From: Daucus carota subsp. sativus
Taxonomy: Eukaryota > Streptophyta > Magnoliopsida > Apiales > Apiaceae
DNA length: 64,000 nt
Direction of reading: 5' to 3'
Assembly (NCBI RefSeq): GCF_001625215.2
Contig: NC_030388.2
Span: 25,842,558 to 25,906,557, forward strand
Made by a program: the position numbers and the translations under genes. Of this stretch, positions 1 to 64,000 are shown piece after piece (positions within the stretch are counted from its first letter, which is position 1; every line of letters starts with the position of its first letter). The notes beneath the pieces are model-generated. The model ran no database searches. It was not told where the DNA came from and saw only the letters and a program-made list of their open reading frames with translations.

Positions 1-62
1 CAAAGAAATATCCACTGCTCTATATTCTAGGCCTATAGCCGATGACCAAGAACTAGAAATTC

Positions 63-70
63 TATAAAAG
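63..70 (+). promoter_or_regulatory. TATA box of proline-rich gene 1
   Basis: TATAAAAG lies 53 bp upstream of the first ATG of the proline-rich gene at 123. The same element in similar context recurs upstream of the three related genes at 1388, 17787 and 20292, which supports a functional core promoter. Confidence 0.6.
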
Positions 71-122
71 ACATCCACTGCTCATTTTTTGATCATATCG
101 AAACCAAAATACATCAAAATTG

Positions 123-524
123 ATGGTAATGATCAACTACTTAAACCTAGTGCTCATTGTAGGAGCAGTGGTTCTGACTGCTCGTTCCCTTCCCCTTCGC
201 TATCCAGATAACCGTCCCCAAATGAAGCACAATCCAGTATCACTAGAATATGGACAGCGAGTTCATAAGCCACAACCAGAATCTAAACTGCTGTTTGGTA
301 AAGCACCAGTTCCAGCCATTCATCAACATCCAGATATGTTGAAGAAAAAACCTTCACATTGGAATCACATGCCAAGTCCGGCCTCTGCAACTCCTGTGTA
401 TACCATCGAGCCACCAAAGCATCCTGTTTATCCAGGTAATGAGCCACCACCACCTGCTTGCAAGGCCTCGACTGCGTATGATTACCATTATGGACACCCT
501 CCGGCAGATGAAACTGGGAACTAG
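123..524 (+). CDS. Small secreted proline-rich protein (copy 1)
   Basis: A 133-aa single-exon protein starting at ATG 123; an in-frame ATG at 129 is an alternative start. Residues about 1-22 form a signal peptide (hydrophobic NYLNLVLIVGAVVL core), so the product should enter the secretory pathway and reach the cell wall or apoplast. The mature part is rich in Pro, His and Lys (VHKPQPES, PPKHPVYPG, EPPPP) with no cysteine framework. It ends in a short conserved tail, DYHYGHPPADETGN. Copies 2 and 3 (1448, 17832) share the signal peptide, the RYP..KP block, the tail and part of the 3' UTR, so the three are paralogs. The family resembles proline-rich cell wall proteins; a peptide-precursor role is considered under findings. 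The exact function is unknown. Gene reality is supported by the TATA box, the signal peptide and paralog conservation. Confidence 0.75.
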   Translation: MVMINYLNLVLIVGAVVLTARSLPLRYPDNRPQMKHNPVSLEYGQRVHKPQPESKLLFGKAPVPAIHQHPDMLKKKPSHWNHMPSPASATPVYTIEPPKHPVYPGNEPPPPACKASTAYDYHYGHPPADETGN

Positions 525-1387
525 ATTAACCTACACTTAACTGAATTTAACCATCCTGTCCCACCATGCTATGCAACCAGTTTACTATATCAGCACAAAA
601 ATCAGCCATGAATGGAGGCAATAATTGTATTTTAACTGTATTTTAGCAACAAAAACCATTGTTTTGTGCCAGAATATAGTAATAGCTGCAAATGTATTTA
701 ACTATGAATTTGCTCTTAAGCATTGATTGAACCTAGTCAGTCCAAGGCTTAGTTATGTTAAATATTGATCACACACTTTGGCTGTGATAACATTCAATCT
801 AATGTACTTTGAGTTAATAACCAACAAGAGGTAACATCTAATAGCTAAAACAAATCACAAAACTATTGAGAAGAATATGCAGCAAAGTGAGATAAAACGA
901 GAGCTTATAGTCAGAAGATCGTATAATCACCAGGCTGCAAATAATTAAAGGCTCAAGTCCAGACAGGATCATTCTACTTATTGGCTCAATAGAAGACAGG
1001 ACCATTCTTCTTATTGGCTGGTCCCGTGGTCCTGCCTGAAAACACCCCATGTGACATAATTGCTACAGACCGTCCCCCCTTATGTTGATATCCCTATCAA
1101 AAATGAGTTAAGAGACTTCATCAACGACTTGTAAGCTGTGGTCTTCAATTCTTGCGTTGACAGAGTCGATGACTTCCTATTCTCTCTTATTTTCCAAATG
1201 GTTTACAACTAGCGAGTAAGTCTTAAAGTCCAATATCTCAACTCCAATGTACACCAAGACATCCTCAATCAACCAATAAAGACAGGTCTTTTGTTAAAAT
1301 CCACACCTCTACATGTGGAAGAAAAAACTAACATTCAACAATGTAGACTTGCATCTATTAAGTGCTGTAGTGATGACCAAGACCTCG
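525..1387. other. Intergenic, left part of a segmental duplication
   Basis: No gene is visible. The first about 170 bp are the 3' UTR of copy 1. From about 693 the sequence aligns by eye with 16856 onward and continues colinearly through the copy 2 gene, for example the block around 838-900 matching 16955-17020. Confidence 0.6.
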
Positions 1388-1395
1388 TATAAAAA
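1388..1395 (+). promoter_or_regulatory. TATA box of proline-rich gene 2
   Basis: TATAAAAA followed by GCCATCCT, the same context as at 17787. It lies 60 bp upstream of the ATG at 1448. Confidence 0.65.
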
Positions 1396-1447
1396 GCCAT
1401 CCTATAGTCTACAAGGTAACACGACATTCATCTCAAGATACACCAAA

Positions 1448-1810
1448 ATGTCTCTCATCTACTTGAACTTGCTCCTCATTTTCGGAGTATTGGTTCTCAA
1501 TTCCCCTTCCCTTGCAATTCGCTATCCAAATCACAAACCCTCACCAGAGTACGGACGGTTAGTACACAAGCCACCACCAAAATACAATCTGCATTTCCAC
1601 ACACCAGCAGTCCCAGTCATTCCACAACCTTCAGAAACGTTTAAGACAAAACCAGTCGGGAATAACAGGCCAAGTCCGGCTTCTAGACCTCCCGTGTCTC
1701 ATATTCCTAGTGTTAAACCGCGTGCACCGCCACCACCGTCTACTCAAGAAGCATTGACAGCCTATTTTCACCACCCTGGACTCCTTCCAGAGGAGAAAAC
1801 AGGAAACTAG
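1448..1810 (+). CDS. Small secreted proline-rich protein (copy 2)
   Basis: A 120-aa single-exon protein. The start at 1448 (MSLIYLNLLLIF) was chosen because it lies just downstream of the TATA box and opens the signal peptide (about residues 1-23, ending near SPSLA). The in-frame open stretch back to 1313 would place the start upstream of the TATA box. The mature protein is Pro/His/Lys-rich (YPNHKPSPEYG, VHKPPPK, RAPPPPSTQ) and ends ALTAYFHHPGLLPEEKTGN. It is nearly identical to copy 3 (17832), which carries a short insertion after KPSPE and several substitutions. Flanking DNA is duplicated with it. Probably a cell wall or apoplastic protein; function unproven. Confidence 0.78.
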   Translation: MSLIYLNLLLIFGVLVLNSPSLAIRYPNHKPSPEYGRLVHKPPPKYNLHFHTPAVPVIPQPSETFKTKPVGNNRPSPASRPPVSHIPSVKPRAPPPPSTQEALTAYFHHPGLLPEEKTGN

Positions 1811-2690
1811 ACAAACCTACACTTCATTAAATTGCAACTTGTTTATTGAAATCAGAGTTTCTGATTCCATGTTCTACCTTATATTTATCAAATATTCTCC
1901 TTTGTAGATCAACGCTCCTGAGGTCGCTAGTATCAAGTCTTGGTAACCAAGAATAAGTCCTATATATCCAGTATTCTAGACGTTCTTTCTTTTATTTGCC
2001 TATAAAAATAGATTATACACACTCTTGCACTTGTGAATAAAACTATCTGCTCCATTGTATATGTATCTCAGAATGTCACCTTAGTTCATCATGAATAACA
2101 AAAAACTACAACTAAAACCTTGCTTGTCAAAGTCTCAAAGAACAAGGTGCTCTTTCACACAACTATACGCACAAATTAACATTAAATAACATTTACAGAA
2201 GCTTGTGATTTCATTGTCATTGTGTCCTACCTGGGCTTTAATAACTCGCCTTGCTCCTGGACTAAATCTGCCCTTTCAAGTGTCTATGTATCTGAAGTTG
2301 TATTTAGGAATCAAGCCAAAAGGTAGCTCTGAACTGTCAATGTAAGATGTTATGTAGGAATGCATTGTCTTAGTCTTTGATTCAGTTCAGGCTTTTTGGA
2401 GAAAAAATCACCTTTGAATCCCAGTTATAAAATCTTTCTTGCAGAATTCAGACTATAATTACATATCCGGTCTGGTATTCTTGGAGAAGAAATCGTCGCC
2501 TCTAGACTCTAATCAGCCTCTAGATTTATGTACAACATCTGAACCAAAATGCCTCTTTATTGCTTGAACTGACGAGGGCGAAAAAATACACATATTCTTA
2601 AGAGTACAGAAAATTCGGAGTGTACATATAATTCCAGTTGACATGGATGACTAACATAGATCTTATGACGTAGCTAAACAATGTAGCTGG
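1811..2690. other. 3' flank of copy 2, duplicated at 18210-19386
   Basis: No ORF of note. The region is colinear with the 3' flank of copy 3 to about 2656. The TA at 2187-2188 is the empty target of the Stowaway MITE present at 18637-18885. Confidence 0.6.
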
Positions 2691-3680
2691 ACATAAGAGC
2701 ACGTCTAATAGGTTAGCTAAATGAACTCCTTAACTCATAGATGTCTAAAAAAAGAGGTACTCTCATTCCCTAAATCACCAGCACATCCTCAAATCTTCTG
2801 CTCATTACCTATTTTTTAGTAACCTCTAGCAGTTATCTATTCAACATTTATAAATAAAAAATTCATCTCCTTATTCTTTCGTTATCCTTTCCCCACTTCT
2901 CTCTCAAATTTATTATTAAAATAAACTATATAATACATCCTACTACTCTTTTTGCCACTTCTTACCAGGGCATACCCTAAGAGTTCATGCCTAATTACAC
3001 TCCATGCCACTGAGTCAAATATTGACTGTCCAAAACTTTTCACTGCTTTACTACACGTCAAACGACAAACGCAATTCTTCTTCCCTATTTCAGAAACAAA
3101 CGAAACTGCAGCTGTAGTACCGTCTGCTTTGCTTCCTTATTTGCTTTGCTGTGATTTCAATTCAAAATTCAAATTCATATCATTCAAACTCATTCAGATC
3201 TCATCTCTTTTCATACCGAAGCTCTCTCACCTCACACCTCCACCTGCTCCATGTAAGTGCTCTTCTCTCTCTCCCTCTTTCTGCCCCCTCTCTCCCTCTC
3301 TCCGGTTGTCTCTATATCTCTCTCTTTCTGTTTCTTTATGTTTCCATCCGTCTCTCTCTTTCCCTTTCCCTATTCCTCTTTTTCAGTATGATATATGGTT
3401 CGTAGATATTTGACTCCGGCACATATTTTTTTTCTTTTACATATCTGAGTTTTGATGTTGCAGCTGTTTAGTTTATTTTTTAATTTACATCCTCTCATGT
3501 ATTTATTGATGAACTTGAGGTAATGTTTGTCTGGGAATCTAATTTTGATAGGTGATTTTACTTATATTCACGAAGTGTTTGATAAAATGTGTCATTGAAT
3601 ATTTTACTTTTTTCATTAGTTATAGTGGGTGTGTGTGTATATTTTTGTATTCTCATATTTTTATTCTCAATATTTGCAGT
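2691..3680. other. Intergenic; CT-rich low-complexity tract
   Basis: A start resembling a MITE terminus (TAA-GAGCACGTCTAATAGG) occurs near 2696, but no matching end was found. From 3255 to 3385 the sequence is a CT-rich tract (repeated CTCTCTC/CCCTCTC), which could be a 5' UTR or promoter pyrimidine patch of the decayed gene that follows. The open frame over it is compositional, not a recognisable protein. Confidence 0.4.
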
Positions 3681-3822
3681 CCTAGGTGTACTCGGTGAAG
3701 ATTTTGGGGGACGTTCAAACTTTGTGTTATTGGATGGAAGGCAAAAAGATGATGGTCAGTAGTGCGACATTGGAGAATTCTGTTTGTTGCAGGTTTGACG
3801 AATTTGATGTTACTGCTTTCTT
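3681..3822 (+). pseudogene. Exon-like fragment with RFDEFD block (DEAD-box helicase-like)
   Basis: A stretch ending AATTCTGTTTGTTGCAG, then encoding RFDEFDV, is nearly identical to the acceptor and exon start at 9410-9450, where the DEAD-box helicase Q-motif follows. Here the similarity stops after about seven residues and the frame runs into unrelated sequence. It looks like a duplicated acceptor plus the start of a helicase exon, not a working exon. What lies upstream (3686-3790) is not recognised. Confidence 0.4.
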
Positions 3823-4285
3823 TGTTGTTTCTTCAACATTATTGTTTACCATTTATTATAATGTTTATTCTTTTCCTTGGTTTGCTATTGTTTGTCTGTG
3901 CATAAGCATATAGTAGTCATAAATAAGATAACTGGGTAACTATACTAACATTACACATGACTACGATAGATAACAGGGCAACCAAGTGTTCTCTATTATG
4001 TGAGTTCAATCTTTCAGGTATTTTATGGTTGTGAGGCAAATGCTGTAACTTTCTTATGTTATGCTTTTGTGCAATTATCTCATCCTCCCTCAGTATCGGA
4101 TATAACTCACCTGAATTGTTTCAATCACCCTCACTGAAACCCAAAAATATGATACATGTGATTTTTTAATAATGATAAAAATTTAAAGATAGTGGTACTG
4201 GTACTTTCTAAATTGTTTGTAATATCAAAATGAATGAAGGTTTTTAGATGTATCTGTAATTGTGTGATTATGCTATTGAACACTG

Positions 4286-4842
4286 CAGGATTCTCTGCGG
4301 CTTCTGATGCAACACAAATCTCAGTCCTTACTGATGCCTTCAAGGTATGTACCTTCAATTTTGACTCAGGGAAAATGAGAACGAATTCAGGTTCTTTTAT
4401 ATGTTATTTTATTTAAATCTTGCTGCATACTCACAATTTGAATTCAACTAAAATTTTAAGTTCTCTATCATTTCAAACTGCTCATATGAAAATGAAAGAG
4501 GTGTTCTGAACTCTGATTTTAAGTTCTTTATCATTTCAAACTGCTCATATGAATTTGAATTAGAACAATTATGCTACTAAACAAGTTAAACTACTTTGAA
4601 TTTGCATCACAGTCATACACACAACTGATATCTTACTAATAAACTTAAGCAAATGGCAGCATAGCTTAATTGAGATTTTTTGACTAATCTTTGTAAGTTC
4701 ATTCTGAATGCAGGTGGCACCTCTGCTGTTTCAAGCATTTTCAACTATGGATGGAAGAGGAACGATATCTCTAGGTTTCCGGGTGAAACCATTGCTCAAG
4801 TTCTTCTCCAGTTTCTATGGTGAGGGTGTCAGTGTATATACT
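4286..4842 (+). pseudogene. Unrecognised exon-like fragments
   Basis: Two short segments look like exons: about 4287-4344 (after CTGCAG, before GTATGT) and about 4714-4821 (after TGCAG, before GTGAGG). One frame of the second encodes VAPLLFQAFSTMDGRGTISL, another GTSAVSSIFNYGWKRNDISR. I cannot assign a family and do not know which frame, if any, is real. Nearby are a duplicated 30-bp block (4461 and 4526) and a GT microsatellite. Confidence 0.25.
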
Positions 4843-4895
4843 TAAAACTTTGGGCGATAATATTTCTTCGTTCATTTGCCTTCCTTGCGAGAACT

Positions 4896-4898
<3 letters not shown>

Positions 4899-4933
<35 letters not shown>
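4899..4933. repeat. GT microsatellite
   Basis: An uninterrupted (TG)n run of about 35 bp lying in the intron-like part of the decayed region. Confidence 0.9.
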
Positions 4934-4934
<1 letters not shown>

Positions 4935-5294
4935 TGCCTCTGTAGTGTATATAGATTTGGTGGATCCTAGCAGATATCTATTTTGTACTGCATCAGTAGT
5001 GTTCCTTTAGCTATAGATTGAGTTTTCAATTATACAAATGATTTGGAGTTGTGTTTAAATTTCAGTTGCATGTTTGCTGTTTATAACAGTTTTTAATTTA
5101 TTAATAAATTGTCCTCCTGTTGATCATCTGTTTGTGTATGACATCCTGACCATTTTTTCATTATTACAAATTAGTTTCTAAGATCAAAATTGTGGGAGCT
5201 TCTCACATTTGGTATCTGTTGTATGGAAGTATGGTATTGGCATTTTTTTGAGGGTTGAATAGGCCTCAGCAATTTATGTTGTTAAAAATGACGT

Positions 5295-6285
5295 TAATGT
5301 GAATAGTTAAGATGCTGATCGATATGCCATTTATGTTGTTATACAGGCTTGGAAGCTCACAGATCGCAATTGTTGTCACCACTGCCATTTTTCTCACTTT
5401 TCTATCCTATTTATATGTATGTTTATGTCAAACCCCCCCCCCCCCTCCGGCATTCATATTTATACAAGCTATGGATATCCGGTTTTAGTTCAATAAAGTC
5501 ATGCTTTAACATCATTCATGTCGAGGGAGCATTTCTCTCTACATTGTTGCAGGTGACAGGAACTCTGCAGAAACAATTGCTAATGTGCTCACATCAATTC
5601 CTCGCATTCCAGTTGAGCTGCTGATTTGGTTAAAGGTTGGGGATTCAAGATTAGAAATTGCCAGTCCAAAATCTGCAATATGTGCAACCATGTTTTTATC
5701 AAGCAAAACGTTGCCTGGTTTTAGCAATGAATTATGCTAGATATGCAGCGATGATGGAGATAATTGAGTGCACAGGCTACATCAATTGCTACTTTTATTC
5801 TGGCATGAAGGCTCAATATTTGAGGTTTGATGGGCCTATCATTACTAAAATATTTATGAATACTCAGTTGCACAACACACATACAAATATAATGCTTTTT
5901 TTTACTACTCAGCTTGCTCATTTTCTTTACATTCATTTTTAGGGCATTTCTTTTCGAGCTTTCTTCTTCATAATCTCCATCTCTCTCTTTCTTCTTTTTT
6001 TCATTTTCTCTTAAATTTAAGCAAAACCACTTGACTACTCCATAAATATATATACCTATGTTTTAGGCTGCATTGTTCACTATTCCACTCACAGGAAATT
6101 GACTCCAAATGTATGAGCATGTGTCTCGGAGTGCATAGTTTTGTACATTTTGAGGAATTTTGTGGGAGTAAGAGAGATAGTAAAAGGAGCACACATTCAT
6201 ATCTATGTTGTTAATGTGAATAGTTAAGATGCTGATCGATCTGTCATTTATGTTGTTAAAAAGGCTTAGAAGCTCTCAGATCCGA
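5295..6285. repeat. Local duplicate of a 75-bp segment
   Basis: The segment at 5295-5370 (GTTAATGTGAATAGTTAAGA onward, ending GGCTTGGAAGCTCACAGATC) recurs at 6209-6285 with a few substitutions. The two copies flank the kinase fragment. This is a direct repeat of about 75 bp with no transposon signature recognised. Confidence 0.6.
5599..5816 (-). pseudogene. LRR receptor-like kinase fragment (catalytic loop to activation segment)
   Basis: On the minus strand two frames join into a kinase core. One encodes LSLHARIKVAIDVACALNYLHH..IIHC (5724-5816); the next, shifted, encodes LKPGNVLLDKNMVAHIADFG then NQISSSTGMRG (5599-5725). This matches the subdomain VIa-VII pattern of plant LRR receptor kinases of the EFR/FLS2-like class (YLHH..., HCDLKPSNVLLD, AHVADFGLA). 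At the junction the Asp of HCDLKP is lost with a frameshift, so the catalytic base is gone; the DFG motif remains. No other kinase subdomains are visible nearby, so this is an isolated dead fragment. Confidence 0.75.
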
Positions 6286-8870
6286 AGCCTCTAGCTGGAT
6301 ACTTCGTCATTACTTGCAACTTCCTAACAGACAACAGGCTGGTGGAAGTTTGTACACAGTACACGCTTACTTAAAAAATGGTGGAAGTTTGTGAAATTTG
6401 GTGATATTAGTAGAGGTTAATTCTGTGAATTTTTGTGTGTTACAGGGGAGTGAGTAGTCATCTTCTGATGGCAACATCACCGTCTCTGAATTCTTCGCCT
6501 TCTGCTGACCCTCCTATACCACACCTCTCAAGGTGAAATCAGAAATTTAGAGAGTTTCGGTATGTAATTCTATTACTTCTGCTATTAGATTTCTGTTTGA
6601 TACAGTTTGATTATATGTTGAAATCCATATTATGTCATGAGATATGTTATGCAGGGGGCACTTTGTCAAGTTAAAGGTATTGCTTGGTTGGTTCAAATGC
6701 CTAATTGTACTATGAAAAGTGCTTTGGTCTAAAATGAGATTTTGCATGATATTGTTGAAGTGTTGAAACACCAGTATATGGGAGATGGAACAGTACAGGA
6801 GGGTGAGAAAAATAAATGAGTTGGGGGGAATGCAGTGGTTGAGGGTTGACAGTTTTGCAGAGTCCAATATTTGGGCTCTGTATGACTCTGTTACTCTCCC
6901 CATATCCCCTTATAAAAGTATTATCTATAAGTTGACTATCTCCCTTATTGGTGTGAACTTAGTGGCCTTAGATGTAGTCTGATATGCTTCATCATTCCAT
7001 TCTCCAATAAGGAGATAGAAATTATTACTCCTAGATTTGATCTTCTTCTCTGATTAGGTGATCGGTTAGGATTGTCATATAGGAGTACAATATATATAAT
7101 GCACCAAGGCTTTTCGGGGAGCTTCTTATGCTGATTTTGTTTTCGCAGCCTTAATCTCAATGGCTGGGGAATGATGATATCTCTTTGTTTTTCTTTGATT
7201 TTTATTTACAATATTAGATATTAACAAAATATCTAGCATGTATTTGATGAAGTTCTGAGATAAATTTTTTTTGTTCCTTTTTGCAGGTCTAAAATTTATA
7301 AGGTTTCCAGAATTTATAAGCTCAAGTTTGTTCTCTAGGAGGGGCAAACACATTGGGTCGTGCGACAAAGGTTATTGTCATGAACCGTATTTCTTCTACT
7401 TCCTGCATAAGCTTAGTTCTTCATTTTATTTCTGAATTGTTATTGCATTCCTACTGTTTGATAAAAGCTCTAAGAGAGTTTGTAATCACTTTTGAATTGC
7501 ATTTACAGCAGTAGTGGCTACTGAATGTTGAAGGAATGATGAAAGTTGTGGATGAGAGCAGGAGAGGTATAAGATAAGTGAATTTGGAGGATTTTGTTTT
7601 ATGTTCAAGGGTATTCTCTAATTTTTACTGATCATGTATATTTGCAAGTGTACATTTATGTTTTTATGTTTACAAATCAGTGAAAAAATGCTCTAGACAC
7701 CATAATATGTCTACCTGCCTCTGATTTTCTTTAATTTGAAGAAGAATTTGGTTAATGGTTTGGTAGGCTTTTTAGATTCACATAAATCTTCATATTGAAG
7801 TTAAGATGAAACTTTCATTGGAACCTCTTATTTGTTTTTGTCTGATTTCTTATTTTTTAATCATATAATTGCTTTGCAGTAATAGCTACTGGGCCACAAG
7901 TAGACTAACCTCAATAGAATAAAGAAATTTCATCGACCTAACAAGTTCTATATAGTATAGTGTTTCAGTATCTTTTAATTGTTTCTTTCTTGATGCAATA
8001 CCAGGGTAATAACATGGTGGTGCATAAAGATTAGAATAAACGTACCCAGTATATTTTGCTTCTACAGTACAGTTTTGGGTGGGTAGGATGTCTGCAGACT
8101 TCACCTCCATCTTAGTATTAGTGAGTCTGTTTCCTAAACGACGCCTGGCTCTGTCAATGCCAAACGGTGGTGCCTATGTAACAGTCTGATGCTCTGTACT
8201 TCTGTACTTGGTTTATGATAAGATACTGATTGCGGTCACTGTATTTGGCATCATTTGAGAAAATTGAAGCAGCATTGTCAGCTTAAAAAATGTACCATTT
8301 TAAACTTGCATGTGAGTGTTAACTATATTTTCTTAATCAATGACTAAGCACATTCATTACAAGTGATAGGGTTGAGGCGACCCAAGTACACACTTTCTGT
8401 AGGTTTGCCTGTCCATTCAATTTTCGTGGAAATTTTCTGATTAATATATTGAACTGGATTTTTGCTTAATTTGAGATTCCTAAATATTGGAGCTTTACAT
8501 ATGGGTTTGCAAAAATCAAGATTGATTATTGTTTTGACTCTTGATGCATACATGGACTGATTTGACCTTTATATAATTGAGAAGTACCCTTTGCTAAATT
8601 TAACATATTTTGATCTTGGTTCTTCATTTTGTGAATACTAAATACTATAGCCAGCCAGTCAGATCCTTCAATTAATATTGTCAAAGGTGTTTTGGTACAT
8701 TCTTATGAGTCTAATAATAAATTGCATTGGGCTGGAGTTAATGTTATGCTTACTAAGAACTAGCCAGTTTTTTTCTGCTTTTGATATCATCATCTAACAT
8801 TAAAAATGATATTGTTTTTCTGTTGGTTTTAATCAATACTCCTTTGGATTGCTTTTTTATTATTGTTTGA
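6286..8870. other. Decayed gene region, mostly intron-like
   Basis: No intact gene. A possible short exon at about 6469-6531 encodes MATSPSLNSSPSADPPIPHL and is followed by a GTGAAA donor-like site; its identity is unknown. The rest is AT-rich and contains only short random frames on both strands. Confidence 0.3.
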
Positions 8871-8875
8871 CAGGC

Positions 8876-9092
8876 TGAAGTAAATTCAGTTGTAGCTGTG
8901 GAACATAACAGTGAACGGTCTAGAGCTGCATTTGTCATTGGTGAAACAAGAATCCTGTGTGAATTTGCTGACATTGCTCCTGATGAGAATTCTTTTGTCC
9001 AGAAACAGGATGAGGTGTCCAGCCTAGCCTCTCAATCAAGTATACCTTCTAACTGGTTACGTACTGAAATATTGAAAATGCAGCATCTCTAG
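8876..9092 (+). pseudogene. Unrecognised exon-like fragment ending in a stop
   Basis: After a TTGACAG acceptor-like site an open frame reads AEVNSVVAVEHNSERSRAAF, then GETRILCEFADIAPDE, and ends LRTEILKMQHL stop at 9092. Composition is clearly protein-like, but I do not recognise the family. It could be the 3' exon of a gene fragment captured with its neighbours. Confidence 0.35.
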
Positions 9093-9423
9093 AAAATGCA
9101 TGTTCTGATCAAGCTCAGAACCACATTGTAAATAAATAAAGGTCGGAGATTAGTTAATTAAAATTACTAAAACACAATAATATATATTACACACAAAATT
9201 TATTTGTTTACATATTTAATTTAGAAAAAAATTAAATATGATTAGGAAGTAATTTATCGAGAGGAGTTTGGTAGGGATTGAGGAGAAAAGTAATGAGTAA
9301 GAATCTATTATGAGTGAGAAAAGGTACAAGAATCCTAATTTTTGTATGTTGGAATTTGATTTGAAGTTATCACTTAGAATTTGAGTAATGGTGCTTAAAT
9401 GGTTGAAATTCTGTTTGTTGCAG

Positions 9424-9548
9424 GTTTGATGAATTTGATGCTTCTCCATTAACGGTAGAGCCTATTACTTCAGCTGGATATATTCAAATGACCAAGGTGC
9501 AAGAGGCAACAATTGCTGCTTGCCTTAAATTTGCTGCTTGCCTTAAAG
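9424..9548 (+). pseudogene. DEAD-box RNA helicase exon (Q motif), orphan
   Basis: After GTTTGTTGCAG the exon encodes RFDEFDASPLTVEPI, then AGYIQMTKVQEATIAACLK and ends ..LKG before a GTATGT donor. This is the N-terminal core of plant DEAD-box helicases of the RH25/26/31 type, including the aromatic residue upstream and the GYxxMTxVQ Q motif. The donor falls just where those genes continue to the Walker A motif (KAKTGTGKT), but no such exon is seen downstream. A direct duplication of TGCTGCTTGCCTTAAA lengthens the end of the exon. This is an isolated pseudogene piece. Confidence 0.65.
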
Positions 9549-12500
9549 GTATGTTGACTACTAAATAAACATGTAATATTTTAATATTAACCATCGTGTT
9601 TACAAGTATATTTTTATGTGTCCCAATTCTTCCAATATTGTTCATTATTAATGATGTCAAGTTTTATGAAGAGAGGTAGACCAATTGATTTTGTAGGATT
9701 TAAATGATTAGAAGCTCGAGATCTTTCTTGCAGTATTTGTTTATGTGGCTGCTGACAGTGTGGTCACTTTGTATAAAATTTGGAAACCAACTACATAAGC
9801 AGAGAGAACAGTATAAGAAAAACTGTAAAGATTTATCGAATCAGATATTGCATTCAGACTGTTTTGTATGCTGGTAATGTTCAGAGGGACTAATATATGA
9901 GAAGACTTCAATTTGGCCTTGCACGTCTATTAAATAACATCAAAGAGACAAGAACTTTTCAAAATCTCGCATCCTACTACATTGTATGAGGTTATTAATT
10001 TTTTAATAACAGAAATATCATTTCGTATAGCATTATAACATCTGAGTTACGTGTACAAAGAAAAAAACATTCAAAATGTGTTCATGTAAACATGCCTATA
10101 TTATATGCTATGTTATAGGGTAAATAATGGGTGATGAAAGTCCTAGAAAGTGCAAGGGCCTCCCTGTTTCATTGAAGAGAAGCACTCCTAAAGAAGAAAG
10201 CAAGAGATATTGCAATGTCAATAACATTTCCCAGGAAATATCATGTATCAAAATTAAATTTTGCTATGTTTCCTTAGGATGATAAAAAAAAAAAGGTTAT
10301 TATTTGGTGTAATGTTAAGGTTTTAGATTGACAACTAAATATTTGATTTGGCACTCTTTGCCTTGGTGGCTTCGGGTAAGTTTGTTTAGCATTCTCTTAA
10401 CTATTTCTGTTACTTCGCTATCTGGAATGGATAAGTGTAGGAACTATGCCTATATTATTCAGTGTAACAGTTGAAATCTATAAACTGGATTAGGGACTTA
10501 AACTTGGCTGTAAGTTGTAACTGTTGCAACTACTTTGTTAAGAATCTCGCATTTTGACTTCTAGAGCTTGCTCTTGGTTTCTCAATCCCTAGCAGATTAT
10601 AGTCTCCAACTACTTCTACTTGGTGCTATTACCTTGCATAAAAAACTAAATCACTCTATTTTGTTTCTAAGATTATATATCTTTTTTGACTCTATATGTA
10701 TTGTTAATGAGTACATAAATGAGCAACAACTGTCTTTTTTTATGTATAGTAATTCCTATATTTTTTTTAAAATTTCTATCTTAAATTTCTGGAGCTGCTC
10801 ACTGATGTTGGCATGAGCTGATGAGCATAACAGATTAGAAAGATTTTCAGGACTCTACAAATTCTTTATTGCTTTTCCTATTTCACATTATTGTTTTCTT
10901 TTGCAGCTAATAATTGCAACACAACCGGATCCAGAGCATGGGAATTCGCCAAAAATTGTAACTGAAGATAACATCAAGTTACAGCTGTGTCAAGGTATGT
11001 ATTCATTTGTAGTATAGTTTTTAAACAAAAATTTATATTTTAGAACTTTTTTTAAATGAGGACTAAATGAAGAATACATCGCCAAGGAAACATTCTAAAT
11101 TCTAAATTTATATGCATATGATATTTAAGCCTTTTATATTATTTTGATATTTCCATCGGTAAGATCGTGCAAAGAGGTAAATGCTTTTGCTAAAGGTAGT
11201 GAAATAATTTGAGATGGGGAGAAATCCTTGCTGGGAGAAAGTGGGATTGAAGAGAGGGATATGGACTGCTAGAGAAGACGAAATCTTGACAAAATTTTAT
11301 TACCCTTGGGGCCTTATTGCATTTCTTTACCACTTTTTACATTTTATAGAGAAGTTTGTGCATGTTTCTGCGTAGAAGTACATAGAGGACTGCGCGGGTG
11401 CGACTGCTGTTGCTGATCTGTCACCTCCATTAGCATGTTCAATACTGCTTCATAGCGTTCAACCAGTTCTTTCTGGTAAAGTTGTGTGAAGTGTTGTGTT
11501 AGTTTCAAAGACTTGGAATCATGAATCATAATTGATTTTAAAAAAGGAAAAAGCCACTTTCAAAATATTTTCCATCACAACTATCTTTCAGTTTGTCACA
11601 AATTAGCCACTACTGACCGACATAGGCGTTTCTTTTACAGAGGTTGCTGTTGGGGCTGGCTATGCTATTACTTAAGTGGAATTCCTATTTGATTTGTGCT
11701 TGGCTATGCTAACCAATTGCAATTTAAAGGGAGTCCGTCTAAGTTATGTCGACTTATGAGAGTAGAAAATATATTAAAGAGTGATGATCCCTAACCATCG
11801 ATCGCCAGGAGTGGCTAAATAATATTAACAAAAAGGAATGTATCTTAAATTATAATCCAATGCGACCAAATCATATGTAACAAATGTGTGCATATACATG
11901 TACTTTGTGGTTGATGTCTTTGGAATTTGCTGCCCAATGTCAACCCTCAGGCACCCTTAGCTCTGTGTTGACATTTAGATTGAAAAATGTAAGCTTTACG
12001 TTCGTTAGTTGATATGGAATGGAATTGAAAATTGTGAGTGAAATTTAAGGAAGGAGGATGTGATAGTGAGGAATAAAATGATTGGGATTGCTGTGAAGAG
12101 GTTGAGTGAGGTTGTGTGATTGGAATGAAAGTTATGAATGATTGTATGTGTAGTTTTTTCTTAGGAATTTGTACAAATTACATATATTTTAAATTAAGTT
12201 GAGCATTTGTATTATCTGGACTGATGCTAATGTAAATGTATTTTGTGTAGATGTGTAAAACCTTTCTTATATGCGCTTTTATTTATAAAGAAAAATCAAT
12301 CCTTTACAAAGTGAAATTCTTTCTTTGGAAGCAAATTTTCTGTAGAATGAATGAAATATCCTATCCAGACAAATGTATACTTCATACAGATTTGGGCCTC
12401 TTATTGGTTCCCTCTTACACCCTTTTTTGTTCAAAAAATCTGTTAAAGCTGATGTAGAATTCACAGAAGTTTTCAAAATGCATAAAGCCTGCACAAAGAA

Positions 12501-12740
12501 CACAAATATTTACTATAGTTGTTGATATGTTTCAAAATTGTCTTCTGAACTTTGAATTATTAATTTCTCGCACTTAGCTTCTGATTGATTCCTCGGGGTA
12601 ATCAATATATCTTTTACATTTATCATCACTGGATAAAAGTTTTGGTCTAATGATCGACTTTGATACAAAGTACTCAAGCTTCCAATTTTAATTGAGGTCC
12701 ATCCAGACATGACTCAATTAGCCTGATAAATTATAAACAA
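9549..12740. other. Decayed region; one further exon-like fragment
   Basis: A protein-like stretch after TTTTGCAG at about 10908-10995 reads LIIATQPDPEHGNSPKIVTE then DNIKLQLCQ, followed by GTATGT. The family is not recognised. Otherwise I see no gene to 12740; ORFs here are short, AT-rich and unsupported. Confidence 0.3.
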
Positions 12741-13260
12741 AATTTGTCTTCCAGTTATAATCAATAATTTTTATAATAATAAAGTATTATATATTATATT
12801 TAAAGTGGATCTAATATATTTTCGTAAAATCAAAATTCTAAATAAATATAAATCTTTAAAAAAACTTGGGATTTTCTACTTCTCAGACGTGACCAATATA
12901 ACATTCAAAAAGAGAAAGAATTTCAAAACAATTGTTTTACACTTTCTAAGAAGTATTTGTAACTGTAATTGTATATTTTAATTTAGGCAAATGAGACGCA
13001 CACTTTAAAATATAAATTTATAATTTTTTTCTCAAGATTACATTATCGTAAATACACATAGAAGATCATTTATAAGGTCTAACTATGATTCATGTGCCCG
13101 TCGACAAAAATGACATACATTATTTATAAATATATTTTAAATGATTGAATTTTAAGTTTAAAAAAATGAATGAATTTTATAAATATACAAAATTTATTTA
13201 AAATAAAAATCATTAACCATGCGTAAAATAAAATAAAAATCATTAACCATGTGTATTATC

Positions 13261-14430
13261 ATTAAAGATCGAGGTATGGCCGCCAGGCCATGCCGAGAAA
13301 TTTTTATCGAAAATAAAATATTTATATTGAATAGCTTTTTATTTTAAAAAATATAATATATTCGAGTCATAAGATCATGTTTACATATCATAATTAGATA
13401 TAATTGATCCATTGAGATTATCTTAAAATAAAATGCTTATTACTTATATGCGAGATATTAATCACAAACAAAAACTAAGATTCAATTTATGAGAAATTAA
13501 ATAATAAAATCAGTTATTTTAATAATATAAATAAATTTAAGAATTTTATGCTATTATTTTTATAGAATAATGATGATATTTGAATTTATTGTCATTAAAG
13601 ATCGAGGCATGGCCGTCAGGCCATGCCGAGAAATCTTTTATCGAAAAGAAAATATTTATATTGAATAGTTTCTTATATTTGAAATATATAATGTATTTCA
13701 GTCAGAATATAATGTTTACATATCATAATTATATATAATGGGTCCATTAGGATTATATTAAAAGAAAATGCTTATTACTTATATGCGAGATATTAATTAC
13801 AAGCAAAAACTAAGATTTAATTTATGAGAAATTAAATAATAACACCCGTTATTTTGATAATATAAATAAATTTGATAATTTTATACTATTGTTTTTATAG
13901 AATAGTGATGATATTTGAATTTATTATCATTAAAGATCGAGTCGTGGCCGTTAGGCCATGCCGGGAAATCTTTTATCGAAAAGAAGATATTTATATTGAG
14001 TAGTTTTTTATATTTGAAAAATATAATATTTTTCAGTCAGAAAATAATGTTTACATATCATAATTAGATATAATAGATATAATGAGGCCATTGAAATTAT
14101 CTTAAAAGAAAATGCTTATCACTAAATATCGAGGCATGGCCAGAAATCTTTTATTGAAAAGAAAATATTTATATTGAATAGTTTCTTATATTTGAAAAAT
14201 ATAATGTATTTCAGTAAGAATATAATGTCTACATATCATAATTAGATATAATAGATATAATGTGGCCATTGCGATTATCCTAAAAGAAAATGCTTATCAC
14301 TAAAGATTAACGGCCATGCCAATAAATCTTTTATCGAAAAGAAAATGTTTACATTGAATAGTTTCTTATATTTGAAAAAAATAATGTATTTCAGTTAGAA
14401 GATAATGTTTACATATCATAATTGGATATT
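13261..14430. repeat. AT-rich tandem array with a GGCATGGCC palindrome
   Basis: Five units begin at about 13261, 13594, 13929, 14121 and 14299. The first three are about 333-335 bp long and the last two 178-192 bp. Each starts ATTAAAGATCGAG or a variant, and the early units carry a palindrome of GGCATGGCC and GGCCATGCC around a 4-nt loop (13604-13625 in unit 2). The rest of each unit is AT-rich (TTTATATTGAATAG, TTTACATATCATAATTAGAT). Units 4 and 5 have lost half or more of the palindrome. No ORF. Probably subterminal or internal repeats of a transposon. Confidence 0.75.
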
Positions 14431-14520
14431 ATTATAGTTTTGAAAAAAAAATGTAATAGTTAAAACAATATTATATAATGTATTAGCAAAAATAATACAA
14501 CAAAAACTTATGATCTCCTT

Positions 14521-15052
14521 TTTAATATGTGTGTTCGATGGAACGGGAATTTCTAATGAGTATGTTCAATGGAACAGGAACTTTCACAATTTGTTTTGAA
14601 AATAACCCAACATATTTATTTGGACCTAAGGATTTATAGTGTGTCTAATCAAAGTAACATTTCATAACAAATTGTTTAATTTATTTGGGCTTAAGGATAA
14701 AGAATTTATAATATTTTTTTGGTATTTCCTTTTTTGGATTTCATAAAAAAAATTGACATTGCGACCTACAATCATTTCAGGTTCTAAAAAAAATTGTAAT
14801 AGTAAAAACTATATTATATAATATATATCTAAAAAAACAACAACAAGCACTTATGATTTAGTTTTTAATAAGTATGATCGATAAATATGTTGCCAAAAAA
14901 AATATTTTTTTTGGACAAAAGTTGAATTTTTGTTATGAATATGAACACCTTAAAATAAAAATTATCTTAATAATTAGATTATTATATACTTCAATAATAT
15001 TATCAAAATAAAAAAATCATCGATTTCCATGCGTAGCGGGCATAAATACTAA
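14521..15052 (+). mobile_element. Helitron-like 3' end, copy 1
   Basis: A roughly 530-bp segment starts near GTTCGATGGAACGGGAATTT and ends ATCGATTTCCATGCGTAGCG, then GGCATAAATACTAA. Its last 400 bp recur at 16262-16656, with a partial third copy at 15150-15400. The shared end has a short GC-rich imperfect hairpin about 10 nt before CTAA, which fits the Helitron CTRR terminus. The hairpin is degenerate, so assignment is tentative. Confidence 0.4.
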
Positions 15053-15149
15053 TGTTCGGGAATGATTCTCACACTGAATCTTGAATCTAGACCACTGTTT
15101 AGAAGGAAGAATACCTATCTGAATCAGAAGCCCTTGACAAAATGAAACA

Positions 15150-15400
15150 ACCCATTAGACTTATTTGGGCCTAAGAGCCTAAGGATCCACAATTTGGCAG
15201 ATGAAAGAAACATTTCATAATAAATTGTGTAATTTATTTGGGCCTAAGAATTAAGCATTTATAATATTTTGTTGGTATTTCATTTTATGGATTTCATAAC
15301 ATAAATTAACATTGCCACCTGTAATCATTTAAGCTTTTCAAATAAATGTAATAATACAAAATATATTCTATAATATATTTCGAAAATAAAACAACCAATT
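15150..15400 (+). repeat. Partial third copy of the 14.6/16.3 kb repeat
   Basis: Shares blocks such as ATTTGGGCCTAAG, ATTTCATAATAAATTGT and TTTATAATATTTTGTTGGTA with the repeats at 14521 and 16262, but lacks their 3' end. Confidence 0.5.
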
Positions 15401-16261
15401 ATACAACTCAATCTTCAACAATGTTTTGGGCCTGAAAATCCACAAATTGACAGATCAATGTAACTTTGCATAAGAAATTTATTTTAACTATTTGGGCCTA
15501 ACAATTGAGAATTTAGAAAAAAAATTGCAATATTTCATAGTACAGCCAAATAGTATAGACATTTAATTTTGACAAACAAAATTTCATAAATGAAAAGAAT
15601 TAAATATTCAATTAATACACAATATATATAATTATAAATATGTCTTCAATGCAGAGAAGAACAACCGTCACATTAAAAAATGTTGGGGGAAGAATATTGC
15701 ACAGCACCATAGACTTGACATGTAAATAGACTTGACAGTATCACAGTAAACATGCATGAAAAATGAAAAATCAAATCTTACGCTTACTAACTTATCACTA
15801 TTCAAACATATATTCCATTCTTCTTTTTCTTCTTCTTTTTACAACTTCTTCGGTATATATAAATAAATATATGTCAACATCTAATTTTGCAAGTTACAAA
15901 ATATACATTATCGATAACATAATATGTATTTCATAATTTAAAATAACTTAATTACGTTGAAAGGTACTTCTAACAAATATAATAATTAGAATATACAACA
16001 AATTTATTGATATACTAAATTGTTTCAAAGAACGACTACTTTTAGGGAAATGTTGAAATATTTTATTTATACTTTCAAAACTATAGTTCCACGCCAGTAA
16101 GTTTTTTCCTCAAGTTTCAAACATTTATTTTGAAAATAAAAAGATTACTAAATATAGAGGTTTTGAAAGAATACAAACATAAATGCAGAAGTCATAACGT
16201 TTAAACTAAATTTCGATGATACTTCTATATCATTTAAATTCAGTAACTTAACATTAATATG

Positions 16262-16656
16262 TATGTATTTCTAATATGTATGTTCGATGGAACGGGAAAT
16301 TTCGCAAATTGCTTTGAAAATAACCCAATAAAATTATCTGCGCCTAAGGATCCACATTATGTCAGGTGCAAGTAACATTTCATAATAAATTGTTTAAATT
16401 ATTTGGGCCTAAGAGAAGAATCAAGAATTTATATTATTTTTTTTGGAATTTGTAATAGCAAAAACGATAGTATATAATATATTTTAAAAAAAAACACCAA
16501 CCAATGATTTTTCTTCGAAAAAACATGAATTTCCTTTATAAATATGAACACCTTAATATACCAAATTATATTAATAGTTAGATTATTATATATTTCAATA
16601 ATATTAATAAACAAAAAAATCATCGATTTCCCATGCGTAGCGGGCCTAAATACTAG
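16262..16656 (+). mobile_element. Helitron-like 3' end, copy 2
   Basis: Colinear with 14521-15052, with an internal deletion, and ending ATCGATTTCCCATGCGTAGC, then GGGCCTAAATACTAG followed by T. CTAG followed by T is the canonical Helitron 3' end. The 5' TC end could not be located. Confidence 0.45.
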
Positions 16657-16725
16657 TAGTAATAAGGGAACAAATATATGAATTGTTATTGGAAGTGACA
16701 CAGATTACATGAATCACTAAGGGGG

Positions 16726-17786
16726 TGTTTGTTTCATGGTTAATGGGCCCGGTTAACGGGAATCGGAACCTTAATCCCATGCATAGTTGTTTGGATTAGT
16801 TATTTGGTGCTAGGGAATGAGAACTCCAATCCTCTTAAGTGGTTAAATCATACAAATATATTTAACAATAAATTTGCTCTAAAGCATTGAAACACATTTT
16901 GCCTGTGATAACATTCAATCTGATGTACTTTGAGTTATTTAACCTATAAGAGGTAACATCTAATAGCTAAAACAAATCAAAAAACTATTGAGAAGAATAT
17001 GCAGCAAGGTGAGATAAAATAAGAGCTTATAGTCCGAAAATTGTATGATCACCAGGCTGCAAATATTTTAGCTGTTAGCGGTTAGCTGTTAGCGGATTAA
17101 ATTAGATGTTTTGACTAGTGGATTGAAATAGATGCTTTGACTAGCGGATTAAATTAGTTGTTTCTCGTAAAACTGTTTGGTTAATAGCTGATTGATTAGC
17201 TTTTTCTAACCCAAACCAAAACCTCTAACCCAAAAATCAAAGTAGCTTTTTCAAAATTAGCTTTTTGAGTCCAAACCTCTATTTCAATCCGCTAACTACC
17301 AAACACTTGTATTAGCGGATTCTAGTGGTCAAACCTCTAACTCACCTCAAACCTCTAATTTTGCCCCAAATCTCTAACTTCAAAACAGAGCCAATATCAT
17401 TCTACTTATTGGCTGGTCCGACCTGGAAACACCCCCTGTAACAGAATTGCTACAAGTCGTCCCCTCTTATGGTGATATCCTTTCAAAAACGAGTTAAGAG
17501 ACTTCATCAACGACTTGTAAGGTGTGGTCTTCAATTCTTGCGTTGGCAGAGTCGATGACTTCCTATTCTCTCTTATTTTCCAAATGGTTTACAACTAGAT
17601 AGTAAGTCTTAGAGTCCAATATCTCAACTGTGATGTACACCAAGACATCCTCAAGCATTCATCAATGTCAACCAATAAAGACAGATCTTTTGTTAAAATC
17701 CAGACCTCTACATGTGAAAGAAAAACTAACGTTCAACAATGTAGACTTGCATCTATTCAAGTCCTGTAGTGATGATCAAGAACTCC
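16726..17786. other. 5' flank of copy 3, duplicated, with an extra insertion
   Basis: From about 16856 the sequence matches 693-1387. A roughly 300-bp insertion at about 17080-17390 (repeats of TTAGCGGTTAGC, GTTAGCGGATTAAATTAG and AAACCTCTAA) is absent from the 5' flank of copy 2. It is probably a non-autonomous DNA transposon, but I could not fix its ends. A GGGGGTGTTTGTTTC start at 16731 looks like a truncated MITE. Confidence 0.5.
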
Positions 17787-17794
17787 TATAAAAA
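17787..17794 (+). promoter_or_regulatory. TATA box of proline-rich gene 3
   Basis: CTCCTATAAAAAGCCATCCT context, 45 bp upstream of the ATG at 17832. Confidence 0.65.
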
Positions 17795-17831
17795 GCCATC
17801 CTACATTCCATCCATCCTAAGATACAAAAAA

Positions 17832-18209
17832 ATGTCTCTCGTCTACTTGAACTTACTCCTCATTTTCGGAGCATTGGTTCTCAATTCCCCTTCCCTTGCT
17901 ATTCGCTATCCAAATCACAAACCCTCACCAGAGCACAATCCATTATCACCAGAGTACGGACAGTTAGTTCACAAGCCACCACCAAAATCCAATCTGCTTT
18001 TCCACACACCACCAGTCCCAGTCATTCCACAACCTTCAGAAACGTTTAAGACAAAACCAGTCTGGAATAACAGGCCAAGTCCTGCTGCTAAAGCTCCCGT
18101 GTATCCTGGTGATAAACCGCGTGCACCACCACCACCGTCTACTCAAGAAGCATTGACAGCCTATTTTCACCACCCTGGACACCTTCCAGCAGAGAAAACA
18201 GGAAACTAG
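17832..18209 (+). CDS. Small secreted proline-rich protein (copy 3)
   Basis: A 125-aa single-exon protein (MSLVYLNLLLIFGALVL...) with a signal peptide of about 23 residues ending near SPSLA. The mature part is Pro/His/Lys-rich (PNHKPSPEHNPLSPEYG, VHKPPPKSN, RAPPPPSTQ) and ends ALTAYFHHPGHLPAEKTGN. The start was chosen as for copy 2: the open frame extends upstream through the TATA box, so the first ATG after it is preferred. It is the partner of copy 2 in the segmental duplication and retains residues also seen in copy 1 (HNPxSxEYGQ). Likely secreted to the wall or apoplast; function unproven. Confidence 0.8.
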   Translation: MSLVYLNLLLIFGALVLNSPSLAIRYPNHKPSPEHNPLSPEYGQLVHKPPPKSNLLFHTPPVPVIPQPSETFKTKPVWNNRPSPAAKAPVYPGDKPRAPPPPSTQEALTAYFHHPGHLPAEKTGN

Positions 18210-18636
18210 ACAAACCTACACTACATTAAATTCAACCATCCGATCCGCCATGCTATGCAACTAGTTTGCTAGAAATCAAAGTTTCTGAATCCATATGTTA
18301 TTATCAGCCAAAACATTCTCCTTTGTGGATCAACGCTCCTAAGGTCGCTAGTATCACGTCCTAGTGACCAAAGAATAAGTCCTATATATCAAGTATTCTA
18401 GACGTTTGAGTCTAAATTACATATTAGTTCTTTCTTTTATTTGCCTATAAAATAGATTATACACACTCTTGTACTTGTCAATAAAACCATCTGCTCTACT
18501 GTATATGTATCTCAGAATGTGACCTTAGTTCATCATGAATAACAAAAAACTACAACTCAAACCTTCTTGTATGCGAAGCTTGTCAAAGAAGATGGTGCTC
18601 TTTCAAACAACTATGCGCACACATCAATATTTAATA

Positions 18637-18885
18637 CTCCCTCCGTTAGGATATAATAGACTCTTTACTTTTTTTCACGACTTTTTTTCAAATACTTTTA
18701 AGAGTTTTGACCGCATACTTATAAATATTATTTTCAAAATCCATTTTTGTGAATAAAAATATTAGTAGTATCAAACTTTTATTCTAAAAAGAAAATTTTA
18801 AAAATAATATTTATAAGTGTGCGGTCAAAGCTCTTAAAGGTACGTGAAAAAAAGTCAAATGACTATTATATCCTGACAGAGAGAG
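18637..18885. mobile_element. Stowaway-like MITE in the 3' flank of copy 3
   Basis: A 249-bp element bounded by TA duplications (18635-18636, 18886-18887). Its termini CTCCCTCCGTTAGGATATAA and, inverted, CTCTCTCTGTCAGGATATAA are near-perfect inverted repeats. The paralogous site at 2187-2188 is a single TA with no insert, so the insertion is shown directly. Typical of Tc1/mariner-derived Stowaway MITEs. Confidence 0.92.
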
Positions 18886-18887
18886 TA

Positions 18888-20291
18888 ACATTTATAGAAG
18901 CTTGTGAATTCATTGTCATTGTGTCCCATAAACTGGGCTTTAATAACTCACCTTGCTCATGGACTAAATCTGCCCTTTCAAGTGTCCATGTATCTGAAGT
19001 TGTTGTATTTGGGAATCAAGCTAGCTCTGAATTGTCAGTATAATTAGATGTTTATATAGGAATGCATTGTCTTAGTCTTTGATTCGGTTTAGGCTTTTTA
19101 GAGCAAAAATCACTTTCTGAATCCCAGTTATGAAATCTTTCTTGCAGAATTCAGACTCCAATTACATATTTGGCCTAGTATTCTTGGAGAAGAAATCGCC
19201 TGTGGACTCTGATTAGGTTTAATTACTCTTAACTGAACCAAACTAGATTTATTTGCAACATCCGAACCAAAATGCCTCTTTACTCCTTGAACCTACTAGT
19301 TTATGAGTGCCGAAAAATACACATATTTCTTAGAATACAGAAAACAGAGTGTACATATAATTTCGGTCGACATAGATGACCACTCATCCATGCATACAAA
19401 AGATTACTAATACAAAAATCAAGATTTCAAAGTATTAGTGGAACTTTGTTAGGCAGTTTAAGCACCTGCAGTAGTCCCAGTGGCCAACTTGGTGCATATA
19501 CATATCAAGATATTGAAATATCAGTAGTATACTTTATTACATGATTCCCATGCATGCACATGACGTATCAATCATTTTGATTTGTGACTTCAACACTAAA
19601 TCCACTTGATAGATTCATGGATATTAAATTTTACATAGGAGGAGACAAGTGTGTGAAGATAACAGATTTACTAATCATGTTTCAGATTCTGCTCACATCC
19701 AGTAGTAAATTACCACCCTCATATTTTACCTATATTATTTACACGAGTCAGTCTCTGATTCTCAATAAAACTACTTTCTATTTTCATTACTATAGTAATT
19801 ATTATTACTGAAATTTTCTGTAAACAAGCTTGTAATCTCGTAACAAATCTCTGGTCGAGGGACGAGGGAAAATTAACTAAGCTTGTCTGTTTATTTTCTG
19901 TCTCAACAAACTAGCTAAAAGAAACATCTTTAGGCACATGCTCTAATTAAGATGAAGTAAAAATTAGTGAGAGTGGGTTGGTGGTGTATCTGCAATCACA
20001 AAACGTAATCTCAATCAGATCAATTTAAGTACTTAATTATACTTAGTGCTCCACTAATCCAACTTCACTCTGGATCACTATTCTTTCCGATTTTAAGCAT
20101 GCATTCACATTTCAAATTTTCTACTTTCCTCATACTTTTAGTAAAAGAATGTCTTAAGGTCCATAATATCGTTCAACACTTGTCTAATCACCTTATAAAA
20201 TACTGCAACTCTTGTTGAAAATCATTACAAACACTGCAATTGTATAAGCAAAACAAGAAAAAGTATTTGTCAGGTAGTGATCCCACACTCC
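18888..20291. other. Intergenic between proline-rich genes 3 and 4
   Basis: Duplicated sequence continues to about 19386. From there to the promoter of gene 4 I see no gene or clear repeat, only AT-rich DNA. Confidence 0.5.
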
Positions 20292-20299
20292 TATAAAAA
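20292..20299 (+). promoter_or_regulatory. TATA box of proline-rich gene 4
   Basis: CTCCTATAAAAACCCATGCA context, 58 bp before the ATG at 20350. The context is very like those of genes 2 and 3. Confidence 0.65.
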
Positions 20300-20349
20300 C
20301 CCATGCAGTATCACTCAGAAGTTACAACATTAAGCAGCAACACAGAGCA

Positions 20350-21375
20350 ATGTCTCTTAAACTACTACTCTTCATTGGGGTGGTGGCTCTTGCCACTTCT
20401 TGCCTGGCTGAGCTAAAATTGCCGATTCATGAGAAACCACAACCGGTTCACAAACCACCATCATTTCACAAGCCACCCGTTTATGAGCTAGAAGGACATC
20501 ATAAACCACCATTTCACAAGCCACCTGTGCATAAACCCCCGGTTTATGATACAGAAGAACTTCACAAACCACCATTTCACAAGCCACCAGTGCATAAACC
20601 CCCGGTTTATGATACTGAAGAACTTCACAAACCACCATTTCACAAGCCACCAGTTCACAAACCTCCGTCAGTTAATTATGAAACAGAAGAACTTCACAAA
20701 CCACCATTCCACAAGCCCCCAGTGCACAAACCACCAACAGTTGATACCGAAGAACTTCACAAACCACCATTTCACAAGCCACCAGTGCACAAACCCCCGT
20801 CAGTTAATTATGAAACTGAAGAACTTCACAAACCACCATTCCACAAGCCCCCAGTACACAAACCACCAACAGTTGATATCGAAGAACTTCACAAACCACC
20901 ATTCCACAAGCCCCCAGTACACAAACCACCAACAGTTGATACCGAAGAACTTCACAAGCCACCATTCCACAAGCCCCCAGTACACAAACCACCATCAGTT
21001 GATCCCGAAGAACTTCACAAACCACCATTCCACAAGCCCCCAGTACACAAACCACCAACAGTTGATACTGAAGAACTTCACAAACCGCCATTTCACAAGC
21101 CACCAGTACACAAACCCCCTTCAATTAATTATGAAACTGAAGAACTTCACAAACCTCCATCTCACAAGCCCCCACATGTTCCTGAACTACAAGAACACCA
21201 CAAACCACCTTCTTACAAGCCCCCAGTACACAAACCACCTGTAGCTTTCCTGGCAGGAAATGCGCGTAAAACTCTACCTAGACAGCAAATAGAGGGCACA
21301 GTTAATCCCGAGGGAGTGAAGCCAGAAGGACATCACAAACCACCATTTCACAAGCCACCAGTTCATCACCCATAG
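20350..21375 (+). CDS. Repetitive proline-rich cell wall protein, HKPP type
   Basis: A 341-aa single-exon protein. Residues 1-20 (MSLKLLLFIGVVALATSCLA) are a signal peptide. The mature chain is dominated by ten consecutive modules of 21-23 residues, each HKPPFHKPPVHKPP plus a variable link such as VYDTEEL, SVNYETEEL or TVDTEEL, followed by degenerate modules and a short non-repeat block (AFLAGNARKTLPRQQ). It ends HKPPFHKPPVHHP. This is the composition of structural proline-rich wall proteins, whose Pro residues are commonly hydroxylated and whose Tyr and Lys may crosslink. The regularly spaced acidic EEL links beside basic HK pairs suggest alternating charge. It is the fourth gene of the local cluster by promoter context and signal peptide start, but lacks the TGN tail of copies 1-3. 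Confidence 0.88.
   Translation: MSLKLLLFIGVVALATSCLAELKLPIHEKPQPVHKPPSFHKPPVYELEGHHKPPFHKPPVHKPPVYDTEELHKPPFHKPPVHKPPVYDTEELHKPPFHKPPVHKPPSVNYETEELHKPPFHKPPVHKPPTVDTEELHKPPFHKPPVHKPPSVNYETEELHKPPFHKPPVHKPPTVDIEELHKPPFHKPPVHKPPTVDTEELHKPPFHKPPVHKPPSVDPEELHKPPFHKPPVHKPPTVDTEELHKPPFHKPPVHKPPSINYETEELHKPPSHKPPHVPELQEHHKPPSYKPPVHKPPVAFLAGNARKTLPRQQIEGTVNPEGVKPEGHHKPPFHKPPVHHP
20509..21146 (+). repeat. In-frame coding minisatellite, 63-69 bp units
   Basis: About ten tandem units within the proline-rich gene, all multiples of 3 bp, encoding HKPPFHKPPVHKPP modules. Because the period is a multiple of three, other frames also stay open; these are shadows. Confidence 0.9.
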
Positions 21376-22560
21376 AGAGGTACCAGTGCAAGAGCTTGCA
21401 TGATCAAGTTGCATAATGTATCCCTAATGAGTTACTAGTAATGTTTGGTCTGAAATAAGAGAGTTGCTGCTTAATGAACTTTAGCTTCATATAACCAGTA
21501 TCAATCATCGTCTGTATTGAGAATGCTTGTAAGATGAGCAATAGCTCAATGCATTTTTTTTTTGCATGTTTTAAATTATGAGTGTGTTGTTCGTTGAGTA
21601 ACTTCTTGTAATCTGTATGACACATGTGTGCATTTTGTTCAATTATATTCAAATTTTCACACTATAATCTAATAAGTATTAAACAAATTAAAATTTTAAA
21701 TAATCATTATAAGTGATAATATATATAGATATATAGATATATCTACATATTTATAAAATAGTTCACGTACCAATTTAAATTAGTACTTGTATATAATAAA
21801 AAGTAAAGAATAAAATCAGATTTATTATAACTAATTTTGTGACATCATAAATATTTTGCGAGAGATTTTAAATGGAAAATTATTAGAATTAATATAGTGA
21901 ATTAAAAGAGATGCCGGCGAGTGATTTTTTTAAATAAATTTATTATATATTTACTTGAAGTGTTATATTTTATGTATGATTCTTATAGGATTTCAAACTT
22001 AAGCCTCGAGAGCAAATTGTAAAAATGCATCTATAGGATTTTAGGCAAATTATTTGAATTATGCTACATGTTTAATAGATTAATATTGAAATTATAATAG
22101 TATTTGTTGAGATCAGATGACTTCGTTATAATTTGGGTTGGAATTATAAAAGGTATTAAAAAGATGTTGCAAATGAGGAGCGGAGTGGAAGGGGATTCTC
22201 GAACGTGACTTTGAAAGAATTGAACTGGCTGAGTTTCGAATAAGTGTAAGAGATCAACGTACAAGCCCAATACTTCAATTTCTAGAAGCCTTACTTTCAC
22301 GATGGGTTAAGAATTTACATTGAGCCTAATCTAATTTAGAAGCCCAAAATGACAATAGAAATTTGGGTTAAACGAGAAAATTTTAGAGTGTTGCAGCATT
22401 TTTGATGAAATTGATTAGTATAATGGTTGTCCTTTGATGATGCTGTACTTTGATCATCAATAAAGTCGATTTGAGTTGTAGCTTGCTTAGAAGCGGTAAG
22501 AAATTATGCTTTTATTGTATTTTGCTGATTAATTATTGTTCACATGTTTATGTTGGTCGG
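21376..22560. other. Intergenic
   Basis: The 3' UTR of the repetitive proline-rich gene, then AT-rich DNA. I see no gene or bounded element here. Confidence 0.5.
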
Positions 22561-22562
22561 TA

Positions 22563-22874
22563 CTCCCTCTGTCCCAATCAATTTTATACAGTTTCCTTTT
22601 TGGGACGTCCCATCATTTCTATACATTCTAAATATAGTAACTTTTAATAATATAAAACATTATTACACCCACTTCTTTCTTCCACTATCTCCATTCTATA
22701 ATAATATAAACACTATTACATCCACTATTTTCCTCCACTATCTCAAATCTATCATTAAATATAAATGGGTCCTACCACTTTACTCACTTTTCATCTCACT
22801 TTACTCACTTTTTACATTTTTTCTTGGTCTCCATGTCCAAACCAAATGTATACAATCTACCGGGAGGGAGGGAG
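22563..22874. mobile_element. Stowaway-like MITE
   Basis: TA duplications at 22561-22562 and 22875-22876. The ends CTCCCTCTGTCCC and, inverted, CTCCCTCCCTCCCGG match the Stowaway terminal consensus. No coding capacity. Confidence 0.8.
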
Positions 22875-23379
22875 TATATGATACCCATGATGGATTTGGT
22901 GGTTTTGTAAGTTATAGTGTTTTTTATTGAAGAAAATTTTGGCTTTATATACAGGGCAGATGATGGGTTTGAGTATTCCCCCTTCACCTTTTTTAGTTGT
23001 CATATTTTTATTTTATTGATCAAATTGATTAATTTTTGACCAAAAAATATAAGTCACCTTTTCTTTGAAAACTACATATTAAAATAGATTAAAAATTATT
23101 TCTGATAACATATTTTTTTTCTATTTTATCAATTAATTAAATTTCAGTCAAATTTTGGTTAATTTGACCGGCACAAAGCCAAATGTGATAATTATCGTTT
23201 GTGTTGTGGGTGGTGTTTGCGCAAAGGTCGTGTTTATATTTAAATTGGAAGTGGATAAATTGATGGAGCAATAAAAATAGGGTTTGTCTAGTGTGGTGTG
23301 GTTGGTGTGAATGCAGGGGCTATCATTATTATTAAAAAAATATAAGTCAATCAAAACATAGAAAAAGTATCAAATTTTG

Positions 23380-23630
23380 TGTTTATTGTGAGCCCATAGA
23401 CACACACTAGAAAAACCAATAATAATACGGTTTTTCTATGGTGTGCCCATGGACACACAATAAGCCCTAACTCCTATGAGTTTGGAGCATTTTTATTGGT
23501 CATCTAATCATAAATAAGAATGGCCCCCCTACATTTACATCAAGTCCACCAATCAAAATCCACCAAAACCATCAATTTTAATGTATAATGTGTGCCCATG
23601 GGCACACACTAGACAAACCCATAATAATAT
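23380..23630. mobile_element. Short inverted-repeat element with TGTGCCCATGG palindromes
   Basis: Three palindromic blocks of the form GTGTGYCCATRGRCACAC occur at about 23391, 23438 and 23590. The outer ones are followed by CTAGA(A/C)AAACC and AATAATA. It looks like a small non-autonomous DNA transposon with a duplicated end. Superfamily not determined. Confidence 0.5.
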
Positions 23631-23853
23631 GGTAAAGTAAAAGATCGACTAGAATATTGAAGGACTTTTCAGTTTATATAAACCCATGCAGCATGATAAG
23701 CGACAAACTAGTCATAGGTGCTTCCGCTTGGTCAAATTCAAAACCCCCAATGTATCTGAGTCGTATCGCGACCCAATACATCGTCCGCATACGAAACATT
23801 CAACATACATCACTTCTCTATTCTCATTAAATTTACTGTCGGTCAAATTAATA

Positions 23854-24467
23854 CTCCCTCCACCCTTTTTAGTTGTTACATTTGGTTGTGCCGGTTAAAT
23901 TGATAAAAATTTGATTGAAACTTATTAATATTTTATCGATTGGAAAGGTAAAAAAAAAAATTCACCGGAAATAACTTATAATCTACTTTAAGATGTAGTG
24001 GGTGTTTGGGAGCATGGTTTATGAGCTTAAAAGTCCAAAAGTCTATTTCCACTTATTACTTGTGCATTTGGCAAACGTGAGGAAGTGCTTAATTAAACGA
24101 AAAGAAGCTCAGAAAAAAGTTAGGTTTCCTACCTTTTTTTTGGACTCAACTTCTGCTTCTTTCGATTTCTAATTGAAAATGACTTCAAAATTGCCAAACT
24201 AGTACCAACTTATAAGTTAAACACTTAAAAAACTTAAATTCACAGTATCCAAACACTTTTGGTAGCTTATAAGTTCAAACCAATTTCTCACTTCTAATCC
24301 AATTCTTTACTTTAAGCAATAAGTCACTTCTTTTAAGCTCAGCCAAACGGCCCCGTAATTTTCAGTTTTTTAAAATAATGAAAGAATGACTTATAATCTT
24401 TGGTCAAAAGTTAGTCAATTTGACCAACAAAAATAGAAATAAGACAACTAAAAATAGACGGAGGAAG
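23854..24467. mobile_element. Stowaway-like MITE interrupted by a second element
   Basis: TA duplications at 23852-23853 and 24468-24469. Inverted ends are CTCCCTCCACCCTTTTTAGT and CTTCCTCCGTCTATTTTTAG. An inner element at about 24000-24355 splits it. A related decayed stretch without clear ends lies at about 22980-23195. Confidence 0.75.
24000..24355. mobile_element. hAT-like MITE nested in a Stowaway
   Basis: The left end GGGTGTTTGGGAGC..GAGCTTAAAAG and inverted right end GGGGCCGTTTGGCTGAGCTT form imperfect inverted repeats. A similar terminus pair occurs at 42898-43780. The target duplication is not clear. Confidence 0.55.
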
Positions 24468-24519
24468 TATAATTCAAACAATACATCCCCTCTTTTTATT
24501 TATATGATTTACGCATTTG

Positions 24520-24947
24520 AGCAGGGTTGGATAGCTCAATGGTGAAGAACTTATTCCTGTCGTCCCAAGTCTTGGTTCGACTTTGGCTCACCATTTCTGA
24601 CAACATATAAGGCTATAATGTCAAGGAACCAGTTACTCTAAAACCTCAAGGTGTTAGAGAATGGCCCTTTCCAGGATCTTATATTCTAACATTCCCCCTC
24701 ACTCGAGAGCCCATTTATGGGTCGAAGAGTGGATCACGGGCGCTCATCTTTGGAGCATTAATTTGCCATTCGTGCCACTATAAATTGTGAGAATATTGGG
24801 GGTGGCAGGGATCGAACCCGAGTCCTCCGCCAACCTGGTTCTGATACCATGTCAAGAAACCAGTTACTCTAAAACCTCAAGGTGTTAGAGAATGGCCCTT
24901 TTCAGGATCTTATATTCTAACATATAAGTCATATTTATCAAAAAATA
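24520..24947 (+). mobile_element. tRNA-derived SINE, split by a TRIM retrotransposon
   Basis: The body is flanked by 18-bp direct repeats ATATGATTTACRCATTTG (24502-24519 and 24948-24965; 17 of 18 identical), the expected LINE-type target duplication. Near the left end are Pol III promoter boxes: A box TAGCTCAATGG (24532-24542) and B box GGTTCGACTTT (24574-24584). Without the inserted TRIM (24619-24922 plus one TATAA) the SINE is only about 120 bp, ending in an A-rich tail. Confidence 0.8.
24619..24922 (-). mobile_element. Miniature LTR retrotransposon (TRIM/SMART), complete
   Basis: A 304-bp element with two 73-bp direct terminal repeats (24619-24691, 24850-24922; only two or three differences) and a 5-bp target duplication TATAA on both sides. 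Read on the minus strand, each LTR runs TGTTAGAATATAAG...CTTGACA (TG...CA). The primer-binding site TGGTATCAGAAC (24838-24849) abuts the 5' LTR and matches the initiator tRNA-Met 3' end at 11 of 12 positions. A polypurine tract GAGTGAGGGGGAA abuts the 3' LTR. There is no coding capacity; it would depend on enzymes supplied in trans. Confidence 0.93.
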
Positions 24948-25124
24948 ATATGATTTACACATTTGGAAAAAAACATGTAAATGGGGACGGATTTTGAAAA
25001 AGGATTCTACCAATACTCAGACCAGTTTTCTTCTTCCTCCAGTTTCTCATAGTTTGTTCATGACAAAAATTTACAGGATTGGTTAACAGAACACTAAAGC
25101 AGACAAGATAGGATGCATTGTAAC

Positions 25125-25951
25125 CAGGGCCGGCTCAATCAAATTTGGGGCCCTAAGCAAAATCTGAAAATGAGGCCCATACATATTTATATATAATTTT
25201 TTTGGTGTAATATAAATTTATTATTATAAAATCCTTACCTCAATGTTGGATGTTGAATGATGAAGATGAGAAAGGTACCAAAAAGGATTACAACTGTTTA
25301 GTATCTTACATATGAACTGATGCACACAGTGAAAGCTAAAAAGACAAATTGAAAGAGTAATTTTTTATTCTTAATATTTTATCATTTATATAAACAAAGA
25401 AAAAAAAACTAAGTAATTTTAATATTGATAATTAACATTTACTTTAATAAACTTGATATTACATTTAACTAGCAAAATTATTTATGACACATACTTGTCT
25501 TTAGACTTCTTTTACGTCTGTTACTATTATTTTTTGTATTTGATTCTATACATTTTGTACATGAAATATATTGATAAATGGTATAATATTTTCATCACAA
25601 TTATCCGTGATATATATTTTAATTTTTTTGAACAAATATTTATATAAATATGATAAATTTTATTTATAGAAACATGATAAAATAATTTATATTTCAAAAA
25701 TATTTCAATTAAATGATAAATAATTTAATTATTCTAATTTTTAAATAATAAGTCATTTTATATTATTAATTAAATGTATTAAAGAAATTAGAATTGTTTG
25801 ATAAAATTTTGTTTTCAATAAATTTTTTATTAAAACAAATATTAATATTTGTGTATACATATATATAAAGGGATTTTAAATTTTTGGGGCCCTTTTTGGT
25901 TTGGGGGCCCTAAGCAACTGCTTAGTTTGCTTTAAGGTAGAGCCGGCCCTG
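25125..25951. mobile_element. Non-autonomous hAT transposon
   Basis: An 827-bp element with a perfect 8-bp target duplication ATTGTAAC (25117-25124, 25952-25959) and inverted ends CAGGGCCGGCTC. Subterminal GGGGCCCTAAGCAA occurs at both ends in inverted orientation. The interior is very AT-rich with no transposase ORF. Confidence 0.92.
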
Positions 25952-25994
25952 ATTGTAACTACAATTCCTGAACACAGAATTCAGATAAAATCTG

Positions 25995-26530
25995 TAATAA
26001 GATGGTAGATCGTAATCGGTGTACAAGACATCGGACCAATAATGTTTATAGAAGGAAAGGTAGTTCGGCTGAAACACATTGATTTGGTTCTGGATGCCGA
26101 AACGAGGTGTGTGCTTGAAGCATTGCAATAGGCTGCAGGAAAAGGTCTCCAGTTTGTTTGTGTTGAGACGGACTCGTTGTTAATTAACAGTTCAAGCTCT
26201 GCAAAATCGAATAACCAGTGTGCTAGAGATTGATCGTGTAGTTGAGGACTACTTGAATTACTTACAAGAGTACCTTCATTTTTCGGTAATGTATGTTCAA
26301 AAACAAGCAAACAAGGATATTTTTCGCTAATATATGTTCAAAAACAAGCAAACAAGATTATTCATAAACCGGCAATATATTCTTGTTTAATTAGCTGCTT
26401 TCAGTTATTTACGTTTCCTCCACATATGTTTAATTAGCTGTTTTCAGTTATTTACGTTTCCTCCACGTATGTTATTGGAGACTATTATGTACGATGATTT
26501 ATCTTAATGAAATAATTTTGTTAAAAAACA
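25995..26530 (+). pseudogene. Decayed LINE 3' part with RNase H-like domain
   Basis: Across two frames and several stops the plus strand encodes pieces such as AETRCVLEALQ, AAGKGLQFVCVETDSL and VLEIDRVVEDYLNYLQEYLH, then MYVQKQANKD. These match the RNase H-like (RVT_3) domain at the C-terminus of plant LINE polyproteins, where the Glu/Asp of ALEAL and ETDS are catalytic. Two short tandem duplications follow: about 42 bp at 26282-26355 and 43 bp at 26383-26470. No upstream reverse transcriptase is visible; the hAT element lies immediately left. Confidence 0.65.
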
Positions 26531-26594
26531 AACATCAGACCAATAACATATAAAATCAGAAAATAAAACGAGATGAAATGAAATGCATTAATCT

Positions 26595-27230
26595 TCACCT
26601 AGCAGTACTCGAATCATCAGTTAAATTCAAAAGCTCTTCCAAATACTCAGCACCCAAGTCCTCAAACACAACATTATCTAACATTTTCACTTCCCCTAAG
26701 TTGGTCTTACTACTCGTCCTGTTCAAATTTCTTCTCCTCATCGAATGCTTCTTCTTCAAGGCCACCACTGGTGAACAACCCTCCTCGCAACTCTGCTTCA
26801 TGTCGCGCAAAGATTCTCGAACTCTCTCCACTGGAAAATTCAGAATTGCACCCGAACCACGCACCGAAAATGCAGCTTGATCATAGGCCAAAGCAGCTTG
26901 CTCTGCACTGTCAAATGTGCCAAGCCAAACCCTCACTCCATTTCTCGTCGAATCTCTTATTTCTGCTGCGAATTTTCCCCAAGGCCTTCTTCGGACACCT
27001 CTGTAAGATTTTTGTTTATTTTGTACCAAAGTTTTCTCGCGTGTTGAGCTAGCTTCGTCGTTAATTAGTGATGATTTTTCCTGTTCTGCTTGTGACAGGA
27101 CTTTGTACAGAAGCATTTCTTCCGAATCGTTTATGTTGAACGGAAGATAATTGTTGGAATTTTCCGGGGATCCGAACGAGGATTCGGGGGAGTAACTAGA
27201 ATTCGAAAGATGGAGAAGTGATGCATCCAT
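26595..27230 (-). CDS. ERF group IX ethylene-responsive transcription factor
   Basis: A 211-aa intronless protein on the minus strand. One AP2/ERF domain spans about residues 76-133 ([43 protein letters not shown]). The Ala88 and Asp93 pair distinguishes ERF from DREB types and predicts GCC-box binding. A basic cluster KKKHSMRRR at about 161-169 may be a nuclear signal. The C-terminus [17 protein letters not shown] is an EDLL-type activation motif, as in ERF1/ERF15/ERF98-like group IX proteins that act in ethylene and jasmonate defence responses. The N-terminus is Ser/Asn-rich. The start ATG at 27228-27230 is the first in frame, and a minus-strand TATA-like CTATATAT lies about 85 bp upstream. 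The exact ortholog is not resolved. Confidence 0.92.
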
Positions 27231-27311
27231 TTAGATTTGTTGGGAATATTTGATTGTAAGAACTAAGAAGTAGTTATTAGATTTGTTCATGTTTCTTGTG
27301 GCTGCTATGAA

Positions 27312-27319
27312 TATATAGG
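27312..27319 (-). promoter_or_regulatory. TATA-like element of the ERF gene
   Basis: Minus-strand CCTATATAT lies about 80-90 bp upstream of the ERF start codon, a normal spacing for a plant TATA box with a short leader. Confidence 0.5.
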
Positions 27320-28246
27320 AGTGAGGTGGTTTAAAATGGATATTAAATGCATTAATGGACTAATAAGATGATGGACTTTGAATGGGTTGAAAACAGTAAA
27401 TTGGAAAAAAAAAAAATGAATGGATGAGATGGGGAGATGGTCAAAAACGAGAAAAATGCACGCACGAGTCGGGTGAAATATGTACCTCGATTGGATTTGT
27501 CAACAAGATGAACAATTGAACATGCATTGATTTCTTTTTCAACCGCCTTATAATTTCTCTCGTGTGATTCTTCTTTTAAAAGTTTGCCCAGTGAGTTAAT
27601 CAATACAAACTATCTGGTGTCTCGAACTATCTTGTGTCTCGATTTATATTCGGCTCAAAATATGATAAAATCTCATATTTATTTTAAAGATGATCTAAAT
27701 CTGACGGAAAAATTAAGTCAGATGACCCAATATGAGCACTCCTATATGTGATCACATTAGTTCTCATATTTCATAATATGGTCCTACCTGAATATGATCT
27801 ACCTACATAAAATCATAAGTTTTAATTTAAAATTATTATATTTTATAATATTATGTTTATTTAGGCTAAAAAAAATATTTGAATAACTGAAATAATAATG
27901 ATATTTAATGTTATTATATCATATTTGGTGGAACATAAATTACGCGGTTAAAAAATAAAAAATATGATATTGAATCATATTCCGTTGAGATCTGACCTCA
28001 AATACCCGAGATCGGTTTATATCAGAATAAAATATCATGAACTCAAATCTGGTCAAACTAAAACTAATATGATTCCATGGCAAAAAAAAAAAAACTAATA
28101 TGATTCATTGACAAATCATTGGCATCCCAAAAAAATGGCACGAATAACAATTTTGATAACAAAGCACTCGACAAAGATTCATCCAAAAAAAGTTGATCTC
28201 GGTTTTATTAGAAAACAAAAAACTATTATGGGAGAGTGAAAGGGGT
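27320..28246. other. ERF upstream region and intergenic DNA
   Basis: No other gene. It contains a short tail-only retroinsertion at 28061-28106, listed separately. Confidence 0.5.
28061..28106 (+). mobile_element. Tail-only retroinsertion (poly-A with target duplication)
   Basis: The 15-bp direct repeat AAACTAATATGATTC (28061-28075, 28092-28106) encloses only CATGGC plus about ten A residues. This is what target-primed insertion of an extremely 5'-truncated LINE or SINE would leave. Part of the terminal AAA could belong to the tail. Confidence 0.55.
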
Positions 28247-28608
28247 AGCAACTCCAATGGACTCCTCAAACAAGCTCTTAACTCTAAAATTTAGGAGGAT
28301 ATGAAAAATTAGAGCTCCAATGGGCTCCTAATAGCTCTTAAAAATTTAAGAGTTTCATCTCTTTCCTTTCTTTTAAAGAGTATCTAGATGCTCCTAACTT
28401 ATTTTCATTGAATAAGAAAATCACTTCCTTTTATTTCTATTCACTTCTCTCTCCAACTTTTCTCTCAAATAATAATAAAAATATGAGTTAAGAGCAACTA
28501 TGAAAAATAGCATTGGAGCTCACACGTTATTCAATGTACTAACTCATTACAAGCCACATTTTATATTATTGTTTAAGGAATGATTTAGAAACACCATTGG
28601 AAATGCTC
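28247..28608. mobile_element. Tourist-like MITE, GAGCAACTCCAATGG family
   Basis: The left end AGCAACTCCAATGGAC and inverted right end GAGCATTTCCAATGG form terminal inverted repeats. Two relatives lie at 41858 and 50228, each with TAA or TTA duplications. Here the right TTA is clear (28609-28611); the left is degraded. Confidence 0.6.
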
Positions 28609-28611
28609 TTA

Positions 28612-30116
28612 AGTCTTAATAGGTGAAGGTGAAGAAAGGAGAAGCGCTAGTTTTTGAGTCAGACTCTTAAAACACTAATTTCAGAGAGGATAGTAAAGTT
28701 GAAATATGATATATATTTTTTTAGCGGTTTATGCTCGAAAAAGACTCAGTTTGATTTCTTGCAACTCTTAATATTTTTATAATTATTATCAACATGGAAA
28801 CAAATTTATAATTCAAAAATGGATATTTCTGATTCACTCTCGACGGGAAAATGTTAAAATGCAATATATAACTTCTACCACTATCATTATGTTAGATTAC
28901 CACTTGTTAATTTTATCTTATATCTTCTCAATAAATTTAATAAAAGTAAATATATATATATATATATATTTGTAGTTTACATACATTATTGTAATAACTA
29001 TCATCACTATATACTAATGGATTACATGTTCGTATAATAATTTTATGTAAATTCTATATTTCACTAAAGAAAAATAGAAAAATAATGCATGACATTCATT
29101 GAATATAAAGTTCTAGAATGGTCGTACTGACGTCCTGCAGTTATAGTAGTAGTATTCGTATAAACTTTAGCGGTAGGAGAGTGACCACTGCTTATTCAGT
29201 TGTTCTGGTCCACAAGGGTTGCTGGTATCTTTGAAAGGGCGCAACATTTCTTTAATTTCTTTAATATAAGAAACTATTTGTCATTTTCATTACTTCAATT
29301 ATTCTTATGATTGTTCGAAGAAAAATGTACAACTTTCAAAATTATTTCTAATAACGGGTTATCGATTAATTATAAATATATTTTCATAAATACAAGGAAT
29401 CTCTCATATATTTGATTAATAATAATATAAAACCTAGTGTATTTATCAATTAAACATTCCCTAATGAATTCAAATTACATAAAAATTAACTTCCTATTAA
29501 TTAATAACCAAATAAACACTTATAATTACCATTATCCTCGCCTTAATAAGTTAATGGGACGACGGATCAACACACAATGCCATTAATAGGAAGACGAGCA
29601 TGACATGATAGAATCTGCATAAATAGATACTGTATCAGCTTCTAGAATTCAAGATGTTAATATTGGAAATTTCGAAAACCGATGGACTATTAGATCAATA
29701 TTTTGTTTTAAAATTGTGTCGGATCTATAGAGGAAAAAAAAGTTACAAAATTGTATTAATAATAAAGTTTAGAAGAAAATTGTTTATGCGTTCTTTATTT
29801 CTAATTTGTTTCATGTTAACGTATTTTATATTTAATTTATTTCATATTAACATATTGTATTGTGTTTGGTTATTGATGGTTTTCTACAGGGTATTGGTTA
29901 CAGATATATTTATTTTAGAAAAATAAAAACCATGAATAAATTATACTCTATAATTAGAATCAACATTTACTTAAAATTCATATCATATGTCTGAAAATTT
30001 TGGTGTATTTGTGTCTTCAATGTTGAATGACGAAATTTAGCCAAAACAAAATGTTGAATAACGAAAATAAAAAATTACTGTCAAAATCATTAATCAGTAG
30101 GCAAAAATTAAAGTCA
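28612..30116. other. Intergenic, AT-rich
   Basis: No gene seen. A short AT dinucleotide run lies at 28951-28969. Confidence 0.5.
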
Positions 30117-30305
30117 CTCCATGTATTCTTGTTCAAAGATGCAGTGCTCCCTGTTTTCTTCTAGACAACTTGTATTTATGTCTTCTTTGTTTTTGTGCAA
30201 ATTAATGGATAACCAAGACGTCTCTGCTTTGTCTTTGACTTCCTTGGTTGAATCACCGAATACGTCATCTTCTTCATTCCTCTCCAAGGAAGGAAGTGGA
30301 ATATT
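30117..30305 (-). pseudogene. C-terminal remnant of an unknown gene
   Basis: A minus-strand open frame without a start codon reads PLPSLERNEEDDVFGDSTKE, KDKAETSWLSINLHKNKED, and ends HCIFEQEYME stop. The acidic and basic residue mix is protein-like and unlike the surrounding AT-rich random frames. No family recognised. Confidence 0.3.
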
Positions 30306-31560
30306 TTGAGGTTATGCGGGGATCCACTAACATAAATTTTGCCTGGTCTGGTCCCTTGAAAATTTATTTTATGATTTGTTACTCTTTCCAAATCATGAAT
30401 ACACAGTCAAAATCGAATCTTGCTTGCGTCCAACAATTCATTGACATGATCCGGGTAAATTTACAATTCAATAAAATATAATAAGATACCGCGTTCACTT
30501 GTCTGAAATAAAATTTATATGTGAATTGAATTCGGGAATGATTGAAAAAAATATTTATAATTCTCATTACTTCAATCATATTATTTCAAATTATTAATCT
30601 AATTCGCAAATTTTGGTAATCAACATTCAATTATTTATATTTATGTAAATCTAAGCGGTACACCCGTAGACTGTATGCTCACGGAGGAATGAACAAAACC
30701 GCAAAAACAATCAAGATGAATATAATTATGAAAATGTTGATCTTCATGGAACTTACTCCCTTTGTCCTGATATGTTGTTTTAAGTTCATTATTTGTCCGT
30801 GTTTTAGAAATGTTATAAAATATAATCTCATAACAATTTTGTGAAAAAATTGAATAACTATTTAAATGTCAAATGTTTATTTGAAAAAAATATATTATTA
30901 AATTATATTTTACAACAATCTTAAAATACATGTGAAAAGTAAAGTGAACAAAGGGAGCAATTCTATTATATAGAGTATGACAAATGAAATATTTATTTCA
31001 AACTCAATCAATAAAATGATCCTTCACGAAACTTCTATATCACAATTAGTGCACTCATCATGCATTAATCACAAAATGTGATAAGCGACAGTTACAGTCA
31101 TTAAATATATAAGAGTATCAGTGTATCTTTATAACGCTTTATTGATATTAATTGTATATTCATTTTTGTTTTATCTTTTAAAATTTTATTTTTGTACAAA
31201 ACTTTTATTTTAATTCTAAAAAATGTCATAGAATATAGAATAAATTTTTTATCAAATTTTATATGACAACTTTTAGTTGATTTCCTCCTACAAATAATAA
31301 TGAGGCCCCTCTGCATATACACTAATTTTCTAATTAAAATAAGTCATCTAACTAAAATCAACCAAATTGATATTTATAATAATTTTAATATTATTAAAAA
31401 ATATATAATAATTAAAATTATAATACAACACATAAATAATTAAAAGTTACTTGATAAATGTGAATATTTCAATTACCTTGTTAGTAATTAATGTATTGTT
31501 ACAATAACGATGCATTATATACAAAAAAATTAGATATAATAAATGCTTAAAATTCATTCA
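30306..31560. other. Intergenic, AT-rich
   Basis: No gene or bounded repeat recognised. Confidence 0.45.
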
Positions 31561-31566
31561 GATCAG

Positions 31567-31604
31567 AACCTGTGCCCTGAGGGCACAGGTTAGACAGCCC
31601 CTAA
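31567..31604 (+). mobile_element. Candidate Helitron 3' terminus
   Basis: A perfect hairpin (AACCTGTGCCC, 3-nt loop, GGGCACAGGTT; 31567-31591) is followed after 9 nt by CTAA (31601-31604) and then T. Hairpin, about 10 nt, CTRR, then T is the Helitron 3' signature. The matching TC 5' end was not found. Confidence 0.5.
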
Positions 31605-32016
31605 TCACAAAGGATATGATCACCGTAGATCAGAATATGATCACCCTGAATTAACAAATACGAGAATGTTAAATTACACACCCCATTCCGGTCAAATCTT
31701 TAAGTTTGGCTTGTGCATAGAAATTAAAAAATTATGTATAAAGTAGTGGGAAAATGAAAGAAAAATAGAATGTATTGATTTTTAATGTATAAAATGGAGA
31801 TAGTGAAGTAAAAATAGTGAGAAAAAAAGAAAATGGGAAGATAATAAGACTCATTAACTATTTTTGATGCGTTTCAAAATCAAAAAATTGAACAGAACAA
31901 CTTAAAAAATTATAAAGAAATGATCGGGACACACGGGAGCATAATCTGTATATACCCCTTTCTTCGTGGGTCAAAGATGAGTTCACCACGTGGTGGTCAA
32001 GACCACGACTCTAAAT

Positions 32017-32693
32017 TAGGGGAGAGCGGATTCGATTTCGGTGCGGTTTTTGGAAAAAATCGCAATCGGAATCGCATGCCCGCGATTTTAAAAATCAAAA
32101 ACCTCAACCGCAACCTCATTGTCGGTTTTGGTTTCGGTTTCAAAACTTCGGATTCGTTTTTTATCGGTTCGGTTTCAGTTAAAAAACCGCATGAAAAAAA
32201 AAGAATAAATTGTTATACATGAACAACTAAAACTAAAGCCAAAATCAGATTTCACTGGTGTTAAGTTTTTGCAGGTCTCTTTTATCGTTTTCCTGCAGTG
32301 AATTTTACACTTTCATACAAGTTTAAGCATAAAGGAACCAGAATTCATAGAATCCCACAAACTTAGTGAATAGAGGATGGCTTCTGCTGTGCTTCACCAA
32401 ATCAACTGTAAATCAGGCTAAGAATAAGATTCATACATAAATTTAAAATCTAAATTTTTTATATAAATTATAAATACTATATATATAATATATATATTAT
32501 ATAGATATAATATTTTAAAAATCGGATCGGTTCGGTTTTTTTCGGATCGGTTTCTAGCTATAACCGGAACTGAATATTCAGTTTCGGGTTCGGTTTGTAA
32601 ATTTTAGGTTCGGTTTTATACGGTTCGGTTTTAAGCGATTTTTAGCGGTTTCGATTTCGGTTTCGGATTTATTCGGATTCTTGCTCACCCCTG
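32017..32693. mobile_element. Non-autonomous hAT transposon
   Basis: A 677-bp element with an 8-bp target duplication CTCTAAAT/CTCTAAAC (32009-32016, 32694-32701; 7 of 8). Ends are TAGGGGAGAGC and, inverted, CAGGGGTGAGC. The subterminal regions are full of short TTCGGTTTCGG and ATCGGTTCGG repeats on both sides, typical of transposase-binding arrays in hAT elements. Confidence 0.82.
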
Positions 32694-32701
32694 CTCTAAA
32701 C

Positions 32702-35700
32702 AACAGAAAGTTACATGCTTCGAACGTGTCGAAACTTATGGGGCCAACGGGCTCCGAGGGAATCAGAAATTTTTATACATATATATAATAATTATCAAAA
32801 AAGAAAGAAAAATGATTCATACGTAGGACTGATATTTAATATATAGAGTAATTATAATAAGAAAAATAATAGATATAATAATTTTTATATTATAAAATTT
32901 TATTTTTAATAAATTTTAAAATGCAAGTGTAAAAGAACTGGTCGGATTAGTATTTAAATATGTAAAACTTCATCACGTTAAACCCTAGTTTCTTCATCAA
33001 CGAGGTGGATGGGAATCTAAGGAGGCAATCAAAAATGGCACATTGTATTTTGAGTCCTAGTCCAAGAGCGTACATGTGTTTAGACGTTTTATGCACCATA
33101 TATACAGTTTTGTGATCATTTGATAAATATCGAGTTTAAAATAACTATTTATCTCTTCAACAAATTTTTTTAGCTAGGTGGTCGAAATGAATTTTTACAC
33201 GATTAATTATCATAGATGTTAAAAAAATATTATAATTAATACATATATATGTTATAATCATGATTACTGAAAATTTATGTTGTATAAGAGATCTCAGCAT
33301 AAAATTGCATGTTATATAAGAGGTCTCGAAATACATCTGCTCGGATAGGCGTCCACAATTAAGCATTTATTGTTAAATTTAGCAAATCAAGTGCTTAAAT
33401 TTCCAATTCCAAGGATACGGATATATGCAGATTATAAATTTGCACTCAAGTACAGTGTACAGGCTAAGAATAAAAATACTGTCTTTTGATAATTTGCTGC
33501 TGAATTTTTTATAAAAAAAATTCTGTTTTAAGATGATATTGTGCTCTAAACTCTTGCACTTCGTGTGATCTTAACACACAAGTGTCACCTCGGGACGACA
33601 TTTTTAGCTCACATAAATTATCTTTGTCGCACTATTTATTTTGATGGAGTGTGACAAAATAAACAGGTAAAACATATTCCTATGCCAGTCTAATCGATGT
33701 TGGGGACTTGGGGTAATACATCGTGATCGGTGTGATACGAGTATCTGATCGAAAGATGCTCTATCACAAAGAATAAAGAAATCATGCTAACTGGCAATTT
33801 CTTCCAGCAAAAGTGACTACTGAGTTGAACATTCTTTGCGAGTCTCGTGCGTGGAAAATTTCATAAGAGTCGAGAATTTTTTGTTGGGATAGGACTGATA
33901 GAACTTTTTTTTGGTGAAGAGAGGGACAGATGGAACTTTAGTAGTTCATCATTCTGTATTTTAGTTGGTGTTTAGATCGTGACTGGTAACAAAAATCAGG
34001 ATTGAGAATTGAAAAATGAGAATGAGAGGTATAAGAATTAGTATTGTCAAGCGGAATGTAGAGAATGATTTATCCTCCAAGTAGAATTGTGGTTCTCATT
34101 CCTTGATATAAAACTGCCAATCCAAACAAAAACATAGTTTGGTGTTCCGATTTCATAGCCTGTTTGGGAATCGGGATTTCATTTGAATTACTTGATTTGA
34201 TTAAATAAGCTGTTTGAGAATTTAGATTTGGATTTCATTTGAAATCCACACGTTCAAATATTAGTATAAATTTGAGAATTTGAAATGAAAACTCAAATCC
34301 TGTCATTTAAATCCATCGTTTGAAATAAAATGCAGGTTTCCAAACGGCCTCTTAACTAAATTCATTAATGATGAACCAAACTGAGGTGACGTTCGAGTAT
34401 GATTGATGAAAATAGCTACAGAAAATGGAAAAAAACCAAAAGTCTGACATCGTGGTGTTGGACGACGACCACGAAGGAAGTACACGGCAGAAATTCGAGA
34501 TTTGTCTCAAAATGGACAGCAACTGTGGCTCAGAACATTTGAGACTGCTAGGAAGCTGCGTTTAGTTTAAGAGGTCATTGTGCTATCACAAAATTTCCGA
34601 ATGAGTATAAATATTCAGCTGTCCAATTGTCATTATCAGCTATCATCATCTTCATCTACTTTTACTAATGATGGGAGGTCACTGAGTGAAAAAATTCAGA
34701 TACAAGTGATCGAGTTTGAGGAGCTTCTTGTCTTGCTATGAAACCAAATAAACATGAGTCTAGGTTGCCAAGAAACAAATAACACGTACGATCACAAATG
34801 CGAGATAATATTAAAATCTTTTATCAGCAAAATAAACAAGAAAAAAAAAAGTTGCTTGGTTATACAGTCGTTCTAGTCCATTAAATAGCCGACTGTGCTG
34901 AGAAGTCTCATGAAAAAACTATCACCTAGCTGGATGTTTTGATGTCTAAACCGGAGATTTGGTGTTATGCAGACATTCGTAACAACTTTTCTATTGAAGT
35001 TTTTCACTTGGAAACAGTTTTCAGAGAAAGGAAGCTCACAAAAACACTATTTGTAGCTTCAAATGTTATCACATATATTTCGCTATATATTCTCATTAAA
35101 ATATTATCATTTTCCGATATATTTCGGTATAATAAAATATTTTTGACTTAAAAGTCAGAAACTTGAAAAATGCTTGGCTAAACATTTTCATAATTTTCAA
35201 CTTTTCTAATAAAAGAGTGCTTTTCATCGAACTCAATCTATGCACTCAACTGAGTTATTTATATTTACATAATTTGTTTTCCTAATGGGAAATATTAGGT
35301 GTCTTACAAATTATATTCATTTTCCTTCCAGAACTTGATTTGCAATGTTTGATTGGTTACACTCAAATCAATAATAATAAAATCGTCTGTATTTAAATAA
35401 AACACCCAGCTAAAATCAGCTATTTATTTATCACGATTTAAAAAAATAAAATAAAATTTGAGAAACATAACACTAATATTTAAATTATCGTGTGTTTCAC
35501 ATTTTACAATTTATATTATCTTGCAGTGAATATTTCACAAAACTTGTGATCATACTCGAGACCGTGTTGGCGCTTGTAAAACTCACTTAAACACCACAAT
35601 TACAGTATTACATTACATATATCCGGCATTATCATTACATGGGTGGTTTTCTTATATTTATGAAACTTGCCTTTCAAAAAAAAATAAAAGAATATCCGGA

Positions 35701-35741
35701 ATTATTTAAAAAAAACAAGAACAAAGATTGTTGTATTAAAC
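32702..35741. other. Intergenic
   Basis: No gene seen. A small MITE-like pair GCCTGTTTGGGAATC (34159) and inverted GGCCGTTTGGAAACC (about 34335-34350) may bound a 190-bp element; target duplication unclear. Confidence 0.4.
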
Positions 35742-35744
35742 TAA

Positions 35745-36487
35745 GGGGTCATTTGTTAAATCTGGACAAATTATTCTGAATGGTTAAAATTTCTGAATGA
35801 ATTATAAATCTGGATGTCAGAGAGTAGGGTCATTTGATAAAATAAAGTCAAAATATCTGAACAACAATATTTATATTTTTCTAAAACTTAAATTATTTAT
35901 TTATTTTTATTATATAGAACATTATTAAATTAATCCTATTTAAGATAAAAAATTGTAATAAACTAATTTCATGATTATATTATTTTAAGATAAATTATTT
36001 TTTATTTTTATCAATTATCTCACATTTATTTATAATAATATTTGCATGATAAAATTCATGCAACAATTAATTATTTTTTTAATCATAAGTAGCATTCACA
36101 TGTATATATGTATATATATTTGTAATTTAATTAGGTATTTAATCTTTTTTTATATAATAATTTAGTGTTTCTAAAAAAATTCTATTTAATAAGTTATGTA
36201 AAATAGAGTTACGTATATAATATTATTAAAATTACATAAAATGTGAATTTAATATAATATACAATTAGAATGGGTGCTTATCTTGCATGAAGTAAATTTT
36301 TATAAATAAAAGCAGAAATTCCACCGACAAGAGTATCTGGACGGGTTCAGTTAAAAATTTTGGAGTGACTCGTTAAGAAAGATTTTGTGTCGTTCAGTAA
36401 TCAAAATGAGTAATCAAACGTTATTAACCAAAGAAGAAAGACTCGTCCAGTTAACATTGTTCCGTTCACCCGTTATCAAATGAGACC
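35745..36487. mobile_element. PIF/Harbinger-like non-autonomous element
   Basis: A 743-bp element with TAA duplications (35742-35744, 36488-36490) and inverted ends GGGGTCATTTGTTAA and GGTCTCATTTGATAA. The interior is AT-rich with no ORF. Confidence 0.7.
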
Positions 36488-36960
36488 TAACTCGGACATG
36501 TTAATATTTAAGCTGCTGGTATTAAATTATTCATTTTATCATGCAATCGGGTCGCACAGTTGCATTTCAGATTTGAGATACTCCGTTTAATTAGTCCATT
36601 GGGCTTGAGCAAAAGTATCCTCGAGCTTCAATAATTGGGTCAATACTCGATCACCCGCATGCAGCATGCTCTCCGATAAAAAATTTAACGAAAACCCGTG
36701 CTGGGGGTAAAGAATTGTGTGCAAAAATTTGCACATGATTGTTATGTGTAATGTTTTAATTAAAATTCGTTATTATGTACAAAATTTTACACACAATTCT
36801 GTACATCAAACATTTTTCTTTAACGAAAGATATGATATACAACCTTTTACCATTATAATTACACTGTTGGAGCCCGTTTGTATAAGATTATAGCCAAAAT
36901 CCAAAATAATTGTATAAGTTGGCATTCGGATAGTTTTAATCTTAAATATTTTGATTTATA

Positions 36961-37241
36961 CTCCCTCCGTTTCTCCCATTTCTTATCAAATGGGTTGTGC
37001 GCGGATGTTAAGAAATATGTATAAAGTAGTGGAAAAAAGAAAGAAAAGTGGGTGAATTAGTGAGACCTATTAATTTTTAATGTATAAAAAGAAGATAGTG
37101 GAGTAAAAGTAGTGTGAAAAAAAAGTAAAAATGAAGAAGTGGTGGGACCTATTGACTATTTTTAATAAGTTTTCGAATATAAAGAATTATATGAGATACC
37201 TTAAAAAGGAAAGCGTAAAGAAATGGGAGGGACGGAGGGAG
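36961..37241. mobile_element. Stowaway-like MITE
   Basis: A 281-bp element with TA duplications (36959-36960, 37242-37243). Inverted ends CTCCCTCCGTTTCTCCCATT and CTCCCTCCGTCCCTCCCATT. Confidence 0.88.
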
Positions 37242-37318
37242 TATTAAATTTCATCCTTACATTAAGATAATTTTACTTAATATCATAATGTCAAATTACA
37301 CTACATCCCTGAGTAGTA

Positions 37319-37569
37319 CTCCCTCCGTCCCCCTGAGTAGTATACATTGGGGGACGGGGACGCGGCACGGATTTTAATGCTCCTGCAAAATGTAGTTGTG
37401 CAATCTATTTTTAAAATTTTTCTTTTCTGAATTAAAGTTTGGATGTTATATTTTTATACAGAAAAAGAAAATCGCAAAAATAAGTTACGGAACTATATTT
37501 TATAAGAGTATTGAAATGCGTGTCGAACAGTTAAAAAGAAACGTATACAATTAAATGACACAGAGGGAG
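37319..37569. mobile_element. Stowaway-like MITE
   Basis: A 251-bp element with TA duplications (37317-37318, 37570-37571). The left end is CTCCCTCCGTCCCCC, the right end inverted CTCCCTCTGTGTCATTT. It is only 77 bp from the previous Stowaway. Confidence 0.78.
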
Positions 37570-37893
37570 TATACAAGAGCAAGGATGATCATCTTCGAGG
37601 ATTTAATCATTGTTTTGTACTATTAGAGCTTGATATCATAATGTCTGGCATAATATTTTCGATTATTATGCATTGAGTTATATCTCTTTTATTTCTAAAA
37701 GAAGGTTTGGAATAATGTGCTCCAATTTTGAATGTCTGGGTGACAAAACATACTCACAAAGACCATGTTTTCTCCAAGAAATGCACGTTCTCCACTAATA
37801 TTTAGTCATTTATAGTATTTCAATTTTCACAAGCAATGTTGAATTGAAGCGTTAATGTGAGCGGAAATTAAGCAACATATACTTCTTTGAAGT

Positions 37894-38256
37894 AGTGTTA
37901 TAGAAATCGGGAATCGGACCTAATCGGCTGAGCTACCGATTCAGGGATTAATCGGAAATCGGGGATTAATCGGAAGGATTAATCGGTGTGAAAATCGGAT
38001 TTATTTTATTATTAAAATATTATTTAATATTTAGTTATTATTATATTAGCTATTTAGTAACTAATATATTTACTATATTCATAAACTTTATAATTACTCA
38101 TATTTAAAGTAATATAGTACTTTAATTCTAATAATTTATCATATATACTTCAATTAAGAAATATATATAAGGATTAATCGGATTTTAGAAATCGGATCGG
38201 TGGCCAACCTTGCAGGGGATTAATCGGTTAAATCGGGGATTTTTAGAACACTGCAG
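37894..38256. mobile_element. Non-autonomous hAT transposon
   Basis: An 8-bp target duplication TTTGAAGT (37886-37893, 38257-38264) flanks an element of about 363 bp. Ends are AGTGTTATAGAAATCGGG and, inverted, CAGTGTTCTAAAAATCCCC. Subterminal GGATTAATCGG repeats occur at both ends. Confidence 0.78.
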
Positions 38257-38325
38257 TTTGAAGTAATATTTACTTTTTTAAAAATTAAAAGTACTTAAAT
38301 CAGATTATTCGGATGCAGTTGGATC

Positions 38326-38383
38326 AAACTGATACCAATAGGTTATGACAAAAAAAAAAAAAAAAAAAACTGATACCAATAGG
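38326..38383 (+). mobile_element. Tail-only retroinsertion (poly-A with target duplication)
   Basis: The 17-bp direct repeat AAACTGATACCAATAGG (38326-38342, 38367-38383) encloses only TTATGAC plus about 17 A residues. Same architecture as 28061-28106. Confidence 0.6.
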
Positions 38384-40360
38384 GTATTTATCAAATCTTA
38401 AAAAAATTACCCGAGCAGAACTCAGTCCAAGGGATAAAGGTTCTATTTTATTTAACACATTGTTCCATCCTGCCATTTTAATTTGTAAGTGCAGACTTGG
38501 TGGGAAAATTAAAATGAAACCATGACCCACGAGGTTCCCGTTCTAATAGTGTTCGCACCACTCCAATCCCTTTCATATATTCAAATTTCATGTTCTAAAC
38601 ATTTTCATACCTCTTTATTGTCACACTACTGTTAGCCTGTCATAATTTAATTATTTTAAGAAAAGAAAATTTGAAAACGGTATCTATGAATCTAATAGTT
38701 GGAAATGAATAAAATTTGGCAGGTTCAGAGAACATTGTTATTATTTGATTCTCATTTAGAAGCAGATGGTAGTGCCAGCACCAAGGTTGTATTGTGATAA
38801 TGCAAGGCAAATAATTAATGGATCCCATACAAGTATTACCCGGATAGGTTGACAATGAAAAAGTCGGTTGGATATAAAGTTCTTTATCATGTTTTGTTTT
38901 AAATATCGTCAACAAGGGATGAGGAAATCAAATCAAATTATAAATCAATCGGTTCAAGTTGGGTGGGTGACACACATGCATGAAATATGTGTCTTTTGTT
39001 TGATTCATTGCTTGTATCTGAAATTAAAGAGTGCAATTTTGTAGTTTATGTTCTGTTATATCCAAGAGAATACAGACATAATCGTCGAATTTCGAATTCG
39101 ACAAAATTAGTTCTTTCAAGTGTATACACGGGTAAGCAAAGGTGAAAAATTGATAGGTATTTGGTTTGGTGGTAATTTTATGGAAATTAGGTTTATTCAG
39201 TCTAAATTGAATAAACTGAAATACAATTCGGTTCAATTTGACCGTTTCAATTTTAAAAATTATATTTCGGTACGCATCGAATAAACAAATCCAAACATTA
39301 TATAATATAGATTTATAGTGATATTTTATGTATATATAACTCATATGTTACATTGTAATATTTAATTCGTAATGCATTTATCTTCGATGAAATAGTGGTG
39401 ATTTATTAATATTTTCTTATATAAATCAATGAATTTTAGTTATATATATATATTAGTTTTTTTTTTTCAGAAAAAATCGGTTCTTTTGATCTAAACTGGA
39501 ATTGAATTGAATTATTATTTTTATTTATAATAGCATTTCAACCCAGTTCGATTCAAAAAATTAAAAAAAATTCAGTTTTCAGTCAATTCGATTCGGTCCG
39601 ATTTTCAGAATCTATCGAGACTCACCTGTAGAATGCTCACCGCTAGGTGTATAATTATCAATGCGGTTCTATTACATATGCTCTCCTCGTCCCTCGATAC
39701 ATGTTTATTTTAAAACAGTTAACAGTTAAATTGACTATGATTTCAATCAAATTCAAGAGAAATGTACGCAAGTATGACACGGGCAACTCACAGAACTTAG
39801 AACTAGTAGTGTAACCAAAGTCATGCTGTACTAGTATGAAACACAAATGTTTATAGGAAAACCAAAACAAAGTCTCAACTTGAGTGTGAAAAGATGCACT
39901 GTAATAAATTCCTCATCCCATCTTCAAGGTTTGGTTCACAGATTCATATCAAACACTATAATACTAGTAGTAGTTATAACAGTCATGCTACTATATACCA
40001 GAACTGCAGATTAATCAGAGAAAAAACACTTAAAAATTCCATTTGACAGCCAATCTCTCTCATTGGTTGGAGAGAGATTCTCCTCAAGGTCCCCCCAACA
40101 ACTAGTCTCTCTCCCTGTGCTTCCACATTTCTCATTTAAATATATGAATCTTGTTCATTACTCTATACAATTTACATGTATATATCACCTAGACATTTTA
40201 GTCTCCTCCTTGTCTTGATACTAGGCTGACCACACTTGCATTTCTTGTTTTTTTGTGCTTTCTCCCCATCTCTCTCTTGACATCTTCATGTGTTTTCAAG
40301 ATCTCAAAAAACAAGTCCATTTTTTTATATATCTTTGGTGATAATACTAGCTCATTGTCA
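38384..40360. other. Intergenic and upstream region of the ATL gene
   Basis: No gene seen up to the ATL gene. The 5' region at 40050-40150 holds CTCTCTC pyrimidine patches that may belong to the leader. Confidence 0.45.
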
Positions 40361-41410
40361 ATGAATCTCATGAGTTTGAGCATTCATGTATCTCAAACTA
40401 TGTCCCAAGCAATAAGCCCACCAAGCCCTTCTCATCTTCATTCTTCACACAATGGCTTTCCAATTATAGTAATTGCTATAATTGGTATATTAGCCACAGC
40501 TTTCTTGCTTTTGAGCTACTACATTTTTGTCATCAAATGCTGCTTGCATTGGCAAAGAATCGACATTCTAGGACGTTTTTCGTTGTCTAGAAGTCGTCGT
40601 CGAGATGACCCTTTAATGGGCTTCATGTCGACGTACGACAACAGGGGATTGGACGAATCGGTGATTCGTTCAATCCCCATTTTTCGGTTCAAAAGAGGAG
40701 AGAAAGAAGACCCTCAAAAGGGGAATATTTTTTCAGAATGTGCAGTTTGTTTAAATGAGTTTCATGAGCAAGAGAAGCTGAGAATGATACCAAATTGTGG
40801 TCATTTGTTTCATATTGATTGCATTGATGTGTGGCTTCAAAACAATGCAAATTGTCCACTTTGTAGAACAAGCATTTCATTTGCACTTCAATTCCCACTA
40901 TTGGATCCAAGTTCAACATCTCAAAATCAGGCCCAGTATCATGACAATTTCATGGGCCGGGAAGAAGATTATGTTGTGATTGAATTGGGTGCAGAAGAGA
41001 AAACTCCAGATGGATCAATGCCAAGGATTCAAGAAACAAGACCACCTAGTCCTAGTCCATCCCAAAAGAAGTTAGGGCCCAAAACTGTCAAGAAAAGGTC
41101 CAAGAAAGATGGGCTTAGACAAACAAGTATGGGGGATGAATGTATTGATACCAGAGTTAAAGATGAGAGATTATTAGTCCAGCCCATTAGAAGATCATTT
41201 TCTATGGATTCTGCTGCAGATAGACAGCTTTACTTAGCAGTACAAGAAATTGTGAATCAGAAGAGTAATGGGCATGTTGTTAGTGAAAGTGTGAGTTGTG
41301 AAGGTTGCTGCAGTAGCAGAGTTAGAAGATCAATTTTTTCGTTTGGGCAGGGGAGGGGATCAAGAAGAGAAGTTTTACCAGTGCAATTAGAAAAAAAATG
41401 TAGTTTATAA
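40361..41410 (+). CDS. ATL-family RING-H2 E3 ubiquitin ligase
   Basis: A 349-aa intronless protein, as usual for ATLs. The start at 40361 (MNLMSLSIHVSQTMSQ) fits family length; an upstream in-frame ATG at 40253 would add 36 unconserved residues. One transmembrane segment spans about 33-57 (FPIIVIAIIGILATAFLLLSYY), followed by KCC and a basic patch. The GLD box is near 90-94 (RGLDESVIRSIP). The RING-H2 domain runs 127-168: CAVC, then CGHLFHIDC, then CPLC, with the diagnostic Trp in DVWLQ. The IGILATA..SYYIFVIKCC block is typical of the ATL1/ATL16 subgroup. The C-terminus is Ser/Lys/Arg-rich (RRSFSMDSAADRQLYLAVQE). It should transfer ubiquitin at a membrane; the substrate cannot be told from sequence. 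Confidence 0.93.
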   Translation: MNLMSLSIHVSQTMSQAISPPSPSHLHSSHNGFPIIVIAIIGILATAFLLLSYYIFVIKCCLHWQRIDILGRFSLSRSRRRDDPLMGFMSTYDNRGLDESVIRSIPIFRFKRGEKEDPQKGNIFSECAVCLNEFHEQEKLRMIPNCGHLFHIDCIDVWLQNNANCPLCRTSISFALQFPLLDPSSTSQNQAQYHDNFMGREEDYVVIELGAEEKTPDGSMPRIQETRPPSPSPSQKKLGPKTVKKRSKKDGLRQTSMGDECIDTRVKDERLLVQPIRRSFSMDSAADRQLYLAVQEIVNQKSNGHVVSESVSCEGCCSSRVRRSIFSFGQGRGSRREVLPVQLEKKCSL

Positions 41411-41857
41411 TTTTATTTACAATTTTTGAATTTTTTTATTATTGAGGATTTGTCTGTTTTACATATTACTTGTGTATATAAACTTATACAAGATTTTGTA
41501 CTGAAAGTCTGAAACAGATTAGTATGCAGTAGTTCTCACATTTTGGTTGAGCTGATGGAGTAGCTCTCTCTGCAATTCTGCATCATTTCTTGGCCTCACT
41601 TTTTATGTGCATCTATACTCTGCTTGATCGGAGTCTGTTTTTATGAAATAAGTACTTATTTTTTCATAGAATAATGAATATGAAGTATTTCTTTAACATT
41701 TATATTCAAATAAGATGTAAAAAAAATTAAAAACTTATTTTTTAATATAAGATATTGCCCAGACACATGTTGCCCTTAACTTAGAATCTTAGATGGGCCC
41801 AACAGCTCAGGTAATTACACTCATCCTCCGTAAGCCCGTATTATCCAGGGTTCCTAA

Positions 41858-42232
41858 GAGCAACCCAATGCAACTTTCCTTATATTTGGTCTAGGTAGAC
41901 AAAATTTAGGGGTTAGGTCCAACGCAACTCCCTATTCTCTAAAAATTTTAGGGGAGGGAAAACTCATCCCCTTATTTGAGGGAGCAAAAAGCCAACCCCT
42001 ATAATGCCACATCATCAATATTATCTATAATATAACATATATTTACTCCAACTCTACCTCTTCTCACATATATTATCTTAAATATTGAATAAATACTAAT
42101 TTTTAAATTAAAAGTAACATGTATAGGTAATACCATTGAAGTAAAATAATTTTTTGCTTACTTATATTTTAAGTAATCATTATTTTATTATATTTTAAGT
42201 AGCCAATATAGGGATTACCCTTGGAGATGCTC
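41858..42232. mobile_element. Tourist-like MITE, GAGCAACTCCAATGG family
   Basis: A 375-bp element with TAA duplications (41855-41857, 42233-42235). Ends GAGCAACCCAATGC and, inverted, GAGCATCTCCAAGGG. Confidence 0.72.
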
Positions 42233-42270
42233 TAATATCGCTTGTCAAAATCCTTATTGCCATACTTCCT

Positions 42271-42310
42271 AAATTGCCTGCTAGTGTCAAAAAAAAAATT
42301 GCCTGCTAGT
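42271..42310 (+). mobile_element. Tail-only retroinsertion
   Basis: The direct repeat AAATTGCCTGCTAGT (42271-42285, 42296-42310) encloses GTC plus A residues. Third example of this arrangement in the window. Confidence 0.45.
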
Positions 42311-42639
42311 ATCAAAACTCAAAGCCTAATATCAATATCACCAAAAACAAGTTAACGCGTTTCTTACTAAAGCTATAAAATTAAATAAAATAATGAAAAT
42401 GCAGTAAAATGGACACTCTGACACGAAGAAATAATTACTTGAAAAGGAGTAAATCAAAGTATGAAATTTGAATTTTAGCAAATTAACTATATGTGATTTA
42501 TGAAAGTGTAACTCGAATGTAAAACCCTTAGCTAAAAAAGTAAGCTGTTTTTGAACTCACCCAAACAACACTTTTTGAATTCTCCGATTCCAGCTTATAA
42601 GCCTGTAGTTAATGAGACCATTTGTCCTTACTTAAAAAT

Positions 42640-42893
42640 TTTGCTTATGAACCGTTTGGATGAGTTTAAAATAAGTGTTTTTTGTTTAAAATAAAAAAGT
42701 GGAGTAGAAGTTAGAAGCAGGTTAAGACTTATAAGAGATTAAAGTGTTTGGGAAATAAGTAGAAGTCCAAAAACAAAAGTTAGCATTCCTATCTTTTTAT
42801 AAGTACTTATTGACTTTAACACAAACGGTACAAAATAAGTGTTTCTAACTTATAAACCCAGAAACCGGCTTTACCGTTCAAACAGCCTATATA
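42640..42893. mobile_element. Possible hAT-like MITE
   Basis: A GAACCGTTTGGATGAGTTTA start and an inverted GGCTGTTTGAACGG end bound about 250 bp of AT-rich DNA. The target duplication is not clear. Confidence 0.4.
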
Positions 42894-42897
42894 TTGC

Positions 42898-43780
42898 GGG
42901 TGTTTGGGAGTCATTGCTTCTTGCTTATTTTGACAAAAAACCAACTTCTATATTTTAAAGTGACCGTTTGGGAAAGAAGCCGGTAGTGCTTATTGTTAAA
43001 GTTGAAGAAATAAAGAAACTACACATTCCCTAGCTTTTTTCTCGTACTTCTTCTCTTTTCACTTCTTTGTGTTCATTTATATCATTTTATATTTTAAATA
43101 AATTTGTCATGTATCTATTTATATTAATAATTCACATTATAATAAATCAAATTATCTTTTTGAAAAAACGGTCTTATAAATTAAAAATAGTGAACCTACA
43201 AATTATGTATTAGCCAAACACTTACAGGGGTGTATTCGATTGGGATTTTAATGCATTGTTTTTAGTCTATGGATTTTAATGGATTGTATGAGATTTTGAT
43301 TTTGTGCGGATTCTTGATGAAATGTCGCAGAGTTGATAGGATTTAGGTACAATGCTTCAAAATCTCATTGAATTTGGTGGGATTTCAAAAAACTTAAAAT
43401 ACACTGAAAAATGCCACAAAATCCATCATTTTATGAAATGAAAAAAAATCCATGAGCGTTTGAATACCATCAGATTTTAATGGATTTTAAACAATCCCAA
43501 TTGAATACTATCGGATTTTAAAGCATAATTTAAAATCCTAATTGAATACCACCAGATTTTGTGGCATAATTTAAAATCCCAATTGAATACCTCAAGATTT
43601 TAATGGATTTCAAACAATCCCAATCGAATACCCTCGGATTTCATGAATGCAAAAAAATGCTTTAAAATCCCAATCCAATACACCCTCTTAACTTATAATT
43701 CTGAATTTATTTATCATTTATAATCAACTTCTCCACTTTAATCAATAAGTAACTTCTTTTAGGTTAAGCCAAACACCCCC
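42898..43780. mobile_element. hAT-like MITE containing a Tourist-like MITE
   Basis: The left end GGGTGTTTGGGAGTCATTGC and inverted right end GGGGTGTTTGGCTTAACC form imperfect inverted repeats. The element at 43225-43687 sits inside. Confidence 0.55.
43225..43687. mobile_element. Tourist-like MITE, GTGTATTCGATTGGG family
   Basis: A 463-bp element with TTA duplications (43222-43224, 43688-43690). Ends CAGGGGTGTATTCGATTGGG and, inverted, GAGGGTGTATTGGATTGGG. The interior repeats the motif TTTAAAATCCCAATTGAATA several times. A second family member is at 57772. Confidence 0.82.
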
Positions 43781-44364
43781 ATTATAAGTAAGAAGTTATT
43801 TATCGGTGCAAAGTAAATTTTAATTTATATTTTTGGATAACTTCTTTTGGTATTTATAATTTATAGGATATATAATTATTAATATAAGTTATATATTATC
43901 TTTTGTAATGAACCTTTATATTTTTATAAAATTGAATTTGTAAAAATAAAATAAGTGACTAAAAAAGGTATGATGTTCAATTTATATAAATTTTTAATTT
44001 TTCACTAATAAATTATTTTTTTAATTTATAAATCAGGATTTTTAGTTCCAGCCAAAAAAAAACGTGTATAACTCATTTACGCAAACAGTACAAAATGTAG
44101 GCTTCGAAATTTGAAAACGACGGCCAAACGCCCCATAATTTATTCGACAAAAATGTTTTTATTATTGAAACTTCAGATAAATGTTTTTTCAAGATTATCG
44201 AAAGGGGTGTGCCGTGTGCTAACTGCTAAGCAGCCTGCCAAAAATCATCCCATAATACATCCACTGTGTATTATTAATACTGTTCCCCAGGACGCTGGAC
44301 TAGATCACTAGCCCCCTGATTTTTAAAATCAAAATTAGATACCGATTCCTCATAGTTTCAAAAA

Positions 44365-47300
44365 ATGAAGATCATGGTTGCAATCAAAAGAGTGGTTGAT
44401 TATGCTGTAAAGATTAGGGTGAAATCAGACAAGACAGGTGTAGAAACCAACAACGTTAAGATGTCAATGAACCCTTTTTGTGAGATTGCTTTAGAAGAAG
44501 CCCTTAAGATCAAAGAATCTGGTTTTGCCTCTGAGGTTGTTAGTGTTAGTATGGGTCCCACCCAGTGTGTTGATACTCTTAGGACAAGCCTTGCTATGGG
44601 TGCTGATAGGGCCATTCATGTTGATACTAAAGAGATGCTTTATCCACTTTCTGTTGCTAAGCTTTTGAAAGCTTTGGTTGATGTTGAGAAACCTGGGATT
44701 TTGATTCTTGGCAAGCAGGTTTGTGATTTGTATGTTGTTTTGGTGTAAAGATGATGTTTTTTGAATTGGGTTTTTCTTGGATTTTGATTTTGTTGAGTAC
44801 TGAATGAATTTGAGTGTTCTTGTTCATCAGAGGATAGGTTTGTGTATTGTTTGTGTGTAGGTCTATTAGTATGTGAAAATTGTTTTATTAATTACTTGGC
44901 ATTCATCTTGAGCTTGCGCATTGCCAATCTGAATCTCAAGTTATGTTTTCTCATTTAGAGATTTAAATTTATGGCATCACTTGGCTTAGATTGATTCAGA
45001 TATGTCTTGTTGTAATATATTGGGTCTTTGTGGTAATGTGGGTTCTTGACTTGATCTAATTATGCTTGTTAAATTTATTGGCTGATTGTTGCTCCAAGAT
45101 TATTTAGCGGTTCAATAACTGGATTTTGGTTTAGTAAGCTTGTAGTTAGTGTCCAATATCTAAAACTTTTTGCATAGGCAATTGATGATGACTGCAATCA
45201 AACGGGTCAAATGGTAGCAGGGCTTCTGAACTGGCCGCAAGGGACCTTTGCTTCTAAGGTTAGCTCCATTATGCACAACCCTGAGATATAAAGCTAATTT
45301 AAGAGTTTAGCCTGTTTATTAAACGTGGTACCATCATTTTATGGTTTTTGTAATCTTAAAATGGCCACTTTTGTCATGCCCATGTATTTTTTTATTTTTT
45401 TTGCATTTGTATGTGCTTGTTGTTGTTTGGTAGATAACTCAGTAATAAATATAATCCTCACTTCAATGAGTTGTCTAGGAGGCCATAAGTTTCTTTAAAA
45501 TGTAGAGGAACCTATATTTCATGTTAACATGTAAGGCCTTGTTAAACAGCCTATGTAGAGTGAAGCATGAGTTGCAATATGGATCTCTAAAGCCAATTCT
45601 CAGTAATATGTTTCCCACGAGTTCCTTAACTACAAGACGACCACTCCAATTGACCTAATACTATCTATGAACACTGAAATTTGTACAGATGTTTGACCAA
45701 GTATTGTTAATTAAATTTTTCTAAATTCTGATTCTTCTTATCATTGCTGCAATTTGGCCGTCAACTCCGTTTCATAATCCACCTTTATATGACCTGTTTA
45801 CCTGTAGAATCCGCTTCTTCTGTCAATTAAGTCATTGAAGTGGAAAGTCAAAGGGTATTTTTTTTTCTCACGGTCTATATTGACCAGTGACGTAGCTATG
45901 TAGGGGCCAAAGGGGGCCATGGTCACCCCCGGGGCCCGGAGGTCCTTGTCACATCAATACATTTTTTTTTTTTTATATGTATTTTAGTTTTTGGCCCCCC
46001 TCCCAACCGTTAAATTTATTACATATAGGATTTGGTTCACTTTATTCTTTATAATGTTGATAGTTTAATAGATGAATTTCGAGATTTTTATGTTAATTAC
46101 TTTATATTTTTATTTTTTATATCAAATATGTTTTAATATTATTTTAAATGGACCCCTGTTGAGTTTTACGTCTGGCTTCGTCCCTGATATTGACTCAGAT
46201 GTTATGATGTTGTGTCCCAATTCTATGAGCTCCCTCGTTGCTATTTACTAAAAAGAATATGCTTCACCATATGGATTATCAGCTGGTGCTTTTGCAGACT
46301 CCGATAACAGTCTCTGTTTCAGATTCTCTGCTCCTCATCAATATCCATTCCACTTATGCTGTCATAATATGATTCTGCCGAATTTCTTAATATCCAGTAT
46401 ATCTTTTTTTAAAGTTTGTGCTTCTTCAACTCAGGCACGCAGTCCATGTTTTATTGAGTAATAGTCAATTACAGTAGTCCAGAGACCTGCACATCCTACA
46501 CCCACTACGGTCCAACTCTCAACCTCTTGTTACCAAGAGAAGAGAGGTATCCACTTAGCTATGATGCTAGGGATGATTGCAGTCAACGTTTAGATTTGAA
46601 GTCAGAGATACTCATAGTTTTCTACTCCTTTTAGTATTAGTGAATGATGAAGCTCTACTATTTTCAAATGTGTGGCATTTTGTTTGCTAATCCACGCAAT
46701 ATATGTTTATGATCTGTTTATATTAGGAAATTAAGAGGTTAATGGGGTTTTGAAGTTGGCAGCTGATGCTTCCGAATTAATATCATAAGCTAATTGTATA
46801 TTAGAAATTATTATTGTTATTATTTATTATATTTCTTTAAAATAAAAGCTGGAATATATATATGGGCCATCGCTACATAAAAAACACCCTTCTATAAAGA
46901 GCACTATAGAATTTAAGCCTATAATTTCAATTACATTCTGGTTTTAAATTAGTTAAGCTTTTATTATGATTAATAATAGAATTTAACAACAAATTCGGAT
47001 TAAACGTAACTTGATTTTGTGTAAATTTTATTATTTTATTATTCAAAAATGTATATAAGATTCTGTCTTACATTCTATGCACTATTTTGTAACATGTGAT
47101 TTTCAAATTTTATATGGGACTCAGATATTAACTTCGATATGTTATGCTTATTTTTTGTCAAAAATATTGACTCTAACCTTGACGAATCATCTTTTATTGA
47201 AAAATAAAGTGTTAAGATAGTGTTTTTTATTGGTTCTCCGTGAAGTGCAGCCATATATATAATGATGTAGTTGACCAACCCTTATTTTTAGGTTGTGCTA

Positions 47301-47799
47301 GACAAGGAGAAAAATGTTGCAACAGTAGACAGAGAGGTGGATGGTGGAATCGAGACTCTGTCACTAGACTTGCCAGTAGTACTCACGTAAGTGCTGATTT
47401 TCCCACTCATGTGTCTTGTATAGCTTTTAAAGTGGCAAGTAATGTGCTTGGTTGTTTCAACGAAACAACCACCATCAAAATTCTGCAGGGAAGTGTTTTT
47501 ATTTTATTCGTTGTATGTTTTTTCTAGTCATTATCTGCATAAACTCATGGTTGGCAGTACATTTGTCACACAGTACTGATTTGAGGCTGAACCAACCGAG
47601 GTATGCAACACTCCCTAACATAATGAAAGCAAAATCCAAGGTCATAAAGAAATTTACACCACAGGATCTGAATGTCGAAATAAGGTCCGACTTGGAGGTT
47701 GTTGAAGTTACAGAACCACCAAAGAGAAAAGCAGGGGTTCTCGTTTCTTCTGTGGACGAACTAATTGACAAGCTAAAAAACGAGGCTCGTGTCATCTAA
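44365..47799 (+). CDS. ETFB: Electron transfer flavoprotein subunit beta, mitochondrial
   Basis: Four exons by splice sites and frame: 44365-44718, 45178-45258, 47292-47386 and 47574-47799 (756 nt, 251 aa). With the alpha subunit it forms the matrix FAD/AMP flavoprotein that carries electrons from acyl-CoA and branched-chain amino acid dehydrogenases to ETF-ubiquinone oxidoreductase. Family landmarks are visible: [53 protein letters not shown], then [20 protein letters not shown] in exon 2, [18 protein letters not shown] in exon 3, and [20 protein letters not shown] with [20 protein letters not shown] in exon 4. Length matches the 250-255 aa norm. The open frame past 44718 is intron read-through ending at 44748. 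No N-terminal presequence is evident, as is known for this subunit. Intron 2 is about 2 kb and carries an hAT MITE. Confidence 0.95.
45885..46186. mobile_element. hAT MITE in ETFB intron 2
   Basis: A 302-bp element with a perfect 8-bp duplication ATATTGAC (45877-45884, 46187-46194). Ends CAGTGACGTAGC and, inverted, CAGGGACGAAGCC. Internal GGGGCC-rich stretches near both ends. It does not touch the intron splice sites. Confidence 0.9.
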
Positions 47800-50227
47800 T
47801 TACTCCAAGTTTGGAGAATTGTCATCTACAGCAGAAGTACAGAACAACATAATCTAATCTCCAGCCTTCCTACTTGGGTGGGAATTTCAACAATCAACAT
47901 TTGATTTCAGAGGGAATGTATTTCTTGTGCTGAATATCGAGTGAAATGTTATGAACTACATACATATAAGAATTTCTTCATTGCATCAACATTCTACCAT
48001 GGAATGCATATAAGAACATTCCCCAGTAAACAAATAAATACTGCCATCTGAAATTGAATTTTATATTAATAAAGATTGCATGTTTGCATTAACATGGCTT
48101 CCAGGGAGTGATGATAAAGTTAGAGGAAGAGAAACATTGTACGATGTTTTTTTACTAATATTGTTGTGCAGAAAAAAAATGACTTAATTAATTTATCTTT
48201 TGAATTCATTCTTCAATTAATATAAGTAATACAGTTAATAAATTCTCATGTATAATAAAAATATCTGAAAAATAATTATTTTTACACAGTTACGTTGAAA
48301 GTGGATATGTGCTCAAGATTGTCAAATACTTATTTTTAAATTAGATTGGCATTAATTACGGGATTTCTTTTATTGTCTATTCATTATTTGTCTCTATTAA
48401 CTTTAATTAGAACAGTTACATTTTAAATTGTGATTGTGATCGATAATAATTCTTTATGAATATTAAAGTACCATTTATGTGAGTAATTAATTATGATTTT
48501 ATTGTGCCTTTAATGGTGTTTTGTTCCAATTTGAATGTCATTTTTATGGCTTTTTTACCTCTTTTGATGACCATTATATATAATATATTTAATCAATTTT
48601 TATTGGTTTTTCGATATGAATTGAAAATAAGTAAAAAAGAGATATTAGTTAAATCTAAAATTAGAAGAGTTGAAGGAGAATGACATATTTTATTAACTAA
48701 ATATCAATAAATTGATAAGTCCAATTATTTCCCTTTTTTGATTTATTTTTATATTTGGATTAATACTTTATATTAAGGATAATAAATTTTATTCTATTTA
48801 AAAAAAAAAAAAAATAGACCAAGTAAATAGTGAAAGAGAGATAGATAGTGGTTGGTGGATCTCAAAACTTATCAAATCCGATTTATGAGCACTTTAGAAC
48901 ATGTGGCTAACTCTTATTTGTTATGTAGGTTTGTATGATTCCAGCTTCTTTAAAAAGCCTATGTTTCTTTCCATACAAAATGTTACACCTCTCTTTCTCT
49001 TCATCTTCTATCTTCCTCAGTGCAGATCTTTCTCTCAGCAATTTTCATCTGCAATCAATTATATTCATAATCGCAAAAATCATATGCGTTTGTCTCTGTG
49101 TTCTATGTTGATAGATCTATTTCGCATCATTTTATGAACAAAAGCTACATGTATTTTATTTTGTATCTATGAAAAATTATGCCTACAACAATTTTTCTTT
49201 GTTTAAAGAACATTAATTATAATTCATTTAGGAACACAGTGATAGTCTATTTTTTTCAGCTAGGAGATCAAATATGCTTCTTTGTCTTGTTGATGGGATT
49301 AATATGTTCCTGATCAATTCGTTAACAGAAGCAACATATACATGGCATTGTGCCCACTTTGTTATGTGGTTCATATCTGTGAACAACAGTGTGGGCTATG
49401 TCTATATTATTAGACATTTATAATACAAAAATATATTTCATCAGGATTTTAGAAATCATATATTATTAATAAGATATATTATTTTGCAAGTATGGTTTAT
49501 ATTTCTATTAATAATTTTCACTACTTAAATCTTGAAATTTCCAAATTTTTTTTAGTAGAGAAAACTTAACAAATTATATATTTTGTAAGATTGTATTCAT
49601 TTATATGATAGTTCGGCAATGAAAATCAGATCATATTGATGACTAATAATTCTTAATCTGTTATTTTTTCTATCAAAAGAAAATTATAATTTTGTGAAAT
49701 TAGTTTATAAGCCCTAAGGGATTGCAATTATCTTATAATATATATTATAATTTAATCAAATAAAATAAATTAATAAAGTTTATAAAATTATATATCTCTA
49801 AAAATTAATATAATAATTCATAAATTATGATCTACTCAAACAAATATGACCTGAATAATATAATAGGTACACACTATTAAAACTTGATTTCATCTTTTGA
49901 ATTTATTTTAACTATAATAAATAATAAATTCTTTAAGACTTATTTTTAAATAATGTGCTATATCTTTATAATTATATATATATCATTTTAATATACATAA
50001 CTTTATTTTTTTTTGAAAAAAATATACATAACTTATTGAAAATGAACTTACTTTCAAATGTCATGTTATTTTAGTTAAAAAGCAAATTGAATACTTAAAA
50101 TATAAATTCGTTGGATATATATTTTAAATATTTTTCAAACACAATGAATTTAGTTAAATATTATTATTTCTCAAACAACAATCCACAAACAATCCATATG
50201 TTATCTAGGTTGACGGGTAAGCTGTTA
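47800..50227. other. 3' flank of ETFB and intergenic DNA
   Basis: Probable 3' UTR to about 48075, including AATAAA-like signals. The rest is AT-rich with no gene seen. Confidence 0.45.
49990..50034. mobile_element. Possible tail-only retroinsertion, minus orientation
   Basis: The direct repeat AATATACATAACTT (49990-50003, 50021-50034) encloses a T-run followed by GAAAAA. It may be a fourth tail-only insert, but the low complexity makes a simple slippage origin possible. Confidence 0.3.
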
Positions 50228-50613
50228 CAGCAAATCCAAGAATGCCCTAAAATCATGTCCTAAATCAAAATTTAAGGTATTTGAAGTAAAATGGTGCTCC
50301 AACAATATCGTAGTAGTGCCTCAAAACACTAGGACATCAAACAAATGCCTTATTTTTGAGTCACAATCATGCACGCCCTAAACCATTTCTATCAATAAAA
50401 TATTAGTTTACCCACATTCCAACACACCTCTCTTCTCTTTTTTTTTTCAATTCCCTCCAACAATAATTCAAATATACTATTATTTAAATAATAAGGCACA
50501 ATAATAAGGCATATTGTTGGAGTTGTTATATTAAAATGATGTCCTAAATCACTAGGACATTATTTTTTTATTATATATATAGGGCACTTGCTAGGACATT
50601 GCTGGACTTGCTC
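50228..50613. mobile_element. Tourist-like MITE, GAGCAACTCCAATGG family
   Basis: A 386-bp element with TTA duplications (50225-50227, 50614-50616). Ends CAGCAAATCCAAGAATG and, inverted, GAGCAAGTCCAGCAATG. Internal AGGACAT repeats at both ends. Confidence 0.8.
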
Positions 50614-50616
50614 TTA

Positions 50617-51909
50617 GGTGGTTGAGTGGTGGAATGAATATGGTTGAATTATAATATTTATAGTAATTAATTTAGAATATTATTAAATTAATATTTATAT
50701 ACATTTTTGAGTTATTAATTTCATTTTGTGTTAATAATTTACATAAACTGATATAAATGATAATGAAAATAAAAGAAAAAAATTTTGATTCCTGAAATCG
50801 AGGTTTCATATCCACCTCCCCATGAGTATGAGATTCACGGGTTTGAGGAATAGGTTTGATGAAACAAAATTCTTAACCAAACACCAGGTATTGAAATAAA
50901 CAAAACTCATGCGAGAAAATCGTTAGCCAAACGATTCCTTGCTATGAATGAATATATAATTTATATTTGAAAATTGTAATATTCAGACTAATTAAGATTT
51001 TAGATTTTGAATATAGTACGAGTCATTGATTTTTGGTTGGAAAACCAAAAGCAGTATTAGACAATATATTCGGAAGTTTGTGAAAAATAAATTGATTTTA
51101 GTTTCGAATTGGTCGGAAACCAAAAATAGTATTACATCGTATATTCGAAAGTGATGAAAATAAATTGATTTTTTTTAATAATAAATATCACCAAAATTAA
51201 ATTGATTTTAATTTCGAATTCCAACATTATTTTTTGATTTAGTGATCTCCTTCCTGCCGCCTGCATTAACCAGCATAGCACCGGATAGATGTCAAATGAC
51301 TTTGTCAACGAATTTTTCTAAAATTTCAAATAGGCTAAAATACATTTTTATCATTCAAATTCGTCTTGGTGGACACACCAACCATGCATGTTCAAAAAAA
51401 TCCTGTTCGACCATACTAGTTTAACCAATCGTACTCCCTGACCACAAACCGGAAAAATGAACCCAACACACAGGCGTTTGTTGTGCACTCGCGGTTCAGT
51501 GTAATGCAAAATTGGCAAGCTTCTCTTCTTCCCTCTTCTTTCTCGCACTCGCACAGTGCATGAATCAACATAGTTTGTGAAATTAAATCAGTTCTATGTA
51601 TATGTTGTTAACTTGTTATTACTCTATTGAAAACTCGTACATCTTCAACATCTAAACTAACCAGCTTAACTCAATTTGATGGCCACTTGTATACTCGCAA
51701 CAGCTCAGATTGCCGGCAATGGAGCTCCGGTCTCCATTGCCGTCGTTGAACCACTGTCGTCATTTACTTAAACCGTTTTTGCTGTAATTCTTCTTCGTAA
51801 TACTATTTTTCGCAGGTAAATCAAATTTTCATGCAATCATGTAACTCCCAGTATCTCTTTTGATATGTCGTAGGCTTGTGTCTTTAGGTTTGCTTATTCT
51901 GGTAGTTCT
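50617..51909 (+). other. Intergenic; possible 5' end of a gene split by the MULE
   Basis: Mostly AT-rich, then more GC-rich from 51430. An ATG at 51679 opens a 30-codon frame (MATCILATAQIAGNGAPVSI..) ending at 51771. An intron-like donor GCAG|GTAAAT follows at about 51816, and the MULE lies 100 bp further. This could be the leader and first exon of a gene cut by the MULE, but no downstream coding exon is recognised after 58225. Confidence 0.25.
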
Positions 51910-52223
51910 AAGTTTTAGGGCTTAAATTTGAAATAACCATCCAAGTTTGCACAAATGTACACACCAGCCACCAAAGAAAAAAACTCGATAGCTTGGGCAT
52001 CCAGCTTCTGAATTTGTACAGTACGGCCATTTCCAGAGCTAATGACTCGGGTTCGTGAGAGAGTGATTTACACTCTCTGATTTCTGCAGGTGAATGGTGA
52101 AGAATTCAGGAGTAAACAGTGGTGAACATGACAACCATCAAGGTTTGTAACTTTTTCATTTAAGTTTCCAACGGTTATAAACAACAAGCACCACTCATTT
52201 CATTGCATTTTCTCCATTACACA

Positions 52224-52643
52224 ATGTCTTCCTGCAGTTCTTGTAGTTACTTCTCACCAGGTTTGTGTTCATGTGGTCTGAGTCCAGTGTTGAGGACTTC
52301 ATGGACTGATGCTAATCCAGGGCGTAGGTTCTGGGGTTGTAGCCAATACATGGTATGAAAACCAGCTTATGTATGCTTTAGATTTCATGCATTAGGCTTG
52401 TAACATTTTGGTTGTCAATTGCAGAGAAATCAAAGACGAGGTTGTAACTTCCACTTGTGGCATGACCCGGCTGTTGGAGATAGAGCAAAGAACATCATTC
52501 CTGGCTTACTCAGAAAGATTCAACGACTCGAAGAAGAAATGAAGAGAAACAGAAAGAAGGAGAAGATGCTTGTATTTTGTTTGATTACCACAGTTGTAAT
52601 CATATTTGTGCTTCTTGCAGTTTGTGTGTCCATGTTCATTTAA
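52224..52643 (+). CDS. Small GRF zinc-finger membrane protein carried by the MULE
   Basis: Two exons, 52224-52352 and 52425-52643, joined by GTATGA..TTGCAG without frame loss, give 115 aa. A GRF-type zinc finger spans residues 15-58: C15-x-C17, C39 and C50 with the family signature LRTSWTDANPGRRFWGCS and CNFHLWHDP. A basic/acidic coiled-coil-like stretch (about 68-90, LLRKIQRLEEEMKRNRKKEK) leads into a C-terminal hydrophobic segment (91-115), predicting a tail-anchored membrane protein. GRF fingers bind single-stranded DNA in topoisomerase 3 alpha, APEX2 and NEIL3; small plant GRF-coil-TM proteins of this layout have no established role. It lies just inside the left terminus, transcribed opposite to the transposase. 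It may be captured cargo or an accessory gene. Confidence 0.82.
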
Positions 52644-52942
52644 GGAAGCTGAAATGTGTGATTTCATTGTTGTTGTTTTAAGTTCCTTGTCATTCTGGTT
52701 TGTTTAATGTAATGAATTCATTCAGTTATCTATGTTTTGAGTTGATCATCTTTGTTGCTTTGTGAATCGACTTTGTAATGGTTCATGCAATACATAACCA
52801 ATTTAAGAAGCTAATTTTATTTAATTAAAAGATCTGCCAGTTACATGGCAGCATTCCATCAGACCAACAACCCAACCAACACAAGACAAACACACAATAA
52901 CAGAATCCAACTTAAAACAGAAATGAAGAAACATGACACAGA

Positions 52943-53427
52943 CTAAGCCCTCTTGTCTGCGTTCAAGAGGCCGCGGATGAAGCTGGGAGGAACCTCCAGG
53001 TCTTGAAGGCCACCATCTCCAGACAAGGCCCTGGTGGCAAGAGCATTTGCAGGGAGATACTGGGGATGTGGACCAAGTCACACATTTTCCAAGCCTCAGA
53101 CATGATCATCCTGATCATGCACACCAGCTGGTAAAGATCATCGTTTTCATCAGGATGAAGGACCTGATGGACAGCAACCTCACTCTCACATTCCACAGTC
53201 ACTGTCTTCCTCCCATTCTCCCAAGCCAGCTTTAGCCCATACCAAATCGACCACAGCTCTGCAGTGACCGGAACCGCCAAGCCGATCATGCTCTCACAGC
53301 CCCCCAACCACTTACCATCACTCCCTCTCATTATGCAGGCTATGGAGGCCCTCAAATGAGACCTATCAAACATGCCCTTCACGTTCACCTTCACCGAACC
53401 TACGACTGGCTTGCTCCATGTCGACAT
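52943..53427 (-). pseudogene. RNase H-like (RVT_3) gene with a frameshift, inside the MULE
   Basis: From ATG at 53427 the minus strand encodes MSTWSKPVVGSVKVNVKGMF, ASIACIMRGSDGKWLGG, then VPVTAELWSIWYGLKLAWEN and VTVECESEVAVHQVL. This is the plant RNase H-like domain seen at LINE C-termini and in many stand-alone plant genes, with Glu/Asp positions in AELW and ECES. Near 53060-53066 the frame shifts: the expected end (NALATRALSGDGGLQDLEVP, then FIRGLLNADKRA stop at 52943) continues one frame over. The first Asp of the usual V(K)xNxDG is Lys here, so catalysis is doubtful. Probably a captured and broken gene. It lies between the GRF gene and the transposase. Confidence 0.68.
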
Positions 53428-53890
53428 TTTTGCCTAATACTAGTGTATAAACTGAGATGTGCTTGAATGAAAAAACAAGCTGGAAGAGGGTTTGTTCTTA
53501 TAGCCAGAAATCTGTCAATGCATACAATTCCAAGGTATGAACCACCAATGGGCTGATGACCACTATCCTTAAAACATGTTCCCAGTTAACTATGGCTAAG
53601 TAAAAGGCTAAGTTCCAAGAACAGAAGACTAGACATGCATTGGTTGAACTGTCAGCTTTTGAAGTGAAAATAATGTTACACAATAAATGAGTAAATTTAA
53701 CTGAAACTATAAATTAACCACTACAGTAAGCTTGTAACCGTATATATTAGCATATCAAATAGTTCAGCAAAATACGGTGAGCATTTAGTCACCTTTAATT
53801 TAGAGTTAACATGTTACAAGCATTAAAATATTCCAAAAGAGCACTAATAAGACAAGCATAAGTTAGATAGAGATAGTGACATATAACATT

Positions 53891-56800
53891 CTAGGCCTTG
53901 GTCACCTTGTCAGCATCCACTTGTTCATTCCCTCCAGCCTTGCTCCCTTCACCTTCACTGCTATCCTGAACAGCACCCTCAGCACCAACATTCTTAGCAG
54001 CCATCTCTCTTGCCTTTGTTAGGGCACCTTGAGTAACAATGAAATTTCCACCTTTTGTGAATGAAGCTGATGAAATCTGGACACCCCCTACTACTGACTT
54101 CACTTGAGGCACCTCACAAGGCTTGGCAAGGCCATGTAGATTAGGCCCAAGGTAATTAGTTGGAGGAGTTTGAGCTGAAGATGTCCTACCACCACCACCT
54201 TTGCATGTTGTTCCTTTCTTTGTCTTCCCCTTGCCTCCCTTCAATATCAGCTTCTCTTTTTGTTTTCCACGTTCACAGCCAGGGTTCTCAAATGGTGGGG
54301 TAACATGATCAGTCCTTGAAGGCCAAGCTGGCCATTCAGTTTCAGGTGCCACAATCACCTCAGGCCAAGCAGTTTCAGCACCCACATTCACCCCAGTCTC
54401 ATGTGCCACCTGACTTCCTTGTGTAGCTGCCACTTGTTCAGGCACATCCATTTCAAGGATGCAGTCATGTTGGTCATCCCCCTCATCATCAGCAGCATTA
54501 CCATCTTCTTCATGTGTTGAGGCTGTAGCTCTCCTGCAGGTTCTTTTATTGTGTCCTGGCTTGCTACATCTTGAGCATCTCACTGTCAGTTGGCAACTCC
54601 TTAGCAAATTGGTGCTTCCCCCAATCTGTGCTTCTTCAGTGTCCTTCATGTCATTACCATCATGCCTCCTTTTTAGTTTAGGCCTTCCTGGTTGCTTCTG
54701 CACAAATGGTGGAGTGACCACATGGCCACTCTTTGCCCATTGTGCCTCCCCATTCATAGGGTAGACAATGCCTGAGTAGCACATCTTGTAGGTCCTAACA
54801 GAGTAGGCCACATCAACAAAATCAACAGGATCAAGACCAAGCCTATTCATAGCACAGATTGCATGATGACAGGGTATTCCAGTTAAATCCCACCTCCTAC
54901 ATCCACAAGTGCCTGTGTTGAGGTCCACAGAGAATTTGTGACCACTGACAGTGTTAATTTCAAACTGATTATATCCTGCATAAGCAGAGTAGCATCCACC
55001 ACTCCAATTCCTAAATTTGTTCAGTAGTTTGTTTGTCTTTGGAGTAATCTTTAATTTCCCCCAGTGCTCAGCTTCTTCCCTCTTAATCTGAATCCTCCTC
55101 ATCAGATACTCTCTAATCATCTCCAACATAACTAGAATCCCTTGCTGCCTAGCAAACACAATGGACCTGTTAAAGGCCTCACACATGTTGTTCAACAAAA
55201 TATCACATTTGTTGTCCAACTGAAAGTGTGACCTTGACCAGTGGTGTGCTGGAATAGCAGCCAACCAGTCATAAGCCTGAGGACTCTCTCTCTTTATCAT
55301 GTCCATATACTCTTCATACCTATCCACAGTTGTGGTTCTAGCACAACACCAGAGCTTGTCTTTAAGAGACCTTCCAGGAAATTTTTGTTTAAAATTGTTG
55401 TGTAAATGTCTCACACAGAATCTGTGCTCAGCAGCTGGGACCTCTTCTCCTACAACATTGATCAATCCTTTCTGCCTATCACTTATTAGAGTCCACCCTT
55501 GTCCACTACCCATGTCAAAATCCTCCTTAAACAACTTCATAAACCATCTCCAGGTGTCTGCTTTCTCAGCTTCAACTACAGCATAGGCAAGGGGGAACAT
55601 ACAGTTGTTTGGATCAACTGCAACTGCAGTTAAGATCTGGCCTTTGTACATGCTCTTAACATGAGTACCATCAAGACCAACAACTTTCCTACACCCTACT
55701 TTGTAACCATGTTTTAGGCCTCCAAAGCAGATGTAAATTCTTTTGAAAACACCAGGATGACCTATAAACAAAATGCAGAATCATAGTAATAAAACAAGAC
55801 AACCATATTGTAAATTCATACATAGGGAACATAGTGGAAACATACCTTGCTCAAACTCAAGCTCAACTGTTGAGTTTGGATTTCTGGCAAGCAGCTCAGT
55901 CCTATAATCCCATAGTTTAGAGTACTGCTCAGCATCTGATCCATGAATTATCTTCATTGCCTTCCTCTTTGCTCTCCTTAGAACATGTGGCTTGAAATCT
56001 ATGTGCAGATCTGTGATAGCCCTCTCCCTCATAGAATTTATTGGCCAGGTAGGATTGCTCCTGAACTCATTAAGATAGTGTTTTGCAAGGAAGCCAGAGT
56101 GAACCAAGGGCAAGCCCCTTTGCTCCCTAACACAGTTGTGTTCTACATTTAATTGATGGGTGGAAAACATATAGGGTTAGTAAAGAAGGGTTAACATGGT
56201 AAATAGCAAAACATAAATAAAAGGTTAAAGTTAATAGAAAACTGCAATGGTCCACATGTTTTATAATACCTGGACCCATCTGTTTTAGCTGGAATACTTT
56301 ATCAAAGTTCTGAGATGCATACATAAACCAGGGGCAAGGTGGTTTGCATGCTGCCCTCAACCTCTTCCTATCAGACAACACAAACCTCACCATCCTTCCT
56401 TCCTTGTAACTGTGTTTGGTGATTGCTTCCCTGCACTCATGGTGATCTTTGAAGGTCATTCCAACTTCCCATTGAGGGTCATCACAGTCTTTGTAGACAG
56501 GCCACTTGATCTTCTTCATCCCTGGAACTTCCTCTGCAAATATTTCTTCAAAAAAGATCTCCAAAGAGTCAGAATCTGAGGTATCAACAATGCCAGCTTC
56601 TGAATCAGATTTGTCCTCACTTATGTCATCTTCATTGATCAATCCAAGATGATTTTCAAGCTGACCAACCCACTCTGCAGCACAATCCACATTTTCAGCA
56701 AATAGGTGGTCATCAACCTCACCAAATGAGTACTCACTGTCGGAGAAGTGGTAGTCTTCGTCTAGCTCTTCAAGGTCAAGAAATTCATTTGTGTCAGCTA

Positions 56801-57437
56801 TGAACTCCTCAGGATGCACATTGTGGTAATGCTCAGCAGTAAGCTCCAACTCAGTATAGTGCTCCACATATATATCAATCCTATAGTTGTTCTCTTTTCC
56901 ATACCCAATCATCCTTACACAGTCAGTTTCATTCTGAAGTAGCTTCATACCAGCATCCATTGGGAGTGTGGGTACCTTGTAGTACATAGTTTTCAACCCA
57001 CTATACCCCAAGCCATCAACTTTCCCACGGATTTCATCATAACTTATATCATTAATACCCCAGAAATCATACACAGTAAGCTGTCCCCCTACGTACTCAG
57101 TGTGTGGCAACCACTTCATCATTCCTCCATGATACAATCTAACACTTAGCATATTATCATCATGACCTAGATTTTAGTAAATATGAGGCACATTAACACA
57201 TGTATGTCTAACATAATTCAACACCGTATGCCAACACAAGAACATTAATTAAATACTAAGCTTAAAATACTAGGTTCAAACATAAGTACATATATATTTC
57301 GACATTGTAATATCAGTCCTCAAATAAAATGGAATGCAGATGTGAAGATGTAACTCACCGTAAGGTGGAGAATCAGCTTGGTCCACAGGTCGAACAACCA
57401 TTGAAGGGCGAATAATCCTTCCATTCATCTCTTCCAT
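53891..57437 (-). CDS. MuDR-family MULE transposase
   Basis: Four exons on the minus strand: 57437-57359, 57166-56270, 56142-55846 and 55761-53891. They total 3144 nt, an intact 1047-aa frame. Order of parts: an N-terminal PB1-like region (SVRLYHGGMMKWLPHTEYVGGQL, about 30-120); an acidic linker; a MuDR-type DNA-binding region (VGMTFKDHHECREAITKHSY, CKPPCPWFMYAS); and a DDE domain with Asp455 (GLDGTH), Asp519 (ISDRQKG) and Glu619 (MCEAFN), plus CVRHLHNNFK at 540-548. Then come a SWIM zinc finger (Cys710, Cys712, Cys722, His724), a CX2CX4HX4C zinc knuckle (820-833) and a low-complexity tail. It would cut and paste the element at its 94-bp termini. The start (MEEMNGRII) lies about 230 bp inside the right terminus, as expected for a TIR-driven promoter. 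Confidence 0.9.
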
Positions 57438-57771
57438 TGCACTTACCAAGCTCGCTCCCTCTGTTTTAGCTCTCTGTTTGCTCTGTTAGACAAAATGTTC
57501 AGATCCACAATTGTGTTTCGAGGGCTCGAAAACTAAACTTTAAATCACAAAGCTATCTACAGTCTTACCACTGTACTTTGTTTTAGATCCTCGCTTCAAT
57601 CTTCTCAGTGAACCGCATCTGAGCTACACTCCCTTTCCAAATCGATGGTTCTGGCCAATGTGTTGGGTTTTCAGAAGTTGGATGCCCAAGCTATCGAGTT
57701 TTTTTCTTTGGTGGCTGGTGTGTACATTTGTGCAAACTTGGATGGTTATTTTAAATTTAAGCCAAGTTTTA

Positions 57772-58221
57772 CAGAGGTGTATTGGATTGGAATTTTAAAG
57801 TATTTTTTTGCATTTATGAAATCCGATGATATTCGATTGAGATTGTTTGAAATCTATTAAAATCTTGGGGTGTTCAATTGGGATATTAAATTATATATAC
57901 TACAAAATCCGGTGGTATTCGATTGGGATTTTAAATTATTCTTAAAATCTAATGGTATTCAATTGGGATTGTTTAAAATCCATTAAAATCTGATGGTATT
58001 CAAATACTGAAGGATTTTTTTGCATTTCATAAAATGATGGATTTTGTGGCATTTTTCAGTGTATTTTAAGTTTTTTGAAATCCCACCAAAATCAATGGGA
58101 TTTTGAAGAATTGTGCTTTGATATTTTATGAAAAATCCGCACAAAATCAAAATCACATACAATTCATTAAAATTCATAGACTAAAAACAATCTATTAAAA
58201 TCCCAATCAAATACACCCTCG
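57772..58221. mobile_element. Tourist-like MITE inside the MULE target duplication
   Basis: A 450-bp element with TTA duplications (57769-57771, 58222-58224). Ends CAGAGGTGTATTGGATTGG and, inverted, CGAGGGTGTATTTGATTGGG. Same family as 43225-43687, including the TTTAAAATCCAATTGGGAT-type internal repeats. It inserted after the MULE, since it interrupts the 9-bp duplication the MULE made. Confidence 0.88.
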
Positions 58222-58225
58222 TTAG

Positions 58226-59233
58226 TTTCTTTTCGGGGTCTCTGTCGTAGACTCTTCTCTTAATGAATTTCCTGACTTAAGCGGGAAAAAAAAAATTAAG
58301 TATCAAATTTTGATTTCTTTAAGCATTTAAATATAGAGATAGTTTGATTTATAAGAAGTTATTTATTACTTTTTGATAATATATGGTAATTATAATCGAT
58401 AAATAAATTTATTAAATTTATCTATAAGTTAGTGGTTTATTTGATAAATTAATTTTTAATTAAAAATATCAAATTTATTTAAATATTTATATAATTTCAA
58501 ATATATAAGGATTAGTGAAGGGGTATACGTGTATATTAATTTTTAAACTATTTCAAATTTATATGTAAAGATAATATAATAAATATAAGTAATTCAACAA
58601 GTGAGTAAAAAAAATTATGATATAAAAATGGATTTATTTTTTAAACATATTTTTTTTTTACTTTTAATCAAAATTATGATGCTTCAAGTTGGTTAAAAAA
58701 ATAAATATAAATATTTAAATAACCAGAATAACAAGACCCTTATATAGGAAAACGTTACAAATTTACAGGAAAATTTTGACGTCTTAATCGTTATTTATAT
58801 ATAATACACGTGCTGAAAATAATAAAAATTTTATTATATTAATTTTGAAAAAAAATATGTTGTAAGTAATCGAAATAAATAAATGATACAAAATATATTC
58901 ACGAATTAGCTGGAATGAACCGGAATACTAACTGAATTATATTAAATTGATGTAATAAAATTTAATTTATTATACTAGTTTCTAAAAAATAATTTAGTGA
59001 TTAGTCAAAATAAATAAATGATACAAAATATTTGGGAATTATTCGTGATTAATCGAGGTATTATCGGAATATATTATAATAATATAATAAAATTTGATTT
59101 ATTATACTACTGTAATTTTTTAATATTTATGTTTTGATTAACTAAAACAAATAAATAATATAAAATATATAATTTCTAATATTAAATTTATTCAGAAATG
59201 CTAATTGGAGATAATAAACTTTGATAATAATAT
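58226..59233. other. Intergenic, AT-rich
   Basis: No gene seen. Immediately after the MULE/Tourist block is a short more GC-rich stretch (58225-58290) that could continue the split locus at 51.5-51.9 kb. Confidence 0.4.
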
Positions 59234-59244
59234 AAAAATTATTT

Positions 59245-60124
59245 TTTTTTTTTTTGAAAGGCTAAATTCATTAATATAAGAAAACTCCCTCGGGAGGGAG
59301 ACAAAAGAAACACCGGCCAAAGCCACCCATATCTCTAGCTTATATCATGAACGACCAAACTAGGCAAAACTATAGAAACTAGCCTAGCAGTACAATGGGA
59401 AACAAAACAACCAAAATAAACTACGCCGAAATGGGAAAAGCAGGAGAGATGCTCGCAGAAAAGCGACATGGATCATGCCTGCATGACCATGCCTCCCTCC
59501 TCCGCATCCAAGTCGTCTTCATAGACGAAATCATGGAGATCTTCCTCCTGGTGAGCTTGCGCTGGAGGGGCTAACTGGAAACCTGCATCACGCAAAAAGG
59601 TAGCAGCTGGACCTATCACCAGAGGACCATCCACTTCGTTGGCCATGATTGCTTCCAAATCTTCCATTTCAGCCTCGACCAACTCCACTTCGAGAAACTC
59701 AGGATCATGCGGACCAAGACCAATGTCCAGGTCCATAAGCTCTGCCGCGCGCCCTAGGGGTTCCGAGAAGAGAAACACCCTCCTAAACAGCTCAGATCCC
59801 AGAAGAGCTAGGTAGGTTGCGACCTTGTTGCGGCTAGCATACACAAAACGCACAGCACAGTTCCAAGTCTGATTGTTTTTCAGCACCAAGATCTGTTGCA
59901 CAATGCTGGAAATTTCAGTGGTGGCATTAGCAGCCGGGAATTTAATCGCCCCAAATGCCTCAATGTTGTCAGTTTCAACAATGACACGACGGGAGTCCCC
60001 TAGAAAGGCTCGGCGCATCCCACTGAAAATCGCCCACAGTTGGTTACCCAGAGGAGAGAGCCTTGGCATTGAACCCGCAGCACAAAAGATGAGTTCACCA
60101 TTAAACCTACGAAGAATCCATCCC
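59245..60124 (-). mobile_element. 5'-truncated LINE with RNase H domain
   Basis: An 11-bp target duplication AAAAATTATTT (59234-59244, 60125-60135) flanks about 880 bp that end, on the minus strand, in a poly-A tail (T-run at 59245-59255). The coding part begins mid-domain at GWILRRFNGELIFC, continues LGNQLWAIFSGMRRA, VIVETDNIEAFGA and VRFVYASRNKVATYLA (RNase H-like, RVT_3), then an acidic tail (LEVELVEAEMEDLEAIMANE) and stops at 59473. There is no native start codon; the sense frame is truncated at the insertion point. The open frame and exact duplication point to a fairly recent insertion. Confidence 0.85.
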
Positions 60125-60135
60125 AAAAATTATTT

Positions 60136-60240
60136 GCATCTTCTTTAGTTAGAAAGGAGGGGTGGTGAGCTTTTGTACGAGCATGGTTATCAGCTGTTGC
60201 TACAAACAAGAGAATATACAAGGAGACAAGCACTCAACAT
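60136..60240 (-). other. Possible signal-peptide-like start cut by the LINE
   Basis: A minus-strand ATG at 60231-60233 opens MLVSLYILLFVATADNHART and reaches the LINE junction 32 codons later. It has a hydrophobic start, but there is no recognisable continuation at 59233, so it may be chance. Confidence 0.15.
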
Positions 60241-60929
60241 TCATCTACCACTCACTCTCTTTTCAAGCATCTGTATTCTATGGGTTATGGTCGGGGAGTT
60301 TGTTTGTTGAAAATTGCATAGTTGAATCGTATTTTTTTGAACATGCATGGTTGATGTGTCCAATAACGCATATCTTAATGGTAAAAACGTATTTTAGCCT
60401 TTCAAATATAATTATGTTTAATATCAATTTACATTGTATTTTAACCATTATATGTACGCTTTATGTTAAACAATATTCAAAATAAATATAAATAAAAGAT
60501 AATTAATTTCCTCCCATATTTCGAATAAACAAGGATCCAATTCAAATTAATCAATTTTCTATCTCTATTAATATTCACAGTTCACATTATTTTGTCTTTT
60601 TCCAAACTTCATAGATCTTTAGTGTTGGCAATTACACAATTAGAATGACAAATCTCAACATCAAAGATAAAAAATCTTATTTTATATTATTATACTTTAT
60701 AGATTTTATAGGTATGCTTTTTTATTTTCATTTTCCACGCAATGGCCATGCCAATGTAGTTGGGAACCTGGGATACGTATCGCAAATTATTCATGCTAGC
60801 AGGTTGTCTTCGTTAAAAAAAGTACTATAAGATGATCCGTCACAAAATTGACTACAGTAACTTCTTCCTCTTTGATTGGGCAATTCAAAGCCTTCTTCTT
60901 GCATGCTCAGTTCAAAATCAAAGGCTTCC

Positions 60930-60959
60930 CCCCCCCCCCCCCCCCGGCCCCCCGCCGCC
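60930..60959. repeat. Poly-C tract
   Basis: A run of about 18 C followed by GG and CCCCCCGCCGCC. A shorter C-run lies at 5430-5443. Confidence 0.9.
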
Positions 60960-61024
60960 AAGTATTTCTTGGGCTGGATATGAAGGTCATTCAAATAAAT
61001 CTTTACATATAACAAAAGGGTCCT

Positions 61025-61213
61025 GTTCCCTGGTTGTCAGGGAACGTTTATTTGACACATGGTGCCACAGCCGTTGGATCATCGGATCGATGATCCAACG
61101 GCCGTGGCAAAAGAAAATATTTTTTTGTATCCGCGCTTAAAAACCGCTGACACTATGTCTATCCGCGCTTTTTTGCGCGGACACATACCTTTTCCGCGGT
61201 TTTTTACCGCGGA
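61025..61213. repeat. Four consecutive hairpins upstream of the FAR1-like ORF
   Basis: 61025-61045: GTTCCCTG, 5-nt loop, CAGGGAAC. 61064-61108: 21-nt arms with a 3-nt loop and one mismatch (arm core CCGTTGGATCATCG). 61162-61181: TCCGCGC, T6 loop, GCGCGGA. 61193-61213: TCCGCGGT, 5-nt loop, ACCGCGGA. GC-rich against AT-rich surroundings. Probably the terminus or subterminal transposase-binding region of the element encoding the downstream transposase. Confidence 0.8.
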
Positions 61214-61396
61214 CATTCCAAAATGTTTTGCACGCACACTTTATAACCTAGGTGATCAACTTCACTTGTGTTCTTCTTTTGGAAAGTGCAGTGCTGATTT
61301 TGTGTCCTTCTGTGGCAAGAATCTGATCCATCTTCCATCTTTGTCTTGGGTAAGCTTAATTTGTAGTAGTGTTTTGTTGATTTTGTTTGTACAATA

Positions 61397-63868
61397 ATGG
61401 ATAAAATGTTTGCAAGATTTGAAGGTAGAAAAAGTTTGAAAAAAACCAAGAATGTTGATGTACATGATGATAAGGTTGAATGTGGTCATGATAGAGACAA
61501 TATTAAGTATGTTGAAGTTGTTGATAGTGATGATGAGGAGTTAGTTAGTGAAGAATTTGATGAAAGTGATAAAATGTATGATGATATAGGTAGTATGCAT
61601 GAAAGTAGTGGTAATTTGCATGATCATGGTGAGGATAATGTTGATGGAGATGACCCTATTATTATTCCCCACTTGAATCAACAATTTCCTAATTTACAAG
61701 CCGGGGAGAATATGTTTAGGGCGTATGCTTTAAAGAATGGTTTTGCAATTAAGATACAAAACACACAGAAGCGTGCCAAAGATAAATCCATATATGGTCG
61801 ATTGTATGTTTGTAATTTAGCGGGAGAAACTCGTGGGAAAAACCCCGTTGATGACGATGAAATTTTGATTGGTAGTCTTGGTAGTGTTAAGGGCAAACGG
61901 CGTAGAGATGTGCTTCCTAGGAGTGGTTGCAAAGTTAGAATGTACTTGGTTAATAAGAAAAAAACAAGTCATTGGGAGATAACCGGTTTGGAATTAGAAC
62001 ACAATCACCAAGTTGTTACCCCTTCTAAGATGAGTTTGATAAGACGGGAGAAACGTGTTAGCGCGGCACAAAAAAATTTGATCAAGAGCTTATATGTTTC
62101 GGGTGTCCAACCAAGACAACAAATGAATATATTTGGTAAAATGCACGGAGGAGCGGAACAAGTAGGTTTTAACAGCCAAAATTTAAGAAATGTCGTACGT
62201 GATTTTAGGAAGGACAACATGGGAGTTAATGATGCTCAAGCCGGTTTGGATTTGTTGTACCGTTTGCAAGAAGAGAGCGGCGGTAAGTTTTTCATCAAGA
62301 CTCTCCTCGATGACGAACAAAGATTGAAGTGTCTTGTATGGGTCGATCCCCGCTCTTTGATGGCCTACAAAAACTTCGGTGATGTGGTTGCGTTTGACAC
62401 TACATATCGAACTAATAGGTATGCTATGCCGTTTGTGCCTTTCACCGGAGTCAACCATCACTATCAATCAATACTTTTTGGTTTTGCACTCGTTCGGGAT
62501 GAATTGAAGACAACTTTTGAGTGGGTTTTGAGTACTTGGCTAGAAGCAATGGAAGGCAAAGAACCCTTGGTTATCATAACCGATCAAGATCAAGCCATGG
62601 CCGCGGCTATTGAATCACAACTTCCGAACACATCACATTTGTTATGCTCATGGCACATTAGCAACAAATTCCCCGAGAAACTTGCAACATATTATTCCAA
62701 GGAAGGGTTTAAATTCGATTTCAACAATTGCATATATCACTCTTTGACTGAAGTTGTGTTTGAAGATCGGTGGAATGCTTTGGTTTTGAAGTACAATTTG
62801 GAAGGCAATACATGGCTTCAAGGGTTATATGCTTTGAAGCATAAGTGGGTCGAGGCTTACACAAGAAACACTTTTTCTGCGGGTCAAAAGACCACATCAA
62901 GAAGTGAAGGAATGAATGCATATTTCGATGCCTATGTTGGTTCTTGCACCGGTTTGAAAGATTTTGTAGAGGGTGCACAAAAATCTTTGGAGAGGCAATT
63001 CATGCGTGAGAAAGACGAGGATTATGTGACGTTTCATAGAAGTCGTTGCATGCAAATGAAAACCGCTATGGAGCACCACGCAGCTTCCATTTATACGAAA
63101 GAAATGTTTCGAAGATTTCAGGAACAATTGGTTGAATCATCTAAGTACTTTGTGGAGAAAGATAGAGATCGGTCCTTGGAAGATGTTCAAGACACGTTCT
63201 ACAAATGTTATAGACCGTTGATGCGTGCTTCTCAGAGAAACACGTATCTTGTATCATTCAACAAGGTGTCATTATGGGGTTCATGCATTTGTAAAATGTA
63301 TGACAATGTTGGCATACCATGCCGTCACATTATTGTCGTCTTGACGAAGAGGTGTGTGGCGGAACTACCGGAACATTTTGTCAAACGGCGTTGGACAAGG
63401 GACGCCAATAGAGTTGATGGCAAGTTGCCATATCACTCGTCCGAATTTCAATCACAATCTCATGAAATGACTCCCACGGAAAGATTCAACCACATGACAT
63501 TACTTACCATGGCGTTTAGTCATAGTTGCATGGCATCGAAAGAGCGGTATGAGTATGCCGTTGGGGTTATTAATCGGGAAACAGAAATACTTGAGAGCAT
63601 GCCCGTTGACGGGGTCGAAAATGAAGGAGGTGAATTAAATCCAAAAACAACTCAAGAAGGTGGTGAGAAATTGCATGAGAGTATCCTTGACCCCTTGGTG
63701 TCGAAAACAAAGGGACGGAAAAAAGAGCACCGCTTTAAAAGCACCGTTGAGGAACTTACAAAAACAAAAAGAAAATGCCGATATTGCAATATGTTGGGAC
63801 ATGATGTTAGGACGTGTCCCAAAAAAAAAGAAGATGATTTAAGAAAAGCTCAAACTGGCCAATTGTAA
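61397..63868 (+). CDS. FAR1/FHY3-like MULE transposase
   Basis: An 823-aa single open frame. Residues 1-85 are acidic. A FAR1 zinc-finger DNA-binding domain follows (about 95-205: ENMFRAYALKNGFAIKIQ, SGCKVRMYLVNKK, LELEHNHQVV). The MULE DDE core has Asp334 (VVAFDTTYRTN), Asp396 (IITDQDQAM) and Glu504 (TSRSEGMN), with LLCSWHISNKFPEKL. A SWIM finger has Cys630, Cys632, Cys642 and His644. Near the C-terminus is a CX2CX4HX4C knuckle (Cys794, Cys797, His802, Cys807). Such proteins are either domesticated transcription factors or the transposases they came from. The intact DDE triad, knuckle and upstream hairpin array favour a transposon gene; no right terminus is in the window. A GTAAGC donor-like site at 61350 may give a 5' UTR intron. 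Confidence 0.85.
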   Translation: MDKMFARFEGRKSLKKTKNVDVHDDKVECGHDRDNIKYVEVVDSDDEELVSEEFDESDKMYDDIGSMHESSGNLHDHGEDNVDGDDPIIIPHLNQQFPNLQAGENMFRAYALKNGFAIKIQNTQKRAKDKSIYGRLYVCNLAGETRGKNPVDDDEILIGSLGSVKGKRRRDVLPRSGCKVRMYLVNKKKTSHWEITGLELEHNHQVVTPSKMSLIRREKRVSAAQKNLIKSLYVSGVQPRQQMNIFGKMHGGAEQVGFNSQNLRNVVRDFRKDNMGVNDAQAGLDLLYRLQEESGGKFFIKTLLDDEQRLKCLVWVDPRSLMAYKNFGDVVAFDTTYRTNRYAMPFVPFTGVNHHYQSILFGFALVRDELKTTFEWVLSTWLEAMEGKEPLVIITDQDQAMAAAIESQLPNTSHLLCSWHISNKFPEKLATYYSKEGFKFDFNNCIYHSLTEVVFEDRWNALVLKYNLEGNTWLQGLYALKHKWVEAYTRNTFSAGQKTTSRSEGMNAYFDAYVGSCTGLKDFVEGAQKSLERQFMREKDEDYVTFHRSRCMQMKTAMEHHAASIYTKEMFRRFQEQLVESSKYFVEKDRDRSLEDVQDTFYKCYRPLMRASQRNTYLVSFNKVSLWGSCICKMYDNVGIPCRHIIVVLTKRCVAELPEHFVKRRWTRDANRVDGKLPYHSSEFQSQSHEMTPTERFNHMTLLTMAFSHSCMASKERYEYAVGVINRETEILESMPVDGVENEGGELNPKTTQEGGEKLHESILDPLVSKTKGRKKEHRFKSTVEELTKTKRKCRYCNMLGHDVRTCPKKKEDDLRKAQTGQL

Positions 63869-63970
63869 TTCACATTTTAGAAAAATTTCTCTTATGTTTT
63901 ACTTGTGGTTTATTTGTCCTTCGTATGAGTTGGTGTAACTAACTTGTTCTTTGTTGGATTTGTAGGTGAA

Positions 63971-64000
63971 ATGGCCGACGGTTCGGATGATGAGTCAGTG
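63971..64000 (+). CDS. Start of a further ORF, cut by the window end
   Basis: After an acceptor-like TTTGTAG at 63959-63965 an ATG opens MADGSDDESV and runs off the window. It could be a second gene of the same element or a downstream exon. Ten codons are too few to identify it. Confidence 0.3.
   Translation, partial: MADGSDDESV

Follow-up and report, generated by a model that had tools for sequence, protein, structure and literature searches.

The locus examined here raises the question of why a MULE should carry an intact, two-exon gene for a small GRF zinc-finger protein with a hydrophobic C-terminus, adjacent to an RNase H-like gene. The original prediction saw a contrast between the preserved GRF gene and a broken neighbour, and took it to suggest that the gene had either been captured very recently or been selected as an accessory factor. 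The comparisons presented below, made within one plant genome (441 Mb, 11 contigs), lead us to propose, with a probability of about 0.7, that the GRF gene would be a long-standing accessory gene of a MuDR-type MULE lineage, that is, a putative element-encoded helper. The DNA analysed, referred to as the window, is a stretch of 64,000 nucleotides (G000:C8:25842558-25906557).

Structure of the element

The MULE spans 5.8 kb of the window (51919-57763) and is bordered by inverted terminal arms of 94 bp each and by a 9-bp TSD, within the 9-11 bp required of MULEs (Table 1). Its TIR sequence matches 17 places in the genome. TSDs agreeing at 9 of 9 positions are legible at the element ends of L051 and L052, two copies whose TIRs are nearly identical to those of the window element (TTCTTTCAT and TATACTAAA), and of a third related copy (ATAATTAAA). 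The spliced transposase comprises 1,047 amino acids, read through three predicted GT..AG introns with exon borders predicted by eye and the start codon assumed. It retains D, D, E, SWIM and CCHC motifs, the catalytic D and E residues being those that we presume to be so, and matches the Pfam families PF10551 (3.3e-17), PF03108 (DBD_Tnp_Mut, 2.2e-9) and SWIM (3.5e-7). With long TIRs, a TSD, and a transposase that has DDE, DNA-binding and SWIM regions, the element has every MULE feature checked. The GRF gene begins about 210 bp inside the left TIR, on the strand opposite to the transposase gene and convergent with it; the RNase H-like gene (53433-52963) shares the strand of the transposase.

Table 1. 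Features of the GRF-carrying MULE, in window coordinates
Feature	Position	Strand	Remarks
Left TSD, AAGTTTTAG	51910..51918	.	8/9 vs right copy
Left TIR, begins GGCTTAAATTT	51919..52012	+	98% complementary to 57670-57763
GRF exon 1: residues 1-43, start codon, Cys 15, 17 and 39	52224..52352	+	
GRF intron, phase 0, GTATGA...TTGCAG, 72 nt	52353..52424	+	kept in a relative
GRF exon 2: Cys50, charged coil 74-91, hydrophobic C-terminal tail 92-115, stop	52425..52643	+	
RNase H-like (RVT_3) gene	52963..53433	-	Pfam 4.8e-13; open relatives; alignment
MULE transposase gene, four predicted exons (57437-57359, 57166-56270, 56142-55846, 55761-53891)	53891..57437	-	
Right TIR	57670..57763	-	pairs with 51919-52012
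Right TSD, AAGTTTTAC	57764..57772	.	8/9 vs left copy

L051 (G000:C3:14608850-14610850) and L052 (G000:C6:30337500-30339400) are 1.7-1.9 kb long and carry the window TIRs at 96-98%, with no transposase match. An ORF of L051 is a C-terminal protein-kinase fragment (Pfam PK_Tyr_Ser-Thr, 1.4e-7), and most of L051 recurs in L052 at 93-98%; both are Pack-MULEs of the window element's family. Elsewhere in the window, an 832-aa open frame at 61370-63868 (+), presumably FAR1-like, has a MULE transposase domain and is among the best 150 PF10551 places, and an ORF at 44356-44748 (+) looks like the beginning of a gene for an electron transfer flavoprotein beta-subunit.

The GRF protein

The coordinates, the two exons and the intact splice sites of the original prediction were borne out. 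The intron is further supported by a relative on C9, which has an intron at the same place with the same GT..AG ends (76 nt vs 72 nt in the window). The predicted product, of 115 amino acids, matches the Pfam family GRF (PF06839) with 28.8 bits (E 1.3e-6; curated cut-off 25.9). Residues C15, C17, G33, R34, F36, C39, C50 and W55 are invariant across 11 GRF proteins, namely that of the window and those of ten other loci of the same genome; they include the four cysteines predicted as zinc ligands as well as the GRxF motif, which together characterize a GRF zinc finger. A profile derived from the 11-protein alignment finds the solved GRF domains of NEIL3 (E 3.3e-14), ZCCHC4 (3.4e-4) and APE2 (6.2e-4). 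The predicted product is thus a GRF protein. NEIL3, APE2 and ZCCHC4 are repair or RNA-modifying enzymes, however, whereas in the window protein the finger makes up almost the entire soluble part and is followed by the hydrophobic tail. Small plant GRF proteins are commonly annotated as "uncharacterized protein At4g04775-like".

The charged coil (residues 74-91) and the hydrophobic tail (about 92-115) were likewise found as predicted; the tail has a mean hydropathy of 3.2 over 17 residues, and by hydropathy alone it is the hydrophobic stretch at the very C-terminus that marks a tail-anchored protein. A 17-residue mean of at least 2.3 within the last 45 residues was reached by 16 of 26 GRF proteins but by only 3 of 106 controls, for which we took further ORFs of 80-200 aa from the 20 best GRF loci described below; a hydrophobic tail arising by chance is thereby ruled out. 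The alignment of 26 proteins omits L038 (stop codon), L039, L049 (= L019), L027 and L029; loci L001-L020 are identical to L031-L050. The tail is not universal, since L037, L040, L048 and L025 finish in an acidic stretch; in L023 and L024 a hydrophobic stretch (2.4-2.6) at positions 97-113 of 170 is followed by a further extension. Judging from hydropathy, the tail is very probably inserted into a membrane, and by analogy with other GRF proteins the finger probably binds single-stranded nucleic acid.

The RNase H-like neighbour

The description of the RNase H-like gene as broken applies to the window copy, which is frame-shifted near the C-terminus; the frame is open in all seven other fetched loci that have a relative of the gene (L033, L034, L036, L037, L041, L045 and L046). 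The contrast between a preserved GRF gene and a broken neighbour is therefore not supported, since the latter is conserved in relatives. RVT_3 matches of 2.3e-18, 1.5e-9, 3.1e-9 and 4.4e-16 were obtained for four relatives. In the aligned proteins, the expected VDG reads VKG or CKG, K17 replacing the first D in six of six sequences, and A replaces the last D in five of the six, which are the five whose frame reaches that position. We take these columns to be catalytic D-E-D-D positions of RNase H. On this reading, the set of residues required for catalysis is incomplete in the RNase H-like protein, which looks like a conserved, non-catalytic RNase H fold. A search of solved structures gave no match to the RNase H-like protein by sequence and, by profile, two weak unrelated hits. 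Outside the MULE, the window contains a further ORF with an RVT_3 domain (59473-60129, minus strand, 218 aa, 1.6e-12), which continues into an acidic tail.

Closest relatives of the element

The DNA of the GRF gene matches seven places in the genome, namely the window, C9:23176930, C7:6732499, C2:22134471, C5:28972642, C1:7481024 and C6:7643504. All seven adjoin the transposase or the TIRs of the window element's family, and none is located elsewhere. By transposase DNA, the relatives on C5 and C1 are 79%, that on C2 78% and that on C9 74% alike; these elements, which account for four of the six other GRF places, have the GRF, RNase H-like and transposase genes in the window's order and orientation, as judged by coordinates. 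RNase H-like DNA is matched at the same four places and on C7, where the GRF and RNase H-like DNA are kept together with one TIR match. The place on C6 is an element of 0.7 kb in which two TIR matches flank the GRF stretch; in this miniature element (G000:C6:7643201-7643933), the GRF sequence is the sole recognised content. The C9 element, both ends of which were read, is about 79% identical to the window there, and its GRF frame carries one premature stop. For the GRF gene, the DNA search thus did not turn up the near-identical host counterpart that the cargo of a Pack-MULE would be expected to have.

Whether the GRF gene is always present in other copies was a check proposed with the original prediction. 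It is present with the four closest transposases (74-79% alike), but not throughout: 26 places match the window transposase DNA, and among the matches listed by the GRF family search or by the search with the DNA of the GRF gene, one lies within 12 kb in nine of these places and none within that distance in 17. The five best of these places (window, C5, C1, C2 and C9) all have the GRF match, as opposed to 4 of the remaining 21. Several of the 17 places are fragments under 250 bp, and the GRF family search reads exon by exon, so that a finger interrupted by an intron, like that of the window gene, escapes it. The 17 places may lack a GRF gene, or hold one with an intron or one that ranks below the best-scoring matches listed; some members of the lineage may well have lost the gene or be without it.

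Genome-wide association of GRF genes with MULE transposases

Scoring of the best 150 of 253 candidates in the GRF family search yielded at least 114 matches, a lower bound because the two-exon gene of the window itself is not among them. The 20 best of the 114 were read at 10 kb each; the other 94 are known by position, complemented by ten 3.1-kb stretches (L021-L030) and one of 0.7 kb (L053). A MULE transposase or a remnant of one is present in 17 of the 20 best loci and is always convergent with the GRF gene. Fourteen of them match the window transposase, with identities of 23-72%, and in all 14 the transposase is located downstream of the GRF gene in convergent orientation; L035, L042 and L050 contain ORFs matching transposase regions of other elements, which are convergent, too. 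Thirteen other transposases differ from that of the window at 48-62% of residues. The RNase H-like gene occurs in seven of the 20 loci, invariably between GRF and transposase. No transposase match was found in the remaining three of the 20, L044, L039 and L049. For L044, the only marks of an element are its TIRs and a perfect 10-bp TSD, L039 is presumably a host APE2 gene, and L049 encodes a different type of GRF protein beside a plant mobile domain ORF (PF10536, 2.8e-39).

Inverted arms are present on both sides of the GRF gene in 12 of the 20 best loci, and TSDs of 9-11 bp were recognised for seven (perfect in L032, L044, L048 and L050; with one mismatch in L031, L037 and L047). A TSD was sought and not found for L035, L038 and L042; L040 and L043 run to the edge of the stretch read. 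The predicted genes are thus arranged in the order GRF gene and, on the opposite strand, transposase gene, with or without an RNase H-like gene in between on the strand of the transposase, in many divergent elements.

Approached from the transposase side, 25 of the best 150 PF03108 places (of 367 candidates) have a GRF match within 12 kb, and 125 have none. When the GRF positions were rotated along the chromosomes, a control which assumed the length of C1 and ignored the kinship of copies within one family, the mean was 0.88 and the maximum 5 in 1000 trials, vs the 25 observed. The 25 pairs comprise 13 convergent, 11 same-strand and one divergent arrangement. In the convergent pairs, which include widely different transposases, the GRF match is located 2.8-5.1 kb downstream. 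The 11 same-strand pairs score nearly equal and probably represent one amplified family; L053, the one member read, encodes a GRF protein without a tail. Within 15 kb of the best 150 PF10551 places (of 813 candidates), there was not a single GRF match where chance would give about 1.2, so that a link of GRF genes to MULEs in general is not supported. The window element itself scores below these 150 places, and the link is therefore probably to one kind of MULE.

A second type of GRF gene forms 11 tandem pairs 539-567 bp apart, e.g. C5:26897005/26897547. No hydrophobic tail was found in L027, a member of such a pair, nor in L019/L049, a single gene of the same type; L029 has a stop.

Selection on the GRF gene

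Comparison of the window gene with its C9 relative gave dS 0.32, dN 0.13 and a ratio of 0.40 for the whole gene (Fisher p 0.003). For finger plus linker (residues 15-73, stop codon omitted), the values were dS 0.27 and dN 0.015 (dN/dS about 0.06), and for the tail dS 0.42 and dN 0.38, the hydropathies of the two tails being 3.2 and 3.0. The finger hence appears frozen, and the tail, which changes yet stays hydrophobic, keeps only its character. Eighteen GRF pairs elsewhere, which share members and so are not independent, provided 11 finite dN/dS values (0.07, 0.16, 0.16, 0.18, 0.19, 0.23, 0.27, 0.60, 0.61, 0.83 and 0.83), seven of them in the range of 0.07-0.27 and four at 0.60-0.83; four of the other pairs are without synonymous change and three are saturated. 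Both values of 0.83 involve L035 (= L005), an internally deleted element. Decay of the finger was observed in deleted elements: a zinc-binding Cys is changed to Y in L042, the nearly invariant Trp is gone in L035, and L038 has a stop, which fits a GRF gene selected together with the transposase. In the deleted elements L044 and L050, the GRF gene looks whole.

The substitution pattern demonstrates purifying selection on the predicted finger and retention of hydrophobicity in the fast-changing tail. Of the two explanations offered by the original prediction, position and dN/dS support the accessory factor under selection, and we regard it as highly probable that the GRF gene is a conserved accessory gene of this kind.

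Co-inheritance and exchange of the genes

GRF and transposase distances are correlated over the 14 loci with more than 200 transposase columns (Mantel r 0.54, p 0.005); after removal of near-duplicates, r was 0.36 (p 0.09, 9 loci). L040 and L048, L045 and L046, and L031 and L032 are paired in both the GRF and the transposase tree, most other forks being open; the pairing of L031 with L032 may be false, as both are long branches in the GRF tree. The transposase tree, which omits L037 (too short) and includes a FAR-like outgroup, groups the window with L031 and L032, but the GRF tree does not. In L037 (G000:C6:29319300-29329299), the GRF protein is 88% identical to that of L040, and the transposase, for the catalytic part of which no match was found, is nearest to that of the window; this mismatch in kinship suggests that the gene moved between elements at least once. 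The RNase H-like proteins of the window and L033 are 68% identical and their transposases about 40%. The patterns of L037 and L033 indicate that modules were exchanged between MULE families, or that the small genes evolve more slowly.

Comparison with known accessory genes of MULEs

In maize, mudrB is situated between the far TIR and the transposase gene, with which it is convergent. It is described as transcribed opposite to the MuDR transposase gene (PMC9168764) and as restricted to Zea (PMC2725143); its product MURB is reported as needed for insertion (PMC9168764), and its function is called undetermined (PMC2725143). The GRF gene resembles mudrB in being convergent with the transposase gene, in the window as in 14 of 14 fetched loci with transposase matches. 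This likeness is one of position. A three-gene layout like that of GRF, RNase H-like and transposase genes is found in the barley element Abermu, where ORF1 (transposase) and ORF2 are on the same strand and ORFR is on the opposite strand, with Ka/Ks below 1 for all three; in type II elements ORFR is located between ORF1 and the 3' TIR, and type I adds ORF2 as a third gene (PMC9168764). Here, too, the likeness is one of layout. The ORFR of barley and other grasses has no known function according to the consulted sections of that paper, in which no domain is given for ORFR or ORF2, and the term "GRF" is absent from the main text (PMC9168764).

The VANDAL MULEs of Arabidopsis, with VANB and VANC, also possess non-transposase genes. 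VANC acts for the element as an anti-silencing protein; it contains the domains DUF1985 and DUF287 and recognises motifs in the DNA of the element, to which it binds (PMC5735166). The GRF protein differs in that it has neither of these domains, GRF being its sole Pfam match. For aphids, elements with RING and C2H2 zinc finger ORFs are mentioned by a survey on how MULEs evolved; the term "GRF" does not occur in the part consulted (PMC6446971). Among titles and abstract beginnings of the open-licence PMC literature, no paper was found on a GRF protein in MULEs or on a link between At4g04775-like proteins and MULEs, in agreement with the earlier statement that a tail-anchored GRF protein in a transposon has no described role. 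By position and selection, the GRF gene looks like an accessory gene of the mudrB/ORFR type.

Possible role of the GRF protein

From its position, the GRF gene would have its transcription start at the TIR on the side away from the transposase and run convergent with the latter; in most elements examined it would give a protein in which a charged coil and a C-terminal hydrophobic tail follow the GRF finger with its four cysteines. GRF proteins of known structure suggest that the finger would grip single-stranded DNA or RNA; the tail would be expected to direct post-translational insertion into the ER or the nuclear envelope, the finger then facing the cytosol or the nucleus. The protein might then aid the mobility of its own element by holding a single-stranded intermediate or transcript at the membrane, which is the least certain of these steps, and the apparently non-catalytic RNase H-like protein could perhaps be a partner in that helper role. 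That the GRF protein acts in excision or insertion rather than in counter-silencing is a tentative suggestion, which we would not consider probable as it stands.

A counter-silencing factor, which as a membrane-anchored binder of single strands would target RNA of the element or siRNA precursors at the nuclear envelope or the ER and not chromatin, is somewhat unlikely. VANC sets a precedent for anti-silencing by a non-transposase protein of a plant MULE (PMC5735166), and a fast-changing N-terminus and tail around a frozen finger would suit a role in conflict; a related GRF finger is found in the rRNA methyltransferase ZCCHC4. However, the GRF protein has no DUF1985 or DUF287 match, and the binding of motifs in element DNA by VANC would be hard to copy with a membrane tail.

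It is improbable that the GRF gene is passenger cargo, i.e. an old captured host gene that hitch-hikes and is open only because the elements are young. MULEs do capture genes, as is illustrated by the kinase fragment of L051, an element shared for the most part by L052, and the stop in one relative as well as the lack of a listed GRF match at 17 of the 26 places matching transposase DNA would agree with this reading; yet gene order and orientation are constant across 13 loci whose transposases are 48-62% different from that of the window, dN/dS is 0.07-0.27 in 7 of 11 finite pairs and about 0.06 for the finger, and the DNA search finds no copy outside the window element's family. We hold a regulatory role to be equally improbable, in which the membrane-anchored GRF protein would keep the transposase or its transcript outside the nucleus and so limit copy number. 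As might be expected of a trans-acting repressor, the GRF frame persists in L035, L042, L044 and L050, where most of the transposase is gone, but the decay seen in deleted elements (L042, L035 and L038), with only L044 and L050 looking whole, speaks for joint selection of the gene and the transposase. A very recent capture of a host gene, to which the open frame and intact splice sites of the window gene had lent some appeal, is rejected as scarcely credible, because all seven DNA matches lie within the family of the window element, adjoining its transposase or TIRs, because the intron is shared with the C9 relative, which is 79% alike at its ends, and because GRF genes recur in distantly related MULEs; the finding which would have favoured simple capture, namely a single copy with a near-identical host gene elsewhere, was not made, none of the seven matches lying outside the element family.

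The GRF gene as a long-standing, element-encoded helper of a MuDR-type lineage thus remains our preferred reading. An extension of it, which we consider doubtful, is that this lineage encodes a two-protein accessory system, composed of a tail-anchored, single-strand-binding GRF protein and a dead RNase H fold, that would shift some of the cycle of transposition, or of the evasion of silencing, to the membrane of the nuclear envelope or the ER. If true, such a two-protein membrane system would provide a functional answer for the long-unsolved mudrB/ORFR-type genes of plant Mutator elements. The gene in the mudrB/ORFR position has here a recognisable finger, a predicted membrane tail and a frequent partner gene, by which the question of function becomes testable. 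The term "GRF zinc finger" occurs in several crop trait-mapping papers, and some of the small plant genes of that name may be transposon genes.
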